From: Acinetobacter zhairuonensis
GTDB taxonomy: Bacteria; Pseudomonadota; Gammaproteobacteria; Pseudomonadales; Moraxellaceae
Assembly (NCBI RefSeq): GCF_022601715.1
Contig: NZ_JAKVIM010000006.1
Coordinates: 62,001 to 126,000, forward strand
Direction: 5' to 3'
Length of the DNA stretch: 64,000 bases
The translations under genes and the position numbers were made by a program. This document shows positions 1 to 64,000 of this stretch, piece after piece. Below the pieces are notes generated by a model. That model worked only from the letters and a program-made list of their open reading frames with translations, made no database searches and had not been told where the DNA came from. How positions within the stretch are numbered: the first letter of the stretch is position 1; each line of letters opens with the position of its first letter.

Positions 1-207
1 ATTGGTGCGGGTGGCAATGTCGGCGCGGTTGCAGCAGGTTTCTTACTAAAAGGTGTCTTGGATATTCAAACTTGCCTGATGGTTCTGGGTGGACTGGTGG
101 TAATTGCAGCAAGTTTTGTCCTCATGATTCGCTTTTCAGTCGAACACAAAGAGAAAGAACAACGTCTATTTGAACAAGCCGTGCTTGATCGTAACAACAT
201 GGCATAA
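1..207 (+). CDS. NarK/NrtP-type nitrate/nitrite MFS transporter, C-terminal end only
   Basis: The window opens inside this gene; only the last 68 codons are present, ending with TAA. The first residues read as a Gly-rich GAGGNVGA motif, which matches the second nitrate signature motif of the NarK/NrtP branch of the major facilitator superfamily. It is followed by one more hydrophobic segment and a charged cytoplasmic tail (KEKEQR). The protein would import nitrate, or exchange nitrate and nitrite, across the inner membrane. It lies 24 bases upstream of nirB on the same strand, so it probably belongs to the same transcript and supplies the assimilatory enzymes encoded downstream. Its start and any operon promoter lie outside the window. 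Confidence 0.85.
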   Translation: MGAGGNVGAVAAGFLLKGVLDIQTCLMVLGGLVVIAASFVLMIRFSVEHKEKEQRLFEQAVLDRNNMA

Positions 208-231
208 GTAAAAAAATTAAGGAGAATGAAT

Positions 232-2778
232 ATGAAATTATTGATGATTGGTCATGGAATGGTTGGGCACAAATTTATTGAAAGTGTGCTGGAACATGCA
301 GGTGATGAAGTTGAAATCACCATCCTTGCAGAAGAACCACGTTTAGCTTATGACCGCGTACATTTAACTGAATATTTCTCTGGTAAAAGCGCAAAAGATT
401 TATCGCTTGCTCGTGCAGATTTTGCTGATGCCTATGGCATTGATTTACGTCTGAATACCAAAGCGACCGCAATTGACGCACAAAATAAATTGGTCACTAC
501 CAATCATGGTGAAACTTTAAGTTATGACAAATTGGTGCTGGCAACAGGCTCATATGCTTTTGTACCACCCATTCCAGGCAATGACCGCAAGAACTGCTTT
601 GTTTACCGCACCATTGAAGACTTAGATGCCATTAAAGCTGCAAGTTTAAATGCTAAAACTGGGGTGGTGATTGGTGGGGGCTTATTGGGTCTGGAAGCAG
701 CAAAAGCATTACGCGATTTAGCCCTTGAAACGCATGTGGTGGAATTTGCACCGCGCCTGATGGCGGTTCAGGTGGATGACTTAGGCGGTAAAGTATTACG
801 CACGAAAATTGAAAATCTTGGAGTTAAAGTTCATACCCAAAAAGCCACCCAATCGATTGAAGATGGGTCATCTGCAGTGCATGTGATGAAATTTGGCGAT
901 GGTTCTGAACTTGAAACGGATATCGTCTTGTTCTCAGCAGGTATTCGCCCACGTGATGAACTGGCACGAAGTAGTGGTTTGGCGATTGGTGAACGTGGCG
1001 GGATCGTGATTAATGATTTCTGCCAAACCAGCCATGAAGATATTTATGCAATTGGTGAGTGTGCACTCTGGAACAATAAAATCTTTGGTTTGGTTGCCCC
1101 AGGTTATGACATGGCACGTATTGCTGCCAAACACATGATGCAGCAAGACACCAATCTGTTTGCTGGTGCAGACATGAGCACCAAACTGAAATTGATGGGT
1201 GTCGATGTCGCCTCGGTCGGTGATGCGCATGCGCTGACGCCTAATTCACTCAGCTATTTCTATGCTGATGAAGCAGCGCTGGTGTATAAAAAAATTGTCA
1301 TCAATGCAGAAAAAACCAAACTGCTAGGAGCAGTACTGGTTGGTGATGCTCAAGAATACAATGATTTACTTCAAATGATGCTAAATGGACTGGCATTACC
1401 CGAAGTTCCAGAAAGCTTAATCATGCCAGGGTTTGCTGACTCAGCTGCCAAAGCAGGTGGAAGTGGTGTTGATTTACTGCCTGACAGTGCCACCATTTGT
1501 TCATGCAACAATGTATCAAAAGCAGATCTTTGCCAAGCCATTAGTGAGGGTTCGACCTCTTTAGGTGCACTGAAAAAATGTACCAAAGCGGCGACGGCAT
1601 GTGGTGGTTGTACTCCACTGGTAACACAAGTCTTAAAAGCAGAATTACAACGTCAAGGTGTAACGGTGAACAATCACATTTGTGAACACTTTCCGTACTC
1701 ACGCCAAGAGCTGTATCACTTGGTGCGCGTCAATGAAATCAAGACTTTTGATGATCTGATTCATCAACATGGTCATGGTTTAGGCTGCGATATTTGTAAA
1801 CCGACGGCTGCCAACATTTTGGCATCGTGCTGGAATGACTTTGTCCTTGAGCCAAAACATGCGGGTCTACAAGACAGTAATGACTATTACTTGGGCAACA
1901 TCCAAAAAGATGGCTCTTATTCGGTAGTGCCGCGTATGGCAGGCGGTGAAGTTACGCCAGACGGCTTAATTGCTGTGGGTCAAATTGCCAAAAAATATAA
2001 TTTGTACACTAAAATCACTGGCGGTCAACGTGTTGACATGTTCGGTGCACAAGTGCACCAACTACCGTTAATTTGGGAAGAACTCAATGCTGCGGGCTTT
2101 GAATCGGGACATGCATACGGTAAATCATTACGTACCGTTAAATCCTGTGTCGGTAGCACATGGTGCCGTTATGGTGTCGATGATTCAGTTGGCTTGGCGA
2201 TTTTCCTTGAGAACCGTTACAAAGGTCTGCGTTCACCACATAAATTAAAAATGGCAGTGTCAGGCTGTACTCGTGAATGTGCAGAAGCACAAGGTAAAGA
2301 TGTCGGGGTCATTGCCACGGAAAAAGGCTGGAACCTTTATGTTTGCGGTAATGGCGGCATGAAACCACGCCATGCAGAACTAATTGCATCAGACTTGGAT
2401 ACAGCAACCCTGATTCGCTATATCGACCGTTTCTTCATGTTCTATATTCAAACCGCAGATCGTTTACAACGAACCAGTGTATGGCGCGACAACATGGAAG
2501 GTGGTTTGGATTATTTAAAATCCGTGATTGTTGAAGATTCTCTTGGTCTAGCCGCTGAATTAGAACGCCGTATGCAACACGTTGTTGGAACTTATCAAGA
2601 TGAATGGCGTACTGCGGTAGAAAACCCAGAAATTCGTAAGCGCTTCCAAACCTATATCAATGCCGATGTCGATCAGCAAGCCGATCCACACATCCAATTT
2701 ACGCAGGAACGTGGACAAATTCGCCCTCTCAGCGAAGCGGAACGTGCAGCAGAACGAATTCCAATGGTTGAAGCATAA
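232..2778 (+). CDS. nirB: Assimilatory NAD(P)H nitrite reductase, large subunit
   Basis: Reduces nitrite to ammonium in the cytoplasm with NAD(P)H. The order is an FAD/NAD(P)H oxidoreductase module (about residues 1-400, NAD-site VIGGGLLGLE near 145-155), a BFD-like [2Fe-2S] domain (CSCNN at about 423, CGGC at about 461), a second BFD-like cysteine set (CDIC near 525), then the nitrite/sulfite reductase half with the siroheme/[4Fe-4S] ligands CVGSTWC (about 638) and CTREC (about 680). Length is normal for the family (848 aa). An ATG at 226 is in frame, but AAGGAG at 219-224 nearly abuts it; the ATG at 232 has a 7-base gap and is the better start. A separate NirD-containing protein follows 14 bases downstream. 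Confidence 0.96.
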   Translation: MKLLMIGHGMVGHKFIESVLEHAGDEVEITILAEEPRLAYDRVHLTEYFSGKSAKDLSLARADFADAYGIDLRLNTKATAIDAQNKLVTTNHGETLSYDKLVLATGSYAFVPPIPGNDRKNCFVYRTIEDLDAIKAASLNAKTGVVIGGGLLGLEAAKALRDLALETHVVEFAPRLMAVQVDDLGGKVLRTKIENLGVKVHTQKATQSIEDGSSAVHVMKFGDGSELETDIVLFSAGIRPRDELARSSGLAIGERGGIVINDFCQTSHEDIYAIGECALWNNKIFGLVAPGYDMARIAAKHMMQQDTNLFAGADMSTKLKLMGVDVASVGDAHALTPNSLSYFYADEAALVYKKIVINAEKTKLLGAVLVGDAQEYNDLLQMMLNGLALPEVPESLIMPGFADSAAKAGGSGVDLLPDSATICSCNNVSKADLCQAISEGSTSLGALKKCTKAATACGGCTPLVTQVLKAELQRQGVTVNNHICEHFPYSRQELYHLVRVNEIKTFDDLIHQHGHGLGCDICKPTAANILASCWNDFVLEPKHAGLQDSNDYYLGNIQKDGSYSVVPRMAGGEVTPDGLIAVGQIAKKYNLYTKITGGQRVDMFGAQVHQLPLIWEELNAAGFESGHAYGKSLRTVKSCVGSTWCRYGVDDSVGLAIFLENRYKGLRSPHKLKMAVSGCTRECAEAQGKDVGVIATEKGWNLYVCGNGGMKPRHAELIASDLDTATLIRYIDRFFMFYIQTADRLQRTSVWRDNMEGGLDYLKSVIVEDSLGLAAELERRMQHVVGTYQDEWRTAVENPEIRKRFQTYINADVDQQADPHIQFTQERGQIRPLSEAERAAERIPMVEA

Positions 2779-2792
2779 TAAGGAGAATCAAC

Positions 2793-4412
2793 ATGACCAG
2801 TTTAAACCATAAAAATATGCTGCCAGAACAAGAGTGGGTTGATGTCTGTGATTTGAGTGACATTACACCAAATACAGGTGTGGGCGCCTTGGTGGGTGGA
2901 CAATCAGTTGCATTATTCCGTGTGGGTACAGAAAAGCGCGTTTATGCACTCAGCAATAAAGATCCGTTCAGCCAAGCCAATGTCATGAGTCGCGGCATTA
3001 TTGGTGACTTACAAGGTGAGCGTGTCATTGCTTCTCCAATCTATAAACAACATTTTAGCTTGGCGACTGGGCGCTGCTTGGAAGATAAAGATCAAAAACT
3101 TTTGGTTTTTCCAACCAGAATTCAAAATGATCGCGTCATGGTTTGCCCGACAGCACAAAAAACCTATATCACCAACAATGGTGTGAGTTCAGAAAAAATG
3201 AATTTGGTTTTGGTCGGCAATGGACTCGCAGGTATGCGCTGCCTAGAAGACTTATTGGATATGGCACCTGATCGTTATGAAATTACCGTGATTGGTGAAG
3301 AACCATGGGGCAACTATAACCGAATTATGCTGTCACCTGTGCTTTCAGGCGATAAAACCATTGAAGATATCATACTCCATTCACATGTCTGGTACAGCGA
3401 AAAAGGGATTCAGTTTATTGCAGATGATCCTGCAATCAAAATTGATCGGCCACGTAAGCAAGTGCATACCCAAAAAGGCATGGTGGTGAACTACGATCGC
3501 CTGATTTTAGCGACAGGTTCGAAACCTTTTATTCCGCCTATTTCTGGTGCTGACCTGAAAGGTGTGATGAGCTTCCGTGACATTTATGATGTCAATCAAA
3601 TGCTGGAATACAGCAAAAACAAGAAGAATGCCGTGGTGATTGGCGGTGGCTTACTCGGGCTTGAAGCGGCCTATGGTTTAAAACGCCGTGGTATGAATGT
3701 GACAGTGCTGCACCTGATGGATCGAATCATGGATCGTCAACTAGACAGCCGTGCCAGCCAAATGTTACGTCATAACATTGAAGAAAAAGGCATCAAGATT
3801 ATTACAGAAGCCAATACTGAAGCGTTGTTAGGTGTGGATGGTCATGTTAATCAAATTCGCCTGCAAGATGGAACGCTATTAGATGCAGATTTGGTGGTCT
3901 TTGCTGTCGGCATTCGACCAAATATCACTTTGGCACAAAGCGCGGGCTTAAGAACCCAGCGTGGAGTGATGGTCAATGACACCATGCAAACGTATGACCC
4001 AAGTATCTATGCCGTTGGTGAATGTATTGAGCATCGCAGTCAAACCTTCGGTTTAGTAGAACCGCTGTGGGGACAAGCATTTATTTGTGCTTCGCATTTG
4101 GCAGAACATGGCAGTTTAACCTTCAAAGCGCCAACCGTGCCAACACAGCTGAAAGTCAGTGGTGTAGATGTGTTTTCAGCAGGTAATTTCGAACCGTCTG
4201 AAGATTTTGAAGACATCATTTTGAATGATGAAAAACGTCAAATTTATAAACGCATCATTATTCAGCATGACAAAGTGATTGGTGCGGTGTTGTTTGGAGA
4301 TACTGAGGATGGCGCTTGGTATGCAGAGCTGATTGCAGATCAAACGCCAATCTCGAATATTCGCAATAAATTGCTTTTTGGTCGGGATTTTGCATTAAAA
4401 AAAGTAGGCTAA
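2793..4412 (+). CDS. NirD-like domain fused to FAD-dependent NAD(P)H oxidoreductase
   Basis: A 539-residue two-part protein. Residues 1 to about 115 look like NirD, the small subunit of nitrite reductase, which has a Rieske fold; as in NirD of E. coli, the Rieske Cys/His iron ligands are absent. From about residue 135 it is a pyridine-nucleotide disulphide oxidoreductase with an FAD-binding GNGLAG motif, an NAD site VIGGGLLGLE near 280 and the second FAD motif YAVGEC near 410. The second half resembles the NirB N-terminus and the NasC electron-transfer subunit of Klebsiella nitrate reductase. It lies between nirB and nasA with an AAGGAG ribosome site, so it may deliver electrons to either enzyme. 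Which partner it serves is an inference. Confidence 0.85.
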   Translation: MTSLNHKNMLPEQEWVDVCDLSDITPNTGVGALVGGQSVALFRVGTEKRVYALSNKDPFSQANVMSRGIIGDLQGERVIASPIYKQHFSLATGRCLEDKDQKLLVFPTRIQNDRVMVCPTAQKTYITNNGVSSEKMNLVLVGNGLAGMRCLEDLLDMAPDRYEITVIGEEPWGNYNRIMLSPVLSGDKTIEDIILHSHVWYSEKGIQFIADDPAIKIDRPRKQVHTQKGMVVNYDRLILATGSKPFIPPISGADLKGVMSFRDIYDVNQMLEYSKNKKNAVVIGGGLLGLEAAYGLKRRGMNVTVLHLMDRIMDRQLDSRASQMLRHNIEEKGIKIITEANTEALLGVDGHVNQIRLQDGTLLDADLVVFAVGIRPNITLAQSAGLRTQRGVMVNDTMQTYDPSIYAVGECIEHRSQTFGLVEPLWGQAFICASHLAEHGSLTFKAPTVPTQLKVSGVDVFSAGNFEPSEDFEDIILNDEKRQIYKRIIIQHDKVIGAVLFGDTEDGAWYAELIADQTPISNIRNKLLFGRDFALKKVG

Positions 4413-4470
4413 TTTCAGGTACAACATTTTTTGCTGCCATGGGTTCAAAAGAAATAAAAGGGAGCACCGT

Positions 4471-7251
4471 ATGACCAGTATTCCATTTGTGGAACTTCAA
4501 AGCTCGACAACTCCAGTCACAGTGAGCACAAAGACAACCTGTCCTTATTGTGGAGTGGGGTGTGGAGTTGTTGCACATGTCAAACATACGGCGCAAGGGC
4601 AAGTGGTTAGCGTGGAGGGAGATGCAACGCACCCCTCCAATTTCGGTAAATTATGTATTAAAGGCAGCAATTTAGCCGATACCCTTGGACTAGAAACACG
4701 TTTATTGCAGCCGATGTTAGGTCGAAATACACAGCGTAAAATGGCGACTTGGGATGCCGCCATTACTCAGGTTGCACAGCAGTTTCAGAGCTGTATAGAG
4801 CAATATGGACCTGAAAGTATTGCTTTTTATGTGTCAGGGCAACTGCTGACCGAAGACTATTATGTGGTGAATAAGTTTGTAAAAGGCTATTTGGGTACGG
4901 CAAATATTGATACCAATTCGCGCTTATGCATGTCTTCTGCTGTGGCAGCGCATAAACGGGCTTTTGGTGAGGATATTGTTCCTGCCAGCTATCAAGATTT
5001 TGAACAGACCGATATGGTGGTATTGGTCGGATCCAATACCGCATGGTGCCATCCAGTTTTGTATCAGCGCATCATGCAAGCCAAAGCAGAACGGGATATT
5101 TTCGTGGTTGTGGTCGATCCACGTTTTACCAGTACCTGTGAACAAGCCGATTTACATTTGCCAATTTTACCCGGGCAAGATATCGCGCTGTTTAATGGTT
5201 TATTGCAATATTTACATCAAAAAGGTTTTGCTGATCAGACTTTTATTGATGCACATACCCAAGGTGTGGAAGCTGCTATACAGAGCAGCCAAGCAGAACA
5301 AAACCCTGAAGATGTCGCCAAGCAAACAGGGATTTCACTCGAAAAACTCCTACAATTTTATGAGAAATTTGCACTAACTGAACGCGTGATGACGCTGTTT
5401 TCAATGGGCGTCAATCAATCTTCTCAAGGCGTGAATAAAGCCAATGCGATTACCAATTGCCATCTATACAGCGGAAAAATTGGCAAAACTGGTGCAGCTC
5501 CTTTCTCGATGACAGGTCAACCGAATGCCATGGGCGGACGTGAGGTGGGTGGCTTAGCCAATATGCTGGCTGCGCATCTAGATATTGATAATCCGCAGCA
5601 TCAACAGTTGGTACAAAACTTTTGGAAAAGTCCCGTGATTGCTAAATCTGCGGGTTTAAAAGCCGTCGACTTATTTGAGGCGGTGGAAAGTGGCAAAATT
5701 AAAGCGCTTTGGATTATGGCAACCAATCCCGTGGTGAGTTTACCCAATGCAGATCAGGTCAAACGTGCTTTAGAAACATGTCCTTTGGTTGTGGTTTCGG
5801 ATATTTGCCAAAATACCGACACCACTGCATATGCCGATGTATTGCTTCCAGCACTGGGTTGGGGAGAAAAAGATGGCACAGTGACCAATTCAGAACGTCG
5901 CATTTCCAGACAACGTGCCTTTTTAGATGCGCCAGGCACCGCTAAAGCCGATTGGTGGACGGTCTCACAAGTGGCAAAAAAAATAGGTTTTGGTGGTTTT
6001 GACTTCCAGAATGTCAGTGATATTTTTATTGAACATGCCCAACTTTCAGCCTATGAAAATGTGCCTTTGGCACATCGTGATGAATCAGACACGTTCCGTT
6101 ATTTCAATCTACAAGGCTTAACTGAACTCACAGCACAAGAATATGAGGATTTAGTTCCAAGTCAGTGGCCGGTTTGGGATAAACAGCAGCCTGCTGAAAG
6201 CGTGCGACACATTTATGCCAATGGGCAATTTAGTCATGCGAATGCGAAAGCTAAATTTATTGCGGTGGAAAATGTTGCGCCTGTGCATGCCTGCAATAGT
6301 GAATATCCATTGGTTCTAAATACAGGCCGTATCCGTGATCAATGGCACACCATGAGCCGCACAGGTTTGTCGGCAAATTTAAGTACGCATCGTGCAGAAC
6401 CGTTTTGTGAGATTCATGCGCAAGATGCGTTGAAGTATGGATTAAAAGAAGGCGACTTGGTTGAAGTTTCATCTGCGTGGGGACGTTGTGTACTCAAAAC
6501 TACCATCTCTCAAGGAATACGCCGTGGTCAAGTTTTTGCGCCAATTCATTGGAATGATCAAGTCGCTTCAGATGCTCGAATTGGTAAAGTGGTGAATCCT
6601 GTAGTGGATGCCATTTCAGGAGAACCCGAATTTAAGCACACGCCAGTGATGCTGCAACCGTTCTATACCCAGTGGCAAGGGGTATTTTATGTGCGCAATG
6701 AGTTTACCAATATGGTTCAGGACTCGATTGAAGCTTGTGTGTGGTGGACCAAAGTCACTACCGCCAAAGCAGTGCGCTATGAGCTGGCAGATCGTCGAAA
6801 ATATGACGACATTACCGAACATTTAAAAGCACTGTTGCCGTTCCAAGATGAAAGTTTTGAATGGTTGAATGTCGATGATCACACAGCTCAAATCAGTCAC
6901 AGCATCGTGTTAAAAGATGGCATTTTGATTGCAAGCTTGTACATCGCACCACGTGCCTTGCTGCCTGACCGTGATTGGGTGGCGGGTTTATTTAAACGTG
7001 AACGCTTAAGTGCCATGCATCGTAAGGCTTTGCTGGCAGGTCAGCCCATGTCGATGAGCAATAATGAAGGTTCATTGGTGTGTAGCTGTTTCAAAGTGGG
7101 TAAAAACCGAATCATTGAAACCATTAAAGAGAAAAAAATTACCAATGAAAAACAAGTGACGGCCTGTTTAAAAGCTGGCGGTAATTGTGGTTCTTGTTTA
7201 CCTGAAATTCGCGGCTTAATTAAAGCTTGTCAAACGGAGGATGTGGAATGA
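4471..7251 (+). CDS. nasA: Assimilatory nitrate reductase, molybdopterin catalytic subunit
   Basis: Reduces nitrate to nitrite in the cytoplasm using bis-MGD molybdenum. The N-terminus has the [4Fe-4S] ligands C24, C27, C31 and C62 (CPYCGVGC and KLCIKGS), followed by the molybdopterin oxidoreductase core and the molydopterin dinucleotide-binding domain (LNTGRIRDQWHTMSR region). The C-terminus carries an additional BFD-like [2Fe-2S] domain with C871, C873, C906 and C909, as in Klebsiella NasA. No signal peptide, which fits assimilatory function. GGGAG lies 7 bases before the ATG. The stop overlaps the mobA start (ATGA). The extra domain suggests it accepts electrons from the NirD-FAD protein encoded just upstream. 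Confidence 0.96.
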   Translation: MTSIPFVELQSSTTPVTVSTKTTCPYCGVGCGVVAHVKHTAQGQVVSVEGDATHPSNFGKLCIKGSNLADTLGLETRLLQPMLGRNTQRKMATWDAAITQVAQQFQSCIEQYGPESIAFYVSGQLLTEDYYVVNKFVKGYLGTANIDTNSRLCMSSAVAAHKRAFGEDIVPASYQDFEQTDMVVLVGSNTAWCHPVLYQRIMQAKAERDIFVVVVDPRFTSTCEQADLHLPILPGQDIALFNGLLQYLHQKGFADQTFIDAHTQGVEAAIQSSQAEQNPEDVAKQTGISLEKLLQFYEKFALTERVMTLFSMGVNQSSQGVNKANAITNCHLYSGKIGKTGAAPFSMTGQPNAMGGREVGGLANMLAAHLDIDNPQHQQLVQNFWKSPVIAKSAGLKAVDLFEAVESGKIKALWIMATNPVVSLPNADQVKRALETCPLVVVSDICQNTDTTAYADVLLPALGWGEKDGTVTNSERRISRQRAFLDAPGTAKADWWTVSQVAKKIGFGGFDFQNVSDIFIEHAQLSAYENVPLAHRDESDTFRYFNLQGLTELTAQEYEDLVPSQWPVWDKQQPAESVRHIYANGQFSHANAKAKFIAVENVAPVHACNSEYPLVLNTGRIRDQWHTMSRTGLSANLSTHRAEPFCEIHAQDALKYGLKEGDLVEVSSAWGRCVLKTTISQGIRRGQVFAPIHWNDQVASDARIGKVVNPVVDAISGEPEFKHTPVMLQPFYTQWQGVFYVRNEFTNMVQDSIEACVWWTKVTTAKAVRYELADRRKYDDITEHLKALLPFQDESFEWLNVDDHTAQISHSIVLKDGILIASLYIAPRALLPDRDWVAGLFKRERLSAMHRKALLAGQPMSMSNNEGSLVCSCFKVGKNRIIETIKEKKITNEKQVTACLKAGGNCGSCLPEIRGLIKACQTEDVE

Positions 7252-7859
7252 CGACACCTTATCCTGAGACTGATCTTGTCATCCTCGCTGGAGGACAGGC
7301 TCGACGTATGAATGGGATGAATAAACTTTTACAAACCTTTGATGATCAAATTCAGCTGTTAAAAATTCATCAAAGCTTGAAACATCAAGTGAATAGCATC
7401 TGGGTGAATAGTCATCGCGACTATTCGCTTTACCGCAAAATGGTTCCAAGTATTGCTTATTATCAAGATGAAGAGTCTGGTTTTTTAGGTCCACTCATGG
7501 GCATGAAAAGTGCTTGGAAACATGTCTTGGCAGACTATGTCCTGTTTGTACCTTGTGATGTGACCTATATTCCATCACGAGTCATTGAAAAGCTGCATGC
7601 AGCACTGGCAAAAAATACTCTTGCTGAAGTGGCTTTTGTCGAAATGAATGGTCGAGCGCTGTATCCCTTCTGCTTGCTCAAACGTAGTGCATTAGCACAG
7701 CTAAATCGACAAATTGATCTAAAACAGTTCAGTTTGAGGCAATGTTTTGCAGAAATGCACCCTCAAGTCGCACGCTTTAGTAATAAAAATCTATTTTTTC
7801 ACAGTATTAACTCACTGGATGAACTCCAGCAGTATCAACAATTAAAACTTCTTAGCTAA
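7248..7859 (+). CDS. mobA: Molybdenum cofactor guanylyltransferase
   Basis: Adds GMP to molybdopterin to form the MGD cofactor that nasA needs. The nucleotidyltransferase signature LAGGQARRMNGMNK starts near residue 12, and a DVTYI-type Asp motif lies near residue 100. Length is 203 aa, usual for MobA. I place the start at the ATG overlapping the nasA stop (ATGA), because GGAGG at 7236-7240 sits 7 bases upstream; an in-frame TTG at 7227 is less likely. Translational coupling to nasA ties cofactor maturation to production of the enzyme. Homology around the G-loop is clear; the C-terminal half is more divergent. Confidence 0.92.
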   Translation: MTTPYPETDLVILAGGQARRMNGMNKLLQTFDDQIQLLKIHQSLKHQVNSIWVNSHRDYSLYRKMVPSIAYYQDEESGFLGPLMGMKSAWKHVLADYVLFVPCDVTYIPSRVIEKLHAALAKNTLAEVAFVEMNGRALYPFCLLKRSALAQLNRQIDLKQFSLRQCFAEMHPQVARFSNKNLFFHSINSLDELQQYQQLKLLS

Positions 7860-7988
7860 CTTCGGCTTAAGCACAAAGTTGGAACATTTATTGCAAGATA
7901 GTATCTGCTCATCAGCACAATCCAAGTGCAAGATGTAATTAAGCACAGTGATTGTGCGTTAGGATATTTCCAATCTGGAATTATAAGC
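7860..7988 (+). promoter_or_regulatory. 129-base leader of the moa genes with two small hairpins
   Basis: This gap separates mobA from the likely moaA start. It holds two perfect short inverted repeats: GCACA-N5-TGTGC at 7943-7957 and TTCCA-N3-TGGAA at 7968-7980, the second ending 8 bases before the moaA ATG and covering the weak ribosome-binding region. An in-frame GTG at 7926 would make most of this coding, but lacks a good ribosome site. It may be an RNA control element for cofactor synthesis; I could not match it to the Moco riboswitch. Confidence 0.35.
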
Positions 7989-9005
7989 ATGACAGTATTT
8001 ATGACAGAAAGCGCTGCTGCGTTTACCGATCAATTTGGTCGCAGCAAGCGTAAACTTCGAATTTCAGTGACGGATCGCTGTAATTTTAAGTGTGTCTATT
8101 GCATGCCAGAACATCCTGAATGGATGAAGAAACATCAGATTTTAAGTTTTGAAGCCTTGTTTCAGTTTTGCCAATTTATGGTGCAGCGTGGCATTCAACA
8201 TATCCGCATTACTGGCGGAGAACCATTAATGCGTCAAGGTGTGGTTCATTTTATTGCGGAATTACAACAACTGCGAAAGCTTGGACTTCAGCAAATTTCC
8301 ATGACCACGAATGGTCACTACTTAAAAAAATATGCGCAAGAACTCAAGTTTGCGGGATTAGACAATATCAATGTCAGTCTCGACAGCGTCGATGCAGCAG
8401 GGTTCTACCAACTCACCCAAAAACAGCTCGCGCCCGTGCTGGAGGGAATTCAAGCTGCTTTAGTTGTGGGGCTGCCATTAAAAATTAACAGTGTGCTCAT
8501 TCAAGGACAAAATCACGAGCAAATCATTCCCTTGGTGCAATGGGCAAAAAACCTTGGTGTTCCACTGCGTTTTATTGAGTTTATGCCTTTGGATGGTGAC
8601 CGTCATTGGACCACAGCACATGTGGTCAGTGAACAGCAGATACTGGATACGCTTGCATCGAAATTTAATGTTCAAGCCATCCACGAGCGGTCCAGAAGTC
8701 CAGCAAGACAGTATTTGGTCGATGAACATCCCATTGGCATTATTTCTACAATTACCCATGCCTTCTGTGGTGAATGTGACCGTGTTCGATTGACCGCGCA
8801 AGGTGAGTTTTATAACTGTTTATTTGCAACACAAGGTTTGGCTATAAAAACTGATATAGAACAGCTACAAACCAATCAAGACGTGTTGCCCAATGATTTG
8901 GAGCAAAAGCTGGAAGCCTATATCTGGAATAAGAAAGCAGGATTTCATGCCATACAGGCACAACAGACTCACAGAAAAATTAGTATGCATATGATCGGAG
9001 GTTAG
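7989..9005 (+). CDS. moaA: GTP 3',8-cyclase, radical SAM
   Basis: First step of molybdopterin synthesis: with SAM it converts GTP to 3',8-cyclo-GTP. The N-terminal radical SAM cluster is C31-x3-C35-x2-C38 (DRCNFKCVYC), and the C-terminal second [4Fe-4S] site is CGEC...NC (Cys-x2-Cys-x13-Cys). The protein ends in Gly-Gly, as MoaA does. Start is uncertain: ATG at 7989, ATG at 8001 and GTG at 7926 are all in frame, and none has a strong ribosome site; 7989 gives a typical length of 338 aa. moaD follows after one base, with its ribosome site inside the moaA end. Confidence 0.95.
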   Translation: MTVFMTESAAAFTDQFGRSKRKLRISVTDRCNFKCVYCMPEHPEWMKKHQILSFEALFQFCQFMVQRGIQHIRITGGEPLMRQGVVHFIAELQQLRKLGLQQISMTTNGHYLKKYAQELKFAGLDNINVSLDSVDAAGFYQLTQKQLAPVLEGIQAALVVGLPLKINSVLIQGQNHEQIIPLVQWAKNLGVPLRFIEFMPLDGDRHWTTAHVVSEQQILDTLASKFNVQAIHERSRSPARQYLVDEHPIGIISTITHAFCGECDRVRLTAQGEFYNCLFATQGLAIKTDIEQLQTNQDVLPNDLEQKLEAYIWNKKAGFHAIQAQQTHRKISMHMIGG

Positions 9006-9006
9006 T

Positions 9007-9270
9007 ATGATGCAAGCCAGTTCAACCATCCAAATTCAAATTGAAGCCTACGGTGCAGTTGAAAAATTACTTCCATCCAATTTGGTGATTCAGACGCCCT
9101 TACATAGTGATATTGGCGCAGTGTTAACTCAACTCGCCGAATTATATCCTGAAGCTAAAACTCTGATTGAACGCTGTGCCTGTGCTATTGGTGAAGATAT
9201 TGTAGCGCGTCATACCACCATTCAGCAGGCAATGACTTTGGTGCTGCTATCACCTGTAGCGGGAGGTTAA
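9007..9270 (+). CDS. moaD: Molybdopterin synthase sulfur-carrier subunit
   Basis: A small ubiquitin-like protein (87 aa) that carries sulfur as a C-terminal thiocarboxylate to cyclic pyranopterin. It ends in the required Gly-Gly (SPVAGG). GGAGG at 8997-9001 precedes two adjacent ATG codons (9007 and 9010); either could be used. It is followed 3 bases later by its partner moaE. The adenylating enzyme MoeB, needed to activate the C-terminus, is not encoded in this window and must lie elsewhere. Confidence 0.93.
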   Translation: MMQASSTIQIQIEAYGAVEKLLPSNLVIQTPLHSDIGAVLTQLAELYPEAKTLIERCACAIGEDIVARHTTIQQAMTLVLLSPVAGG

Positions 9271-9273
9271 GCG

Positions 9274-9792
9274 ATGAGCTTAAAGAACTTTCCACGTGTG
9301 CAATCTACTGCACTCGACCAAGCCAATTTTGATGGTATACAGTATTTCCCCGAGTGTGGCGGAATTGGCATCTTCATTGGCACAGTACGTAATCATCACG
9401 AAGGTAAAGCCGTCAAAGCCTTGAAATATACGGCTTATGCACCTGTAGCTGAAAAAATGATTCGAGCCATCGAGCAAGAAATCCAAGCCAAATATCAGGT
9501 TTCCTATGTCAGAGTGGTTCACCGCATTGGTGCTTTACATATTGGTGATACCGCGATTATTGCCATGGCTTATGCAGCACATCGCCGAGAAGCTTTTCAA
9601 GCGTGTGAAGAAGCAGTTGAACGGGTCAAACATGAAGTACCTGTATGGAAAGAAGAATTTTATGCAGATGGTAGCAGTCAATATGTAGAAGGCTGCTGTA
9701 TTCGTAAAGACCATGATTATGTGGCAAAAACATCTGATCATTCGCATCACCATGACTGTCAGCATCATCATACGCAATCAGTAGCCGTATAA
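9274..9792 (+). CDS. moaE: Molybdopterin synthase catalytic subunit with His-rich tail
   Basis: Partner of MoaD; transfers two sulfur atoms to precursor Z to form molybdopterin. The core is recognisable from the segment FIGTVRNHHEGK near residue 35, the YTAYAP-type region near 55, the HRIG motif near 90 and KEEFYADG near 125. At 172 aa it is longer than the usual 140-155 aa because of a C-terminal extension, about residues 150-170, rich in His (HSHHHDCQHHH). The tail resembles metal-binding His stretches; whether it has a function is unknown. The next gene begins 24 bases downstream. Confidence 0.94.
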   Translation: MSLKNFPRVQSTALDQANFDGIQYFPECGGIGIFIGTVRNHHEGKAVKALKYTAYAPVAEKMIRAIEQEIQAKYQVSYVRVVHRIGALHIGDTAIIAMAYAAHRREAFQACEEAVERVKHEVPVWKEEFYADGSSQYVEGCCIRKDHDYVAKTSDHSHHHDCQHHHTQSVAV

Positions 9793-9816
9793 AAAATAGA
9801 GTTATAGGAATCAGCA

Positions 9817-10740
9817 ATGAAAAATGTAGGCATGAAAGCCGAAAGTTATCGAACAGCCGTGGCAACAGGCATTTTACATGCGCCTGCTCATTGCATTGAA
9901 TTACTGCGTAATGGCAATACCGAAAAGGGCGATGCACTGAAAACGGCTCGTATTGCGGGCATTATGGCTGCAAAACGGACCGATGAACTGATTCCTTTGT
10001 GCCATCCTTTACCAATTTACCGTGCAGATGTGGAATATGAACTGTTTGAGCAACATGTCCTGATCACCGCCACTGTAGAAACCATTGGACCTACAGGGGT
10101 AGAAATGGAGGCATTAACTGCTGTTAGTTTGGCAGGTTTAACTTTATATGACATGCTCAAACCACATTGTGAACCTGAAGACTTGTGCTTAGATCAGTGT
10201 AAATTGGCACAAAAAAAAGGCGGGAAATCGCACTATACTCGTGCTTTAAAAGATGCCATTCCAGCATCCATCATTGTACTTTCCGATACAGTAGCAGCAG
10301 GGAAGAAGCCTGATACTGCGGGATTGAATGTACTCGATATTTTAAAAGAGGCAAATTTTAAAGATATTGCTTATCAAGTCATTCCTGATAGTCCTGAACA
10401 GTTATTGGCATTAATCGAACAACAGAAAAATTATTATCCACTGATTTTGACAGTTGGCGGAACGGGGCTTGGACCCAAAGATCTGACTGTAGAAACCTTA
10501 CAACCCTTGATAAAACGTGAAATTCCAGGACTGATGGAAGCATCCAGAAGTTTTGGACAAAAACGCACACCCTATGCGGCATTGAGCCGTGGTGTTGCGG
10601 GTTATATTGATCAGAGTTTGGTGATTACCTTACCGGGAAGCCGTCAAGGAGCAAAAGAGTCACTGATTGCGATTCAACCCGCATTAATCCATCTTTTTGA
10701 TGTCCAAAAAAATATTCCGCATGCTGGAGGATACCAATAA
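9817..10740 (+). CDS. moaCB: MoaC-MoaB fusion: cyclic pyranopterin synthase plus molybdopterin adenylyltransferase-type domain
   Basis: Two cofactor-synthesis enzymes in one 307-residue chain. Residues 1 to about 150 are MoaC, with its active-site segment KRTDELIPLCHPLP near residue 54, which rearranges cyclo-GTP into cyclic pyranopterin monophosphate. From about residue 155 to the end is a MoaB/MogA domain with the TVGGTGLGPKDLT motif near 210, which adenylates molybdopterin before metal insertion. The fusion is known from other proteobacteria as a bifunctional MoaCB. The TAA stop shares its last A with the moeA ATG, so translation is coupled. Confidence 0.93.
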   Translation: MKNVGMKAESYRTAVATGILHAPAHCIELLRNGNTEKGDALKTARIAGIMAAKRTDELIPLCHPLPIYRADVEYELFEQHVLITATVETIGPTGVEMEALTAVSLAGLTLYDMLKPHCEPEDLCLDQCKLAQKKGGKSHYTRALKDAIPASIIVLSDTVAAGKKPDTAGLNVLDILKEANFKDIAYQVIPDSPEQLLALIEQQKNYYPLILTVGGTGLGPKDLTVETLQPLIKREIPGLMEASRSFGQKRTPYAALSRGVAGYIDQSLVITLPGSRQGAKESLIAIQPALIHLFDVQKNIPHAGGYQ

Positions 10741-11966
10741 TGTCAGGATGTGGTGCAGAAAAAGGCTTGATCAGTGTTGACCAAGCTTTGGCGAAGATAA
10801 TTGAAACTGTAAAGCCTTTGGCGAGTGATAAAATTTCGCTACAACACGCACTACATCACTATCTGACAACTGACATTTATTCTGAAATAGATTTGCCCTT
10901 GTTTAGCCAAAGCGCTGTTGATGGTTATGCGCTATGTAGCCATGAACCTATCTTAGCTGATGCACAATTTGAATTGGTGGGTGAAATACGTGCAGGACAA
11001 GACCAGAACACACAACTAGCACAAGGGCAGGCATTGCGTATTTTTACGGGTGCCAAAACTCCTGAAGGAACAACCACTGTTGCACGACAAGAAATCGTGA
11101 CGGTTTTAGGGTCAAATCAAATCCAGATCGAATCAAATTTGGCAGCCCATGCAGATATTCGAGATGTCGGTGAAGAACTGTGTAAAGGACAACTGTTGGC
11201 AAATAAAGGGCAGCATTTAACTGTTGGTGCAATCGCAGCACTCAGTATGGCTGGTGTTTCAGAGGTCGAAGTTTACCGTTATCCACGTGTAGCTGTAGTC
11301 ATTACAGGCGACGAAGTTGCTCAAAATTTAGATGATTTTGCAGCAGGCATGATTTTCGATGCCAATGCACCACTCATACAGGCATGGTTTGCAGAACGTC
11401 AACAACAGGTTCAAATTTTCCATGTAGCCGACACAGAGTCTGCTGTGGTACAACTCATTCAACAATTAAAATATGAATATGATGTGATTCTGACAACGGG
11501 TGGAGTCTCGGTCGGGGATTATGACTTTGTCCGCCCTGTTGCTTTAGCTCAAGGTTTTCAGCAAATCTTCTGGAAGGTCAAACAAAAACCTGGCAAGCCG
11601 ATGTTATTTGCTGAATTTCAACGTTCACCTGAAGAATCTTGTTATCTGTTAGGACTTCCGGGTAATCCTGCCGCGGTATTTGTTGGTATGCAGGTTTATA
11701 CCTCAATATTGCTTCAGGCACTGCAAGGTCAAGCACAGTTACCGAATTGGTTTACAGCGACACTGACTCAACCCATGAAAAGTGATGCCAGAGAGCGCTT
11801 TTTAAGAATGTATGCACATTTTGAGCAAGGGCAGTTAAGTGTCAAAAATCTATCGAAACAACAATCGCATATGTTAAGTAATTTGATGCAGGCCAATTGT
11901 TTGGTACGTATCCCTGATAATCAGGTACTGGAAGAGGGTTCTGTTATACAAGGACTCTTTATTTAA
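10740..11966 (+). CDS. moeA: Molybdopterin molybdotransferase
   Basis: Inserts molybdate into adenylated molybdopterin. The 408-aa protein shows the MoeA order: N-terminal domain with the conserved FSQSAVDGYAL motif near residue 57, the MPT-binding domain with TTGGVSVGDYDF near 256 and GLPGNPAAVF near 307, then the C-terminal barrel. Its start overlaps the end of moaCB by one base. Together with mobA, moaA, moaD, moaE and moaCB this nearly completes the pathway; only moeB-type activation of MoaD is missing locally. Confidence 0.95.
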   Translation: MSGCGAEKGLISVDQALAKIIETVKPLASDKISLQHALHHYLTTDIYSEIDLPLFSQSAVDGYALCSHEPILADAQFELVGEIRAGQDQNTQLAQGQALRIFTGAKTPEGTTTVARQEIVTVLGSNQIQIESNLAAHADIRDVGEELCKGQLLANKGQHLTVGAIAALSMAGVSEVEVYRYPRVAVVITGDEVAQNLDDFAAGMIFDANAPLIQAWFAERQQQVQIFHVADTESAVVQLIQQLKYEYDVILTTGGVSVGDYDFVRPVALAQGFQQIFWKVKQKPGKPMLFAEFQRSPEESCYLLGLPGNPAAVFVGMQVYTSILLQALQGQAQLPNWFTATLTQPMKSDARERFLRMYAHFEQGQLSVKNLSKQQSHMLSNLMQANCLVRIPDNQVLEEGSVIQGLFI

Positions 11967-12009
11967 AACGGGATCTGTTATTTGGAGTAGGGTTAAACAT
12001 GGTGAGGAA

Positions 12010-12774
12010 ATGAAAGTTGTAAATGCAGTCATGCTTGGAATCACAACACTTTTGACAGCAACGGTACAAGCTGGAACTGTAAAAGTCTATGCGGCTGCAA
12101 GCTTAAGCAATGCCTTAACCGACATTTCAAAACTCTACCAAACGCAATATCCTCAAACTAAGGTTGTTCCTGTTTTTGCCGCATCATCGGCTTTAGCCAA
12201 ACAGATCGAAGCGGGTGCCACTAGTGATATTTATTTTTCTGCTGACTTCGACTGGATGGATTATTTGGTTAAAAAGAAGAAAATCAACCGTATGCAGGTA
12301 CAACCCTTTTTATTAAATCAATTGGTTGTAGTAAGCCCAATTCAAATGAATATTCCATTTCAAGCCAAACCACAATTTAATTTTGCAGGCTCATTTCAGG
12401 GACATCTGTGTACAGGTCAAATGGAATCTGTACCGGCAGGGAAATATGCCAAACAAAGTTTGATTAAACTGGGCTGGCTGGATGATTTAAAAGGCAGAAT
12501 CGTGGGAACGGATGATGTCCGTGCAACACTGGCTTTTGTAGAGCGCGGAGAATGTTCCGTGGGAATTGTCTACAAGACCGATGCCTTAATCAGTCAAAAA
12601 GTCAAAATCATCGGAACTTTTTCAGCGAATACCCATCAGCCGATTATCTATCCAATGGCTTTAACGCTACAAGGGATGAGCAATAAAGAGGCGATACAGT
12701 TTGAACGCTATGTGCGTACAAACAGCAAAGCTAAACAGGTTTTTCAACGTTATGGTTTTGTGTTGAAGCAATAG
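12010..12774 (+). CDS. modA: Molybdate ABC transporter, periplasmic binding protein
   Basis: Captures molybdate in the periplasm for ModBC. Residues 1-21 form a signal peptide ending in VQAG, followed by the ModA opening VYAAASLSNALTDI and the ASSALAKQIEAGA region that forms the oxyanion site. Length (254 aa) is normal. GTGAGG lies just before the ATG. The gene is 43 bases after moeA and 10 bases before modB. I looked for a ModE operator between moeA and modA and found none that I trust, so regulation is probably with the upstream cluster. Confidence 0.94.
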   Translation: MKVVNAVMLGITTLLTATVQAGTVKVYAAASLSNALTDISKLYQTQYPQTKVVPVFAASSALAKQIEAGATSDIYFSADFDWMDYLVKKKKINRMQVQPFLLNQLVVVSPIQMNIPFQAKPQFNFAGSFQGHLCTGQMESVPAGKYAKQSLIKLGWLDDLKGRIVGTDDVRATLAFVERGECSVGIVYKTDALISQKVKIIGTFSANTHQPIIYPMALTLQGMSNKEAIQFERYVRTNSKAKQVFQRYGFVLKQ

Positions 12775-12784
12775 GACAAACGCT

Positions 12785-13468
12785 ATGTTAAGTCCAGAAG
12801 AACTCAGTGCATTATACCTCTCGGCTAAAGTGGCACTGTTTGCTACAGTCATGAGCTTGCCATTCGCAATTGCTCTGGCATGGGTACTGGCACGTTACGA
12901 GTTCCGACTTAAATTCTTAGTCGAAGCTGTTTTACAAATGCCTATGGTATTACCCCCAGTCGTTTTGGGCTATTTACTGTTGGTACTATTTGGTCAGCAG
13001 GGTTGGATTGGACGTTATTTGAATCAACTTGGAATACAGGTCGCGTTTAATTGGAAAGGGGCTGTCCTCGCATCTATGATTGTCGCATTTCCGCTGATGG
13101 TGCAGCCAATCCGATTGTCTTTTCAACTGATTAACCAACAATTGGAACACGTCGCAGCTACCTTAGGTGCAAACCCAATTCGGGTGTTTTGCAGTATCAG
13201 TTTGCCACTGGCAATTCCTGGCATCATCATTGGGAGTATTTTGTGCTTTAGCAGAAGCTTGGGGGAATTTGGCGCGACTATCACCTTTGTTGGAAATATT
13301 CCTGATGAAACCCGTACCGTCCCCATCGCCATTTACTCCTTTCTACAGCAACCAAATGGCGAAGAGATGGCGATGCGTCTGGTAATGTTATCGCTGTTAC
13401 TGGCGTTTGGTGCTTTAATTGCGAATTATGTCATTTTACAGAAGTACCAAAAGCGACTTGGGGGTTAG
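12785..13468 (+). CDS. modB: Molybdate ABC transporter permease
   Basis: Inner-membrane channel of the molybdate importer, 227 aa with about five hydrophobic helices. The segment EHVAATLGANPIRVF near residue 119 is the ABC-permease EAA loop that contacts the ATPase. The C-terminal region with SLGEFGATITFVGN is typical of ModB. modC begins 3 bases after its stop, so the two are translationally linked. Confidence 0.94.
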   Translation: MLSPEELSALYLSAKVALFATVMSLPFAIALAWVLARYEFRLKFLVEAVLQMPMVLPPVVLGYLLLVLFGQQGWIGRYLNQLGIQVAFNWKGAVLASMIVAFPLMVQPIRLSFQLINQQLEHVAATLGANPIRVFCSISLPLAIPGIIIGSILCFSRSLGEFGATITFVGNIPDETRTVPIAIYSFLQQPNGEEMAMRLVMLSLLLAFGALIANYVILQKYQKRLGG

Positions 13469-13471
13469 GGT

Positions 13472-14110
13472 ATGTTGAACTGTAACTTCCATTACCAGCG
13501 CGGTGAGTTTAATCTGCATATTCAGCTAGAAATGCAGCAACAGATTTTAGGCATTGTCGGTGCATCGGGGAGTGGTAAAACCACTTTTTTAAAAAATCTT
13601 GCGGGTTTACTTAAACCTAAGTCAGGCAGTATTCGCCTTGATCAACATTATCTATTCGACTCTACACAAAATATTCATCTTGCTCCCCATCAGCGGCATG
13701 TCGCCTTGGTGTTCCAGCAAGCCTTATTATTTCCACATTTAAATGTTCAGCAAAACTTGAAATATGCTGAAAAACTAAAAAATACATCGCAAATCAAGTT
13801 TCATTATGAGCAAATCATTCAACTCTTAGAATTAGAAAAACTGATTCAACGTAAAGCACACCAGCTTTCAGGTGGGGAGGCACAGCGCGTCTGTTTAGGG
13901 CGAGCATTATTGTCTTCTCCGCATTTATTATTGTTGGATGAACCGCTTACAGGTTTAGACATTCAGCTTAAACAGCAAATTTTACCCTTCTTAAAACGCA
14001 TTAAAGAGGAACTCAATTTGCCCATGATATATGTCACCCATCATATTGAAGAATTAGAAAGTTTGGATGCGAAAATCTTAACCATGCAAGCAGGGCAATT
14101 AGTAGGCTAA
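13472..14110 (+). CDS. modC: Molybdate ABC transporter ATPase, short form lacking the Mop/TOBE domain
   Basis: Powers molybdate import. Walker A GASGSGKTT near residue 30, signature LSGGEAQRV near 130 and Walker B LLLLDEPLTGLD near 150, followed by the TH-H switch His. It is 212 aa, whereas E. coli ModC is about 350 aa; the C-terminal molybdate-binding Mop/TOBE module is absent, and no downstream reading frame supplies it. The ATPase core is complete, so this is probably a working short form and not a pseudogene, but it would lack the trans-inhibition that the extra domain can provide. It ends the plus-strand cluster. Confidence 0.92.
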   Translation: MLNCNFHYQRGEFNLHIQLEMQQQILGIVGASGSGKTTFLKNLAGLLKPKSGSIRLDQHYLFDSTQNIHLAPHQRHVALVFQQALLFPHLNVQQNLKYAEKLKNTSQIKFHYEQIIQLLELEKLIQRKAHQLSGGEAQRVCLGRALLSSPHLLLLDEPLTGLDIQLKQQILPFLKRIKEELNLPMIYVTHHIEELESLDAKILTMQAGQLVG

Positions 14111-14180
14111 AGCTTTAGAAAATACATACAATCACAGAAAAAGATAGAATTTGATATTGGAGATCGTATGAAAAAAGGCG

Positions 14181-15116
14181 ATGATATATGCCTATTTCAA
14201 CAAGAACAGGATTCCTAATTTAGTGTTTGAACTTGACGGTAAACTTCTCAGCATTTTTGTGTATGTATACAAATTCAAAAGTGTATCAATTGCAGCAGAA
14301 CAACTCTGTATGAGTCAACCCGCAGTCAGTAATAGCTTAAATCGAATCCGTCAACATTATAACGATCCACTCTTTTTACGTATTGGCAATGAAATGATGC
14401 CTACGGAACTCTCCAAGCAGTTATTTCCATTGGTGAGCGAAGCATTAAACCGTATTGAATTAATTAATAATTTCACCATCGATTTTGATGAAATGAATTC
14501 GCATCAGCAATTTAACATTGCCATGACTGATGTCTCACATTTGGTGTTATTACCGAAGATGTCTCAATACTTAAAGCAGCATGCACCGCATGTGAGACTG
14601 AATGTACGTCCCATTACTTCTGAAACCAGTTATCAAATGGCGAATGGTGAAATTGACCTTGCCATTGGTTTCTTACCGCATATGGAAAATGGTTTCTATC
14701 AACAATTATTATTTGAACAATATTATGTGGTGATTGCGGCAAAAAATCACCCGCGCTTAACCCCGAATCATTTGACGATTGAACAGTATTTGGCTGAACC
14801 ACATATCGATATTGATGCAGGCATTGGTCATTATCATATTGAAAATGAACTTTTAAAGTTAGACTTAAAACGCGATATTATTATGCGCTTACCCAGCTAC
14901 TTAGGTGTAGGTTTGGTGGTGCAGGAATCTGATGCGATTGCCACTGTGCCTTATTATTTAAGTGAAGTATTGTTGTCACGCGGTAATTTGCAGATTTTTA
15001 ATGCCCCAATTTCATTCCCAACTTATAGTGTGAAGCAGTTCTGGCATATGTCGTGCCATCATAAAACTAGCCATCAATGGCTAAGACAAATGTGTCATGA
15101 GATTTTAGCGCGATAA
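14181..15116 (+). CDS. LysR family transcriptional regulator
   Basis: A 311-aa regulator with an N-terminal winged helix (SVSIAAEQLCMSQPAVSNSLNRIR, about residues 36-60) and a substrate-binding domain typical of the NahR/LeuO branch. Start is unclear: the ATG at 14181 adds an unusual N-terminal tail, and a GTG at 14223 (VFELDGKLL) gives a more usual LysR length; neither has a strong ribosome site. It follows modC by 70 bases in the same direction, yet the gap and its own terminator downstream suggest a separate unit. Its target is not evident from context; control of the nitrate-molybdenum genes is possible but unproven. Confidence 0.88.
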   Translation: MIYAYFNKNRIPNLVFELDGKLLSIFVYVYKFKSVSIAAEQLCMSQPAVSNSLNRIRQHYNDPLFLRIGNEMMPTELSKQLFPLVSEALNRIELINNFTIDFDEMNSHQQFNIAMTDVSHLVLLPKMSQYLKQHAPHVRLNVRPITSETSYQMANGEIDLAIGFLPHMENGFYQQLLFEQYYVVIAAKNHPRLTPNHLTIEQYLAEPHIDIDAGIGHYHIENELLKLDLKRDIIMRLPSYLGVGLVVQESDAIATVPYYLSEVLLSRGNLQIFNAPISFPTYSVKQFWHMSCHHKTSHQWLRQMCHEILAR

Positions 15117-15150
15117 ACTGAAAGACATAGATGCTTAAAACACATAAAGT

Positions 15151-15177
15151 AAAAGGAGATCATCAGGTCTCCTTTTT
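15151..15177 (+). terminator. Intrinsic terminator of the LysR gene
   Basis: A perfect 9-bp stem AAAAGGAGA/TCTCCTTTT with an 8-base loop, followed by a short T run, lies 34 bases after the LysR stop. Confidence 0.85.
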
Positions 15178-15260
15178 AATGTGTTTTTTTCAACGGTCAT
15201 CTACGGCTTAAATCATCCATCTGAGATTGGTCGATCAGATAAATTTTATAGCTGTCGCAT

Positions 15261-15422
15261 TTAAGGCATAAATGCTGAATCGGCGTTTACAACAAAGATC
15301 ACACATACACAGAAAAATGCACAATATAAGAAAAACCAAAGAATCATGCGTTTAAAAGCTTTGTCTGAAATAGAGCTGTCCGCATATTTTTCAGGTTTTT
15401 TTGAACCTTGATCATCATTCAT
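15261..15422 (-). CDS. Putative 53-residue single-pass membrane protein
   Basis: This reading frame is too short for most gene finders. It encodes a charged, soluble N-terminus (MNDDQGSKKPEKYADS), then one strongly hydrophobic segment at about residues 27-46 (begins ILWFFLYC), then a short polar end. The Lys/Arg cluster before the helix predicts the N-terminus stays in the cytoplasm. A GTGAG lies about 7 bases before the ATG on the minus strand. It sits alone in the 517-base gap between a plus-strand LysR gene and a minus-strand crotonase. I do not recognise a family. The rest of the gap (15423-15633) is AT-rich, with one inverted repeat ATAACAG/CTGTTAT at 15507-15540. Confidence 0.55.
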   Translation of the reverse strand: MNDDQGSKKPEKYADSSISDKAFKRMILWFFLYCAFFCVCVIFVVNADSAFMP

Positions 15423-15633
15423 TACAAAACTCACTCTGTTATGGTCTGTAATGATTATGCAGCGACACAGGCAATCTCAGTAGATACACTTTTGAACTAA
15501 AAAACTATAACAGGAGATTCATCTATACTCTATCTGTTATGTTTTTTGACGAGCAATCCATGTTGCTTATTTTAATTTTATATTAAATATAAATATTTTA
15601 TAATTTGAAAAGTTATATAACAACAATACCTGT

Positions 15634-16422
15634 TTATTTGCCTTTAAACATAGGGTTGCGTTTTTCAATCATTGCCATGACACCTTCATGTGCGTCTTCT
15701 GATTGAAATAATGCAGGCAAATATGAACCTAAATTTTGCAACGCTTGAGCTGATCCTTTTAAATTCGCTTCCTGTGCAGATTGAATCAAAGCTTGGACAG
15801 CCAAAGGCGCTGCATTGCAAATCTCTTGGGCAATTTGAACAGCACGAGTGAACTGCTTACCGCGAATTACACTTTCGGAAATCAGATTTAAATCTAATGC
15901 TGTGGCAGATGTAAAGCTTTTACCCGTCAACAAATAAGGCATGGCTTTTTGCCAGCCAGCTGCTTGAATAAAGCGTACGGTTGCACCGCCAAATGGCATA
16001 ATGCCGCGCTGAACCTCCATTTGCGCAAATTTGGCATCTTCACTGGCAATCACAACATCGGCATTTAACATCAGTTCAATACCCGCAGTAAAACAGGTGC
16101 CTTGAATTGCAACCACAACAGGTTTAGTTCTTGGTTTACCACTCACTCCCCAAGGGTCAATTTGATCTGAACTAAAGTTAAAAATCCCTTGCGCTAATTT
16201 ATCTTGAAGTTCAAGCAAATCTAGTCCTGCAGTAAAATGTTCGCCATGCGCAAAAATGACTGCACAACGTAAAGCTGAATCAGCTTCGTAGTCGGTCAAG
16301 GCTTGTGATAACGCTAAAATCATGTGGCTATCAAAAGCATTTCTTTTACTGACCCGATCTAAACCAATAAGTAAAAGATGATCTTGAACTTCACGACTCA
16401 CACTTCCATTCACTTTATTCAT
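15634..16422 (-). CDS. Enoyl-CoA hydratase/isomerase (crotonase) family protein
   Basis: A 262-aa crotonase-fold enzyme that would act on an acyl-CoA. The oxyanion-hole segments are visible: HGEHFTAGLDLLEL near residue 58 and QGTCFTAGIELML near 106. The usual catalytic Glu pair of enoyl-CoA hydratase is not clearly conserved, so isomerase, hydrolase or another crotonase activity is possible. The start is taken at the ATG at 16422, because AGGAG on the minus strand lies 7 bases upstream; an in-frame ATG 36 bases further upstream has no such site. It is separated from the porin gene by 246 bases that include the porin terminator, so it is probably a single-gene unit. Confidence 0.88.
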   Translation of the reverse strand: MNKVNGSVSREVQDHLLLIGLDRVSKRNAFDSHMILALSQALTDYEADSALRCAVIFAHGEHFTAGLDLLELQDKLAQGIFNFSSDQIDPWGVSGKPRTKPVVVAIQGTCFTAGIELMLNADVVIASEDAKFAQMEVQRGIMPFGGATVRFIQAAGWQKAMPYLLTGKSFTSATALDLNLISESVIRGKQFTRAVQIAQEICNAAPLAVQALIQSAQEANLKGSAQALQNLGSYLPALFQSEDAHEGVMAMIEKRNPMFKGK

Positions 16423-16670
16423 TATTGCACTCCTTATTATTTTGTTGAGTGGACTCACTTATTATGGAATGACTCTTTCGAAAAATAAAAGCAGAGAACT
16501 GTAGCCAAATAATATAGTCCTGCTACACAGAAAAGTATGAAACAGATATAAGCTTATATTTGTTGAGGCTTTATAGTTTTGAATGGGGCGGTTTTGGTGA
16601 TGCTTAAATCAACGGAACGCTGATTTGAGTTATTTGGTCGTTCTATAAGCCACTCTAAAATTATATTAAA

Positions 16671-16696
16671 ATGCGGTCAGTCTAAGCTGACCGCAT
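16671..16696 (-). terminator. Intrinsic terminator of the porin gene
   Basis: A perfect 10-bp stem ATGCGGTCAG/CTGACCGCAT with a 6-base loop lies just after the porin stop; on the minus strand it is followed by TTTTAAT. Confidence 0.85.
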
Positions 16697-16704
16697 ATAA
16701 ACCT

Positions 16705-17832
16705 TTAAAAATTAAAGGCAAAATTAAGATAAAGCAATTGCTTCCAGTCTGTATCTTGCGAATCTGCAAAAGCATTCATATCACCGCCAATAAAGGCATC
16801 ATTTTTTGCCCACATATACTCGGCATTGACTCGCAATTGTTTATAGTCAAACTGAAGTCCAGCAATATTGCGATAGGAATTTGGCATGTTGTCTTTTTTC
16901 AAAAGACCACTCAGCACGACATAAGGGCGGAAACCCGTCAGGCTTTGAAATTGATCAGGAATCCGATAGCCCATATCCGCCACATAATAGTAGGACTTGT
17001 TGGCAAGATTATATTCAGAATCAAATGAACCTAAAGTCGAGTAATTTAAATCATCTTGAGCATTATCAATCTGTTGATAGCCAAAGGTTAGAGTTGAATC
17101 AAACTGATCTTTTGTGGTTTTGGCAAAGATATTACCATTCAAACGTGAACCCGTTTTATTGGTATTTTGATTGTCTAGCTGCGAATACCAGAGTGAACTC
17201 CCGACTTTATAGTCTAAGTCTGCATTTTTATGTTGATAACTGTATTTACCAAACAGCATATGTTGTTCTTTAATACGCGTAGTATCGAGGGAGCTGCCTT
17301 TAACGAAATTGGCACTATAGCGAGAAGCATCCTGACTCGTACCAATATAGTTGCCACCATCCCCAGGGAAATAGCCAATACTCAGTGCATGTTGTTGTAT
17401 TTGGTGATCATAACGGAAGCCTAAATTATGTGTATCTTGCATACCGAGGGTATACATCATACTTTCATAATAACTTCTGTCCCAATAAGTATCGGCACCG
17501 AAAGGAATGGGCTGTAAGCCAACCGTAAGTAACTTACTCGGATCAAATTGATAAGAAAAATAGGCATCTGACAACACTGTAAAATCGCATAATTCATCAA
17601 ATTGGTAACAACGAGCAGTCACAGCGCCAGACCATTGATCCTTTTGATAATTGAAATACAAAGTCAGATCGTTAAATTTAGCTTTGCTTTTTTCAGTGTC
17701 AGCATATTCTTTATATTGATAGTTGCTATTGACCACCCCAGAGAATTTGAAATTTGCCTCATCAGCCAAGGCAAGTGGTGAATAAAAATAGAAAATAGGT
17801 AAACTCGTAAGAGCAGCATATTTTTTAAGCAT
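16705..17832 (-). CDS. Outer-membrane porin, DcaP/phosphate-selective-porin-like beta-barrel
   Basis: A 375-aa protein with a signal peptide ending ALADE, then a chain dominated by alternating aromatic and polar strands (for example GVVNSNYQYKEY, DLTLYFNYQ) and a C-terminal Phe (LNFAFNF), which is the hallmark of an outer-membrane barrel recognised by BamA. There is no obvious TonB box or plug, so it is a diffusion porin. I chose the ATG at 17832 because GAGGAAAC lies just upstream and the signal peptide starts there; an earlier in-frame start would add 14 unlikely residues. No transport partner is adjacent, so the substrate is unknown. A perfect 26-base hairpin terminator follows. Confidence 0.82.
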   Translation of the reverse strand: MLKKYAALTSLPIFYFYSPLALADEANFKFSGVVNSNYQYKEYADTEKSKAKFNDLTLYFNYQKDQWSGAVTARCYQFDELCDFTVLSDAYFSYQFDPSKLLTVGLQPIPFGADTYWDRSYYESMMYTLGMQDTHNLGFRYDHQIQQHALSIGYFPGDGGNYIGTSQDASRYSANFVKGSSLDTTRIKEQHMLFGKYSYQHKNADLDYKVGSSLWYSQLDNQNTNKTGSRLNGNIFAKTTKDQFDSTLTFGYQQIDNAQDDLNYSTLGSFDSEYNLANKSYYYVADMGYRIPDQFQSLTGFRPYVVLSGLLKKDNMPNSYRNIAGLQFDYKQLRVNAEYMWAKNDAFIGGDMNAFADSQDTDWKQLLYLNFAFNF

Positions 17833-18122
17833 GTAAGTTTCCTCAACAAGATTAAAAAAGAATAGATAAAGCAAGTGTTATAGAAATGAACTGATGCTGA
17901 AAATTCGTTATGGCTTTAAAACAGAAAGATGTAAAAATAGAAAAGTAAACTATTACATCGGAGATTTTAAAAATTAAAATCGAAGAGAAATAAAGAATTG
18001 AAAATCAAAATGCATACAGAAATGATCGTACATGACACTCACAATAAACTAGCGAGCGAGTAAGTTAATCAAAAATAATTAATTTTTCAAATTTACAGTC
18101 AAATTTAGGCTGTTCAGTAACA
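17833..18122. other. Gap between porin and aspA
   Basis: About 290 AT-rich bases upstream of the porin gene. It must contain the porin promoter on the minus strand. No convincing reading frame or repeated element is visible. Confidence 0.4.
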
Positions 18123-18153
18123 AAAAAGGAACTTAATGACTAAGTTCCTTTTT
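18123..18153 (-). terminator. Intrinsic terminator of aspA
   Basis: A perfect 13-bp stem AAAAAGGAACTTA/TAAGTTCCTTTTT with a 5-base loop lies 28 bases after the aspA stop; on the minus strand the stem ends in a T run. Confidence 0.9.
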
Positions 18154-18180
18154 CAAATCTTAAATTACTAAATCAGATGC

Positions 18181-19596
18181 TTAAGCAGACTGTTTAGGGT
18201 GAACCATGTTCTGTACTGAAAGTACTTCTGCTAAAACTTCATCTGAAAGCAAGTTTTCAGCTTTAATGAGCGCCAAAATACTTTGACCAGATTCGTTTGC
18301 TTCTTTCGCAATGCGAGTTGTTGTCTCATAACCAAGGTATGGGTTCAATACAGTAATAATACCGATTGAGTTATCAACCAAGTGTTGGCAATGCTCAGCA
18401 TTGGCACGGATATTCTCGATACATTTAAGCTGGAACATGCGCATTGCTTTACCTAACAAATCAATTGATTCGAATAGTTTAAACGCGATTAACGGTTCCA
18501 TTGCATTTAACTGTAACTGACCCGCTTCAGCAGAAAGGGTAATTGCCAAGTCATTTGCAATAATTTGGTAGCAAGCCAAGTTCATTGCTTCCGGAATCAC
18601 TGGGTTTACTTTACCTGGCATAATTGAACTGCCTGGTTGACGCGGTTCTAAATGGATTTCATTTAACCCTGCACGTGGACCACTTGATAATAGACGTAAG
18701 TCATTAGAAATCTTAGCAAGTTTAGTCGCAGTACGTTTTAAGAAACCCGATAATAAAACGAAATCACCCATATCTGAAGTTGCTTCAATTAAGTCAGGCG
18801 AACTTGAGATATTCTTTTGGGTAATTTGTGACAATGCTTCAATTGCATGTAAACGGTATTCTACTTCGGTGTTGATTCCTGTTCCAATCGCTGTACCAGC
18901 CAAGTTCACCACACTTAACGCATCAGGCATGATTCGATTCAACATGTTCAAATCATTTTGTAATGTATTAGCAAAGGCACCAAATTCTTGACCTAATGTC
19001 ATTGGTACAGCATCTTGCAACTGTGTACGACCCATTTTCAAAATATGTGCAAATTCTTCAGATTTTGCACGGAAACTATCAATTAAGTTTTGGAATGGGG
19101 TGTTAAGCTGATCTAAAGAAAATAATAGACCGACTTTAATTGCAGTAGGGTATACGTCATTGGTTGATTGAGACATATTGACATCATTATTCGGGTGTAA
19201 ATATTTATATTCACCTTTTAAATGTCCCATATATTCCAAGCCAATATTTGCAATTACTTCGTTTGCATTCATATTGGTTGAAGTACCAGCACCACCTTGA
19301 ATCATATCAATTGGAAATTGATCATGATATAAATCATTCATCAACTGTTGACATGCATGCTGAATCGCATTGTATTTATTTTCTTCTAATTTATTTAATT
19401 TAAAATTCGAAACTGCGCATGCAGACTTAACCATTGCCAGTGCTTTAATAAAAATAGGAAAATGGCTTAATTTATTTGGGCTTAAATTGAAATTTTCTAA
19501 AGCTCTAAGTGTTTGTACACCATAGTAACAATGGAATGGGACTTCTTTAAAACCGAGTAAGTCTTTTTCAGTCCGTGATTTAATTTCAATGTTCAT
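18181..19596 (-). CDS. aspA: Aspartate ammonia-lyase (aspartase)
   Basis: Cleaves L-aspartate to fumarate and ammonia in the cytoplasm, feeding the TCA cycle. The 471-aa protein belongs to the fumarase/aspartase superfamily; the signature loop GSSIMPGKVNPVIPE near residue 318 is intact, as are the substrate segments GAGTSTNMNANEV near 102 and TNDVYPTA near 145. Sequence favours aspartase over fumarase C. It is divergent from a LysR gene across 140 bases that hold an ATGCA-N5-TGCAT inverted repeat, also found upstream of the asparaginase gene. The logical pathway is asparagine to aspartate by asparaginase, uptake by the symporter, and aspartate to fumarate here. Confidence 0.93.
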   Translation of the reverse strand: MNIEIKSRTEKDLLGFKEVPFHCYYGVQTLRALENFNLSPNKLSHFPIFIKALAMVKSACAVSNFKLNKLEENKYNAIQHACQQLMNDLYHDQFPIDMIQGGAGTSTNMNANEVIANIGLEYMGHLKGEYKYLHPNNDVNMSQSTNDVYPTAIKVGLLFSLDQLNTPFQNLIDSFRAKSEEFAHILKMGRTQLQDAVPMTLGQEFGAFANTLQNDLNMLNRIMPDALSVVNLAGTAIGTGINTEVEYRLHAIEALSQITQKNISSSPDLIEATSDMGDFVLLSGFLKRTATKLAKISNDLRLLSSGPRAGLNEIHLEPRQPGSSIMPGKVNPVIPEAMNLACYQIIANDLAITLSAEAGQLQLNAMEPLIAFKLFESIDLLGKAMRMFQLKCIENIRANAEHCQHLVDNSIGIITVLNPYLGYETTTRIAKEANESGQSILALIKAENLLSDEVLAEVLSVQNMVHPKQSA

Positions 19597-19676
19597 TTAG
19601 AGAAGCTCTATAGCGGGGTTAAATTAATCTTAGATCCAGAACCCTCAGGCTGGCTAATGTAAAAAAATATTTATCC

Positions 19677-19691
19677 ATGCATTTTTTGCAT
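19677..19691. promoter_or_regulatory. ATGCA-N5-TGCAT inverted repeat in the aspA/LysR divergent promoter
   Basis: A 15-base inverted repeat with T5 as spacer, 81-95 bases upstream of aspA and 46-60 bases upstream of the LysR start. Its form (T-N11-A) fits a LysR operator. The identical 15 bases occur at 37373-37387 between the asparaginase and symporter genes. Confidence 0.6.
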
Positions 19692-19736
19692 AACACTGTA
19701 TAATTAATGGCACCGCTTAAAATATGGACAACACAA

Positions 19737-20609
19737 ATGTCATTGGAAATTCGCTGGATTGAAGATTTACTTGCTCTAGAACAAGAGAAGTCAATTTCAA
19801 AGGCGGCCGAACTCAGACATGTAACACAATCTGCTTTCACACGCAGAATTCAAGCCATCGAAGATGCACTTGGCTTTCAAATCTTAAAACGCTATAGCAA
19901 AAACGTAGACTTTACAGATGCAGGACAAATTTTACTATCTTCCGCTAAAAACATACAAAATCAACTAGATACAACCATTAAGTATTTGGAAAAAAATATC
20001 CGAAACAACGAACTTTCGATAAAGTTTGCTGTTTCTCATTCATTAATCACACAGTTTTTTCCGAACTTTATTCACAATTTATATACAGATATTAAAGATC
20101 TACAGCTTGAAATTATTGCAGCAAATATGAAACAGGGCATGCGATTATTGAAAGAAGGTTCATGTGATTTCCTCATTTGCTATTGTGATGAAGAAACCTT
20201 AAAACAATTGGATCATGCAATTTTTGCATTTCATAAAATTGTGAAAATGGAAATCTTACCTGTCGCTTCTGCACGTGATAAATACGAAAAATATAGTTTA
20301 GATCAAAACTTCCCTTTACTGTCGTACAGTAAACAAGCGTATCTCAGAAAATGTGTGGATCGTGAAATTGAAGATAAACTCGATTATCGAATTTTATATG
20401 AAACAGATAATGCGGGTGATCTAAAAGCTTTGGTTTTACAAGGACTAGGCGTTGCTTGGCTGCCTAAACTTTTGGTTGAAGAAGAGATTGCTGAAAATAA
20501 ATTACGAGTATTAGATAATTATCATTTTTTCCAAGATATTTATATTATTCGTAGTAAAGTAATCTATTCGCAACGCATGGATTATATTTGGAATACCCTA
20601 ATCCAATAA
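19737..20609 (+). CDS. LysR family regulator, HypT/YjiE-like, divergent from aspA
   Basis: A 290-aa regulator. The N-terminal helix-turn-helix opens IRWIEDLLALEQEKSISKAA and VTQSAFTRRIQAIE, which resembles the HypT (YjiE) branch of LysR proteins. I take the start at 19737, where the N-terminus aligns with other LysR proteins; an in-frame ATG at 19707 would add 10 residues. It is divergent from aspA, the usual arrangement for a LysR protein and its target. A shared operator-like repeat suggests it may also control asparaginase and the symporter. Inducer and sign of control are unknown. Confidence 0.87.
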   Translation: MSLEIRWIEDLLALEQEKSISKAAELRHVTQSAFTRRIQAIEDALGFQILKRYSKNVDFTDAGQILLSSAKNIQNQLDTTIKYLEKNIRNNELSIKFAVSHSLITQFFPNFIHNLYTDIKDLQLEIIAANMKQGMRLLKEGSCDFLICYCDEETLKQLDHAIFAFHKIVKMEILPVASARDKYEKYSLDQNFPLLSYSKQAYLRKCVDREIEDKLDYRILYETDNAGDLKALVLQGLGVAWLPKLLVEEEIAENKLRVLDNYHFFQDIYIIRSKVIYSQRMDYIWNTLIQ

Positions 20610-20615
20610 TCAATT

Positions 20616-20671
20616 TTGGCATTGTATAAATCATAAGTTAAATAACTTAAAATAGATTTATATAATGCCAA
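20616..20671. repeat. Long inverted repeat between two convergent LysR genes
   Basis: Arms of 17 bases (20616-20632 and 20655-20671) pair with a single G-T wobble; the 22-base interior contains a second hairpin AAGTTA-AA-TAACTT. There is no T run on either side, so it is not a classical terminator, though its place between convergent genes fits transcript-end formation in both directions. It could also be a small repeated element; only one copy is seen here. Confidence 0.6.
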
Positions 20672-20785
20672 CATTCCTCTTAAATACTTGAATATTTACT
20701 GCATTATTTACTTCGCTGCTAATCTTTATACTTTGTTATTTGAACTTCTTATGAAGCCGCCGACTGTTTCCCTGTACATTTTTTA

Positions 20786-21721
20786 TCAATCTGGTCTTAA
20801 CAATGTTGGCGCTTGTTCAAGTTTTTGAGCGAGAAACTGGATCAATACTTTAAGCTTGGGAGGCAAGTGCTTCGTGGCTGGATAAAGTAGCCATGCACCA
20901 CCACTGTAGTAGGTTTTGAAATACCAATCGGGTAGAACTTGAATCAATTGCTTATTCTGCAACGCTTGATTAGCGACAAAAAACGGTAAACTGGCAATAC
21001 CAATATGTTGTAAGGCAGCATCTAGCCGCACGCCTGTATGATTGGCTGCATAGCGACCTTTGACGTGTACAGATACATTTTTACTTCCTTGCTGAAATTT
21101 CCATTTTGAATCAATGGCTTGTTCACCCAGGTAGATACATGAATGGTCTTTCAAATCATGCGGATGCTGTGGCATTCCATGTTGTGCCAAATATTCTGGT
21201 GATGCACAAATGACATGATCAATTTCAATCAGTTTTCGCCCCATTAAGCCATTATGCGGTTTTTCCGTAATGCGAATAGCAAGGTCAACTTCATCCTCTA
21301 TGAGATCTACATAACGATCTTCTAAAAGTAGTTGAATGTCGATTTGGGGATACAGTCTTAAAAACTCAGGTAAATGTGGATGAATCAAATAATGTCCAAC
21401 CGCTTTAGGGACACTCATGCGAATTTGTCCTTGGGGTTCAGCGTGAAATTTTTCTGAACTTTCCATAACGGCTTGGGCAGCATTCACCATATCGAGACAA
21501 CGCTCATAAACCGCTTGTCCACTCTCACTCAAACGTAGTTTACGTGTGGTTCTTTGAATTAATCGTGTTCCCAAAGCTTTTTCAAGCCGTGAAATTGCAC
21601 GACTGATGGCAGAAGGTGTGGTTCCCATCTGGCGAGCCGTTTCAGAGAAGCTATTGGTTTCTACCACTTTGACAAATGTAGCCATTTCATTGAGTAAATT
21701 AAGATTTTGATTTGTGCTCAT
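20786..21721 (-). CDS. LysR family regulator, CrgA/AaeR-like
   Basis: A 311-aa regulator with helix-turn-helix residues SFSETARQMGTTPSAISRAI near 25-44 and a type of effector domain (GQIRMSVPKAVGHYLIHP, DLAIRI) typical of the large CrgA/PtxR/AaeR group. It is divergent from the alaX-lysE pair with 89 bases between starts, so those genes are its most likely targets. No clear dyad was found in that gap. The effector is not predictable from sequence. Confidence 0.88.
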   Translation of the reverse strand: MSTNQNLNLLNEMATFVKVVETNSFSETARQMGTTPSAISRAISRLEKALGTRLIQRTTRKLRLSESGQAVYERCLDMVNAAQAVMESSEKFHAEPQGQIRMSVPKAVGHYLIHPHLPEFLRLYPQIDIQLLLEDRYVDLIEDEVDLAIRITEKPHNGLMGRKLIEIDHVICASPEYLAQHGMPQHPHDLKDHSCIYLGEQAIDSKWKFQQGSKNVSVHVKGRYAANHTGVRLDAALQHIGIASLPFFVANQALQNKQLIQVLPDWYFKTYYSGGAWLLYPATKHLPPKLKVLIQFLAQKLEQAPTLLRPD

Positions 21722-21810
21722 AAGGCAAAAGTTATTTGGTTTTTTTGTAGATTATCACGATCAGGACAAAACTATACAATTTTTACATATAATGAAATTG
21801 GTTGTGATTT

Positions 21811-22455
21811 ATGGAAAAAAATCTTTATTTATCGGGTATTACTGAACATGAAGTTGAAGTGATTTCATGTGAAAAACTTGAAAATCTACATTTTAAGATT
21901 GTCTTAAATCAGACACCTTTTCATCCTCAGGGTGGAGGGCAGCCCAGTGATCTTGGGACGATTGATGAGAGCGAAGTCATGCATGTATCATTTGAAAATG
22001 GCAAGATTATTCATGAATGTAAACAAGCTGTTCCTCTTGGTCAGGTTTATGCAAAAGTAAATCAACAACAGCGACATTTCCATAGTCGCTTACATAGTGC
22101 TGGGCACTTAATTGGACATATCGTCGAGACTTATGGTTGGCAGCCAATCAAAGCTCAACATTGGCCAAGCGATGCAAAAGTACAATTCAATGCAACTGAA
22201 AAGAGCGAAGAAATAGATCCTATCCAGCTAAAAAGTCTACTTAAACAGTCGATTGAAGCAGATTTTCCAGCTCACATAAGCATCAATAAAGATGGATTTC
22301 GAGAAATAGCTTTTGGTCATTTTAGTGCCTATCCTTGTGGCGGTACACATGTTCAATCACTTGCAGAAATAGGTGAAATTAAAATTCAGAAGATAGAAAT
22401 CAAAAAAGGGAAATTATCCATTCGTTACGCTTTAGAAGCGGGTGATGCGGGATGA
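21811..22455 (+). CDS. AlaX-like alanyl-tRNA editing protein
   Basis: A 214-aa free-standing relative of the AlaRS editing domain. It would hydrolyse mischarged Ser- or Gly-tRNA(Ala). The zinc-binding residues are present: HSRLHSAGHLI near residue 92 (HxxxH) and CGGTH near 176 (Cys and His). N-terminal segment TPFHPQGGGQPSDLG is the typical strand region of the family. The stop overlaps the lysE-type gene by ATGA. Its pairing with an amino-acid exporter and a divergent LysR regulator suggests a response to a toxic amino acid, which is an inference. Confidence 0.88.
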   Translation: MEKNLYLSGITEHEVEVISCEKLENLHFKIVLNQTPFHPQGGGQPSDLGTIDESEVMHVSFENGKIIHECKQAVPLGQVYAKVNQQQRHFHSRLHSAGHLIGHIVETYGWQPIKAQHWPSDAKVQFNATEKSEEIDPIQLKSLLKQSIEADFPAHISINKDGFREIAFGHFSAYPCGGTHVQSLAEIGEIKIQKIEIKKGKLSIRYALEAGDAG

Positions 22456-23090
22456 GTGCGTATAGCCATGAATTTTTTACTTTAGCGGTTATACATTTTC
22501 TTGCCGTGATTATCCCTGGACCTGACTTCATTGTAACAGTTCGACAAAGCACGCTGTATGGACATCGTATTGGATGTATGACGGCGCTAGGCATTGGCTG
22601 TGGTATTTCAGTTCATGTGTTTTATACCCTCATCGGTGTAGGGCTTATTCTGTCTCAGAATCAGAGTTTTATGAGTATTTTCCAAATTATAGGTGCCTCA
22701 TATTTACTTTATTTAAGTTGGAATTGTGTCAAAGGGGCATCCAAACCTATTGAAATGAGCTTTAATCAACCTTCTGACCCAGTACAGATGACAGCTCAGA
22801 AAGCATTTATGATGGGCTTTCTAACCAATGCTTTGAATCCGAAAGCGACTATTTTCTTTCTCGCAATTTTTACCAGTATTGTGAGTGCAACGACACCTCT
22901 AGGCATTCAGATCTTTTATGGAGGCTGGATGTGTTTTGTGAATGCAATATGGTTTGTAGGGGTCAGTTTGATTTTCACACGACCAAACATTCGATCAGGT
23001 TTTCTCCAATATAATGCTGTACTTGAAAAAATGATGGGGGTGTTATTGGCTGTAATCGCATTGCGTTTAATTTGGAATGTTGTTTTTTAA
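22452..23090 (+). CDS. LysE/RhtB family amino-acid exporter
   Basis: A 212-aa inner-membrane protein with about six hydrophobic segments. The LysE/RhtB opening is clear: FLAVIIPGPDFIVTVRQS, followed by ALGIGCGISVHVFYTLIG and the LTNALNPKATIFFLAIF segment near residue 120. Family members export amino acids such as homoserine, threonine, lysine or related compounds. Its ATG overlaps the stop of the AlaX-like gene, so the two are co-translated. Substrate is unknown. Confidence 0.9.
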   Translation: MSAYSHEFFTLAVIHFLAVIIPGPDFIVTVRQSTLYGHRIGCMTALGIGCGISVHVFYTLIGVGLILSQNQSFMSIFQIIGASYLLYLSWNCVKGASKPIEMSFNQPSDPVQMTAQKAFMMGFLTNALNPKATIFFLAIFTSIVSATTPLGIQIFYGGWMCFVNAIWFVGVSLIFTRPNIRSGFLQYNAVLEKMMGVLLAVIALRLIWNVVF

Positions 23091-23099
23091 ATTAAAAAC

Positions 23100-23140
23100 A
23101 ACAATTCAGTCTATTGTCAGACCTATCTCGTTGAATTGTT
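23100..23140. terminator. Possible stem-loop after the LysE-type gene
   Basis: A 9-bp inverted repeat AACAATTCA/TGAATTGTT with a 23-base loop lies 10 bases after the stop. It lacks a T run, so termination activity is uncertain. Confidence 0.35.
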
Positions 23141-23266
23141 AGTGGCTACACGCAGGTAATGAGTAGTCCATACCATCGACGTACCAAATGCCTTCTCATT
23201 TTTTAAAGAAGGCAAGGATGAGAGGGCTTTTTAGGGAATATTTTAAAAAGGACTTATGAGAAAGTT

Positions 23267-23728
23267 TTACTTTCTCGCAGAGTTATTGTTCTTTACGAAT
23301 AAATAGTCTTCAGCTATGGCATCACTGGAAAGAATCGCCTTATAAATAAAGACGGGAATACCATCTTCCACATCTTGGACTTTAAGTTCTTTTGAACCAT
23401 CCCGATATTCAAAGATTGCTATCGGGTAGCGGTCTTGATCTGCAATATAAAAGCGTCGATCTTTAATAATCAACAATTCATGTTGAAACTGATGCTGTAA
23501 TAAACGCATGAATTTGCTTTCATTGGGAGAGAGTAAATTGAGTTCGCGAATGCGATCTGCATCGCTGTAATGTTGAAGCTTAGCGCGTTGTCTTTCGTTA
23601 TAACTCAAATAAACATTTCGCGTATTTGGTTTTGCTTTAGTATTCGTTGTGTTGGTCTCTTTACGAGAATCTCGAAATAAATAACCAATAATAAAACCGA
23701 GAATCAGACAGAAGATAGCTATACCCAT
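23267..23728 (-). CDS. Conserved hypothetical protein with N-terminal membrane anchor
   Basis: A 153-aa protein I do not recognise. Residues 3-18 form one hydrophobic helix followed by RDSRK, so it is probably anchored in the inner membrane with the rest in the cytoplasm. The middle (LLSPNESKFMRLLQHQF) and end (FEYRDGSKELKVQDVE, DAIAEDYLFV) look like a folded domain that resembles DUF2726-type proteins, which bind nothing known. It is convergent with the LysE-type gene and has no operon partner. Confidence 0.75.
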   Translation of the reverse strand: MGIAIFCLILGFIIGYLFRDSRKETNTTNTKAKPNTRNVYLSYNERQRAKLQHYSDADRIRELNLLSPNESKFMRLLQHQFQHELLIIKDRRFYIADQDRYPIAIFEYRDGSKELKVQDVEDGIPVFIYKAILSSDAIAEDYLFVKNNNSARK

Positions 23729-23882
23729 AATCTATTCAATCCAAATGGTCTGCAAATTTATAAAACATGAGTTTCCCTCAATTATTATCAAGTCGATGCT
23801 TTGCATTCTAACATGAGCAGACCCTGTTAAAAGGGCGTGGTCTATATCTTTAAATTAACAAAATATAGTGGCTATATTTTAG

Positions 23883-25097
23883 TTAGTTATCGGGATGGGC
23901 TTTGATTATCGCTTTATAAAAACCAAAGATCCCAAGCACAGGTCCAATCAACAGAATCCAAGTTGAATCTAAACCTATGCGATCGAATGCATGAGTTGTC
24001 AATGCAATAGAAATGATGGTGATGGCAAAACCAATCGAATTCAGTGAAGCAAGCCCTGCACCCAAATTTTCAGGAGGGCAAGCAGCAGAGGACAGCGCAG
24101 AAAATTGTGGCGAATCAGCAATCACAGATGCACTCCAAATAATCAGCACAAGCAATATCAACCACTCAGGTAAATAGCGCCAACCAATCGCAAAGATGAG
24201 ACAGCTCAGACCCGACGTGAATAAAGCCCCAATCGCGACTTTGTCACTGCCGTATTTTTTTGACAAGTATCCCCCGAACAGACAGCCTAAAGCCCCAAAA
24301 GCCATGACAAAAAAGGTAGTTAAGGCAAGGTTAGAAAAACGCAGTATATTTAAAACGCCAGAATGAGCAATGAGCAGAGGGAGCACTGTCCAGAAGGCAT
24401 ACAACTCCCACATGTGTCCAAAATATCCCAATGCAGAAGCTCTAAATTTAGGAATCTTAAACACGTGAAATGCTGATGCTTTGTTCACCTTTTTTATTGG
24501 CGATTTTGCATTTTGACTATCACCTAACATGAAAATAAGCGATGCAGCTATCAATGCTAAAATTGAAGATAAGGTGATTACATAATGCCAGTTCAAATTG
24601 GCAGATAAACCATTTAAGGCATGCGGTAGGGCAGAACCTAAAGTCAGCATGGCAACCAAGAGTGCTAAAACTTGTCCTGCTCGGTTAGGTGCCCATTGCA
24701 CCACCAATTTCATTCCAATAGGGTATATACCAGCCAGACAAACACCTACACAAAAGCGATACATCATGCCATCGACTAAACCTTGTGCAAACCAAGCAAA
24801 ACACAGGTTAAAAAAAGCGCCTGCTAATGCTGCAACTGTAAAAATTGAACTCGCCTTGAAACGATCAGCAAAGCCTGTAAAAGCAATGAGAAAGGTGCCA
24901 ATGATAAACCCCGCTTGCACAGCATTGGTCAGCCAGCCGATATCTGAGACCGTAATGTGCCATTCTCGGATTAAATCCAGTGCAGCACTATTGGCACTAA
25001 ACCATAGCGACGTTCCGAATAGTTGAGCAAAGGTAATGATTGCAATTGCATGGAATGAGAAGAAAGCAGGTGTATTACGCTGAGTTTTAAAATCCAT
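23883..25097 (-). CDS. MFS transporter
   Basis: A 404-aa protein with about twelve hydrophobic helices and the MFS pattern: a glycine-rich region GFIIGTFLIAFTGFADRFKAS after helix 2, and GGYLSKKYGSDKVAIG after helix 8. It resembles the CynX/NimT and related uptake branches, but the substrate cannot be deduced. The start at 25097 is chosen because AAGGA lies 9 bases upstream; an in-frame GTG precedes it by two codons. It is separated from the rhodanese gene by 275 bases and probably transcribed alone. Confidence 0.88.
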   Translation of the reverse strand: MDFKTQRNTPAFFSFHAIAIITFAQLFGTSLWFSANSAALDLIREWHITVSDIGWLTNAVQAGFIIGTFLIAFTGFADRFKASSIFTVAALAGAFFNLCFAWFAQGLVDGMMYRFCVGVCLAGIYPIGMKLVVQWAPNRAGQVLALLVAMLTLGSALPHALNGLSANLNWHYVITLSSILALIAASLIFMLGDSQNAKSPIKKVNKASAFHVFKIPKFRASALGYFGHMWELYAFWTVLPLLIAHSGVLNILRFSNLALTTFFVMAFGALGCLFGGYLSKKYGSDKVAIGALFTSGLSCLIFAIGWRYLPEWLILLVLIIWSASVIADSPQFSALSSAACPPENLGAGLASLNSIGFAITIISIALTTHAFDRIGLDSTWILLIGPVLGIFGFYKAIIKAHPDN

Positions 25098-25327
25098 TAC
25101 CACTAATCCTTAGCAAGCTTTATAGTCTGTAGATTTAGTCTTTCCTGACTTATGTTTTAATGAAGTTGCCAAAAGAATTAATGGTCTTATTCAGTTTATG
25201 ATGGTTAAGATGAATTAAAAGTTGATTTTTATCATAAAGAATATCAAAAATGCCGCTAAGAAAGCACTCAAAAATTGGTTAAAACTATTTGGAATGCTTA
25301 GTTGTTTATTTTTATATTCGATTGAGG

Positions 25328-25359
25328 AAGCTTGATCAGGTTGAAAACAAATCAAGCTT
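25328..25359 (-). terminator. Probable terminator hairpin of the rhodanese gene
   Basis: A 9-bp perfect stem AAGCTTGAT/ATCAAGCTT with a 14-base loop, 14 bases after the rhodanese stop on the minus strand. The tail is not a clean T run. Confidence 0.5.
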
Positions 25360-25372
25360 TAGTATTTTCAAT

Positions 25373-25774
25373 TTAACCTGCACAACCACAATCTAAGCTT
25401 GTGCCTACTTGCGCATTTTCACCTGCTGTTTGGTAGCCATCTCGTTTCCACCAATCCAGACCACCAATGAGTTCTTTCACTTGAAAGCCCAAAGTTGCCA
25501 TTTTAAGTGCAGTCTTAGTTGAAGCATTACAACCAATCCCATCGCAATAGGTGACATACAATAGTGATGGGTCTAAATGTTCTAAGGATTCAGGAGTAAT
25601 TCCTCGATGCGGAATATTCATCGCATTCGGTATATGCTCTTGCTGATATGCCGTTGCACTGCGACCATCGACCACCACAATTTTTTGACCTTGGTTTAAT
25701 GCCTCGAATAAATCCCAAGAGTCCATTTCATAGTTCAGTTTTGCTTGATAAAACTCTAATTGTGACATCACCAT
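25373..25774 (-). CDS. Single-domain rhodanese-like protein
   Basis: A 133-aa protein made of one rhodanese fold: VVDGRSATAYQQEHIPNA near residues 37-54, and the active-site loop YCDGIGCNAS near 75-84, with Cys in the expected nucleophile position. The end GGLDWWKRDGYQT is typical, and the last residues are DCGCAG, a Cys-rich tail. Such proteins carry sulfur as a persulfide; the partner is unknown. AAGGA lies 8 bases before the ATG at 25774. An earlier in-frame ATG would add 14 residues without a ribosome site. Confidence 0.85.
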   Translation of the reverse strand: MVMSQLEFYQAKLNYEMDSWDLFEALNQGQKIVVVDGRSATAYQQEHIPNAMNIPHRGITPESLEHLDPSLLYVTYCDGIGCNASTKTALKMATLGFQVKELIGGLDWWKRDGYQTAGENAQVGTSLDCGCAG

Positions 25775-26195
25775 GTTTGTATTTCCTTGCGGCAAGTAAT
25801 GAGTTCTAACTTTCACCTTAACAAAATTTTCTAAATGATTTCGACAATTTTGTAATATATATCAGTCTAATGATTCACTTTAACCGAAGAAATACTTTCC
25901 GTTTTCATTTTGCACGACCTTTTTAATATTGCTGAAAAATCAATAACTACTTGGACATCTATTCTTACTTCATCTGGACATTTTTTTCTGTTTTAGGGTC
26001 AAATGAGACTAGATAAAACCGTGGAACATGAAAAGTGTATAAAAAAGCCCTATCGGAATAGATTGGGCTTAATTAAATGCTATAAATAACTGATTTACAA
26101 CAATATAAATTAAGAATTACGTATAACGTGCATTATGTTAATTTTAGGAAAACTTTCAAATAGACATACTCGGATATAAACAAATTCTTTAACTA
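25775..26195. other. Non-coding gap upstream of the sulfatase, part 1, with a bidirectional hairpin
   Basis: No convincing gene. It must hold the rhodanese promoter on the minus strand. At 26045-26070 there is a 10-bp stem AAGCCCTATC/GATTGGGCTT with one mismatch and a 6-base loop. On the minus strand it ends in six T residues and so looks like an intrinsic terminator, although no minus-strand gene lies upstream of it. TGGACA motifs occur at 25952-25957 and 25975-25980. Confidence 0.5.
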
Positions 26196-26230
26196 TTGAT
26201 TAAGAAAAATATCTACGCTATTTTCAAGTG

Positions 26231-26290
26231 ATGAAGCAAATAGAGTTAAATCTATTGGGAAAGGCTTGGTATTATGTCAGGCCTTTTTTT
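26231..26290 (+). ncRNA. Candidate small RNA (about 60 nt) or sulfatase leader
   Basis: A promoter-like pair TTGATT (26196-26201), 17-base spacer and TATTTT (26219-26224) is followed by a hairpin AATAGA-N6-TCTATT (26239-26256) and then by an intrinsic terminator: 9-bp stem 26260-26268/26278-26286 with seven T residues at 26284-26290. The sulfatase ATG is 182 bases further on. It could be a free small RNA or an attenuated leader of the sulfatase. No homology could be checked. Confidence 0.4.
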
Positions 26291-26472
26291 ATTTGTTATA
26301 AAGAAAACATACCAACCTACTTTCAGCCTATTTTTTTATTTTCTAATATGCTGTATTTTTAGACTAAATCCAAAAGTGTTCTACAAACACTACCTCGAAT
26401 AACTATAGTCATTTTTAATTACAGAAAATCAGAAATTAAGAGCTTTATAAAAATCAACACTGGAGAATATCT

Positions 26473-28008
26473 ATGCGGAAAAGTCTAATAGCACGTTCCA
26501 TCGCCTTAGTTGGTGGGGCGTTGATCTCGGCAACAACATTCGCAAAGCAACCCAACGTTTTAATCATTTGGGGTGATGATGTCGGGATGTGGAACTTAAG
26601 CACCTATCACCGTGGCATGATGGGTGGTACTACTCCAAATATTGATCGAATTGCCAAAGAAGGCATGACCTTTATGGATCACTACGCTCAAGCATCTTCG
26701 ACTGCTGGTCGTGCTGCATTCATTACGGGTCAGTATCCAATGCGTACTGGGTTAAGTACGGTTGGTCTGCCTGGAGCAGAACAAGGCTTAAAAGCTAAAG
26801 ATCCCACCCTTGCTGAGATGTTAAAAGCAAAAGGCTATATTACGGGTCAATTTGGTAAAAACCATTTGGGCGACCGAGATGAGCACTTACCTACTGCACA
26901 TGGTTTTGATGAGTTCTACGGGATTCTCTACCACCTCAATGCAGGTGAATATGGCGAGCAGCAAGATTATCCAAAAGATGAAGCCACACAAGAGAAACTA
27001 GGTTTAAAAATGCGTGGTGTTATTCACTCAAAAGCGCTCGGCAATGGTAAACAACAAATTGAAGACCTAGGTCCATTCGGTGAAGAACGTCAACGTAATT
27101 TAGACGAAGAAGTTCTACAGCAATCTAAGCGCTTTATTACAGATGCGGTTAAACAAGACAAGCCCTTCTTTGTTTGGCATAACATGACCCGTACCCATTA
27201 TAAAACCAACCTGAATAAGCACTATGATGGCAAAACAGGATATGGCATTTATGCTGATGGTGTCGCTGAAATGGATGATGATGTTGGCGAACTCTTAAAG
27301 CTACTTGATGATATGAAAGTAAGTGGCGATACCATTGTAGTGTTCTCTACGGATAATGGTGCTGCATCCAACTCTTGGCCAGATGGCGGTAATCAGCCAT
27401 TCCATGGGGAGAAAGGCGTTGGTGGTTGGGAAGGTGGATTCCGAGTTCCTTTAGTTGTTAAGTGGCCTGGTCATATTCCAGCAAATACAACAACGGGGGA
27501 ATTTATGACCATGGAAGATTGGATGCCAACAATCATGTCATGGGTTGGAGAGAAAACACTAAAAGAAGACCTGTTAAAAGGAAAGCGGATTGGGGGTAAA
27601 AATTATAAAGTTCACTTAGACGGCTATGATCAAAGTGATATTTTATTAAACCAAGGCAAGACCAAACGTAAAGACTTCTACTACTTTACAGAAACAACCT
27701 TCCATGGCATGCGTTATGGTGATTGGAAATTACTGTTTACAAAACAAGATGGTTGGTTCCGTTCAACACAAGAAACGCTCACAAGTCCATATATCATCAA
27801 CTTAAAAATGGACCCATTTGAACGCTTTACCGAAGCACGTGGATATGATGAGTGGTCAGAGAACCGCAGTTGGATTTTAGGTCCAGCAGGTCAGCAAATT
27901 GGTCAATTCATCAGTACATTTAAAGATTTCCCGCCAAGTCAAAAGAGCATGTCTGTTCAAGTTGATAACGTTGCAAGTCTGATTGAAAACCAATCTTCAA
28001 ACCGCTAA
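26473..28008 (+). CDS. Periplasmic sulfatase family protein, Ser-type active site
   Basis: A 511-aa member of the alkaline-phosphatase/sulfatase superfamily. Residues 1-24 are a signal peptide ending TTFAK. The metal-binding start PNVLIIWGDDVG (about 27-38) and TPNIDRIAKEG follow, then the catalytic loop S76-T-A-G-R80 with AAFITGQYP, and later FSTDNGA near 293 and the HGEKG region near 310. In sulfatases the first residue of C/S-x-P/A-x-R becomes formylglycine; here it is Ser, as in anaerobic-type Ser sulfatases such as Klebsiella AtsA. No anSME (AtsB-like radical SAM) gene is next to it. The substrate, an aryl or alkyl sulfate or a phosphonate ester, is not determined. Confidence 0.88.
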   Translation: MRKSLIARSIALVGGALISATTFAKQPNVLIIWGDDVGMWNLSTYHRGMMGGTTPNIDRIAKEGMTFMDHYAQASSTAGRAAFITGQYPMRTGLSTVGLPGAEQGLKAKDPTLAEMLKAKGYITGQFGKNHLGDRDEHLPTAHGFDEFYGILYHLNAGEYGEQQDYPKDEATQEKLGLKMRGVIHSKALGNGKQQIEDLGPFGEERQRNLDEEVLQQSKRFITDAVKQDKPFFVWHNMTRTHYKTNLNKHYDGKTGYGIYADGVAEMDDDVGELLKLLDDMKVSGDTIVVFSTDNGAASNSWPDGGNQPFHGEKGVGGWEGGFRVPLVVKWPGHIPANTTTGEFMTMEDWMPTIMSWVGEKTLKEDLLKGKRIGGKNYKVHLDGYDQSDILLNQGKTKRKDFYYFTETTFHGMRYGDWKLLFTKQDGWFRSTQETLTSPYIINLKMDPFERFTEARGYDEWSENRSWILGPAGQQIGQFISTFKDFPPSQKSMSVQVDNVASLIENQSSNR

Positions 28009-28033
28009 TTGATACACGAAATTTTTCTAGGTT

Positions 28034-28054
28034 AGCCCTTACTTGTTAAGGGCT
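28034..28054 (+). terminator. Intrinsic terminator of the sulfatase gene
   Basis: An 8-bp stem AGCCCTTA/TAAGGGCT with a 5-base loop, followed by TTCTTAT, 26 bases after the sulfatase stop. Confidence 0.75.
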
Positions 28055-28295
28055 TTCTTATATTTTCAAAGTATTTAACATAAAGGCCATTATACGAAAT
28101 CAAAATGTTAGAAACCATTTAAAGTGTCCAAGTTAGATACGACTCTCTGTTCATTTGTTTGTGAGATTTGGTGTCCATTAGAATAAGAATATGCAATATT
28201 GCATTAAGTACATCAATCAATAGTTTCCGAATGTGCTTTTAAAAGCATCCAAAGCTTAGCTTCATAATAGGATATTTAAAAAAGATATTGAAAAA

Positions 28296-28718
28296 TTAGG
28301 TCTTAAACGTAGAAAGCAAAATACTGGTTTCACTATTATAAATACCAGAAATACAACGTATTCTCTCCAGAACCTTATCGAAGTTTTCGAGTGAATCGGC
28401 TTGGATTTCCACCAAAATATCCCACTTACCATTGGTTTTATGCAACTGTTCAACTGCGGAATCAAGACGTAATTCACTAATCACCGAACGGGCTTTAGTG
28501 CCTTCCACCATAATGCTCATCCATGCACGAATAATATTCCTATCTACATCTGGACGATAGCGCACGGTATATCCCGTGATCATTCCGCTGGACTCCATAT
28601 AATCAATGCGACTTCTAATGGTTGGGCGAGATACCCCTGCTTTTTCTGCCAAATCCGTGACAGACATTCGAGCATTTTCTTTTAGTAAACCCAGAATGAT
28701 TTGATCAATTTCACTCAT
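28296..28718 (-). CDS. Lrp/AsnC family transcriptional regulator
   Basis: A 140-aa protein with an N-terminal helix-turn-helix (ILGLLKENARMSVTDLAEKAGVSRPTIRSRI, in two pieces) and a C-terminal RAM ligand-binding domain containing NGKWDILVEIQADS. Start at 28718 is chosen because AGGA precedes it by about 6 bases; an in-frame start 7 codons upstream is less typical. It is divergent from astCAD, so it is the likely local regulator of arginine/succinylarginine catabolism, by analogy with Lrp-type regulators beside amino-acid catabolic operons. Confidence 0.9.
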   Translation of the reverse strand: MSEIDQIILGLLKENARMSVTDLAEKAGVSRPTIRSRIDYMESSGMITGYTVRYRPDVDRNIIRAWMSIMVEGTKARSVISELRLDSAVEQLHKTNGKWDILVEIQADSLENFDKVLERIRCISGIYNSETSILLSTFKT

Positions 28719-28739
28719 TTTGCATCCTGCAATTGTCAA

Positions 28740-28950
28740 TTTGGAAAAAAATAATTCATTTTAAAAAAAAGTACAAATTTTTTTACTCATTTTGATTTTG
28801 AATAATATACAAATGCGCTAGGCCTGCGGCAGAGTCAGTTTTCTTTGAAACTTAAAATCCGCATGCGATCCATTCAACATGAAGTTGCAGATCATCTTTC
28901 TCAAAAGATTCCTAGCGCCAAGGAAACTCAAATTGTTAAGGGAAAAATAG
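28740..28950. promoter_or_regulatory. Divergent region between the Lrp-type gene and astC
   Basis: A 211-base stretch, strongly A/T-rich at its start, that must hold both promoters. An 8-base inverted repeat GCGCTAGG at 28815-28822 and CCTAGCGC at 28911-28918 bounds about 100 bases; it might form a leader structure. No clear operator was found. Confidence 0.4.
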
Positions 28951-29061
28951 ATGACCTCAGCTTATATCCATCATGCTCAAACGATGATTAAACATCATTT
29001 TTCCCCAACTTGGATTTTACTCGGTTTAGAACAGTCTGAATCAAATTCCAGTTTTCTATAA
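28951..29061 (+). CDS. Possible 36-residue short open reading frame upstream of astC
   Basis: ATG at 28951 has AAGGGA 7 bases upstream and encodes 36 residues ending TAA. The peptide is hydrophilic with several His and has no run of a regulated amino acid, so a classical attenuator is unlikely. It could be a translated leader of the ast operon or a chance frame. I recognise no family. Confidence 0.25.
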   Translation: MTSAYIHHAQTMIKHHFSPTWILLGLEQSESNSSFL

Positions 29062-29176
29062 CAATCCAGCTTCACAGAATTTAGGCGCACCGCGCAGAGA
29101 TATCAGGACTTTTCTTTGGCAATGCTGGCAAAGCGCTAAAGATAAACAAATTTGGAAATATTGAAGAGGAAGCAAA

Positions 29177-30406
29177 ATGAATAACTTCGCAGTGACTCGT
29201 GAGAACTTTAATGATTGGATGGTTCCAGTTTTTGCACCAGCAAACTTCATCTTAGTTCGTGGTCAAGGTTCTCAAGTTTGGGATCAAAATGACAAGCAGT
29301 ATATAGATTTTGCAGGTGGTATTGCAGTAAATGCCCTAGGTCATGCACACCCAGTGCCTGTTCAAGCGATGACAGAACAAGCGAGTAAACTTTGGCATAT
29401 TGGTAATGGTTATACCAATGAGCCAGTTCTACGTTTAGCGAAACAGTTGGTTGAAAATACTTTTGCAGACAAAGTCTTCTTCTGTAACTCAGGTGCAGAA
29501 GCGAATGAAGCGGCTTTAAAGCTTGCGCGTAAAGTCGGTTTACTCAACGGTAATTCACAAAAAAATCAAATTGTTGCGTTTAAGAATGCCTTTCACGGTC
29601 GTACCTTGTTCACCGTAACTGCGGGTGGTCAACCAAAGTACTCTCAAGATTTCGCACCACTACCAGAAGGTATTCAGCATACAGCATTCAATGATTTAGA
29701 GCAGGCGAAAGCAGTCATTAATGAAAACACCTGCGCTGTCATTGTTGAGCCGATTCAAGGCGAAGGCGGTGTTTTACCAGCCGATTTAGAATTCTTAAAA
29801 GGCTTACGCCAACTTTGTGATGAACATGGCGCAGTGCTGATTTTTGATGAAGTGCAAACAGGCGTTGGTCGTACAGGTTCACTGTATGCCTACATGAATA
29901 CAGGGGTTACCCCAGACATTTTAACCACTGCAAAAGCATTGGGCGGCGGCTTCCCAATCGGTGCAATGATTACCACAGACAAATACGCAAACATGTATGC
30001 CGTAGGTGATCATGGAACAACGTATGGTGGTAATCCATTGGCGTGTGCTGTCGCAAATGCAGTGTTTGAATTCATCAATACATCAGAAGTGTTAGATGGC
30101 GTTAAGCAACGTTTTGATCATTTTGTCAGTGGTCTCAATAAAATCAATGCCAAATTCAACGTGTTTGAGCAAATCCGTGGTCAAGGCTTACTGATTGGGT
30201 GTGTGCTGAAAGCTGAGCATGCGGGTCAAGCCAAAATGATTGTGAACTTGGCTGGTGACGAAGGCTTACTGGCACTGGTTGCAGGTCCAAATGTTGTTCG
30301 TTTTACACCTTCACTGATTATTCCATTTGAAGATATCGATGAAGGGCTACGTCGTTTTGAACAAGCCCTAGAAAAATTTTATCAAGAATTGAAGGAGTGT
30401 GCATAA
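29177..30406 (+). CDS. astC: Succinylornithine/acetylornithine aminotransferase (AstC-type)
   Basis: A class III pyridoxal-phosphate aminotransferase, 409 aa. In the AST pathway it converts succinylornithine and 2-oxoglutarate into succinylglutamate semialdehyde. Visible features: [17 protein letters not shown] near residue 97, FHGRT near 135, [13 protein letters not shown] near 217 and [13 protein letters not shown] with the PLP lysine near 250. AstC and ArgD cannot be told apart by sequence alone; co-location with astA and astD decides for AstC. AGAGGAAG precedes the ATG. Confidence 0.92.
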
Positions 30407-32907
<2,501 letters not shown>

Positions 32908-32945
32908 ATATTTGAGCATTTAAATACTCAAATATATTCAGAATT

Positions 32946-32979
32946 GGATTGATGGAACATATTTTAAATCCATCAATCC
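32946..32979 (+). terminator. Probable terminator of the astCAD operon
   Basis: A perfect 10-bp stem GGATTGATGG/CCATCAATCC with a 14-base loop, followed by TTAAAATAAAA, 38 bases after astD. A weaker 9-bp hairpin ATATTTGAG/CTCAAATAT lies at 32908-32935. Confidence 0.6.
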
Positions 32980-33428
32980 TTAAAATAAAACACACTAGAC
33001 TAATGGATAATTGCAACCATATTTTGCATATTTTTTAGCTAAACGTTCATTTTAAAGTAAACAAGTGCTTTTAAATTAAGCAAAACTAAAGAGTAATTAA
33101 ACCTAAAAGTTTCGAGTGTGCTGTATGATCCACGCTTTTATTATTTCGGTCAAATAAAGTACTGAAATGAGACTCTGTGGATTAAATCTTAGGCATTCAT
33201 TTCACATTCAAATTGGAGTGATTATTGAGTTTTAAATAAAACTTATTTAAGCAATCCCTTTAATTAAGTAGTCATGCACGACTTTAAATTAAAAATTTAA
33301 ATGGATTTATTCAGACGCATTTAAATTAATGACATTATTTGATTTAAATCATTGAGATTATTCATTATGTAGGTTAAGTCGGCATTAAAGGGTTTGTAAC
33401 AAGTGTTTAAATTGGAGTAGATAACTAC
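32980..33428. other. AT-rich gap upstream of the CycA-type permease
   Basis: About 450 bases with many short A/T palindromes (TTTAAAT, TTAAATTAA) and a repeated AAATTGGAGT (33212 region and 33410 region), the second copy supplying the GGAG ribosome site of the permease. There is no trace of astB or astE and no convincing reading frame. It should contain the permease promoter. Confidence 0.4.
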
Positions 33429-34892
33429 ATGAGTAATGAAAAGGGAAAGCCATTTCTAGAAGGAGATCTTCTTGGTAGTCAGCACATGACTGAACAAGAT
33501 GAAGAAAAATTGCAGCGCTCATTAACCAATCGTCATATTCAGATGATTGCAATTGGTGGTGCAATTGGCACAGGTTTATTTATGGGGTCTGGTAAAACAC
33601 TCAGTGTCTCTGGAACATCAATTATCCTCACATATTTAATTATTGGTTTTTTCTTCTTTTTCGTGATGCGTGCGATGGGGGAATTGCTTCTTGCAAATAC
33701 CAACTTTAAAACTTTTGCTGATTTTGCAACTGCATATTTAGGTCCATGTGCAGGATTCTTTCTAGGGTGGTCCTATTGGTGTAACTGGATCATTACTGCA
33801 ATTGCAGACGTCATTGTCATTGGGGGATACATGCAATTCTGGTATCCAGACATCCCGGTATGGATACCAGCATTTGCATCACTCGCCATACTTACCATAT
33901 TGAACTTTGTCGCGGTCAGGATATTTGGTGAACTAGAGTTCTGGTTCTCCTTAATTAAAATCGTGGCAATTATTCTATTTATTGTTGCTGGACTTTACTT
34001 AATTAGCACCAACTTTGTTTCTCCAAATGGTGTCTCAGCTTCTTTCTCACATGTTTTTGAAAGTGGCTCAATGTTCCCATATGGTTTAACAGGTTTCTTG
34101 GCAGGTTTCCAAATAGCAATTTTTGCCTTTGTTGGTATTGAATTGGTGGGTACTACTGCAGCAGAAACGAAGGATCCGCATAAATCACTACCTAAAGCGA
34201 TCAACTCAATTCCTATACGTATTTTGTTGTTCTATGTAGGTTCTCTGCTCTGTATTATTGCTGTGACTTCTTGGGCACAAGTTTCTCCAGACAAGAGCCC
34301 TTATGTGGAAATGTTTACGCATGTGGGATTACCAATTGCTGCAGGCTTAATTAACTTTGTAGTTGCAACTTCAGCATTATCATCTGCAAACAGCGGTATT
34401 TTCGCGACCAGTCGTATGTTATACGGTTTATCTTTAGAAAATGATGCACCGAAAAGCTTTAGTAAGTTGTCAAAAAGCAAAGTTCCAATTCGTGGCTTAG
34501 TGTTCTCAATGGTTTGCGTAACACTTGGAACTTCAATTCTATTTATTGTTCCAAATGTCATGACAGCATTTACTATTATCTCTGCACTGACTTCAATTTT
34601 ATGTATTTTTACTTTTATGTTAATTGTGCTTTCGTACATTGCATATCGTAAAAAAGATCCTGAATTACATCAGCAATCTAACTACAAAATGCCGGGTGGA
34701 TTATTTATGGCATGGTTCACCATGTTATTCTTGGCATTCACTATTGTTATTTTAGCTTTTGATCACGATACATTAGTTGCGCTTGCAGTTTCTCCAATTT
34801 GGTTTATCGGTCTATTTATTGGCTACCGTTATAAAAAGAAAAAATTATTACAACTTAGCCTATTAGATCAAAGCAAAGCGGATTATGTTTAA
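33429..34892 (+). CDS. cycA: Amino-acid permease, CycA-like (D-serine/D-alanine/glycine)
   Basis: A 487-aa APC-superfamily symporter with about twelve helices. The sequence tracks E. coli CycA closely in the parts I can compare from memory: LTNRHIQMIAIGGAIGTGLF near residue 34, VMRAMGELLL near 82, and FVGIELVGTTAAETKDP near 235. It would bring small neutral amino acids, typically D-Ala, D-Ser and Gly, into the cell with protons. GGAG stands 9 bases upstream of the ATG. It lies between arginine and asparagine catabolic genes but has its own terminator, so it is probably transcribed alone. Confidence 0.85.
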   Translation: MSNEKGKPFLEGDLLGSQHMTEQDEEKLQRSLTNRHIQMIAIGGAIGTGLFMGSGKTLSVSGTSIILTYLIIGFFFFFVMRAMGELLLANTNFKTFADFATAYLGPCAGFFLGWSYWCNWIITAIADVIVIGGYMQFWYPDIPVWIPAFASLAILTILNFVAVRIFGELEFWFSLIKIVAIILFIVAGLYLISTNFVSPNGVSASFSHVFESGSMFPYGLTGFLAGFQIAIFAFVGIELVGTTAAETKDPHKSLPKAINSIPIRILLFYVGSLLCIIAVTSWAQVSPDKSPYVEMFTHVGLPIAAGLINFVVATSALSSANSGIFATSRMLYGLSLENDAPKSFSKLSKSKVPIRGLVFSMVCVTLGTSILFIVPNVMTAFTIISALTSILCIFTFMLIVLSYIAYRKKDPELHQQSNYKMPGGLFMAWFTMLFLAFTIVILAFDHDTLVALAVSPIWFIGLFIGYRYKKKKLLQLSLLDQSKADYV

Positions 34893-34914
34893 TCGCTCAA
34901 TTTAACTTGATTTT

Positions 34915-34946
34915 AAATAGCTAGGATGAATTCATCCTAGCTATTT
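34915..34946 (+). terminator. 32-bp perfect palindrome, terminator of cycA
   Basis: AAATAGCTAGGATGAA is followed directly by its exact reverse complement, then TATTTG. Between cycA (ends 34892) and the next gene this acts most likely as an intrinsic terminator whose centre opens as a small loop. Confidence 0.75.
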
Positions 34947-35126
34947 TATTTGTATGTATTAGAAATATATTAAACAATTGAAAAGTATAAATTCATAAAA
35001 AAATAAGGATAAAATTCAATAAGATTAGTTTTATTTAAAATTATTTCAGTACTTTTATTTTCGAAAAAAAAAGCTTAGAGTATCTCTATAACAAAAATCT
35101 TCTCACGGATTAAGGGGAGTTATAAA

Positions 35127-35600
35127 ATGAACAATATTCATAAGACAATCAGTGCTTTGTTCTTCTTCAGTCTTACATCAGCTCTGACACAAGCTGCGAC
35201 GCCATCCGAACTTGCAGAACTGAATAATATTTCGATAAATGCCAAGGACCGTGCATCAGAAAATTCAAAAGAACAATATCCAACCAATACTTCCATGCTA
35301 TCTAGCGCAGCTTTATCCATTGCCTCTATTTCTGCCTTAGCACAATATGCAGATAGCTCCAATAAAAAAAATGAAAGCCTTCAAATTCCACCAGAAATAA
35401 AAAACCTAGAAGAAACTAAAGCCATTTCAGCGACATCTGTGTTTAAACGTTATAACTACCATTTAACCAGCCGTTCCACTGACTACAGTTCAAAAACCAA
35501 CTATTGGTGGAATTCAAGTGATTCTAGCTGTATAGCAACGGTTACTTACAATGGTCGCATCAATACAATAAATAAAGTCAATTCATCTGATTGTCAGTAA
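35127..35600 (+). CDS. Secreted protein of unknown function
   Basis: A 157-aa protein I do not recognise. Residues 1-24 form a signal peptide (hydrophobic core FFFSLTSALT, cleavage near QAATP). The mature part is rich in Ser, Asn and Lys, with a helical middle and a polar end (SSTDYSSKTNYWWNSSD) holding two Cys near the C-terminus that could form a disulfide. GGGGAG lies just before the ATG. The next gene, also exported, starts 32 bases downstream; the pair may form one unit. Confidence 0.7.
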   Translation: MNNIHKTISALFFFSLTSALTQAATPSELAELNNISINAKDRASENSKEQYPTNTSMLSSAALSIASISALAQYADSSNKKNESLQIPPEIKNLEETKAISATSVFKRYNYHLTSRSTDYSSKTNYWWNSSDSSCIATVTYNGRINTINKVNSSDCQ

Positions 35601-35632
35601 TTTTCATACAACTATAAAAGAGGATGTACCGA

Positions 35633-36088
35633 ATGAATAAAAAGTTGAGCAGTACATGTGTAATCCTTTTTGCACTATGTAGTTTCAATACTGCACATGC
35701 TATTGATGCTAAATACAGAACCAAATTAGAGCAGTCTGGTTGTACACAAATGTCTGAAATGATGGGCTGTGATATTAATAAAACCAAAGCTGAAAATGCA
35801 AAAGCAGGTTTTGGTTCAGAAGTTTATCCAATGCATCATCACACTTTTACAGGGCAATGGGTGGCAAAAAATGCCAATACAGGACAAACCGTTGCGACTA
35901 TACGAGTAGATGACAAGGAAAATGTCTGGGTGAATGGTAAAAAGGTTGCTGCCAAAAGAAGTGATGGCGGTTTAATGTTTAAGCAAGGTTTTATTCAATA
36001 TCGGCTAGAAGGCAACACCATGCACGGAAATGCAGGCTATTGGTATGATTCTGATGCCCAGACCACAGGTCCGATTAAGTTGGAATAA
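35633..36088 (+). CDS. Small exported protein of unknown function
   Basis: A 151-aa protein with a signal peptide of about 23 residues ending AHAID. The mature part starts with a Cys-containing helix (GCTQMSEMMGCDINKTKAE) and a HHH motif (YPMHHHTFTG), then beta-rich segments GQWVAKNANTGQTVATIRVD and KQGFIQYRLEGNTMHGNAGYW that suggest a small barrel. The start is placed at 35633 because AGAGG is 9 bases upstream; a second in-frame ATG at 35624 almost touches that site. It follows the other secreted protein on the same strand. Family unknown. Confidence 0.7.
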   Translation: MNKKLSSTCVILFALCSFNTAHAIDAKYRTKLEQSGCTQMSEMMGCDINKTKAENAKAGFGSEVYPMHHHTFTGQWVAKNANTGQTVATIRVDDKENVWVNGKKVAAKRSDGGLMFKQGFIQYRLEGNTMHGNAGYWYDSDAQTTGPIKLE

Positions 36089-36124
36089 AGGTTATTTTTA
36101 TTCATTTATATTCAAAAAAACTAA

Positions 36125-36151
36125 AAAAGCCAGATACTTGAATCTGGCTTT
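36125..36151. terminator. Bidirectional terminator between the secreted proteins and asparaginase
   Basis: An AAAAGCCAGAT stem pairs with ATCTGGCTTT across a 6-base loop, between convergent genes. A-rich and T-rich flanks suit termination from both sides. Confidence 0.85.
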
Positions 36152-36179
36152 CTTTATGCGACTTAGCTTAGATTATAGA

Positions 36180-37550
<1,371 letters not shown>

Positions 37551-38852
37551 ATGGATCAGAAAAAACTATTGAAATTTATTCTAGTAGCGATGGTCTCTGG
37601 AATATTAATTGGTTGGCTTTTTCATAGTAATTTGAGTCCTACTCAAGCTGAAAATATCGCTTCATATTTTAAGATTCTTACAGATATATTCTTAAGATTA
37701 ATTAAAATGATTATTGCACCATTGGTATTCGCGACCATCGTATCGGGTCTGATTTCCATGGGCAAATCATCATCTTTAGGTTCAATCACACTCAAGGCTA
37801 TGAGTTGGTTTATTGGTGCTTCACTCATCTCTCTATTATTGGGAATGGGTATGGCCAATTTCTTCCAACCAGGCGCGGGTATGAATCTCCCAATCCCAAC
37901 AGCACCTGTAGATGTGGGCGTAAGTGCAACCAATCTAAGCCTACAAACCTTTATCACGCATATTTTCCCAAAAAGCTTTGCTGAAGCGATGGCGAATAAT
38001 GAAATCCTTCAGATTCTTATTTTTTCGATCTTCTTTGGTTCTGCATTAGCATATGTACATCATCAGCAAGATGAAGGCACTGTAATTGCAAAAATAATTG
38101 ATGAATTGTGTCGTATCATGTTCCGTATTACGGACTATGTCATGACTTTTTCACCAATTGCTGTATTTGCTGCAATTGCATCCGCAATTACCGTAAAAGG
38201 TCCGCAAATCATTCTCGACTATAGTGTTTTTATTGGCGAGTTTTATGCAAGCTTGATCATTCTTTGGGTAATTATTATCAGTGTCGGTTATATCTTTCTT
38301 AAGAAGGATGTCTTCCGCTTACTCAAAACTGTACGTGAACCTGTTGCTTTAGGCTTTGCTACTGCGAGTAGTGAATCTGCATATCCGAAGTTAATGGCAG
38401 CCTTAGAAAGATTTGGTGTACCTAAACGCATTACCAGTTTTGTATTACCCCTAGGTTATTCATTTAACTTAGATGGTTCAATGATTTACATGTCATTTGC
38501 AGTGTTGTTCATTGCTCAGGCATATAACATTGAACTGAGCGTTTCCCAGCAAATCTTGATGTTATTAACCTTGATGATTACCAGTAAGGGTATTGCAGGG
38601 GTATCACGTGCTTCACTAGTAGTAATTGCAGCAACCTTAGCGATGTTTAAATTACCAGAAGCAGGTATTCTTTTGATTCTTGCCGTTGATCATTTCTTAG
38701 ATATGGGGCGTACTGCAACCAATATTATTGGTAACAGTGTAGCAACTGCTGTTATTGCGAAAACGGAAGGTAACAAAGTTGAAGCAGATGAAACTGAAAC
38801 AGCTTTAGTCCAACCACTGATCCCAAATGACCAGACCACATATCGTAATTGA
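37551..38852 (+). CDS. Dicarboxylate/amino acid:cation symporter (DAACS family)
   Basis: A 433-aa inner-membrane symporter of the GltP/DctA family. Motifs visible: LIKMIIAPLVFATIVSGL near residue 50, the serine-rich loop ATASSESAYPKLMAAL near 270, GYSFNLDGSMIYM near 303 and DHFLDMGRTATNIIGN near 383, which carries the substrate-binding residues. Glutamate, aspartate or C4-dicarboxylates are the plausible substrates. Its divergence from asparaginase points to aspartate, the product of that enzyme. A strong terminator follows. Confidence 0.92.
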   Translation: MDQKKLLKFILVAMVSGILIGWLFHSNLSPTQAENIASYFKILTDIFLRLIKMIIAPLVFATIVSGLISMGKSSSLGSITLKAMSWFIGASLISLLLGMGMANFFQPGAGMNLPIPTAPVDVGVSATNLSLQTFITHIFPKSFAEAMANNEILQILIFSIFFGSALAYVHHQQDEGTVIAKIIDELCRIMFRITDYVMTFSPIAVFAAIASAITVKGPQIILDYSVFIGEFYASLIILWVIIISVGYIFLKKDVFRLLKTVREPVALGFATASSESAYPKLMAALERFGVPKRITSFVLPLGYSFNLDGSMIYMSFAVLFIAQAYNIELSVSQQILMLLTLMITSKGIAGVSRASLVVIAATLAMFKLPEAGILLILAVDHFLDMGRTATNIIGNSVATAVIAKTEGNKVEADETETALVQPLIPNDQTTYRN

Positions 38853-38872
38853 TCTGAACTGAGTCTTTATTC

Positions 38873-38900
38873 AAAAAACACCGTGAAAGCGGTGTTTTTT
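38873..38900 (+). terminator. Intrinsic terminator of the symporter gene
   Basis: An 11-bp stem AAAAAACACCG/CGGTGTTTTTT with a 6-base loop and T run, 20 bases after the stop. Confidence 0.9.
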
Positions 38901-38933
38901 TATTGCTTCAAAGAATAAATCTAATAACTCTCA

Positions 38934-39011
38934 CTATTTCTTCTTGTTATAAAAGAACACCAGTAATACCAAGATTATCAGTAAGATCACGGTAATAATT
39001 ATAGTTTCCAT
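38934..39011 (-). CDS. Putative 25-residue membrane micropeptide
   Basis: A short frame encoding METIIITVILLIILVLLV followed by FFYNKKK: one continuous hydrophobic helix with a basic C-terminal end. This pattern is common among real bacterial micropeptides that sit in the inner membrane with the C-terminus in the cytoplasm. An AGG lies 7 bases before the ATG. It stands alone in a 570-base gap after the symporter gene. Chance frames of this size are frequent, but the regular helix and charge make it a credible candidate. Confidence 0.4.
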   Translation of the reverse strand: METIIITVILLIILVLLVFFYNKKK

Positions 39012-39422
39012 GGCATGACCTATCTAAAGTAGATTTACTGTAATTTTAACATAGACTTATTGCTTTGAAATGTCTCCAGCTAGCAACAGATTATTTATTT
39101 AGGTGACTTTTATACGCTGTGTGGGATGTGGCTCTAATAAAAATATAATCTATTGAATCTTATTGTTTTACAAATACAAATAACACACCAAACTTCCTGA
39201 AGGCTCTATCGAAAAAATTGCGGTTATTTATAGATATAGGCTTCTTTTTTGCATGTACAATTGGTAAATTAAGAAGGCTAAGTTGATCACATAATACTCA
39301 CAGAGTGAGCATTATCTTCATAAATATCACAAGGAATGGTGATGTCATGTTAAGTCAACTTACTGTCTAATGTAATTTCAACCAAACAGTAAAATTCCAC
39401 CCCATGACTTGGGATATTCCTT
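39012..39422. other. Gap with one inverted repeat
   Basis: No gene is evident. At 39291-39315 the sequence ATAATACTCAC-AGA-GTGAGCATTAT forms an 11-bp inverted repeat with one mismatch, which could be an operator for the small gene at 39423. The remainder is plain AT-rich sequence. Confidence 0.35.
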
Positions 39423-39662
39423 ATGTCACAATTTCTTATCATAGCCAAAAAGTCTGGCGTAGACGTGTACTATGGCACACGTCATGGTAAGCAGACCGTA
39501 TTGGGTTCTCTACCAGAATGGTTAGAAGAGCTCAGTGAAGGGGATTGTTATTATAGCGAACAAAGGGCAAAGGAATTGGTGATATTACTTCAATCACACT
39601 ACAAAGATTCAGAACTCATTACAGACATTTCTATAATTAAAATTACATCAAATTCAATTTAA
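39423..39662 (+). CDS. Small hypothetical protein
   Basis: A 79-aa soluble protein of unknown family. It opens MSQFLIIAKKSGVDVYYG, continues with LGSLPEWLEELSEGDCYYSEQ and an amphipathic helix (AKELVILLQSHYKDSE), and has one Cys and no signal peptide. Ordinary codon use and a plausible alpha/beta pattern argue that it is real. No clear ribosome site is seen before the ATG. Neighbours give no hint of a role. Confidence 0.55.
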   Translation: MSQFLIIAKKSGVDVYYGTRHGKQTVLGSLPEWLEELSEGDCYYSEQRAKELVILLQSHYKDSELITDISIIKITSNSI

Positions 39663-39812
39663 TGACTATCCAACGCTCTGTTGATCTCCACGCTTTAGTC
39701 TTTTGTTTATGCCTTGCTTGTAAACACTAAACCATGAACAGACTAGAGTTGCTGAATGGTTTATAAGAGTAAAAAACAACCTAAAACGCATCAATACTTC
39801 AGTGCTAAATTT

Positions 39813-39843
39813 CTAAAATGCAATCGACTAGATTACATTTTAG
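39813..39843 (-). terminator. Probable terminator of the Rieske/reductase operon
   Basis: CTAAAATGCAATC pairs with GATTACATTTTAG across 5 bases, with one mismatch, 19 bases beyond the stop of the last minus-strand gene. Confidence 0.6.
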
Positions 39844-39861
39844 ATTTACCTCAGCAACTTT

Positions 39862-40917
39862 TTAGACGGTATATCGTTTACTTAAGCCCCAATCTGCCAA
39901 AATTCGACGATACATCGTAGAAGAGCGGTCTGCTTCAAAATGGGCTTCCATGGTTAGATCTAACGGCAGCTCTTCAGGCTTTTGAGATTCGACCATGTCC
40001 TGATCTTCAGCAAATATTTGTGCATTAAAATCATAGACCTCTTGTAAATCGCCTGTGGTATCAAAGTTACGCGTTAAAGGGACAAATAATCGAGTTTTAT
40101 TATGCGACACAGGACAGCAAGCATTTAAAATTTTCAGTAGACCTTGGTTTGGAAAATCAATGCTCAAAATGGCTGAGAATGGTGGGTAGATGTCGAAAAC
40201 ACGTTTCCATAAAAATCCTTCTGGAGCCAAATGTTGTAGCCCATGCGGATAATTACTGACATCACTGATATATTCTGTTTGTAAACCATAATCGGTTTTA
40301 ATAGTGCTGTATTTAGGCACGACGGGATTTTCACGACTGGCGAATGCTTCATGATGCACCCATGCAAAATGTGCAACATCAATGAAACCTTCCAGTTGAC
40401 GACCACTAGAACCATTAATGTCGACAGATGGCGGCAAAATGGATTGATGTTCTGCTGTATCCCAGGTATCTAGTACAGGAAAGTTTGCAGTATTCAGATC
40501 ACGGTTTTGAATGCTGGTCCAAATCAGCCCATATTTTTCGACCACAGGAAATTTGGTCAAACTAAAGCGATCAGAAATTTTGGTTAACTCAGGTTGCGCA
40601 GGAATTTTTGTGCATTTACCTTCCACGTTATAACGTAAACCATGATAAGGACAAATAATTTCTTCGCCTTCAACCCAACCTTTGGTTAATGGGACACCAC
40701 GATGTGGGCAAATATCACGCACCAGATGAATTTGACCAGATTCGGTTTTATACAATGCCATTTTAATATCGAGTAAAGTTACTTGCTGCGGTTGCTGTGT
40801 GACGTCTTGAATCCGTGCGATCGGATACCAATGTTGTGAAAGAATGTCCCAATCCTGATCTTCAAACTGACTGAAACATGGTTTATTGACTAAATTGATC
40901 ACAGGGATGGCATTCAT
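39862..40917 (-). CDS. Rieske non-heme iron oxygenase, HpxD-like (copy 1)
   Basis: A 351-aa oxygenase component. The Rieske [2Fe-2S] ligands are C70, H72, C89 and H92 (CPHRG and CPYHGLR). The mononuclear iron site is D180, H183 and H188 (FIDVAHFAWVH). Size and context match the HpxD oxygenase of Klebsiella, which with reductase HpxE oxidises hypoxanthine and related purines; caffeine N-demethylases NdmA/B are similar in size and are an alternative. It is a paralogue of the gene at 41996-43036, with one reductase gene between them, so both oxygenases probably share that reductase. Confidence 0.85.
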   Translation of the reverse strand: MNAIPVINLVNKPCFSQFEDQDWDILSQHWYPIARIQDVTQQPQQVTLLDIKMALYKTESGQIHLVRDICPHRGVPLTKGWVEGEEIICPYHGLRYNVEGKCTKIPAQPELTKISDRFSLTKFPVVEKYGLIWTSIQNRDLNTANFPVLDTWDTAEHQSILPPSVDINGSSGRQLEGFIDVAHFAWVHHEAFASRENPVVPKYSTIKTDYGLQTEYISDVSNYPHGLQHLAPEGFLWKRVFDIYPPFSAILSIDFPNQGLLKILNACCPVSHNKTRLFVPLTRNFDTTGDLQEVYDFNAQIFAEDQDMVESQKPEELPLDLTMEAHFEADRSSTMYRRILADWGLSKRYTV

Positions 40918-40959
40918 GTTAATTTTCCTAAAAGTTCTGAAATTAAACTTACAATGTAA

Positions 40960-41931
40960 TTACAATGCAATTTCTAAAATGGCTGATTTGGCGCGAGAAC
41001 AACACAAAGCAATATATTGTTCAGCGGCATTTTTTTCTGATTCTGTTTGTACGGTATCTTGATGGTCAATTTCCCCCTGATAAACACGTGTCAGGCAGGC
41101 ACCACACATGCCCATTTCACAGGAAACTGGTACAGCAATATTTTGTTCCATCAATGTTTGAGCAATGGTCTTGTTCTCGGGGACGTCAAAACTTTGCCCT
41201 GTCGAGCGAAGAATGACCTTAAACTCTGCCGATGTTGCATGTGTCTCTGAGGATTTATTTTGACTTGGTGCAAAAGCTTCCAGCTGTATCTGATCTGCTG
41301 ACCAGCCCAATTGCATAGCTTGCAGCTGACAATGTTGCATGAAGGCTTCTGGACCACATAAATATAGTTGTGTAAGGGGATTCGCTTGATGGCATATTTC
41401 AGGCAAACCATGACGAACACTTTGCCCATGATTACTCAATAAAAGATGGCATCGTCCATGTTGGAAACCTTTCTGCCAACGTTTTTTAAAAGCGACATCT
41501 TCTAGGTCTTTTACATAGTAAAAAAGATCGAAAGGCGTTTGCTGTGTTTCTAACTGTTCTGCAAAAGCCAACAAGGGCGTAATACCAATGCCTGCAGCCA
41601 AAAGGATATAACGTTGCGCTGTAACCAAGGGAAAAGCATTCCGTGGCAATGAAATATTCAGGGTTTGCCCAATTCTTAATTGTTCATGCACATAACGTGA
41701 ACCACCTCTGGACTGCTGTTCTTTTTTTACACAAATAAGATATTCGTTTTGCTCATTTGGGCGACCCGTTAAAGAATATTGACGGACCAGCTGATTTGGT
41801 AAGAACACATCAATATGATCACCTGCTTTCCAAGTGGGCAATTGTTGTTGATCCACTGGAACGAGGGTCACGGCAAGATTATTCTTTCCTTGCCGTGAAA
41901 GGCGATCGACGACTACAGATAGTTGTTTCAT
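40960..41931 (-). CDS. Oxygenase reductase, phthalate-dioxygenase-reductase type (HpxE-like)
   Basis: A 323-aa flavoprotein that passes electrons from NAD(P)H to the oxygenases on either side. N-terminal flavin domain with RQYSLTG near residue 50, NAD domain with LLAAGIGITPLLAF near 110, and a C-terminal plant-type [2Fe-2S] ferredoxin with CEMGMCGAC near 275 and a distal Cys near 307. This domain order (flavin, NAD, ferredoxin) is that of VanB and HpxE. It has the ligands for one [2Fe-2S] cluster only, so it lacks the extra Rieske domain of the caffeine reductase NdmD. Confidence 0.9.
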   Translation of the reverse strand: MKQLSVVVDRLSRQGKNNLAVTLVPVDQQQLPTWKAGDHIDVFLPNQLVRQYSLTGRPNEQNEYLICVKKEQQSRGGSRYVHEQLRIGQTLNISLPRNAFPLVTAQRYILLAAGIGITPLLAFAEQLETQQTPFDLFYYVKDLEDVAFKKRWQKGFQHGRCHLLLSNHGQSVRHGLPEICHQANPLTQLYLCGPEAFMQHCQLQAMQLGWSADQIQLEAFAPSQNKSSETHATSAEFKVILRSTGQSFDVPENKTIAQTLMEQNIAVPVSCEMGMCGACLTRVYQGEIDHQDTVQTESEKNAAEQYIALCCSRAKSAILEIAL

Positions 41932-41995
41932 ATCATTATTCCATATACTTAAATTATTCTTGATTCACATTCACTGGCTGAAAAATAGGAGGGTT

Positions 41996-43036
41996 TTAAA
42001 CCAAGAAAAACTCACCAAAACCTGCTTTTTTCAAACTGCGGCGCAACATGATGGAACTCCGATCGGCTGGAATATGCGCTTCAATAGTCAAATCTAGGGG
42101 TAGACGTTCAGGTTTTTGCGTTTCCACCATCAAACGGTCTTCTTCAAAAATTTTTAAGTTGTATTCGATAATGTCTTCAACCTTGTCATTCAAATCAAAG
42201 TTTTTCACGATAGGTGCAAACAAACGGGTTTCTTTGGCTGAAACTGGTGAAGCGGCATTCATAATCACCATTTTTGCACCATTACGCAGGTGAATACTTA
42301 AGGTTGCAGTAAAGGGAACATGCACTTCAAAGTAACGTAAAATTTTAAACTCTGGCTCCTTTTTAAAGTCATCACTGGCTGGGTAGTCACCAACCGTACT
42401 CCAGTATTCTGCTGTAAATCCATAATCTGTTTCTTGAGTTGAATAATCAGGAACTAGCTGATTATTCGGATCTGCAAAAGTGCCTGTATGTACCCATGCA
42501 AAATGTGCGACATCAATAAATCCTTCCAGTTGGCGACCCGCAAAAGCGTGAATATCTACAGGTGGGCATACAACTTGCTGAACATCTGTTTCATCCCAAA
42601 GCGGCATGTGTGGAATCGTTTCATTTTCTGGTGCTAAACACGTCCAGACCAAGCCATAACGAACTTCTGAAGGATAAGTAAAAAGATTGAGTTTGGCTGG
42701 AATCGCTTGATTTGGACTGGAAGGAATACGATTACAGTGTCCATGAGCACCAAAACGCAAGCCATGATATGGACACACCACACCTTCACCATCATGACGC
42801 CCCAGTGAAAGTGGCACCCCACGATGTGGACACACATCCTTCGCGACCACAATTTGGTTATTTACCCGATATATCACCAAAGGCTCATCCAACAGTGTAG
42901 CTTTGACAGGCACCGCCTGAATATCTTCCACACGTGCAACGGGATACCAATATTTTGCCAATAGCAGCCAGTCTTGTTCAGTAAAAGAACAATGCGCTGG
43001 GAGACTCAAATTTAAGGTCGTAATAGGAGCATTCAT
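41996..43036 (-). CDS. Rieske non-heme iron oxygenase, HpxD-like (copy 2)
   Basis: A 346-aa paralogue of the gene at 39862-40917; the two share long identical stretches, such as EGFIDVAHFAWVH and the QKPE-LPLDLT end region. Rieske ligands are C69, H71, C88 and H91; the iron site is D175, H178 and H183. It is the first gene of the minus-strand operon, divergent from a LysR gene, with a 58-bp nested dyad between them. Having two oxygenases suggests successive oxidation of one ring, or two different substrates. Confidence 0.85.
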   Translation of the reverse strand: MNAPITTLNLSLPAHCSFTEQDWLLLAKYWYPVARVEDIQAVPVKATLLDEPLVIYRVNNQIVVAKDVCPHRGVPLSLGRHDGEGVVCPYHGLRFGAHGHCNRIPSSPNQAIPAKLNLFTYPSEVRYGLVWTCLAPENETIPHMPLWDETDVQQVVCPPVDIHAFAGRQLEGFIDVAHFAWVHTGTFADPNNQLVPDYSTQETDYGFTAEYWSTVGDYPASDDFKKEPEFKILRYFEVHVPFTATLSIHLRNGAKMVIMNAASPVSAKETRLFAPIVKNFDLNDKVEDIIEYNLKIFEEDRLMVETQKPERLPLDLTIEAHIPADRSSIMLRRSLKKAGFGEFFLV

Positions 43037-43082
43037 GTTGTTTCAAGTCATAATCTATCTTTGTCTTTACTTTGATTTGCTT

Positions 43083-43140
43083 TTTGTGTTCTGTCTATTA
43101 CAATGATTTGAAGACATCATTCTTTTTTTTAGAACACAAA
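43083..43140. promoter_or_regulatory. 58-bp nested inverted repeat between the oxygenase operon and the LysR gene
   Basis: Outer arms TTTGTGTTCT (43083-43092) and AGAACACAAA (43131-43140) are exact reverse complements. Inner arms AATGAT (43102-43107) and ATCATT (43116-43121) share exactly the same centre. The right outer arm ends on the A of the LysR ATG. This is a strong candidate operator for the divergent LysR protein. Confidence 0.6.
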
Positions 43141-44054
43141 TGAGCGTACCTTTTTCAAGATTCAGTGAATATTTCCTTGTCGTGGCAAAGTCAGGTAATC
43201 TGAGAAAAGCTGCCGATCAACTGTTTATTTCGGCATCAGCAGTACATCGGCAACTTGCATTGGCAGAAGAAGAGCTTGGCGTATTACTGTTCGAGCGTTT
43301 GCCCAATGGACTGAAATTGACGCTTGCTGGGGAATTGCTCTATGCCGATTTACTGCGTTGGCAAAAAGAATTTAAACAAACTTGTGTGCGCTTCGATGAA
43401 ATACAGGGACTCAAACGAGGTTCGATTGAATTTGGTTTAATCGCGGCTTTGAGTGAAGGCTTTGTCATTGATGCACTAACTTCATTACAAACTGAATATC
43501 CATGGCTGACTTTTAATATTCATACCAATGGAAGTGATGAGATAGTCGAAAAAATTATCAATACTGAAATTGATTTTGGTCTTATTCTTGATCCGATTTT
43601 AAATTCTCAACTGGAAGTCTTATCTTTTATAGAAATTCCTTTAGGTTTTGTGATGAGTCCCGAACATCCTCTTGCTAAAAATAAAAAACTGAACCTATCT
43701 GATACTATAGAGTACCGACATATTATTGCGGATCGACCACTCGTCATCCATGAACGGGTGATGGCAATTTATAAAAAACAGAGTTTTACCCCCACGTTCG
43801 AGACTTCAACCAATGATATCCACTTAATGATTTCCATGCTTAAACGCAACTTGGGCATCTCTATTATGAGTTATCTGGATGTTTATTCTGCGGTGAAAAA
43901 TCAGGATCTGGTTTTTATTCCGATTGTAGATCGAGCCGTACAACCGCTGACTCTGGCACTTTGTGCAGGTTCACGACGCCAGCTTTCTAGAATTTCCAAG
44001 CTACTGATCCAAAGTTTGATACAAAACATGGAAAGTATAAAAGCAGATTTTTGA
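43140..44054 (+). CDS. LysR family regulator of the oxygenase cluster
   Basis: A 304-aa regulator with helix-turn-helix residues NLRKAADQLFISASAVHRQLALAEEEL in the first 55 positions, in two pieces, and a substrate-binding domain (VVEKIINTEIDFGLILDP region). It is transcribed away from the oxygenase operon. No ribosome site is visible before the ATG; T-rich sequence and the dyad arm directly precede it, so translation may be leaderless or weak. Purine-related effectors are possible but not shown. Confidence 0.85.
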   Translation: MSVPFSRFSEYFLVVAKSGNLRKAADQLFISASAVHRQLALAEEELGVLLFERLPNGLKLTLAGELLYADLLRWQKEFKQTCVRFDEIQGLKRGSIEFGLIAALSEGFVIDALTSLQTEYPWLTFNIHTNGSDEIVEKIINTEIDFGLILDPILNSQLEVLSFIEIPLGFVMSPEHPLAKNKKLNLSDTIEYRHIIADRPLVIHERVMAIYKKQSFTPTFETSTNDIHLMISMLKRNLGISIMSYLDVYSAVKNQDLVFIPIVDRAVQPLTLALCAGSRRQLSRISKLLIQSLIQNMESIKADF

Positions 44055-44274
44055 ATATCTGGAATGCACACAAAATTGTAATGTCTTTATTATTGAGCCA
44101 AGCAAGCGCTAAAAAAGTGCAGCAACAATGAATGACAAAAAAAATTGCTTCATTTCATATGATTTGATTGGTGTAAACAGGACCAAAATAATGCAACAAG
44201 GTGAGTCTTAAGTCTTCAATTTGTTAGAAACTAGGTATGGCATCAATATTGCTTTAATCATAAAACAAAGAAGT
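44055..44274. other. Gap before the deaminase gene
   Basis: About 220 bases without a convincing gene. A short frame opened by ATG at 44190 reads only a few codons. It probably contains the promoter of the deaminase gene. Confidence 0.35.
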
Positions 44275-44292
44275 GGTATTACCAGTAATACC
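44275..44292. promoter_or_regulatory. 18-bp palindrome upstream of the deaminase
   Basis: GGTATTAC-CA-GTAATACC is a perfect 8-2-8 palindrome, 85 bases before the deaminase start. Its form (TGGTATTACCA core) resembles operators of GntR-type regulators. Confidence 0.45.
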
Positions 44293-44376
44293 TCAAGCAC
44301 AGTAATTAATTTTACCAGCACAATATCAGCATACGAATCGTGTGTTGATATGAGTTTCTAAAAAATTGAGCTATAT

Positions 44377-44862
44377 ATGACACAGCCTAGCTATAAGCAA
44401 ATGTTAACTTTTTTAAGACTTTCAAATGAAGTCGCCAAAAGAGCCATGTCCTTAGGGCATCATCCTTTTGGTGCAGTACTGGTCGCTCCAGATCACGAAA
44501 CCGTTTTACTGACCCAATGTAATATTGATACAGTGAATCATGCTGAATCGACTTTAGCGCGTATTGCAGCAACTAATTACACGCCTGAATATCTTGCGGA
44601 CTGTACCTTGTATACCGCAGTAGAACCTTGCTGTATGTGCTCAGGCACCATTTATTGGGCAAATATTGGTCGGGTGGTTTATGCAATGTCAGAAGAAAGA
44701 TTATTGGCGTGTACTGGCAATCATGGTGAGAATCCGACTATGAGTGTCTCTGCCGAATATGTATTTTCCCATGGACAGAAACAAATAGAATTAATCGGTC
44801 CAGTTGTAGAATTAGAAGAAGAAATCGTAAAGCTCCAACAAGATTTTTGGCACTCTAGATAA
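44377..44862 (+). CDS. Nucleoside/nucleobase deaminase, CDA fold (guanine-deaminase-like)
   Basis: A 161-aa zinc deaminase. The zinc and catalytic residues are H55-A-E57 and PCxxC with C85 and C88 (EPCCMC). The family includes the small guanine deaminase of Bacillus, TadA and cytosine deaminase; length and the PFGAVLV opening fit guanine or related purine deamination best. It lies between the HpxD-like oxygenases and a nucleobase-type importer, which supports deamination of guanine to xanthine for oxidation by the oxygenases. This pathway is an inference. Confidence 0.85.
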   Translation: MTQPSYKQMLTFLRLSNEVAKRAMSLGHHPFGAVLVAPDHETVLLTQCNIDTVNHAESTLARIAATNYTPEYLADCTLYTAVEPCCMCSGTIYWANIGRVVYAMSEERLLACTGNHGENPTMSVSAEYVFSHGQKQIELIGPVVELEEEIVKLQQDFWHSR

Positions 44863-45484
44863 TAGGTGCTTTACTTATATTCTCTAATTTAATACGAAAG
44901 AGTATTTAATTTTAAGGCATACAAAATGAATTAATTTAATCTAATCCAATTAATAATCAATTAAAAATCAAAGATAATAAATATATCAATATAGATTTTA
45001 TTTTTTTACTTTTCCTCTTCAATAATAAAATCCATAAAATATCTCGTTCATGTCTTGAATCCAAACAAGGCATACCTATTTCTTATGCACCAGATTTAAG
45101 CAAATCATTGCTTTTGAATGTAGTTTATCTAAATTATTTCATATATTTACAGTTTAACCAAAGGTCAAATTTACAGAGATCTGAATCATCAACCACGATC
45201 CATCTTGTCAATCTGACAGATTATCCAAGTCATATATCAGGTTCCAAAAAATTAATTAATTCATGATTAGGCTTTAAAAATAATGATTTATATTGAACGA
45301 AATAAATTAATGAACAGCATGTTCTAAAAATTGTTTAGAAAAAATAAGTTCTTTGTCATTTTTTATAAAAATATGGAATAGATGTTGCTAATTAACCCAT
45401 GAAGAGTAATGAGACAGCATTTTGAAGTGCACACATTTCAATGCCTAATCATCGAATACCTAAATTGATTTCATGGAGTGCCAT
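44863..45484. other. 622-base AT-rich gap before the importer operon
   Basis: No convincing reading frame. A weak hairpin AATAC-N6-GTATT at 44891-44906 may end the deaminase transcript. TGTCA-ATC-TGACA at 45206-45218 is a perfect 5-3-5 inverted repeat and a possible operator. The last part holds GGAG (45475-45478) for the next gene. Confidence 0.4.
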
Positions 45485-46576
45485 ATGGCAAAGCAACATA
45501 ATATGGGCAAAAAAACTGTTCTTTCTTTAATTTCATCGGCACTAATTGGCTTGGTGCTTAGCAGCCAAAGCTTTGCCGCAGATAAAGCAGCTTTTGTTTA
45601 CATTGGTCCGACCAGCGACCATGGTTGGACTTATTCGCATGATCAAGGTCGTATGAAAGCTGAAAAGGCTCTGGGCGGTAAATTCTCGACTTCTTATATT
45701 GAAAATGTCCCTGAAACTGCCGATGCTGAACGCGTAATTCGTAACTTGGCTCAGCAGGGCAATAAAGTCATTTTTGCGACCTCTTTTGGTTATATGAACC
45801 AAATGGAAAAAGTCGCTAAACAGTTCCCAAATACTGTGTTTATGCACTCTACAGGCTATAAACAAGGGAAAAACTTAGGTGTTTACGATGTACGTACTTA
45901 TGAAGGTGCGTATATGTTGGGGATAGTCGCTGGTCAGACCACAAAAACCAATACCTTGGGTGTAGTTGCTTCATTCCCGATTCCAGAAGTGGTACGTAAC
46001 ATTAATGCCTATACGCTGGGTGCACAAAGTGTAAATCCTAAAGTCAAAACCAAAGTGATTTGGGTAAACTCTTGGTTTAACCCAGGTAAAGAACGAGATG
46101 CGGCTTTGGCTCTCATTTCACAAAAAGCCGATGTGCTCATGCAAAACACGGACTCTCCTGCAGTGGTTCAAGCAGCGCAACAGAAGGGTGTATATGCCTT
46201 TGGTTGGGATTCGGATATGACCAAATTTGGTCCTAAAGCCCATTTAGCGGCATCTGTTCTACACTGGGAAAAAATTTACACCCCTGTGATGCAAAGCGTA
46301 GCCAATAAGAGCTGGAAACCTTCTGCAATTTGGTATGGCGTACGTCAAGATGCTGTAAAAATTGAAAACTTTGGTCCTGCTGTGCCTGCAAAAGTGAAGC
46401 AATCTGCCTTGAATGCCCAAAGTGCGATTCACAACGGCACATTACATCCGTTCCAAGGTCCAATCTATAAGCAAGATGGTAGTTTAGCGATTGCGAAAGG
46501 TAGCAAAATGAACGATCAAAGCCTCGCAAAAATGAACTTCTATGTGAAAGGGGTTGAAGGTTCATTACCTAAATAA
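45485..46576 (+). CDS. BMP-family periplasmic binding protein of an ABC importer
   Basis: A 363-aa solute receptor. The signal peptide (LISSALIGLVLSSQ core) ends at SFAAD and carries no lipobox Cys, so it is a soluble periplasmic form, unlike the BMP lipoproteins of spirochaetes and Gram-positives. Family segments: AFVYIGPTSDHGWTYSHDQG near residue 33 and NTDSPAVVQAAQQKG near 215. BMP receptors bind nucleosides or purine bases. The start at 45485 has GGAG 6 bases upstream. It heads a transporter operon with the ATPase, two permeases and an amidohydrolase. Confidence 0.9.
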   Translation: MAKQHNMGKKTVLSLISSALIGLVLSSQSFAADKAAFVYIGPTSDHGWTYSHDQGRMKAEKALGGKFSTSYIENVPETADAERVIRNLAQQGNKVIFATSFGYMNQMEKVAKQFPNTVFMHSTGYKQGKNLGVYDVRTYEGAYMLGIVAGQTTKTNTLGVVASFPIPEVVRNINAYTLGAQSVNPKVKTKVIWVNSWFNPGKERDAALALISQKADVLMQNTDSPAVVQAAQQKGVYAFGWDSDMTKFGPKAHLAASVLHWEKIYTPVMQSVANKSWKPSAIWYGVRQDAVKIENFGPAVPAKVKQSALNAQSAIHNGTLHPFQGPIYKQDGSLAIAKGSKMNDQSLAKMNFYVKGVEGSLPK

Positions 46577-46627
46577 ATCTCAATTGAAATCACCTTGTTT
46601 AAAAAATTAAGCAGAAAAATTAGAGCG

Positions 46628-46666
46628 TTTGGCTTAGCTCATGACTGATTCATGTACTGAGCCAAA
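46628..46666 (+). other. Stem-loop between the receptor and ATPase genes
   Basis: TTTGGCTTAG pairs with CTGAGCCAAA (one G-T wobble), and CATG/CATG pairs inside. There is no T run. Such structures between binding-protein and membrane genes often stabilise the upstream message, giving excess receptor. Confidence 0.55.
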
Positions 46667-46685
46667 TATGAGTGGAGGGCAATAG

Positions 46686-48290
46686 ATGAATAGCCTGCCG
46701 AATATGTCAAACGATATACAAAAAACATCAGCGCAGGAACAGAAAAGCTTGCGACTTGAATTAGTCAATATCAACAAAAGCTACAATTCACTAAAAGCCA
46801 ATGATGCCATTCATTTAAAAGTACAGGCAGGGCAGATTCACGCCATCTTGGGGGAAAATGGTGCTGGAAAAAGTACTTTAATGAAAATTATCTATGGCGC
46901 AACCAAAGCTGATTCTGGACAAATTGTCTGGAATGGTAAGGAAGTACTGATCGATAGTCCATCCGCAGCAAGAAAGCTTGGAATTGGAATGGTTTACCAA
47001 CATTTTTCTTTGTTTGAAACCATGACTGTCGCTGAAAATATTCTACTGGGTCTTGACGAAAAAATAGATTTAAAAACCTTAAATGCCAAAATTGTAGAAG
47101 TCTCTGAGCAATATGGCTTACCTGTAGACCCACGGCGTGAAGTCTATTCGCTTTCTGTCGGTGAACGCCAGCGAGTCGAAATTATTCGTTGTTTATTACA
47201 AAATCCTTCCTTGCTGATTTTAGATGAACCCACCTCGGTCTTAACCCCTCAAGCGGTGAAACAGTTATTTAAAACCTTGCGTTTACTGGCATCACAGGGC
47301 GTTTCCATTCTCTATATCAGTCATAAATTGCATGAAATTAAAGAGCTGTGTGACGAAGCAACAATTTTGCGTAATGGCAAAGTCACAGGTCATGTATTAC
47401 CTGCTGAAAAAAACACCGCTGAATTGGCTAAATTAATGATTGGCCGAGATTTACCAAGTTATGAACATCCCGAATATTTGGGCAGTGCCGAAACTTTGTT
47501 TCAAGTGAAACAGTTAAATTATGAAACAGACGATCCTTTTGGAGTTTCACTTTCCGAGATCAATTTATCGCTAAAAGCGGGGGAGATTCTGGGGATTGCG
47601 GGAATTTCAGGGAATGGTCAAGCAGAACTCTTGTCCTTACTTTCAGGTGAACAGACTTGTAAGAAAGATCAAATTTTTATTTTAAATCAAGACATCTCGG
47701 AATTAACGGCAGGTAAACGTCGCGACCTTGGTCTGGGCTTTGTCCCTGAAGAACGATTAGGTCGCGGTGCTGTGCCTAAAATGCCTTTGACGCAAAATAT
47801 GCTGCTGACTGCATTTCGACAAGGCTTAAACAAGTTTGGATTTATTCAATTTAAAAAAGTAGTCAGTCTGACACAGCAATGTATTGAAAAATTTAGCGTT
47901 AAGGCATCAGGTCCTCAAGCCGAAGCCCGTAGTTTATCTGGTGGCAATTTACAGAAATTTATTGTCGGTCGTGAAATATTACAACAGCCCAAAGTCCTGA
48001 TTATTGCTCAACCCACATGGGGTGTTGATGTGGGTGCTTCGATGTTTATTCGTCAAACCCTGATTGATTTATCTCGCCAAGGCGTCGCTATTTTGGTGAT
48101 TTCAGAAGAACTCGAAGAGTTATTTGAAATTAGCGATCAAATTTGTGTCTTGGCTGCTGGAAAATTATCAGCACCCGTTGCAACACAACAAACCAATGCA
48201 GAACAGATTGGATTACTGATGTCTGGCATTCAAGTGCTACCAACTTCAGCATATGCAACACCTACTGCAAACCATGTACAAGCTCAGTAA
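46686..48290 (+). CDS. ABC importer ATPase with two nucleotide-binding domains, nucleoside/purine type
   Basis: A 534-aa ATPase with two ABC domains in one chain. The first has GENGAGKST near residue 57, signature LSVGERQRVE near 155 and Walker B LLILDEPTSVLTP near 177. The second has a weaker Walker A, GISGNGQAEL near 305, LSGGNLQKF near 420 and a degenerate Walker B, LIIAQPTWGVD. This is the pattern of RbsA/YufO (NupO)-type ATPases. GGAGGG precedes the ATG by 7 bases. It belongs to the operon with the BMP receptor and two permeases. Confidence 0.93.
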   Translation: MNSLPNMSNDIQKTSAQEQKSLRLELVNINKSYNSLKANDAIHLKVQAGQIHAILGENGAGKSTLMKIIYGATKADSGQIVWNGKEVLIDSPSAARKLGIGMVYQHFSLFETMTVAENILLGLDEKIDLKTLNAKIVEVSEQYGLPVDPRREVYSLSVGERQRVEIIRCLLQNPSLLILDEPTSVLTPQAVKQLFKTLRLLASQGVSILYISHKLHEIKELCDEATILRNGKVTGHVLPAEKNTAELAKLMIGRDLPSYEHPEYLGSAETLFQVKQLNYETDDPFGVSLSEINLSLKAGEILGIAGISGNGQAELLSLLSGEQTCKKDQIFILNQDISELTAGKRRDLGLGFVPEERLGRGAVPKMPLTQNMLLTAFRQGLNKFGFIQFKKVVSLTQQCIEKFSVKASGPQAEARSLSGGNLQKFIVGREILQQPKVLIIAQPTWGVDVGASMFIRQTLIDLSRQGVAILVISEELEELFEISDQICVLAAGKLSAPVATQQTNAEQIGLLMSGIQVLPTSAYATPTANHVQAQ

Positions 48291-48311
48291 ACACGCGAAT
48301 AAGGTAGAAAT

Positions 48312-49412
48312 ATGTATTTATTAGAACCTAGAGAAAAACCTTCTCAATTAATGAAATGGTTATCGCCCATTCTCGCGCTAGTGGCAATGCTTGTGGTCGG
48401 GAGTTTGTTGTTTTTAATATTGGGGGTGAATCCAGCCAAAGCGTTATATATCTTCTTTATTGAGCCATTAACCTCACTCTATAACTTAAGTGAATTGCTG
48501 ATTAAAGCTAGTCCATTGATTCTGATTGCCTTGGGTCTAGCTGTCGGCTTTCGCGCACAGTTATTTAACATTGGTGCAGAAGGTCAGTTGACCATGGGTG
48601 CAATTGTAGGCGGTGGTATTGCCATTTTATTCCATAACCAAATGGGCTGGTGGATTCTACCGCTGATGGTCGTGATGGGGGCAATTGGAGGCGCAATCTG
48701 GGGGCTGATTCCAGCCTTGTTGAAAACGCATTTTAATGCTCAAGAAACCTTGACCACGTTAATGATGAACTACGTTGCCTTTTTCTTACTGATGTATTTG
48801 GTGAATGGTCCATGGCGCGATCCCGATGGTATGAACTTTCCGCAATCGGTGATGTTTAGCGAAAGTGCGACATTACCTTTGATTATTGAAGGGACTCGAG
48901 TCAATGCGTCTATTTTTATTACCTTGGTCGCAGTGGGTCTATTCTGGATTTTCATTCGTAAAACCATGTCGGCTTATACGCTGGAAGTGAGTGGACAAGC
49001 ACCTCAAGCCGCTCAATATGCAGGCTTTTCTGCCCGTAAAGCCATTTGGCTAAGCTTAGGCATATCTGGGATGATGGCGGGTATCGCAGGTATTTGTGAA
49101 GTCGCAGGACCCATTGGTCAATTAAATCCGAATATCTCGCCTGGTTACGGTTATGCAGCAATTATTGTGGCGTATTTAGGTCGCTTAAATCCCATTGGTA
49201 TTGTTCTTTCAGGATTTCTAATGGCTCTCATCTACTTGGGTGGTGAACTTGCTCAGATGGAATTACAACTTCCTGTAGCCATTACAGGCGTATTTCAGGG
49301 GTTGCTTTTGTTCTTTTTATTGGCATCCGATGCGCTAATTGAAAACCGTTACCGCTTTTCTAAAAAGAAAAACAAAACAACAACTGTAACGACTCAAGCG
49401 GCTTCATCATAA
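48312..49412 (+). CDS. ABC importer permease 1 (BMP/nucleoside type)
   Basis: A 366-aa membrane protein with about nine or ten helices. The region LGLAVGFRAQLFNIGAEGQLTMG near residue 75-97, in two parts, is the conserved coupling motif of RbsC/YufP-type permeases. C-terminal KKKNKTTTV is cytoplasmic. It follows the ATPase by 21 bases and precedes permease 2 by 10 bases. Confidence 0.93.
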   Translation: MYLLEPREKPSQLMKWLSPILALVAMLVVGSLLFLILGVNPAKALYIFFIEPLTSLYNLSELLIKASPLILIALGLAVGFRAQLFNIGAEGQLTMGAIVGGGIAILFHNQMGWWILPLMVVMGAIGGAIWGLIPALLKTHFNAQETLTTLMMNYVAFFLLMYLVNGPWRDPDGMNFPQSVMFSESATLPLIIEGTRVNASIFITLVAVGLFWIFIRKTMSAYTLEVSGQAPQAAQYAGFSARKAIWLSLGISGMMAGIAGICEVAGPIGQLNPNISPGYGYAAIIVAYLGRLNPIGIVLSGFLMALIYLGGELAQMELQLPVAITGVFQGLLLFFLLASDALIENRYRFSKKKNKTTTVTTQAASS

Positions 49413-49422
49413 GGAAAATCAT

Positions 49423-50343
49423 ATGAGTATTGAATTAACTGCAATTCTGGCTGGCACTGTCGCTGCAGCAACCCCGATTATTTTTGCAGGTTTAGGTGAA
49501 CTGGTTGCCGAACGTACAGGTGTGATAAATCTGGGGGTTGAAGGCATGATGCTGGTTGGGGCAATTGCGGGTTTTGCCTTTGCGAGCCAGTACGATGCCA
49601 GCGTAGCAAGTGCACTCATGGTTGGTGGCTTGGCGGGTGCATTGATGGCACTGATTTTTGCCTTTTTCACTTTATCCATGAGCACCAATCAGTCTGCTTG
49701 TGGTCTTGCACTGACCATCTTTGGTATAGGGATTTCTGCATTTATTGGACAAAGTTATGTCAGTACGACTTTACCCGGTCTTACAAACTTAAATATTCCT
49801 GTGCTTGCTGAAATTCCTGTGCTGGGTCCTGTGTTGTTTCAGCAGAATTATGTGGTTTATCTTTCCATCGTTGCGTTTATTGCGGTCTGGTGGGTGTTAA
49901 GCAAAACCCGTTTGGGGCTGTTACTCAAAGCAGTCGGGGAGTCACCAGAAAGCGCGCATGCTATGGGCTATAACGTGCTGGCAATTCGTTATGGTGCTGT
50001 CTTATTCGGCGGCATGATGGCAGGCATTGGTGGTGCTTTTCTATCAACGGTTTACACCCCCATGTGGATTGAAAATATGGTGGCAGGTCGTGGCTGGATT
50101 GCAATTGCCTTAGTGGTTTTTGCCGCATGGAAACCAACGCGCTTAATGCTTGGTGCTTATCTATTCGGTGGCGTGACCATTTTACAATTCCATGCTCAGG
50201 CTTTAGGCATCGAAATTCCAAATGAGTTTTTATCCGCTTTACCGTATCTTGCGACCATTGTCGTTTTGGTGCTTATTTCACGTGATAAGAAATTATTAAA
50301 ACTGAATTTACCTGCTTCATTGGGTAAAACATTCAGCCCTTAA
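49423..50343 (+). CDS. ABC importer permease 2 (BMP/nucleoside type)
   Basis: A 306-aa partner of permease 1 with about eight helices. LAERTGVINLGVEGMMLVGA-type motif near residues 27-48 (here VAERTGVINLGVEGMML) is the YufQ (NupQ) equivalent. Together with permease 1, the two-domain ATPase and the BMP receptor, it makes a complete importer for nucleosides, purine bases or similar heterocycles. The amidohydrolase gene starts 20 bases after its stop. Confidence 0.93.
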   Translation: MSIELTAILAGTVAAATPIIFAGLGELVAERTGVINLGVEGMMLVGAIAGFAFASQYDASVASALMVGGLAGALMALIFAFFTLSMSTNQSACGLALTIFGIGISAFIGQSYVSTTLPGLTNLNIPVLAEIPVLGPVLFQQNYVVYLSIVAFIAVWWVLSKTRLGLLLKAVGESPESAHAMGYNVLAIRYGAVLFGGMMAGIGGAFLSTVYTPMWIENMVAGRGWIAIALVVFAAWKPTRLMLGAYLFGGVTILQFHAQALGIEIPNEFLSALPYLATIVVLVLISRDKKLLKLNLPASLGKTFSP

Positions 50344-50363
50344 CGCCCCAATAACGGAATTAC

Positions 50364-51734
50364 ATGATGAAAATTATCGCCGCAGATTATGTGTTGACCA
50401 TGAATTCAGCCTTGGAGTGTATCAAGAACGGTGCCATTTTAATTGATGGCGCGCAGATCCAGCAGGTGGGGACTTTAGAGGAAATACGGCAGCTCTATCC
50501 AAATGTGGAAATCAGCCAATATCCGAAAAGTTTACTGATGCCTGGTCTGATCAATACGCATTGTCATTCAGGCTTGTTAAGAGGAACGGCAGAAGGATTA
50601 CCCGTTTGGGATTGGCTACAACAGTTTATTGATCCGATGCACCGTGTACTCACTGCCCATGACGCAAAAATAGCCTCTTATTTGTGTTATGCAGAAGCTC
50701 TTCTTTCAGGTACAACGACAATTGTGGACATGTGGCGCTATATGGATGGCAGTGCAGAAGCTGCACAACAGTTGGGGATACGTGCAGTCTTGGTGCCTTA
50801 TGTCGCTGAACATCCCGACCATAACTATTTCGAAACGCTGAATAGTAATGAAAAACTGCTGCAAAAATGGCATCAAGCAGCACACGGACGTATTCAAGTC
50901 TGGGTTGGTCTAGAGCATTTGTTTTATGCGGAAGAAAAAGCGCTCGCGCGTATTCAAAAACTCTGTAATGACTATCAGACTGGGTTTCACACGCATAGTA
51001 ATGAAAGTCAGTTTGATGTAGAGGAAAATATTCATCGTTATGGCATGCGACCGATTCAGACCATGGAACAATTGGGCATGTTCGATGTTCCCAAAGCCTT
51101 GTTAGCCCATTGCGTTTGGACCAATGCCGCTGAAATTGAGATTTTAAGGCATTACAATGTTGGCGTAGCCCACAACCCCATTTCTAATATGAAACTGGCT
51201 TCAGGTGCAGCACCAATTACGCAAATGCTGCAACAGGGTATTGCGGTTGGTTTGGGAACAGATGGGGAAAAGGAAAACAACAATCTGGATATGTTTGAAG
51301 AAATGAAAACAGCCTCTTTATTGGCGAAGTTTTCTGGACTGGATGCCGCAGCACTCGATTCTTGGTCGGTCTGTCAAATGGCAACTCAATTGGGTGCAAA
51401 AGCACTCGGCATGCAACATCAGATTGGCTCGATAGAAGCAGGGAAATTGGCGGATATTATCGCAGTCGATATTGCGACCCCTCGAATGACACCCTTAATT
51501 GATCATGGTCGTTTATTTAACTTGCACACCAATATAGTCCATGCAGTGCAAGGACAAGATGTGCATATGACCATGGTGAATGGGCAAACCGTTGTCGAGA
51601 ATCGAAAACTGGTGAATGCTGATCTGCAAGCCTTAATAGATCAGGTCAATCAAGCTGCACCGCAATTATTTAAACGTCGTGATGAATGGATGTCACAACA
51701 CGGTGGTGTGATCATTAATGAATTACAAAGATAA
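50364..51734 (+). CDS. Amidohydrolase family deaminase (COG0402, TrzA/MtaD/SsnA-like)
   Basis: A 456-aa metal-dependent hydrolase. The zinc ligands are H66 and H68 (NTHCHSG), a His in HTHSNES near 212, AHCVW near 249, and Asp in GLGTDGEKENNNLDMFEE near 305. Related enzymes deaminate guanine, 8-oxoguanine, pterins, cytosine, S-adenosylhomocysteine or triazines, so the exact substrate is open. Membership of the importer operon indicates that the imported compound is its substrate, presumably an amino-purine or similar ring. Confidence 0.87.
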   Translation: MMKIIAADYVLTMNSALECIKNGAILIDGAQIQQVGTLEEIRQLYPNVEISQYPKSLLMPGLINTHCHSGLLRGTAEGLPVWDWLQQFIDPMHRVLTAHDAKIASYLCYAEALLSGTTTIVDMWRYMDGSAEAAQQLGIRAVLVPYVAEHPDHNYFETLNSNEKLLQKWHQAAHGRIQVWVGLEHLFYAEEKALARIQKLCNDYQTGFHTHSNESQFDVEENIHRYGMRPIQTMEQLGMFDVPKALLAHCVWTNAAEIEILRHYNVGVAHNPISNMKLASGAAPITQMLQQGIAVGLGTDGEKENNNLDMFEEMKTASLLAKFSGLDAAALDSWSVCQMATQLGAKALGMQHQIGSIEAGKLADIIAVDIATPRMTPLIDHGRLFNLHTNIVHAVQGQDVHMTMVNGQTVVENRKLVNADLQALIDQVNQAAPQLFKRRDEWMSQHGGVIINELQR

Positions 51735-51873
51735 TATTGTTCAATTTCAAACGGTTTAATTTTAAGCCCATCATATTGAAGTGAGGGGCATTCATTTGTC
51801 GACTTGAACTGATTGCGTGAAGTTATGCCTAAAGTATTTAAGCGAATGATGCATCTATTCTTTCAACTAGCTA

Positions 51874-51896
51874 AAGCCTCTCAAATTGAGAGGCTT
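51874..51896. terminator. Bidirectional terminator between amidohydrolase and DJ-1 genes
   Basis: AAGCCTCTCAA and TTGAGAGGCTT are perfect reverse complements around a single base, between convergent genes. Confidence 0.75.
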
Positions 51897-51927
51897 AATC
51901 AAAGCTTATGTTTGTTGATTTAGCATG

Positions 51928-52605
51928 TTAAGAAAGGAGTTTTAATAGCGCTTCCGCAACAGGCGCTGAACTGGCAGGGTTCTGACCTGTAATCAATTTG
52001 CCATCTGTGACGACATTTGGCAGCCAGTTCTGAGCTTTATGGTAATTTGCCCCAAGACGAATGAACTCATCTTCAATTAAGAAAGGCACAATATCCGTGA
52101 GCTGAACATCGGCTTCTTCACCATTGGTAAAGCCAGTCACATTACGCCCTTTAACCAAAGGTTCGCCATTTGCAGCTTTCACATGACGTAAAACCCCTGG
52201 AGCATGACATACAAAGCCTGTCGGCTTGTTCGCTGCAGTAAAGGCTTCAATCAACTGAATAGAGTCTGTCGAATTAGTCAAGTCCCACAATGGACCATGA
52301 CCACCCGGATAGAACACCGCATCAAAATCTTCTGCTTTCACCGTGTCTAATTTCACCGTGTTTGCTAGTTCCTTTTGTGCTTCAGGGTCTTGGTTAAATC
52401 TATGCGTTAATTCAGTTTGAAAATCATCGAGCGCACTTTTGGGATCGAGTGGAGGTTGTCCACCCAGTGGTGATGCCAAAACTATCTCTGCACCAGCATC
52501 CTTAAAAGTATAATAAGGAGCGGCAAACTCTTCTAACCAGAAGCCAGTTTTGTGTCCTGTATTACCCAGTTCACTATGTGACGTTAATACCATTAAAATC
52601 TTCAT
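51928..52605 (-). CDS. DJ-1/PfpI superfamily protein
   Basis: A 225-aa protein of the class I glutamine-amidotransferase-like fold. It opens MKILMVLTSHSELG with GHKTGFWLEEFAAPYY, and has the nucleophile-elbow Cys133-His134 in GFVCHAPGVL and the catalytic-region Glu26. Members include glyoxalase III/Hsp31 and chaperone-like proteins; which one it is cannot be decided. AAGGAG on the minus strand lies 7 bases before the ATG at 52605, so an upstream start giving 8 more residues is rejected. It follows the aldehyde dehydrogenase by 45 bases in the same operon, which suggests a role in handling reactive aldehydes. A broken relative lies at 61568. Confidence 0.88.
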   Translation of the reverse strand: MKILMVLTSHSELGNTGHKTGFWLEEFAAPYYTFKDAGAEIVLASPLGGQPPLDPKSALDDFQTELTHRFNQDPEAQKELANTVKLDTVKAEDFDAVFYPGGHGPLWDLTNSTDSIQLIEAFTAANKPTGFVCHAPGVLRHVKAANGEPLVKGRNVTGFTNGEEADVQLTDIVPFLIEDEFIRLGANYHKAQNWLPNVVTDGKLITGQNPASSAPVAEALLKLLS

Positions 52606-52650
52606 CAGTAACTCCTTTGTCCCGTGCAACGGGTTGTATCATTTAATATT

Positions 52651-54069
52651 TTAATTGTTAAAAAGCGCAGTTAGTGTTGCTTGCTTTTGTTCATATGGCG
52701 CGCGTAAACGAAGGTTGGAAGCACCATCCATACTTTGTACCACAACGGCTTTCGCATGGGTAAAACGTCTAAACCCATGAACACCGTGATATGCGCCTAT
52801 ACCTGAAGCGCCAACACCGCCAAAGGGTAATGTATCAATGGAAGCATGGGTCATAACATCATTGATTACGAGTGCACCAGAGGTCGTATGAATTGCAAAA
52901 TGCTGCTGTTGTGCTTGATCCTGACCAAAATAATAAGCTGCCAGCGGTCGTGGATGAGCATTGATATAGTTAATTGTCTCCTCGAATAGTTGATAGGTTT
53001 TGACAGGTAGCAGGGGACCAAAGATTTCTTCCTGCATAATCAGCATTTCATCCGTCACATTCAGTATAAGATGAGGGGCAATTTTCCGCGTAACAGCATC
53101 AATATCAGGCTCACCTTCAGGTGCTAAACTAATGATCTTCGCACCTTTACTTTGCGCATCAGACAGCAATGCAACAAGTCGTTCAAAGTGTCTTGGGCTA
53201 ACAATAGAAGTATAGTCATTATTATGTTGCACACTCGGAAAACTTTCGCTGATGAATTGTTGTGCAGCAGCAACAAAGGCTTTCTCTTGAGCATCTGATA
53301 AGAACAGATAATCGGGTGAAACACAGATTTGTCCTGCATTAAAGGTTTTCACCGTCATAATGCGTTGCGCAGCTTGTTGAACATCGGCACTTTCTGCAAT
53401 AACCACAGGAGATTTCCCTCCCAATTCTAATGTAACAGGTACTAAGTTTTCTGCTGCGGTGCGCATAATATGTTTACCCACAGCGCTGCTTCCTGTGAAC
53501 ACCAAATGATCGAATGGTAAAGCACTAAATGCTTGACCAACTTCAGCATCACCTAAAACCACGACAAGCTCATGAGGTTTAAAATAGCGAGCCACCAATT
53601 CTGCGAGCAATTCAGAAGTATGCGGTGTCAACTCTGAGGGTTTCAGCATCGCGGTATTCCCCGCAGCAAATATGCCAGCCAGCGGACCAAAGGCAAGATT
53701 AAGTGGAAAATTCCATGGGCTAATAATGCCGACTACACCTAAAGGTTGCTGTTGAATCCAAGTTTGCATACCTTCTGCAGGAGCAGCTACAACTTCAGGT
53801 TGCATCCATTGCTCAACATGTTCTGCCGCAAATTTTAAAGCCCCGATACTACTGAGTACATCTGCAAGCAGGGTTTGATACGCACTTCGATGACCAAAAT
53901 CTTGATTAATTGCAGCGGACAGGGCTAGATGATTCTCACTGAGCAATTGAACCGCGCGAAGTAACCGATCGCGTCGCAATGCCGCACTGGCTGGTCCATG
54001 TTTTAAATGGGCACGCTTTAAGCTATTAAGTATGGTCGATAAATCTTCAGAGGTTTGTTGCTTCATCAT
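52651..54069 (-). CDS. Coniferyl-aldehyde-dehydrogenase-like aldehyde dehydrogenase
   Basis: A 472-aa NAD(P)-dependent aldehyde dehydrogenase. The active residues are visible: Glu in VTLELGGKSPVVI near 212 and Cys in FNAGQICVSPDYLF near 246; the NAD-binding segment ISPWNFPLNLAFGP is near 115. The N-terminal opening and short length fit the CalB (coniferyl aldehyde) group, but such enzymes accept many aldehydes. It is divergent from a LysR gene across 119 bases and is followed by a DJ-1-type gene, so these form a small aldehyde-related unit. Confidence 0.88.
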   Translation of the reverse strand: MMKQQTSEDLSTILNSLKRAHLKHGPASAALRRDRLLRAVQLLSENHLALSAAINQDFGHRSAYQTLLADVLSSIGALKFAAEHVEQWMQPEVVAAPAEGMQTWIQQQPLGVVGIISPWNFPLNLAFGPLAGIFAAGNTAMLKPSELTPHTSELLAELVARYFKPHELVVVLGDAEVGQAFSALPFDHLVFTGSSAVGKHIMRTAAENLVPVTLELGGKSPVVIAESADVQQAAQRIMTVKTFNAGQICVSPDYLFLSDAQEKAFVAAAQQFISESFPSVQHNNDYTSIVSPRHFERLVALLSDAQSKGAKIISLAPEGEPDIDAVTRKIAPHLILNVTDEMLIMQEEIFGPLLPVKTYQLFEETINYINAHPRPLAAYYFGQDQAQQQHFAIHTTSGALVINDVMTHASIDTLPFGGVGASGIGAYHGVHGFRRFTHAKAVVVQSMDGASNLRLRAPYEQKQATLTALFNN

Positions 54070-54100
54070 TATTAAAATATCCTTGGTATTTCAGTAAGAT

Positions 54101-54116
54101 CTGATGTTGAGATCAG
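54101..54116. promoter_or_regulatory. CTGAT-N6-ATCAG inverted repeat in the aldehyde dehydrogenase/LysR region
   Basis: A short dyad at the centre of the divergent promoter region, extended by GAT on both sides. It is a candidate operator for the LysR protein, weaker than the one at 43083. Confidence 0.35.
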
Positions 54117-54188
54117 GATACGTGTTCTTGTTGAGTGAGTGATAATCATGCTATTTTGGTAGGGGCATAAATAAATTTATGGCTACTC

Positions 54189-55088
54189 ATGTCATTAGTC
54201 CGATTAAGAACTTTTATTGAAGTTTATCGTCAGCGTTCAATTAGCAGCGCAGCGCGTAGATTAAACCTAACGCAACCTGCAGTTTCGCAGCATATTGCTG
54301 GGCTTGAAGTTGCAATTGGCCGTCCACTATTTGAGCGGCAAGTAAGTGGTGTATTGCCGACGTCTGCTGCGGATGAACTCGCTGCTGATATAGGCGATAA
54401 ATTAGATGCGGTAGAGGCAGCATTGGCTTCTGCTCGAGCACGTTCACGTGATGTTGCTGGCGCATTGCAATTGATTGGTCATGCCGATTTTATGGCAGAA
54501 AAACTGGCGCCTGAGTTAGCCCCTTTATTAGAAGCGGGAATTAGAGTCCGTATGCATACGGGCGATGGTCCAATGGTGACTCAGATGTTACTGGAAGGTC
54601 ATTGTGATTTGGGAATATCTGCGCATCCAGTCACTGATGCTCGTCTAAAAAGTGAGACGATTTTAACCGACAAGGTAATTGCAGTTGCAGCCCCTAGCGT
54701 TGTTGAACGTTTACTCCAAGCAGAAAATTTTCCACAGGCTTTATTACTAGAACCATTACTGGCATATAATCTCGAGTTGTCACTGGTAGAACCTTGGCTG
54801 CAACATAATCGAATTGAAATACCTGAATTGACTCTCGCAATGGTCGGACAAGATCTACGTGCTCATCGAAGTTTATTGGTACAGGGAATTGGTTGGTCAG
54901 TGATGCCTCAATTCCTGTGTCAGCAGCAATTGGAAAATAACGAATTAAAGATCATTCCTCCACCACGTACACATACTGAAATTAATTATTATTTGATTTG
55001 GCTACCGAGTGCACTACGTCAACCTCGGGTTGCACATGCTCGTCAAACGTTGTTGTGGCGATTACAGAATACAGATAAGCCGAAATAA
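54189..55088 (+). CDS. LysR family regulator
   Basis: A 299-aa regulator with a clean helix-turn-helix ([20 protein letters not shown] near residues 17-36) and the LysR effector domain. It is divergent from the aldehyde dehydrogenase/DJ-1 pair and is followed 64 bases later by the pxp genes on its own strand, so it could control either set. GTTA-rich sequence before the ATG gives no clear ribosome site. The coding sequence is somewhat richer in Gly, Ala and Arg than its neighbours, with nothing that shows transfer. Confidence 0.88.
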
Positions 55089-55152
55089 AGAGTTATTTTC
55101 AGTTCGGTTCAACTTGAATTCAAAAGATAATGTAGGAATAAAGGAATTTGCT

Positions 55153-55920
55153 ATGTATGTAGACTTAAATAGTGATTTGGGAGAGAGTTATGGCTCGTGG
55201 AAGATGGGTAATGATGATCAAATCTTACCGCTTGTCACAAGCGCCAATATTGCTTGTGGATTTCATGCAGGCGACCCGCTTGGAATTTTGAAAACAGTGC
55301 GTAAAGCTGTTGAATTGGGGGTAACAATTGGTGCGCATGTTTCTTATCCTGACTTAGTCGGCTTTGGTCGCCGTAATATGCAACTTTCACGAGACGAACT
55401 GATTGCTGATGTGCTTTACCAAATTTCGGCGTTGGATGGTCTGGCAAAAGTCGCAGGTTCTAAAGTGCAATATGTAAAACCCCATGGAGCGCTCTATAAC
55501 ACCATCGCCCATGATCAAGTACAGGCTGCCGCAGTCATTGATGCCATTAAAATCTACAACTCTGAATTGGTTTTAGTGGCTCTGGCGAGTTCTAATTTGG
55601 TAGATCAAGCGCGTAAAGCAGGCTTAAACGTAGTGTCTGAAGCCTTTGCTGACCGTGCTTATAACAGTGATGGTTCCTTAGTATCACGTCGTTTAGAAGG
55701 TGCTGTGTTACATGATGCGGCATTGGTTGCTCGCCGTGTGGTCTCGATGTTGCAAAAAGGTGGTGTAGAGTCTATCGATGGCAAATTTACTCCAATTCAA
55801 GCTGACACGATTTGTTTACATGGCGACACTGCTGAAGCGTTAGACATGGCAAAGGCGATTAAAACTGAATTGCAACAGCATGACATCCAAGTTGGCTCAT
55901 TTATACAAAAAAAATTGTAG
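55153..55920 (+). CDS. pxpA: LamB/YcsF family protein, 5-oxoprolinase subunit A
   Basis: A 255-aa TIM-barrel-type protein that works with PxpB and PxpC in ATP-dependent 5-oxoproline hydrolysis. Signatures: [17 protein letters not shown] at the N-terminus, [13 protein letters not shown] near residue 35, the [10 protein letters not shown] motif near 100. The family is named after lamB of Aspergillus nidulans, needed for lactam use. The start at 55153 is chosen because AAGGA lies 7 bases upstream and the conserved region begins there; a reading frame open further upstream overlaps the LysR gene. Confidence 0.93.
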
Positions 55921-56012
55921 AACATTCAATCAAATAAGGTTTAAGTTCATAACAGACCTTTAGGCTTAGATGGGTGAGTTGAGACTCAAGTAGAATTTGC
56001 AAGGATACACAA

Positions 56013-57599
56013 ATGCGTTTTTTATCCGTAAACACGGATTGTTTCTTAATCGAGCTTGATAGCCTCGAAGAAACTTTGGCGTTGTACAATCAATTGCACA
56101 GCATGAAATTCAAAGGCATTAAAGACTTAATTCCTGCTGCCAAAACCATTTTAGTATTTTTTAATGAGCTAGAAACCAATTTCACAACGCTCATGGCTTG
56201 CATTCAGTCGCTAAAAGCCAATTCTAGCTACGAGCTGCATACCCAAGAAGTCATTATCCCAATTCGATATACAGGCGAAGACCTTACACAGGTCGCAGAG
56301 TTACAGGGACTTTCTGTTGCTGAGCTCATCCAAAAACATCAGCAAAGTGTCTGGAATGTTGCCTTTATTGGGTTTGCACCGGGCTTTGCCTATTTGACCA
56401 GCCCTGATAGACCATTTACTGATATTCCACGCTTATCGGTTCCGCGTAAAAAAATACCATCAGGTTCTTTGGGCTTAGCTGGACAATATTCAGGGATTTA
56501 CCCAAAAGATAGTCCAGGGGGCTGGCAACTGATTGGAACAACCAACGAAAAAATGTGGGATTTGCAGCGTCAAAATCCTGCGCTGCTGTTGCCAGGTATG
56601 ACAGTACATTTCGAGGATGTCACGCATCAGCCAATAACAGTCAGTGTTCCTGGGAAAATTCTGCCGACCATCAATCCCCAATCTATTGATGCATTATTTA
56701 CCGTGACCGCACCCAGTTTACAAATGCTGATACAGGATGAAGGACGACTCAACCAAAGCAAGATTGGTGTCGGAGGTGCTGGTGCAATGGATTTATCCGC
56801 CATGCATAGTGCTAACCGAATTGTGGGAAATCCAACGCAGACTGCTGTTGTTGAAGTTTTAAATGGTGGCTTAAAAGCCAAAGTGCATCGCTCAACAGTG
56901 ATTGCAGTTACGGGAGCAATCTCAACCATCCATATCACATTTTCGGATGGACAAACTGCAAATTTTCAAAGTTATCAAGCCATCGCACTGGATGAAGGGG
57001 ATGAATTTTTCATTCAAACACCGACCTCTGGATTACGTAACTATCTAGCCGTGCGCGGTGGGCTAGCGGTCGAACCGATCCTGCAAAGTGCCTCTTTTGA
57101 CAGTCTGGCGGTATTGGGACCAGAGCCATTAAAAGTAGGCGATACCCTTTATCAAGGTCAGGTCAAAACAACATACATTAGCGTAACCGAGATTGCCAAG
57201 TTGAATTTGCCTAAAGTTGGGGATTTAGTTGAACTTGATATTGTGATGGGACCACGTACAGATTGGTTTGATGCAGACAGTATTGAACGTTTATGCCAGC
57301 AAACATGGCTGGTTAGCAATGAGAGTAATCGGGTCGGGCTACGACTTTTGGGAGAACAACCCTTGGTGCGTAAAATTAACCGTGAACTCGAAAGTGAAGG
57401 AACCTGTATAGGTGCCTTACAAATTCCGCCCAACGGTCAACCCGTTCTGTTTATGAATGATCATCCGCTTACTGGGGGATATCCCGTCATTGCCAGTGTC
57501 GCGAAACACCATTGGGACTTGGTGGCGCAGATTCCAGCAGGTTGCCAACTCAAATTTAGAAAAATTGCTGAATTTACAGATTTAGAGAACAAAGCATGA
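56013..57599 (+). CDS. PxpB-PxpC fusion (KipI-KipA / urea carboxylase carboxyltransferase-like)
   Basis: A 528-aa chain with PxpB (KipI, AHS1) at residues 1 to about 215, marked by FIGFAPGFAYL and SVPRKKIPSGSLGLAG, and PxpC (KipA, AHS2) from about 225, marked by LIQDEGRLNQSKIGVGGAGAMD and, later, VDELDIVMGPRTD-type residues (here VELDIVMGPRTDWF). In E. coli these are separate proteins. In urea carboxylase the same two domains form the carboxyltransferase part. AAGGA precedes the ATG by 7 bases; its stop overlaps the next start (ATGA). Confidence 0.92.
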   Translation: MRFLSVNTDCFLIELDSLEETLALYNQLHSMKFKGIKDLIPAAKTILVFFNELETNFTTLMACIQSLKANSSYELHTQEVIIPIRYTGEDLTQVAELQGLSVAELIQKHQQSVWNVAFIGFAPGFAYLTSPDRPFTDIPRLSVPRKKIPSGSLGLAGQYSGIYPKDSPGGWQLIGTTNEKMWDLQRQNPALLLPGMTVHFEDVTHQPITVSVPGKILPTINPQSIDALFTVTAPSLQMLIQDEGRLNQSKIGVGGAGAMDLSAMHSANRIVGNPTQTAVVEVLNGGLKAKVHRSTVIAVTGAISTIHITFSDGQTANFQSYQAIALDEGDEFFIQTPTSGLRNYLAVRGGLAVEPILQSASFDSLAVLGPEPLKVGDTLYQGQVKTTYISVTEIAKLNLPKVGDLVELDIVMGPRTDWFDADSIERLCQQTWLVSNESNRVGLRLLGEQPLVRKINRELESEGTCIGALQIPPNGQPVLFMNDHPLTGGYPVIASVAKHHWDLVAQIPAGCQLKFRKIAEFTDLENKA

Positions 57600-59317
57600 A
57601 GACTGAAAAATTATTGATTGCCAATCGCGGGGAAATTGCCGTTCGTATAATTCATGCTTGCCGTGATCTGGGTATTCCATCGGTTGCAGTTTATGCAGAT
57701 GACGACATCGGCAGTATGCATGTAGAACTTGCTGATGAGGCATGGGGCTTAGAAGGGGCTAGTGCCAGTGAAACTTATTTAAACATTGCCAAAATTCTAG
57801 AAATTACCAAAAAGTCCGAAGCGACCATGGTTCATCCTGGCTATGGATTTTTATCTGAACGTGCTGAATTTGCACAAGCCGTGATTGATGCAGGTTTAAA
57901 ATGGATCGGACCATCACCCAGTGCCATTAAAAAATTAGGCGATAAAATTGAAGCACGTAAAATTGCCGCTTCAGTCGGTGCTCCATTGGTACAAGGCACA
58001 CAAGAACCTTTGAACAATGCGGATGAAGCCCTCGCATTTGCCAAAGAGTTCGGTTTACCGATTGCCATTAAAGCAGCATTTGGTGGCGGTGGGCGCGGAT
58101 TAAAAGTTGCATGGAAACTTGAAGAAGTAAAAGAGCTTTATGATTCCGCAGTTCGTGAGGCAAAGGCTGCATTTGGGCGCGGTGAATGTTTTGTTGAACA
58201 GTATTTAGATCAACCCCGTCATGTTGAAGCACAGGTGATTGCCGATCAGCATGGCAATATTGTGGTGCTGGGCACGCGAGATTGCTCTCTGCAACGCCGT
58301 AACCAAAAACTGGTGGAAGAAGCACCTGCGCCGTTTATCAGTACTGAAATTTATCAGCAAATTCTTAATTCAGCAAAAAATATCTGTCAGGCAGCAAACT
58401 ATATCGGAGCAGGGACGGTTGAATATTTACTGAGCCGAGATGGAAAGTTTTCCTTTTTGGAAGTCAATACACGCTTGCAAGTCGAGCATCCTGTGACCGA
58501 AGAAACAGCTAAAGTCGATTTGGTGGTTGAGCAAATTCGCGTAGCGCAAGGGCATCCACTCTCGATTACAGAAACACCAAAAGCGCAAGGGCATGCCATT
58601 GAGTTCCGTATTAATGCAGAAGACCCAGCGCGCGGTTTTATCCCCGCATTTGGTACGCTCAACTTATTTGATGCACCTTCTGGGCATGGGGTACGTGTAG
58701 ATACTGGAGTCCGCACAGGATCCTTGGTTTCCAGCCATTTTGATTCACTCATGGCAAAACTGATTGTGACGGGTCCTACACGTGAGGTTGCAATTGCGCG
58801 TGCCAAACGCGCACTCAAGCAATTCAAAATAGAAGGCATCGCTTCTGTTTTAGATTTTCATCGTGCGGTATTAAACGAACCAGACTTCACGGATAATTTT
58901 AAGGTGCATACCCGCTGGATTGAAAATGACTTTAAACATGAGTTAAAGCCATTGAAACGCAGTATCCCCAATCATCAACAGCCGATGCTACTGAGCTATA
59001 TTGAAATTGATGGCAAATTACATCGTTTAGGTCTGCCTGCAAACATGTTTGCACAAAATCCAATAAACATGACTCAAGCGATGGCAACTCCTGAACAAAG
59101 CCTACAACCTGAACATTTGCTTGCACCGATTAATGGGGTAATTAGTGCATGGAAGGTCAAAAGTGGTGAACAAGTCGAGCAAGGACAAGTGGTTGCCATT
59201 ATGGAAGCCATGAAAATGGAAGTTCCTGTGCAAGCGCATCAAACTGGAGTATTAGAAATCTTGATACAACAGGGCATAAGTTGCCATGCGGAAGATATCA
59301 TTGCCTCAATTCAGTAA
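57596..59317 (+). CDS. Biotin carboxylase-BCCP protein in the pxp operon
   Basis: A 573-aa protein with an N-terminal biotin carboxylase (LLIANRGEIAVRIIHACRD, ATP-loop AAFGGGGRGLK near 162, LEVNTRLQVEHPVTEE near 285) and a C-terminal biotinyl domain whose lysine is K540 in EAMKMEVP. It resembles the alpha subunit of acyl-CoA carboxylases, yet no acyl-CoA carboxyltransferase is adjacent. The neighbouring PxpB-PxpC fusion is the urea-carboxylase-type carboxyltransferase, so this protein probably supplies carboxybiotin to it. The start overlaps the pxpBC stop by 4 bases. Confidence 0.92.
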   Translation: MKTEKLLIANRGEIAVRIIHACRDLGIPSVAVYADDDIGSMHVELADEAWGLEGASASETYLNIAKILEITKKSEATMVHPGYGFLSERAEFAQAVIDAGLKWIGPSPSAIKKLGDKIEARKIAASVGAPLVQGTQEPLNNADEALAFAKEFGLPIAIKAAFGGGGRGLKVAWKLEEVKELYDSAVREAKAAFGRGECFVEQYLDQPRHVEAQVIADQHGNIVVLGTRDCSLQRRNQKLVEEAPAPFISTEIYQQILNSAKNICQAANYIGAGTVEYLLSRDGKFSFLEVNTRLQVEHPVTEETAKVDLVVEQIRVAQGHPLSITETPKAQGHAIEFRINAEDPARGFIPAFGTLNLFDAPSGHGVRVDTGVRTGSLVSSHFDSLMAKLIVTGPTREVAIARAKRALKQFKIEGIASVLDFHRAVLNEPDFTDNFKVHTRWIENDFKHELKPLKRSIPNHQQPMLLSYIEIDGKLHRLGLPANMFAQNPINMTQAMATPEQSLQPEHLLAPINGVISAWKVKSGEQVEQGQVVAIMEAMKMEVPVQAHQTGVLEILIQQGISCHAEDIIASIQ

Positions 59318-59350
59318 TTCTAGAGATTAAAGATCATACTCATTTCTAAT

Positions 59351-59379
59351 GACCTGATTCTATTTTGGAGAATCAGGTC
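59351..59379 (+). terminator. Intrinsic terminator hairpin after the pxp operon
   Basis: A perfect 11-bp stem GACCTGATTCT/AGAATCAGGTC with a 7-base loop, 33 bases after the last pxp-operon gene. It lies between convergent genes, so it may also serve the minus-strand oxidoreductase. Confidence 0.7.
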
Positions 59380-59485
59380 TTACCAATTTACCCGATTTTT
59401 TCAGCGCTAGAGTGTGTAGTGCGATCATCTCATATAAGACATCGTCGAGCGAATTCGGCTTTAGTACTTCCGATTATCAGCAATT

Positions 59486-60757
59486 TTAAGATACTGAAAT
59501 CAATTGAAAATCAATGCCCGCATAGTGCTCTAAACGCTCAATAAAGCGTTGGTCAAACATGGTCGCAGGCGTCCAAAATCCGCCACTGCGCCCAGTTTTC
59601 TGCCCATTGCTATGGTGATCAAGCACCAAACTCAGTGCAGCCTGACCGAGCATTTTTCCTGTCGAGCCATAGCCAGGATCACGATCTCCAGTCACTTTAA
59701 TTTGTATGACTTTTCCATCGTCCGATTTGCCCATAAAGCGGATATCAAAAAATCCTGAAAGTTGCTGTTCTGGTGTCGGACCTTCACCTGGCTTTGGAAG
59801 CATATAGCGCTCCATGACTTTGCTGATTGGTTTGCTCACTGCACCCAGCATGAAAGCACCTAATCCCGCCACCAAAGAATACGCTTTGGCACGACCACTG
59901 AAACCCTGACCCATCAACATCGCTTCATTGTAAGAAAACTGATCTCCATAGGAATGATTGGCAAGCGCATTAGAGCGATGTACAACCCGTTCATTAATTG
60001 CAGACATCACAAATGGTGCAATCCAAGCGTTAAAATCTGTATCAAACTCAGCAGTCTTTACATAATGTTGTTTCTTTTGGAAACCATGATTTTCAGGAGC
60101 AAGCAAATATGGATTGACTAATTGTTTACGCAGTACAGGATCGGCTGCTGCTTCCTGAATAATATTGATCATGCTGGCAATGGTACCGCCCGAAGCACCA
60201 CCTTTTAGTGCCTTAACGCGCATTTTGACTTGCGTCGCAGGTGCATGCCAGTGTTTTTGAGCCTGTTGTTGTAAGAAATAGACCCCCATATCGGATGGCA
60301 CAGAATCAAAACCACAGCAATTCACAATGCGCGCACCTGTTTGCTCAGCTTGGCTCTGGTAGCGATCCAGCATTTTTTTGATCCACTGTGTTTCACCCGT
60401 CAGATCACAATAGTCTGTTCCCGTTTCAACACAGGCTTTAACCATGGCTTCACCATACAATGCATAAGGACCTACGGTAGACACCACCACACGCGTTTGT
60501 TCACACAGTGCTTTAATGGCATGGGCATCATTTACATCGGCAATAATGGTGGTTAAATCTTTGGCTGCATTCCCCAATGTTTGTTTTAAAGCATCCAGTT
60601 TACTTTGCGAACGACCTGCAATTGCCCAATGAATTTGTTCACCTGACGGACCTTGCTCAGCAAAATACTGCGTCAGATAAGTTGTTAAAATTTGTCCCAC
60701 AAAGCTGGTGGCACCAAATACAACCAAATCAAACTGTGCTGTTTCTGTGGCGGTCAT
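59486..60757 (-). CDS. Saccharopine-dehydrogenase-like / trans-acting enoyl-reductase-like oxidoreductase
   Basis: A 423-aa protein with an N-terminal Rossmann fold (VVFGATSFVGQIL near residue 12, AIAGRSQSKLDAL near 44) and a middle TDYCDLTGE segment near 115, the pattern of the saccharopine dehydrogenase-like family that includes mycobacterial trans-acting enoyl reductase. There is a hydrophobic stretch near 285 that may touch a membrane. Substrate is unknown. AGGAGA precedes the ATG. A MerR-type promoter with a 19-base spacer points directly at it, so it is the prime target of the divergent MerR protein. Confidence 0.8.
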   Translation of the reverse strand: MTATETAQFDLVVFGATSFVGQILTTYLTQYFAEQGPSGEQIHWAIAGRSQSKLDALKQTLGNAAKDLTTIIADVNDAHAIKALCEQTRVVVSTVGPYALYGEAMVKACVETGTDYCDLTGETQWIKKMLDRYQSQAEQTGARIVNCCGFDSVPSDMGVYFLQQQAQKHWHAPATQVKMRVKALKGGASGGTIASMINIIQEAAADPVLRKQLVNPYLLAPENHGFQKKQHYVKTAEFDTDFNAWIAPFVMSAINERVVHRSNALANHSYGDQFSYNEAMLMGQGFSGRAKAYSLVAGLGAFMLGAVSKPISKVMERYMLPKPGEGPTPEQQLSGFFDIRFMGKSDDGKVIQIKVTGDRDPGYGSTGKMLGQAALSLVLDHHSNGQKTGRSGGFWTPATMFDQRFIERLEHYAGIDFQLISVS

Positions 60758-60813
60758 TGATATTCTCCTGATGAGTCTTGTTTATACGTATGGAGCCTGC
60801 AATTTAGATGAAC

Positions 60814-60844
60814 ACTATAAGATTAAAGTAAACTTTAAGGTCAA
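60814..60844 (-). promoter_or_regulatory. MerR-type promoter of the oxidoreductase gene
   Basis: Read on the minus strand: -35 TTGACC (60839-60844), a 19-base spacer containing TTAAAG-N4-CTTTAA, and -10 TATAGT (60814-60819). A long spacer with a central dyad is the mark of promoters twisted open by MerR proteins. It starts 57 bases before the target ATG and 14 bases before the MerR gene on the other strand. Confidence 0.7.
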
Positions 60845-60857
60845 GAGAGTTGTGCAA

Positions 60858-61286
60858 ATGAATATTAGTGAATTGTCAAAGCTAAGCGGTCTGAATACAC
60901 CGACTATTCGGTATTACGAGCAAATCAAGTTGTTGCCTAAAGCCAAACGACTTGCCAATGGTTATCGTAAATATTCTGAAGATGATTTACAGCAACTCCA
61001 CTTAATTAAACAGGCACAACAAGTGGGCTTTTCTTTGGAAGAAATTAAATCTTTAATTCCTGCCAATATTTCAAACTGGAATCATGAAAAACTAATTGAA
61101 ACGTTGAATGACAAAGTCAAAGAAATTACCAAAATGCAAAAAATGCTGGCTAGTAATAAAAAGAACTTACTACAGCTCATTGAGTCTATTCAAAATAAAC
61201 CGAATGACATGAGCTGTGAAGATAATGCCAAACGTTTAATGAATATTTATTACACGGAATCTAACGAAATAACTGAGAAGTCTTAG
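60858..61286 (+). CDS. MerR family transcriptional regulator
   Basis: A 142-aa regulator. The winged helix-turn-helix opens MNISELSKLSGLNTPTIRYY and GYRKYSEDDLQQLHLIKQA, followed by a long dimerisation helix and a short C-terminal effector part with a single Cys in MSCEDNAKRLM. The lack of the Cys pair of metal sensors argues against CueR/ZntR; redox or aldehyde sensing, as in AdhR/NmlR, is possible. I set the start at 60858; an open frame runs 150 bases upstream but overlaps the divergent gene and promoter. Two matching promoter sites flank this gene. Confidence 0.88.
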   Translation: MNISELSKLSGLNTPTIRYYEQIKLLPKAKRLANGYRKYSEDDLQQLHLIKQAQQVGFSLEEIKSLIPANISNWNHEKLIETLNDKVKEITKMQKMLASNKKNLLQLIESIQNKPNDMSCEDNAKRLMNIYYTESNEITEKS

Positions 61287-61362
61287 ACGTTTATCTTCTG
61301 AATTATTAAATAATTTATATCTAACTTGTAAGTAGGGATAACCCTATAAGACACGCTTGACC

Positions 61363-61393
61363 TTAAACCTAAAGTATACTTTAACCTTATATT
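61363..61393 (+). promoter_or_regulatory. Second MerR-type promoter, facing a decayed locus
   Basis: TTAAAC (61363-61368), a 19-base spacer with the perfect palindrome TAAAGTATACTTTA (61370-61383), and TATATT (61388-61393) on the plus strand. Geometry and dyad match the site at 60814-60844. It drives transcription into a region that now holds only a short frame and a broken DJ-1 gene. Confidence 0.6.
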
Positions 61394-61422
61394 TCTTTAT
61401 GAACATTTTGTGGTAGATATTC

Positions 61423-61575
61423 ATGCTGACGTTACAGCCTATAAACATTCGCTTTCAACGTGATAGGGCAGCGGTCCCTTCGATATTGGCTATCTTACTT
61501 TCCATTTCGGTATGTCGTTATGCTGATCAGACCAACATTAATAACAAACCAAGATTTTTTAATTGTCATGAATAA
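61423..61575 (+). CDS. Short unrecognised open reading frame downstream of the second MerR promoter
   Basis: A 50-aa frame with a hydrophobic middle (VPSILAILLSISVC) after a basic N-terminus. It may be the surviving start of a longer membrane protein cut by a frameshift. No ribosome site is clear. Its stop overlaps the start of the broken DJ-1 gene. I cannot assign a family. Confidence 0.25.
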   Translation: MLTLQPINIRFQRDRAAVPSILAILLSISVCRYADQTNINNKPRFFNCHE

Positions 61576-61700
61576 TCACACGAAATATCCATTTCCAGAA
61601 GAGACAACTTAAGTTTGGCTAACAGAGTTAACTCATTTTTACGATGTAGCACATGCGACTGGTTATGACATCGATTTCATCAGTCCAAATACCCTTAAGA
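61568..61700 (+). pseudogene. Truncated DJ-1/PfpI family gene
   Basis: Reading from the ATG at 61568 gives NNHTKYPFPEETT, an in-frame TAA at 61610-61612, then VWLTELTHFYDVAHATGYD and IDFISPN. This matches the N-terminal third of DJ-1/PfpI proteins (compare GHKTGFWLEEFAAPYY and IVLASP in the intact gene at 51928-52605). After about 61695 the similarity is lost, and the nucleophile-elbow region is absent. The gene is therefore broken by a stop codon and a C-terminal deletion. The exact end of the remnant is approximate. Confidence 0.7.
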
Positions 61701-61787
61701 TTTCCAACAGTTTCCTTCCTGATATTTTCATACGTATAATGCCTCGCACATTTACTCCGCAGATATCTGTAGGGTAAAGATAAATCG

Positions 61788-63146
61788 ATGAACAGCAATG
61801 GGGGCAGAATGCTGAAATCCTTGTTACGTCTAAGTCATAGTCAACTTGGGCTTTTGATTGCACCCTTTATTTTTATTGCTGCTTTGACGGGATTACTGTA
61901 TGCCTTAACACCGCAAATCGAACAAAGTATTTATCATCAGCAACTTTTTGCCGAACATGAAGTTGGAGCATTGGCTCAACCTTTGAGTTTACAAGTCAAA
62001 GCTGCTCAAGAAGTTTTGCCTAAAGACGCCCAGATCATTGCAATACGTACAGCTCCGACAGAGAACAGTACCACCAGAATACTGTATCAAGGCTCCCAAG
62101 ATTCCATTACATCGATGGCTATTTTTGTGAATCCTTATACGCTTAAGGTACAAGGTCAGCTTGCTGCGTATGGCACCAGTGGTGTGCTGCCTGTCCGCAC
62201 CTTTTTAGATCAAGTTCATCGAAATCTATTGCTCGGAGAGTGGGGACGTCTTTACAGTGAACTTGCCGCAAGTTGGCTCGGGATATTTACACTCACAGGA
62301 CTGCTACAATGGTGGCTTAAACGTAAACAGATTAAGACATCTGCACATCAGCGTAATCGTTTCATTAAATGGCATTATCTGACCGCGTTGCTGATTTTAC
62401 CGATGCTTTTATTCTTATCCATTACGGGTTTAACTTGGTCAAAATGGTCAGGTGCAAATATTGCCGAAATTCGACATTGGTTAAATAGCGATACGCCAAC
62501 GTTGAATAGACAAATTCAAATGACATCACATTCACAGCATGTCGACCCACATGCAGAACATCATGGCAAGATGAATATGTCTTCTGATATGAAGGTATTG
62601 GACTTTGATTATTTTGATCAGATGGTCACAATTGCCAGAGCCAATGGACTGATGGCAACCGCCTTGCAGATCAAACCAAGTTATCAGCACAATCAGGCAT
62701 GGACGGTAGAGGAAATAAATCATCGTCATCCGATACAAATTGATGCTTTAGCGGTTGATATCGCGCAACAAAAAGTGATTGATCAAGTGCATTTTAAAGA
62801 TTTCCCTTTGTCAGCTAAATTGACGCGTTGGGGTGTCGATATGCACATTGGAGTATTGTTTGGTTGGTGGAATCAACTTATTTTGGTGCTGAGTGCACTG
62901 GGGATATTAATGATTACCGCTTTTGCTTATCGTGCATGGTGGAGCTATAGCCGTCCTGCAGAGTCCATTCAGCAATTGAATAAGAGTTTGAGTCAGCTTT
63001 GGCAGCAAGGTAATCTTCTACCTTTAAGCATTCTTATTATGAGTTTAGTTTTACTCTATTTTTTAGTGCCTGTATGGGTCGTAAGTATAGTGGTATTACA
63101 TATCATCTTCGCGGTTGGACAACTCTTTAAACAGATCAAACATTAA
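61788..63146 (+). CDS. PepSY domain membrane protein
   Basis: A 452-aa inner-membrane protein of the PepSY-associated TM family. Four to five hydrophobic segments are seen (first LLIAPFIFIAALTGLLYAL near residue 25; others near 150, 200, 360 and 425), with PepSY-like periplasmic segments such as VDQVHRNLLLGEWGRLYSE near 140 and VDMHIGVLFGWWNQL near 350. A His/Met-rich stretch (HSQHVDPHAEHHGKMNM) near 245 suggests metal binding. Relatives are linked to iron or copper uptake and reduction. An alternative ATG at 61809 follows GGGG and may be the true start. Confidence 0.85.
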   Translation: MNSNGGRMLKSLLRLSHSQLGLLIAPFIFIAALTGLLYALTPQIEQSIYHQQLFAEHEVGALAQPLSLQVKAAQEVLPKDAQIIAIRTAPTENSTTRILYQGSQDSITSMAIFVNPYTLKVQGQLAAYGTSGVLPVRTFLDQVHRNLLLGEWGRLYSELAASWLGIFTLTGLLQWWLKRKQIKTSAHQRNRFIKWHYLTALLILPMLLFLSITGLTWSKWSGANIAEIRHWLNSDTPTLNRQIQMTSHSQHVDPHAEHHGKMNMSSDMKVLDFDYFDQMVTIARANGLMATALQIKPSYQHNQAWTVEEINHRHPIQIDALAVDIAQQKVIDQVHFKDFPLSAKLTRWGVDMHIGVLFGWWNQLILVLSALGILMITAFAYRAWWSYSRPAESIQQLNKSLSQLWQQGNLLPLSILIMSLVLLYFLVPVWVVSIVVLHIIFAVGQLFKQIKH

Positions 63147-63337
63147 GCAATAGAGTCACTTTTGCAATTTTTAGCTGATGAGCATTATTTCGAAATTGAT
63201 TTTTTGTAGCTGTAAAACATGTATAGATTGAGTTTTAGTCGTTTATGACAAATAAATTGATCTAAAACCTTACATTGCTTTGATCATTATATCTATGCTA
63301 ATTTCGCTGAGCTCAAGCTGAATGGACGAGTAGTGGA

Positions 63338-63760
63338 TTGAGAACGGCTTTGGTTCTCGCATTAGTGGCGATGTTTTTACAAGTTGCTGTATTTTTACAG
63401 CCCTTATTACCTGAGCAATTTCAAATTTCTCGGGTTTGCGTCACGATTGCTGAATTATCCGCTACGTCCAAATCAACGCTGCATAGCATGCACAAAATGC
63501 AAACTCATGATTTGCATCAATCAGATGTTCAGCAGCTTCAGATCTCAAGTTCCCAGCATGATCATACACTTGATCATCAATGTATGTTCTGTACTGTTTA
63601 TGGACATTTAATTGCAAACTTAAATCTTGAGATCCAAGAAGTATTTGAACGATTACAAATCCGATTACTGACTTTTCAGAAAGCATTTAAGCATGTCTTC
63701 TTTGTATTACAACGCTTATTTTTAAGTCCTCAAGGACGAGCCCCGCCTGTATTCGCCTAA
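63338..63760 (+). CDS. DUF2946 family protein
   Basis: A 140-aa protein with an N-terminal hydrophobic segment (ALVLALVAMFLQVAVFLQPL) and a His/Cys-rich centre (SQHDHTLDHQCMFC), ending SPQGRAPPVFA. The Cys-x2-Cys motif and the terminal GRAPP are usual for DUF2946 proteins, which are found with copper or iron-related TonB systems. No ATG fits; a TTG at 63338 is the likely start, with an ATG 11 codons later as an alternative. It follows the PepSY gene by 191 bases. Confidence 0.7.
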   Translation: MRTALVLALVAMFLQVAVFLQPLLPEQFQISRVCVTIAELSATSKSTLHSMHKMQTHDLHQSDVQQLQISSSQHDHTLDHQCMFCTVYGHLIANLNLEIQEVFERLQIRLLTFQKAFKHVFFVLQRLFLSPQGRAPPVFA

Positions 63761-64000
63761 AACTCCAGTAGCAAATCATCATGCGCGTTAAACACTCAAC
63801 AGCTTTGAATGATTTGTTCAACGTTTTGTTGTTCATACTTCGTAGTTTTACGTAGATCCCCTTGTATTCATTTCTGATATTTCAAAATTGCTAGAAAGCA
63901 TGCTGAAGAAAAAAATGGGGATCGCAGTAAATGATCGAGATATTTAGGCTTGCATAAGCGCTGAGCAAAATATCAGGAGGGAGGTTTTGGTAATTCTTCT
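63761..64000. other. Window end, non-coding as far as seen
   Basis: The last 240 bases show no gene I can support. GGAGGGAGG near 63976 resembles a ribosome site, so a further plus-strand gene probably begins just beyond the window. Confidence 0.4.

Follow-up and report, generated by a model that had tools for sequence, protein, structure and literature searches.

The gene analysed here lies on the plus strand of contig C33, within the window (the whole 64,000-nucleotide stretch of DNA), and encodes a 511-residue protein. The product matched the sulfatase domain PF00884 at 171.1 bits against a curated cut-off of 25, which places it in the S1 family, and its best PDB match was 7aj0 (E 5.4e-54). 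Human arylsulfatase A aligned with it at E 1.8e-47, and this alignment puts S76 in the formylglycine loop. The features of the locus are listed below; the active-site and metal-ligand residues other than those of the loop were assigned from the arylsulfatase A alignment and were invariant in an alignment of six Acinetobacter sequences.

26116-26143, minus strand: pdif-like XerC/XerD site of 28 bp upstream of the gene, 2 mismatches
26473-28008, plus strand: S1-family sulfatase gene, Ser-type, 511 aa (open reading frame, PF00884, and PDB matches)
26473-26556, plus strand: signal-peptide region, codons 1-28, 96% identical to the STAGR sulfatase G065A
26575-26580, plus strand: Asp35-Asp36, metal-ligand pair
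26695-26712, plus strand: S-S-T-A-G-R loop, S75-S76-T77-A78-G79-R80, read as TCT TCG ACT GCT GGT CGT
26698-26700, plus strand: Ser76 (TCG), formylglycine position by the arylsulfatase A alignment
26857-26865, plus strand: Lys129 and His131 (G-K-N-H), active-site residues
27196-27198, plus strand: His242, active-site residue
27352-27357, plus strand: Asp294-Asn295 (T-D-N-G), metal ligands
27412-27414, plus strand: Lys314, active-site residue
28073-28100, plus strand: pdif-like XerC/XerD site of 28 bp downstream of the gene, in inverse orientation, 0 mismatches

The catalytic and metal-binding set was complete in the window protein (D35, D36, R80, K129, H131, H242, D294, N295, and K314), R80 of the loop being likewise invariant in the Acinetobacter alignment. 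By eye, the motif A-S-S-T-A-G-R-A-A-F-I-T-G fits the updated sulfatase catalytic pattern with [CS]-x-[PA]-x-R printed in the excerpted part of PMC5066984. The best explanation is that the gene encodes a predicted exported S1 (formylglycine) sulfatase. It does not belong to the Cys-type, FGE-matured enzymes, having Ser76 at the modified position, although the rest of its clade has Cys there.

An earlier note on this DNA had placed a Ser at the formylglycine position 76, and both the TCG codon and the arylsulfatase A alignment confirmed this. The note had also named a sequencing error, TCG for TGC, as what could overturn its reading. Plasmid p1 of A. tandoii SE63 (CP041366.1, 11,449 bp) has the same gene with 510 of 511 residues identical; its coding sequence departs from that in the window at 11 bases, which alter residue 290 alone, and its codon 76 is likewise TCG. 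Since this independent copy keeps TCG while differing at 11 other bases, Ser76 is not a base-calling slip, and a sequencing error was ruled out. The S-T-A-G-R motif recurs in two paralogues of the same genome, where the Ser is specified by TCT and TCA.

The two inverse 28-bp XerC/XerD sites that flank the gene form the arrangement of a pdif module, and the window contained these 2 pdif-like sites against a mean of 0.00 over 100 shuffles. On plasmid p1, the gene is likewise flanked by two inverse pdif sites, and the module there is 97-99% identical (98.7% DNA identity over window positions 26148-28098). The sulfatase gene is the cargo of a module of roughly 2 kb (26116-28100) on C33 and on p1, and we regard it as a pdif module with putative XerCD-dependent movement. 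Judging from its gene content, C33 is probably chromosomal; the best matches of the neighbouring genes in the window were Acinetobacter records. Chromosomal dif modules of Acinetobacter that match plasmid ones, with cargo including resistance and toxin-antitoxin genes and others, are described in the excerpted part of PMC12907356. The module resembles these in its inverse site pair and its occurrence on a plasmid, and differs in carrying a sulfatase. None of the papers searched combined pdif, Acinetobacter, and sulfatase.

Relatives of the window protein and the origin of its parts

Among the 80 best named relatives of the window protein, 79 had Cys at the formylglycine position, so that the earlier note's statement that Cys is usual there holds for the relatives. 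Cys was found in all of the 23 closest loci (61-82% identity), which are CTAGR arylsulfatases of Pseudoalteromonas, Shewanella, Marinobacter, Thalassospira, and others. The lone Ser relative was that of Vibrio owensii (L134), where an anSME gene stands directly downstream of the sulfatase gene (match positions 11677-12819 and 10001-11458, respectively). One Cys relative (L114) also had an anSME gene nearby.

In a 90-row tree, built by the 'quick' method without bootstrap, with the signal peptide excluded and the variable residue masked, the window protein fell into a clade with the 23 Cys rows (support 100), and the seven Acinetobacter STAGR paralogues formed another clade. This tree requires 4 changes between Cys and Ser; therefore, the change at the formylglycine position happened more than once. 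On the window branch it is apparently recent. Of 175 Acinetobacter genomes, only the window's own had a window-type orthologue, the next best match being 48% identical, which fits a recent arrival of the gene.

The N-terminus has a different affinity from the rest of the protein. Beyond their 96% identity to G065A, residues 1-28 were 61-68% identical to the other four Acinetobacter STAGR sulfatases compared, and 14-32% identical to the seven Cys-type orthologues with an aligned N-terminus (the start of an eighth, L097, was cut short in the analysis script); the CTAGR enzymes thus differ from the window protein in these seven signal peptides as well as in their Cys. By contrast, identity to the Cys orthologues versus the paralogues was 62-88% versus 53-57% over residues 141-180, and 70-93% versus 25-33% over residues 381-420. 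At the DNA level, codons 1-28 shared 66 of 84 positions with G065A, 55 and 53 with the two paralogues of the own genome, and 23-32 with four Cys-type orthologues. Since only 13 of the 30 bases before the start codon were shared with G065A, the borrowed part starts at or near the start codon. The window protein is thus a chimera at the sequence level, in which the mature domain of the Cys clade is joined to the signal peptide of an Acinetobacter Ser-type sulfatase. The Klebsiella maturase depends on the signal peptide of the sulfatase that it modifies.

The residues on either side of Ser76 (29-75 and 77-100) were 80-100% identical to the Cys clade versus 59-79% to the paralogues, with the exception of L097, with its shortened start, at 56% over residues 29-60. 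A long recombination tract from the paralogues as the source of Ser76 is unsupported, these flanks following the Cys clade; a very short tract is possible. Because Ser76 sits in sequence like that of the Cys clade, the exchange of the signal peptide and the change from Cys to Ser look like separate events.

The anSME gene in the window's own genome

The earlier note had held that a Ser would call for the radical-SAM maturase anSME and that none was nearby. The second point was correct: searches of the whole genome placed the FGE-domain genes on C21 and C7 and the anSME pieces on C5 and C15, with none elsewhere. With the anSME family profile, the own genome gave a single partial match (145 bits, cut-off 349) at the very end of C5. 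A second search used as query the complete Acinetobacter anSME from G066, which scores 477 bits on TIGR03942 (cut-off 349) and matches PDB 4k36, which we take to be the anSME of Clostridium perfringens, at E 3.2e-60. It located residues 1-126 at C5:133789-134166 (95% identity to the G066 anSME), where the contig ends at 134168, and residues 398-420 at C15:1-69 (91% identity). The middle 271 codons (residues 127-397) were not found in the assembly, which is 99.95% complete. The radical-SAM Cx3Cx2C motif is present in the C5 piece as CNLDCSYC; the SPASM domain with the auxiliary-cluster Cys is present in the G066 anSME, and its counterpart falls in the assembly gap. The own genome yielded one N-terminus and one C-terminus only and no second anSME copy, which leaves a second copy as the cause of the gap unsupported.

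On C15, a STAGR sulfatase gene starts at base 197, just downstream of the C-terminal anSME piece. The same gene order is seen in relatives: a complete anSME gene stands directly upstream of a STAGR sulfatase gene, in the same direction, in G066 and G065, and match positions place an anSME directly upstream of a sulfatase twice in G165. Additionally, one contig of G033 (L080) carries sequence bordering both contig ends: positions 8470-10780 of L039 (C5) match L080 2292-4586, and C15 922-5984 matches L080 5901-10964. Since this contig and the gene order of the relatives span both borders, C5 and C15 are very likely neighbours, with the anSME gene lying across the gap; on our reading, the gene would be whole in the chromosome. 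The absence of a maturase from the genome was rejected in that form, both ends of the anSME gene being present. Thus, of the three alternatives in the earlier note, a maturase elsewhere in the genome is favoured, with both gene ends on other contigs, although the middle was not found; the other two, activity without formylglycine and an inactive enzyme, have less support.

The genome search that the note had proposed located not only the split anSME gene but also an FGE gene (L001). Its product, in which both catalytic Cys residues are present, matched FGEs of known structure at E 2.5e-55, and the gene stands beside the one Cys-type sulfatase gene of the genome. By sequence, the own genome holds both predicted maturation systems, each adjoining a sulfatase gene with the fitting residue.

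On the own C5, L039 9950-11033 is the remnant of an AslA-type sulfatase gene beside anSME, with the N- and C-terminal parts kept and the catalytic middle gone. In G033 (G033:C1, L080 2292-10964), a deletion took out anSME together with the N-terminal region of the adjoining STAGR sulfatase. G065 has two anSME copies (L074 and L075), each upstream of one STAGR sulfatase, and the second breaks at contig ends.

The anSME gene might be broken in the window strain itself, for example by an insertion with local deletion, which would leave its Ser-type sulfatases unmodified and idle or decaying. The missing middle of the gene in so complete an assembly, the AslA-type remnant in the same locus, and the loss in G033 of anSME together with part of its sulfatases favour such a break. 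However, both anSME pieces lie at contig ends, as an assembly gap would give, and the second G065 copy breaks in the same way. Moreover, the window sulfatase keeps its full reading frame and all catalytic residues, and the 11 base differences of the p1 copy change just 1 residue. We therefore regard a broken anSME gene as unlikely.

Ser, Cys, and maturases in Acinetobacter and beyond

The survey of the genus covered 175 congeneric genomes including the own one (G000), with anSME counted at E <= 1e-10 and window-family sulfatases at E <= 1e-40. anSME was found in seven of them: G000 (split), G041, G051, G065, G066, G127, and G165; G172, with a weak partial match (52 bits, 30% over 142 residues), was left off this list. 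In an earlier run of 149 genomes, TIGR03942 was matched, mostly weakly, in 62, and over the cut-off in only 5. Window-family sulfatases were also found in 7 of the 175 genomes (G000, G033, G065, G066, G127, G135, and G165). In all five genomes on both lists, the sulfatase had Ser. G135 has a Cys (CTPTR) sulfatase and no anSME. G033, in which no anSME was found either, retains only the C-terminal part of the STAGR gene, with the motif lost; it keeps an SSPSR motif in a broken AslA-type gene, which runs against the association of Ser with anSME. Of the two anSME genomes outside the sulfatase list, G041 has an 802-aa SSPTR sulfatase and G051 a truncated STAGR gene.

The formylglycine motif was read in eight genomes, the seven with anSME and G033, for 31 of their 35 PF00884 rows; one further row (G065:C15:7421), read separately, was Ser, and the rows G127:C1, G065:C10, and G066:C7:2859037 were left out. 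The motif was present in 18 of the 31 genes, 15 with Ser and 3 with Cys, and 13 genes lacked it. Two of the 15 Ser-type genes are broken or truncated (L192 of G033 and L199 of G051), and intact Ser-type sulfatases occurred only alongside anSME in these eight Acinetobacter genomes. For all three Cys-type genes (one in G000 and two in G127), an FGE gene with the catalytic Cys pair stood next to the sulfatase gene or some 5 kb from it on its contig. The FGE search within the genus covered the seven anSME genomes, with G033 left out; an FGE with the catalytic Cys pair was found in G000 and G127 only, and G051 had a short FGE piece with stops. In a family of AslA-like sulfatases of 800 aa (L188, L189, L190, and L194), the residue was Ser in G041, G065, and G066, and Cys in G127, with an FGE on the same contig.

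The earlier note's claim that Ser calls for anSME was thus borne out by co-occurrence, with the broken gene of G033 as the exception. These sequence comparisons suggest that Ser points to anSME, while anSME does not seem to require Ser, because L114 combines anSME with Cys, G127 has anSME together with both Ser- and Cys-type sulfatases, anSMEs also accept Cys according to the excerpted part of a review (PMC3920027), and, in the excerpted part of PMC8068374, a CTAGR tag is reported to be a substrate of a Methanosarcina AtsB.

The co-occurrence also bears on whether the window enzyme could work without formylglycine, with Ser76 as a weak nucleophile or in the role of a phosphatase or phosphodiesterase. 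Unmodified enzymes of the alkaline phosphatase superfamily can use Ser or Thr, which speaks for such activity, as does an excerpt of PMC8379841 that offers formylglycine-free activity as one hypothesis for a Ser-type sulfatase. Nevertheless, the window protein has retained the residues by which arylsulfatase A holds and activates its formylglycine, and Ser accompanies anSME across genomes, exceptions aside. Activity without formylglycine is very improbable on this evidence.

Outside the genus, we searched 18 genomes (G175-G192, behind L083-L103) of the 23 closest Cys loci, leaving out L093, L096, L101, L104, and L105. No anSME over the cut-off (349) was found in any of the 18, as against the anSME pieces of the window genome, and the Vibrio genome with the Ser relative had four over the cut-off. 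In one of the 18 (G192), the anSME model was matched twice over nearly its full length, at about 150 bits and so under 349. In 8 of the 18 genomes, several of these assemblies being drafts or metagenome bins, neither an anSME over the cut-off nor an FGE with the catalytic Cys pair, defined by a motif pattern of our own, was found. The 26 PF03781 places in seven of these eight genomes all lacked the Cys-pair motif. The eight genomes are a lead either for a third maturation route or for genes missed in, or missing from, drafts.

A search among the open reading frames of the 23 closest loci for a conserved neighbour as a new maturase of the Cys clade gave nothing convincing. The commonest neighbour match was a single L087 frame (position 7821), found at 22 loci. 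This frame probably encodes a further sulfatase, because L087 was matched a third time by a sulfatase at 8065-9375. On p1, a DUF1254 gene adjoins the sulfatase gene; it was weakly matched at 6 of the 80 loci.

A third route, neither FGE nor anSME, might modify Ser76 and perhaps the CTAGR relatives too. The eight genomes in which neither known maturase was recognised favour it, but the draft or metagenomic state of several assemblies and our own motif pattern count on the other side, and the window genome has at least part of an anSME gene that could serve the Ser version. We consider this the least probable of the explanations, with hardly any likelihood.

Proposed maturation and history of the sulfatase

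The reading that joins these observations is that a Cys-type sulfatase was acquired and came to depend on the resident anSME, which would modify it in trans; from the sequence comparisons, we consider this quite probable. The pre-protein would be made in the cytoplasm, where the anSME-type radical-SAM maturase encoded across the end of C5 and the start of C15 would oxidise Ser76 to formylglycine before export. It would act in trans on the three STAGR sulfatases of the genome, and the FGE would serve the adjoining Cys-type sulfatase. The exported enzyme, presumed active, would hydrolyse sulfate esters, perhaps for sulfur supply. An anSME serving several sulfatases is known from Bacteroides thetaiotaomicron, as cited in the excerpted part of PMC6388578. 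On the other hand, the excerpt of PMC8379841 reports activity in E. coli of a Ser-type sulfatase for which no partner maturase was evident, which counts against this joint reading.

As for its history, the window gene would descend from the widespread CTAGR clade and would have reached Acinetobacter as a pdif-flanked module or become one later; it would have gained the signal peptide of an Acinetobacter Ser-type sulfatase and changed from Cys to Ser at position 76, in an order that we can only propose. More tentatively, and with somewhat less than an even chance, these changes amount to a recent switch of maturation system, in which the enzyme, now travelling as a pdif module, became a client of anSME in two separate steps, by taking over the signal peptide of a resident client and by exchanging Cys76 for Ser. 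The need for Cys76 to become Ser in such a switch is weakened by the reported acceptance of Cys by anSMEs (excerpt of PMC3920027).

Genomes that combine a Ser-type sulfatase with an anSME are already known. In the Klebsiella AtsA/AtsB system, covered in part by an excerpt of the review PMC3920027, a Ser-type sulfatase with a signal peptide is likewise combined with a maturase of the anSME family, and the sulfatase and maturase genes are adjacent in Acinetobacter G065, G066, and G165. Unlike in that system, the gene of the window sulfatase is remote from that of the maturase, which would also serve two paralogues. The motifs also differ, being S-T-A-G-R in the window protein. That of Klebsiella AtsA is S-x-P-x-R. 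Less expected are a Ser version within an otherwise Cys clade, the borrowed signal peptide, and a genus described as strictly aerobic. None of the papers searched paired Acinetobacter with 'anaerobic sulfatase maturase'. anSME-like genes also occur on plasmids of Paraburkholderia and other genera, which are aerobic. Acinetobacter is described as strictly aerobic in the excerpted part of PMC2265553, which sets it apart from the source of 4k36, as does the incomplete state of the window genome's anSME in the assembly. According to the excerpted part of PMC5066984, a survey of 2016, Ser-containing sulfatases are excluded from strictly aerobic prokaryotes. The Ser-type genomes of Acinetobacter contradict this exclusion as a rule, and because of the plasmid-borne anSME-like genes, the rule, as that excerpt gives it, is probably too strict in general.

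The module further suggests that pdif modules are able to carry a sulfatase, beyond the cargo described in the excerpt of PMC12907356. The window protein and its closest Cys relatives offer a natural Ser/Cys pair of nearly the same mature enzyme (82% identity), in which the features that commit a sulfatase to anSME or to a different maturase could be examined. If the switch of maturation system is true, the signal peptide would be part of the address that the maturase reads, and the residue at the formylglycine position would be set by adaptation to the host's maturase and not by the family to which the enzyme belongs.
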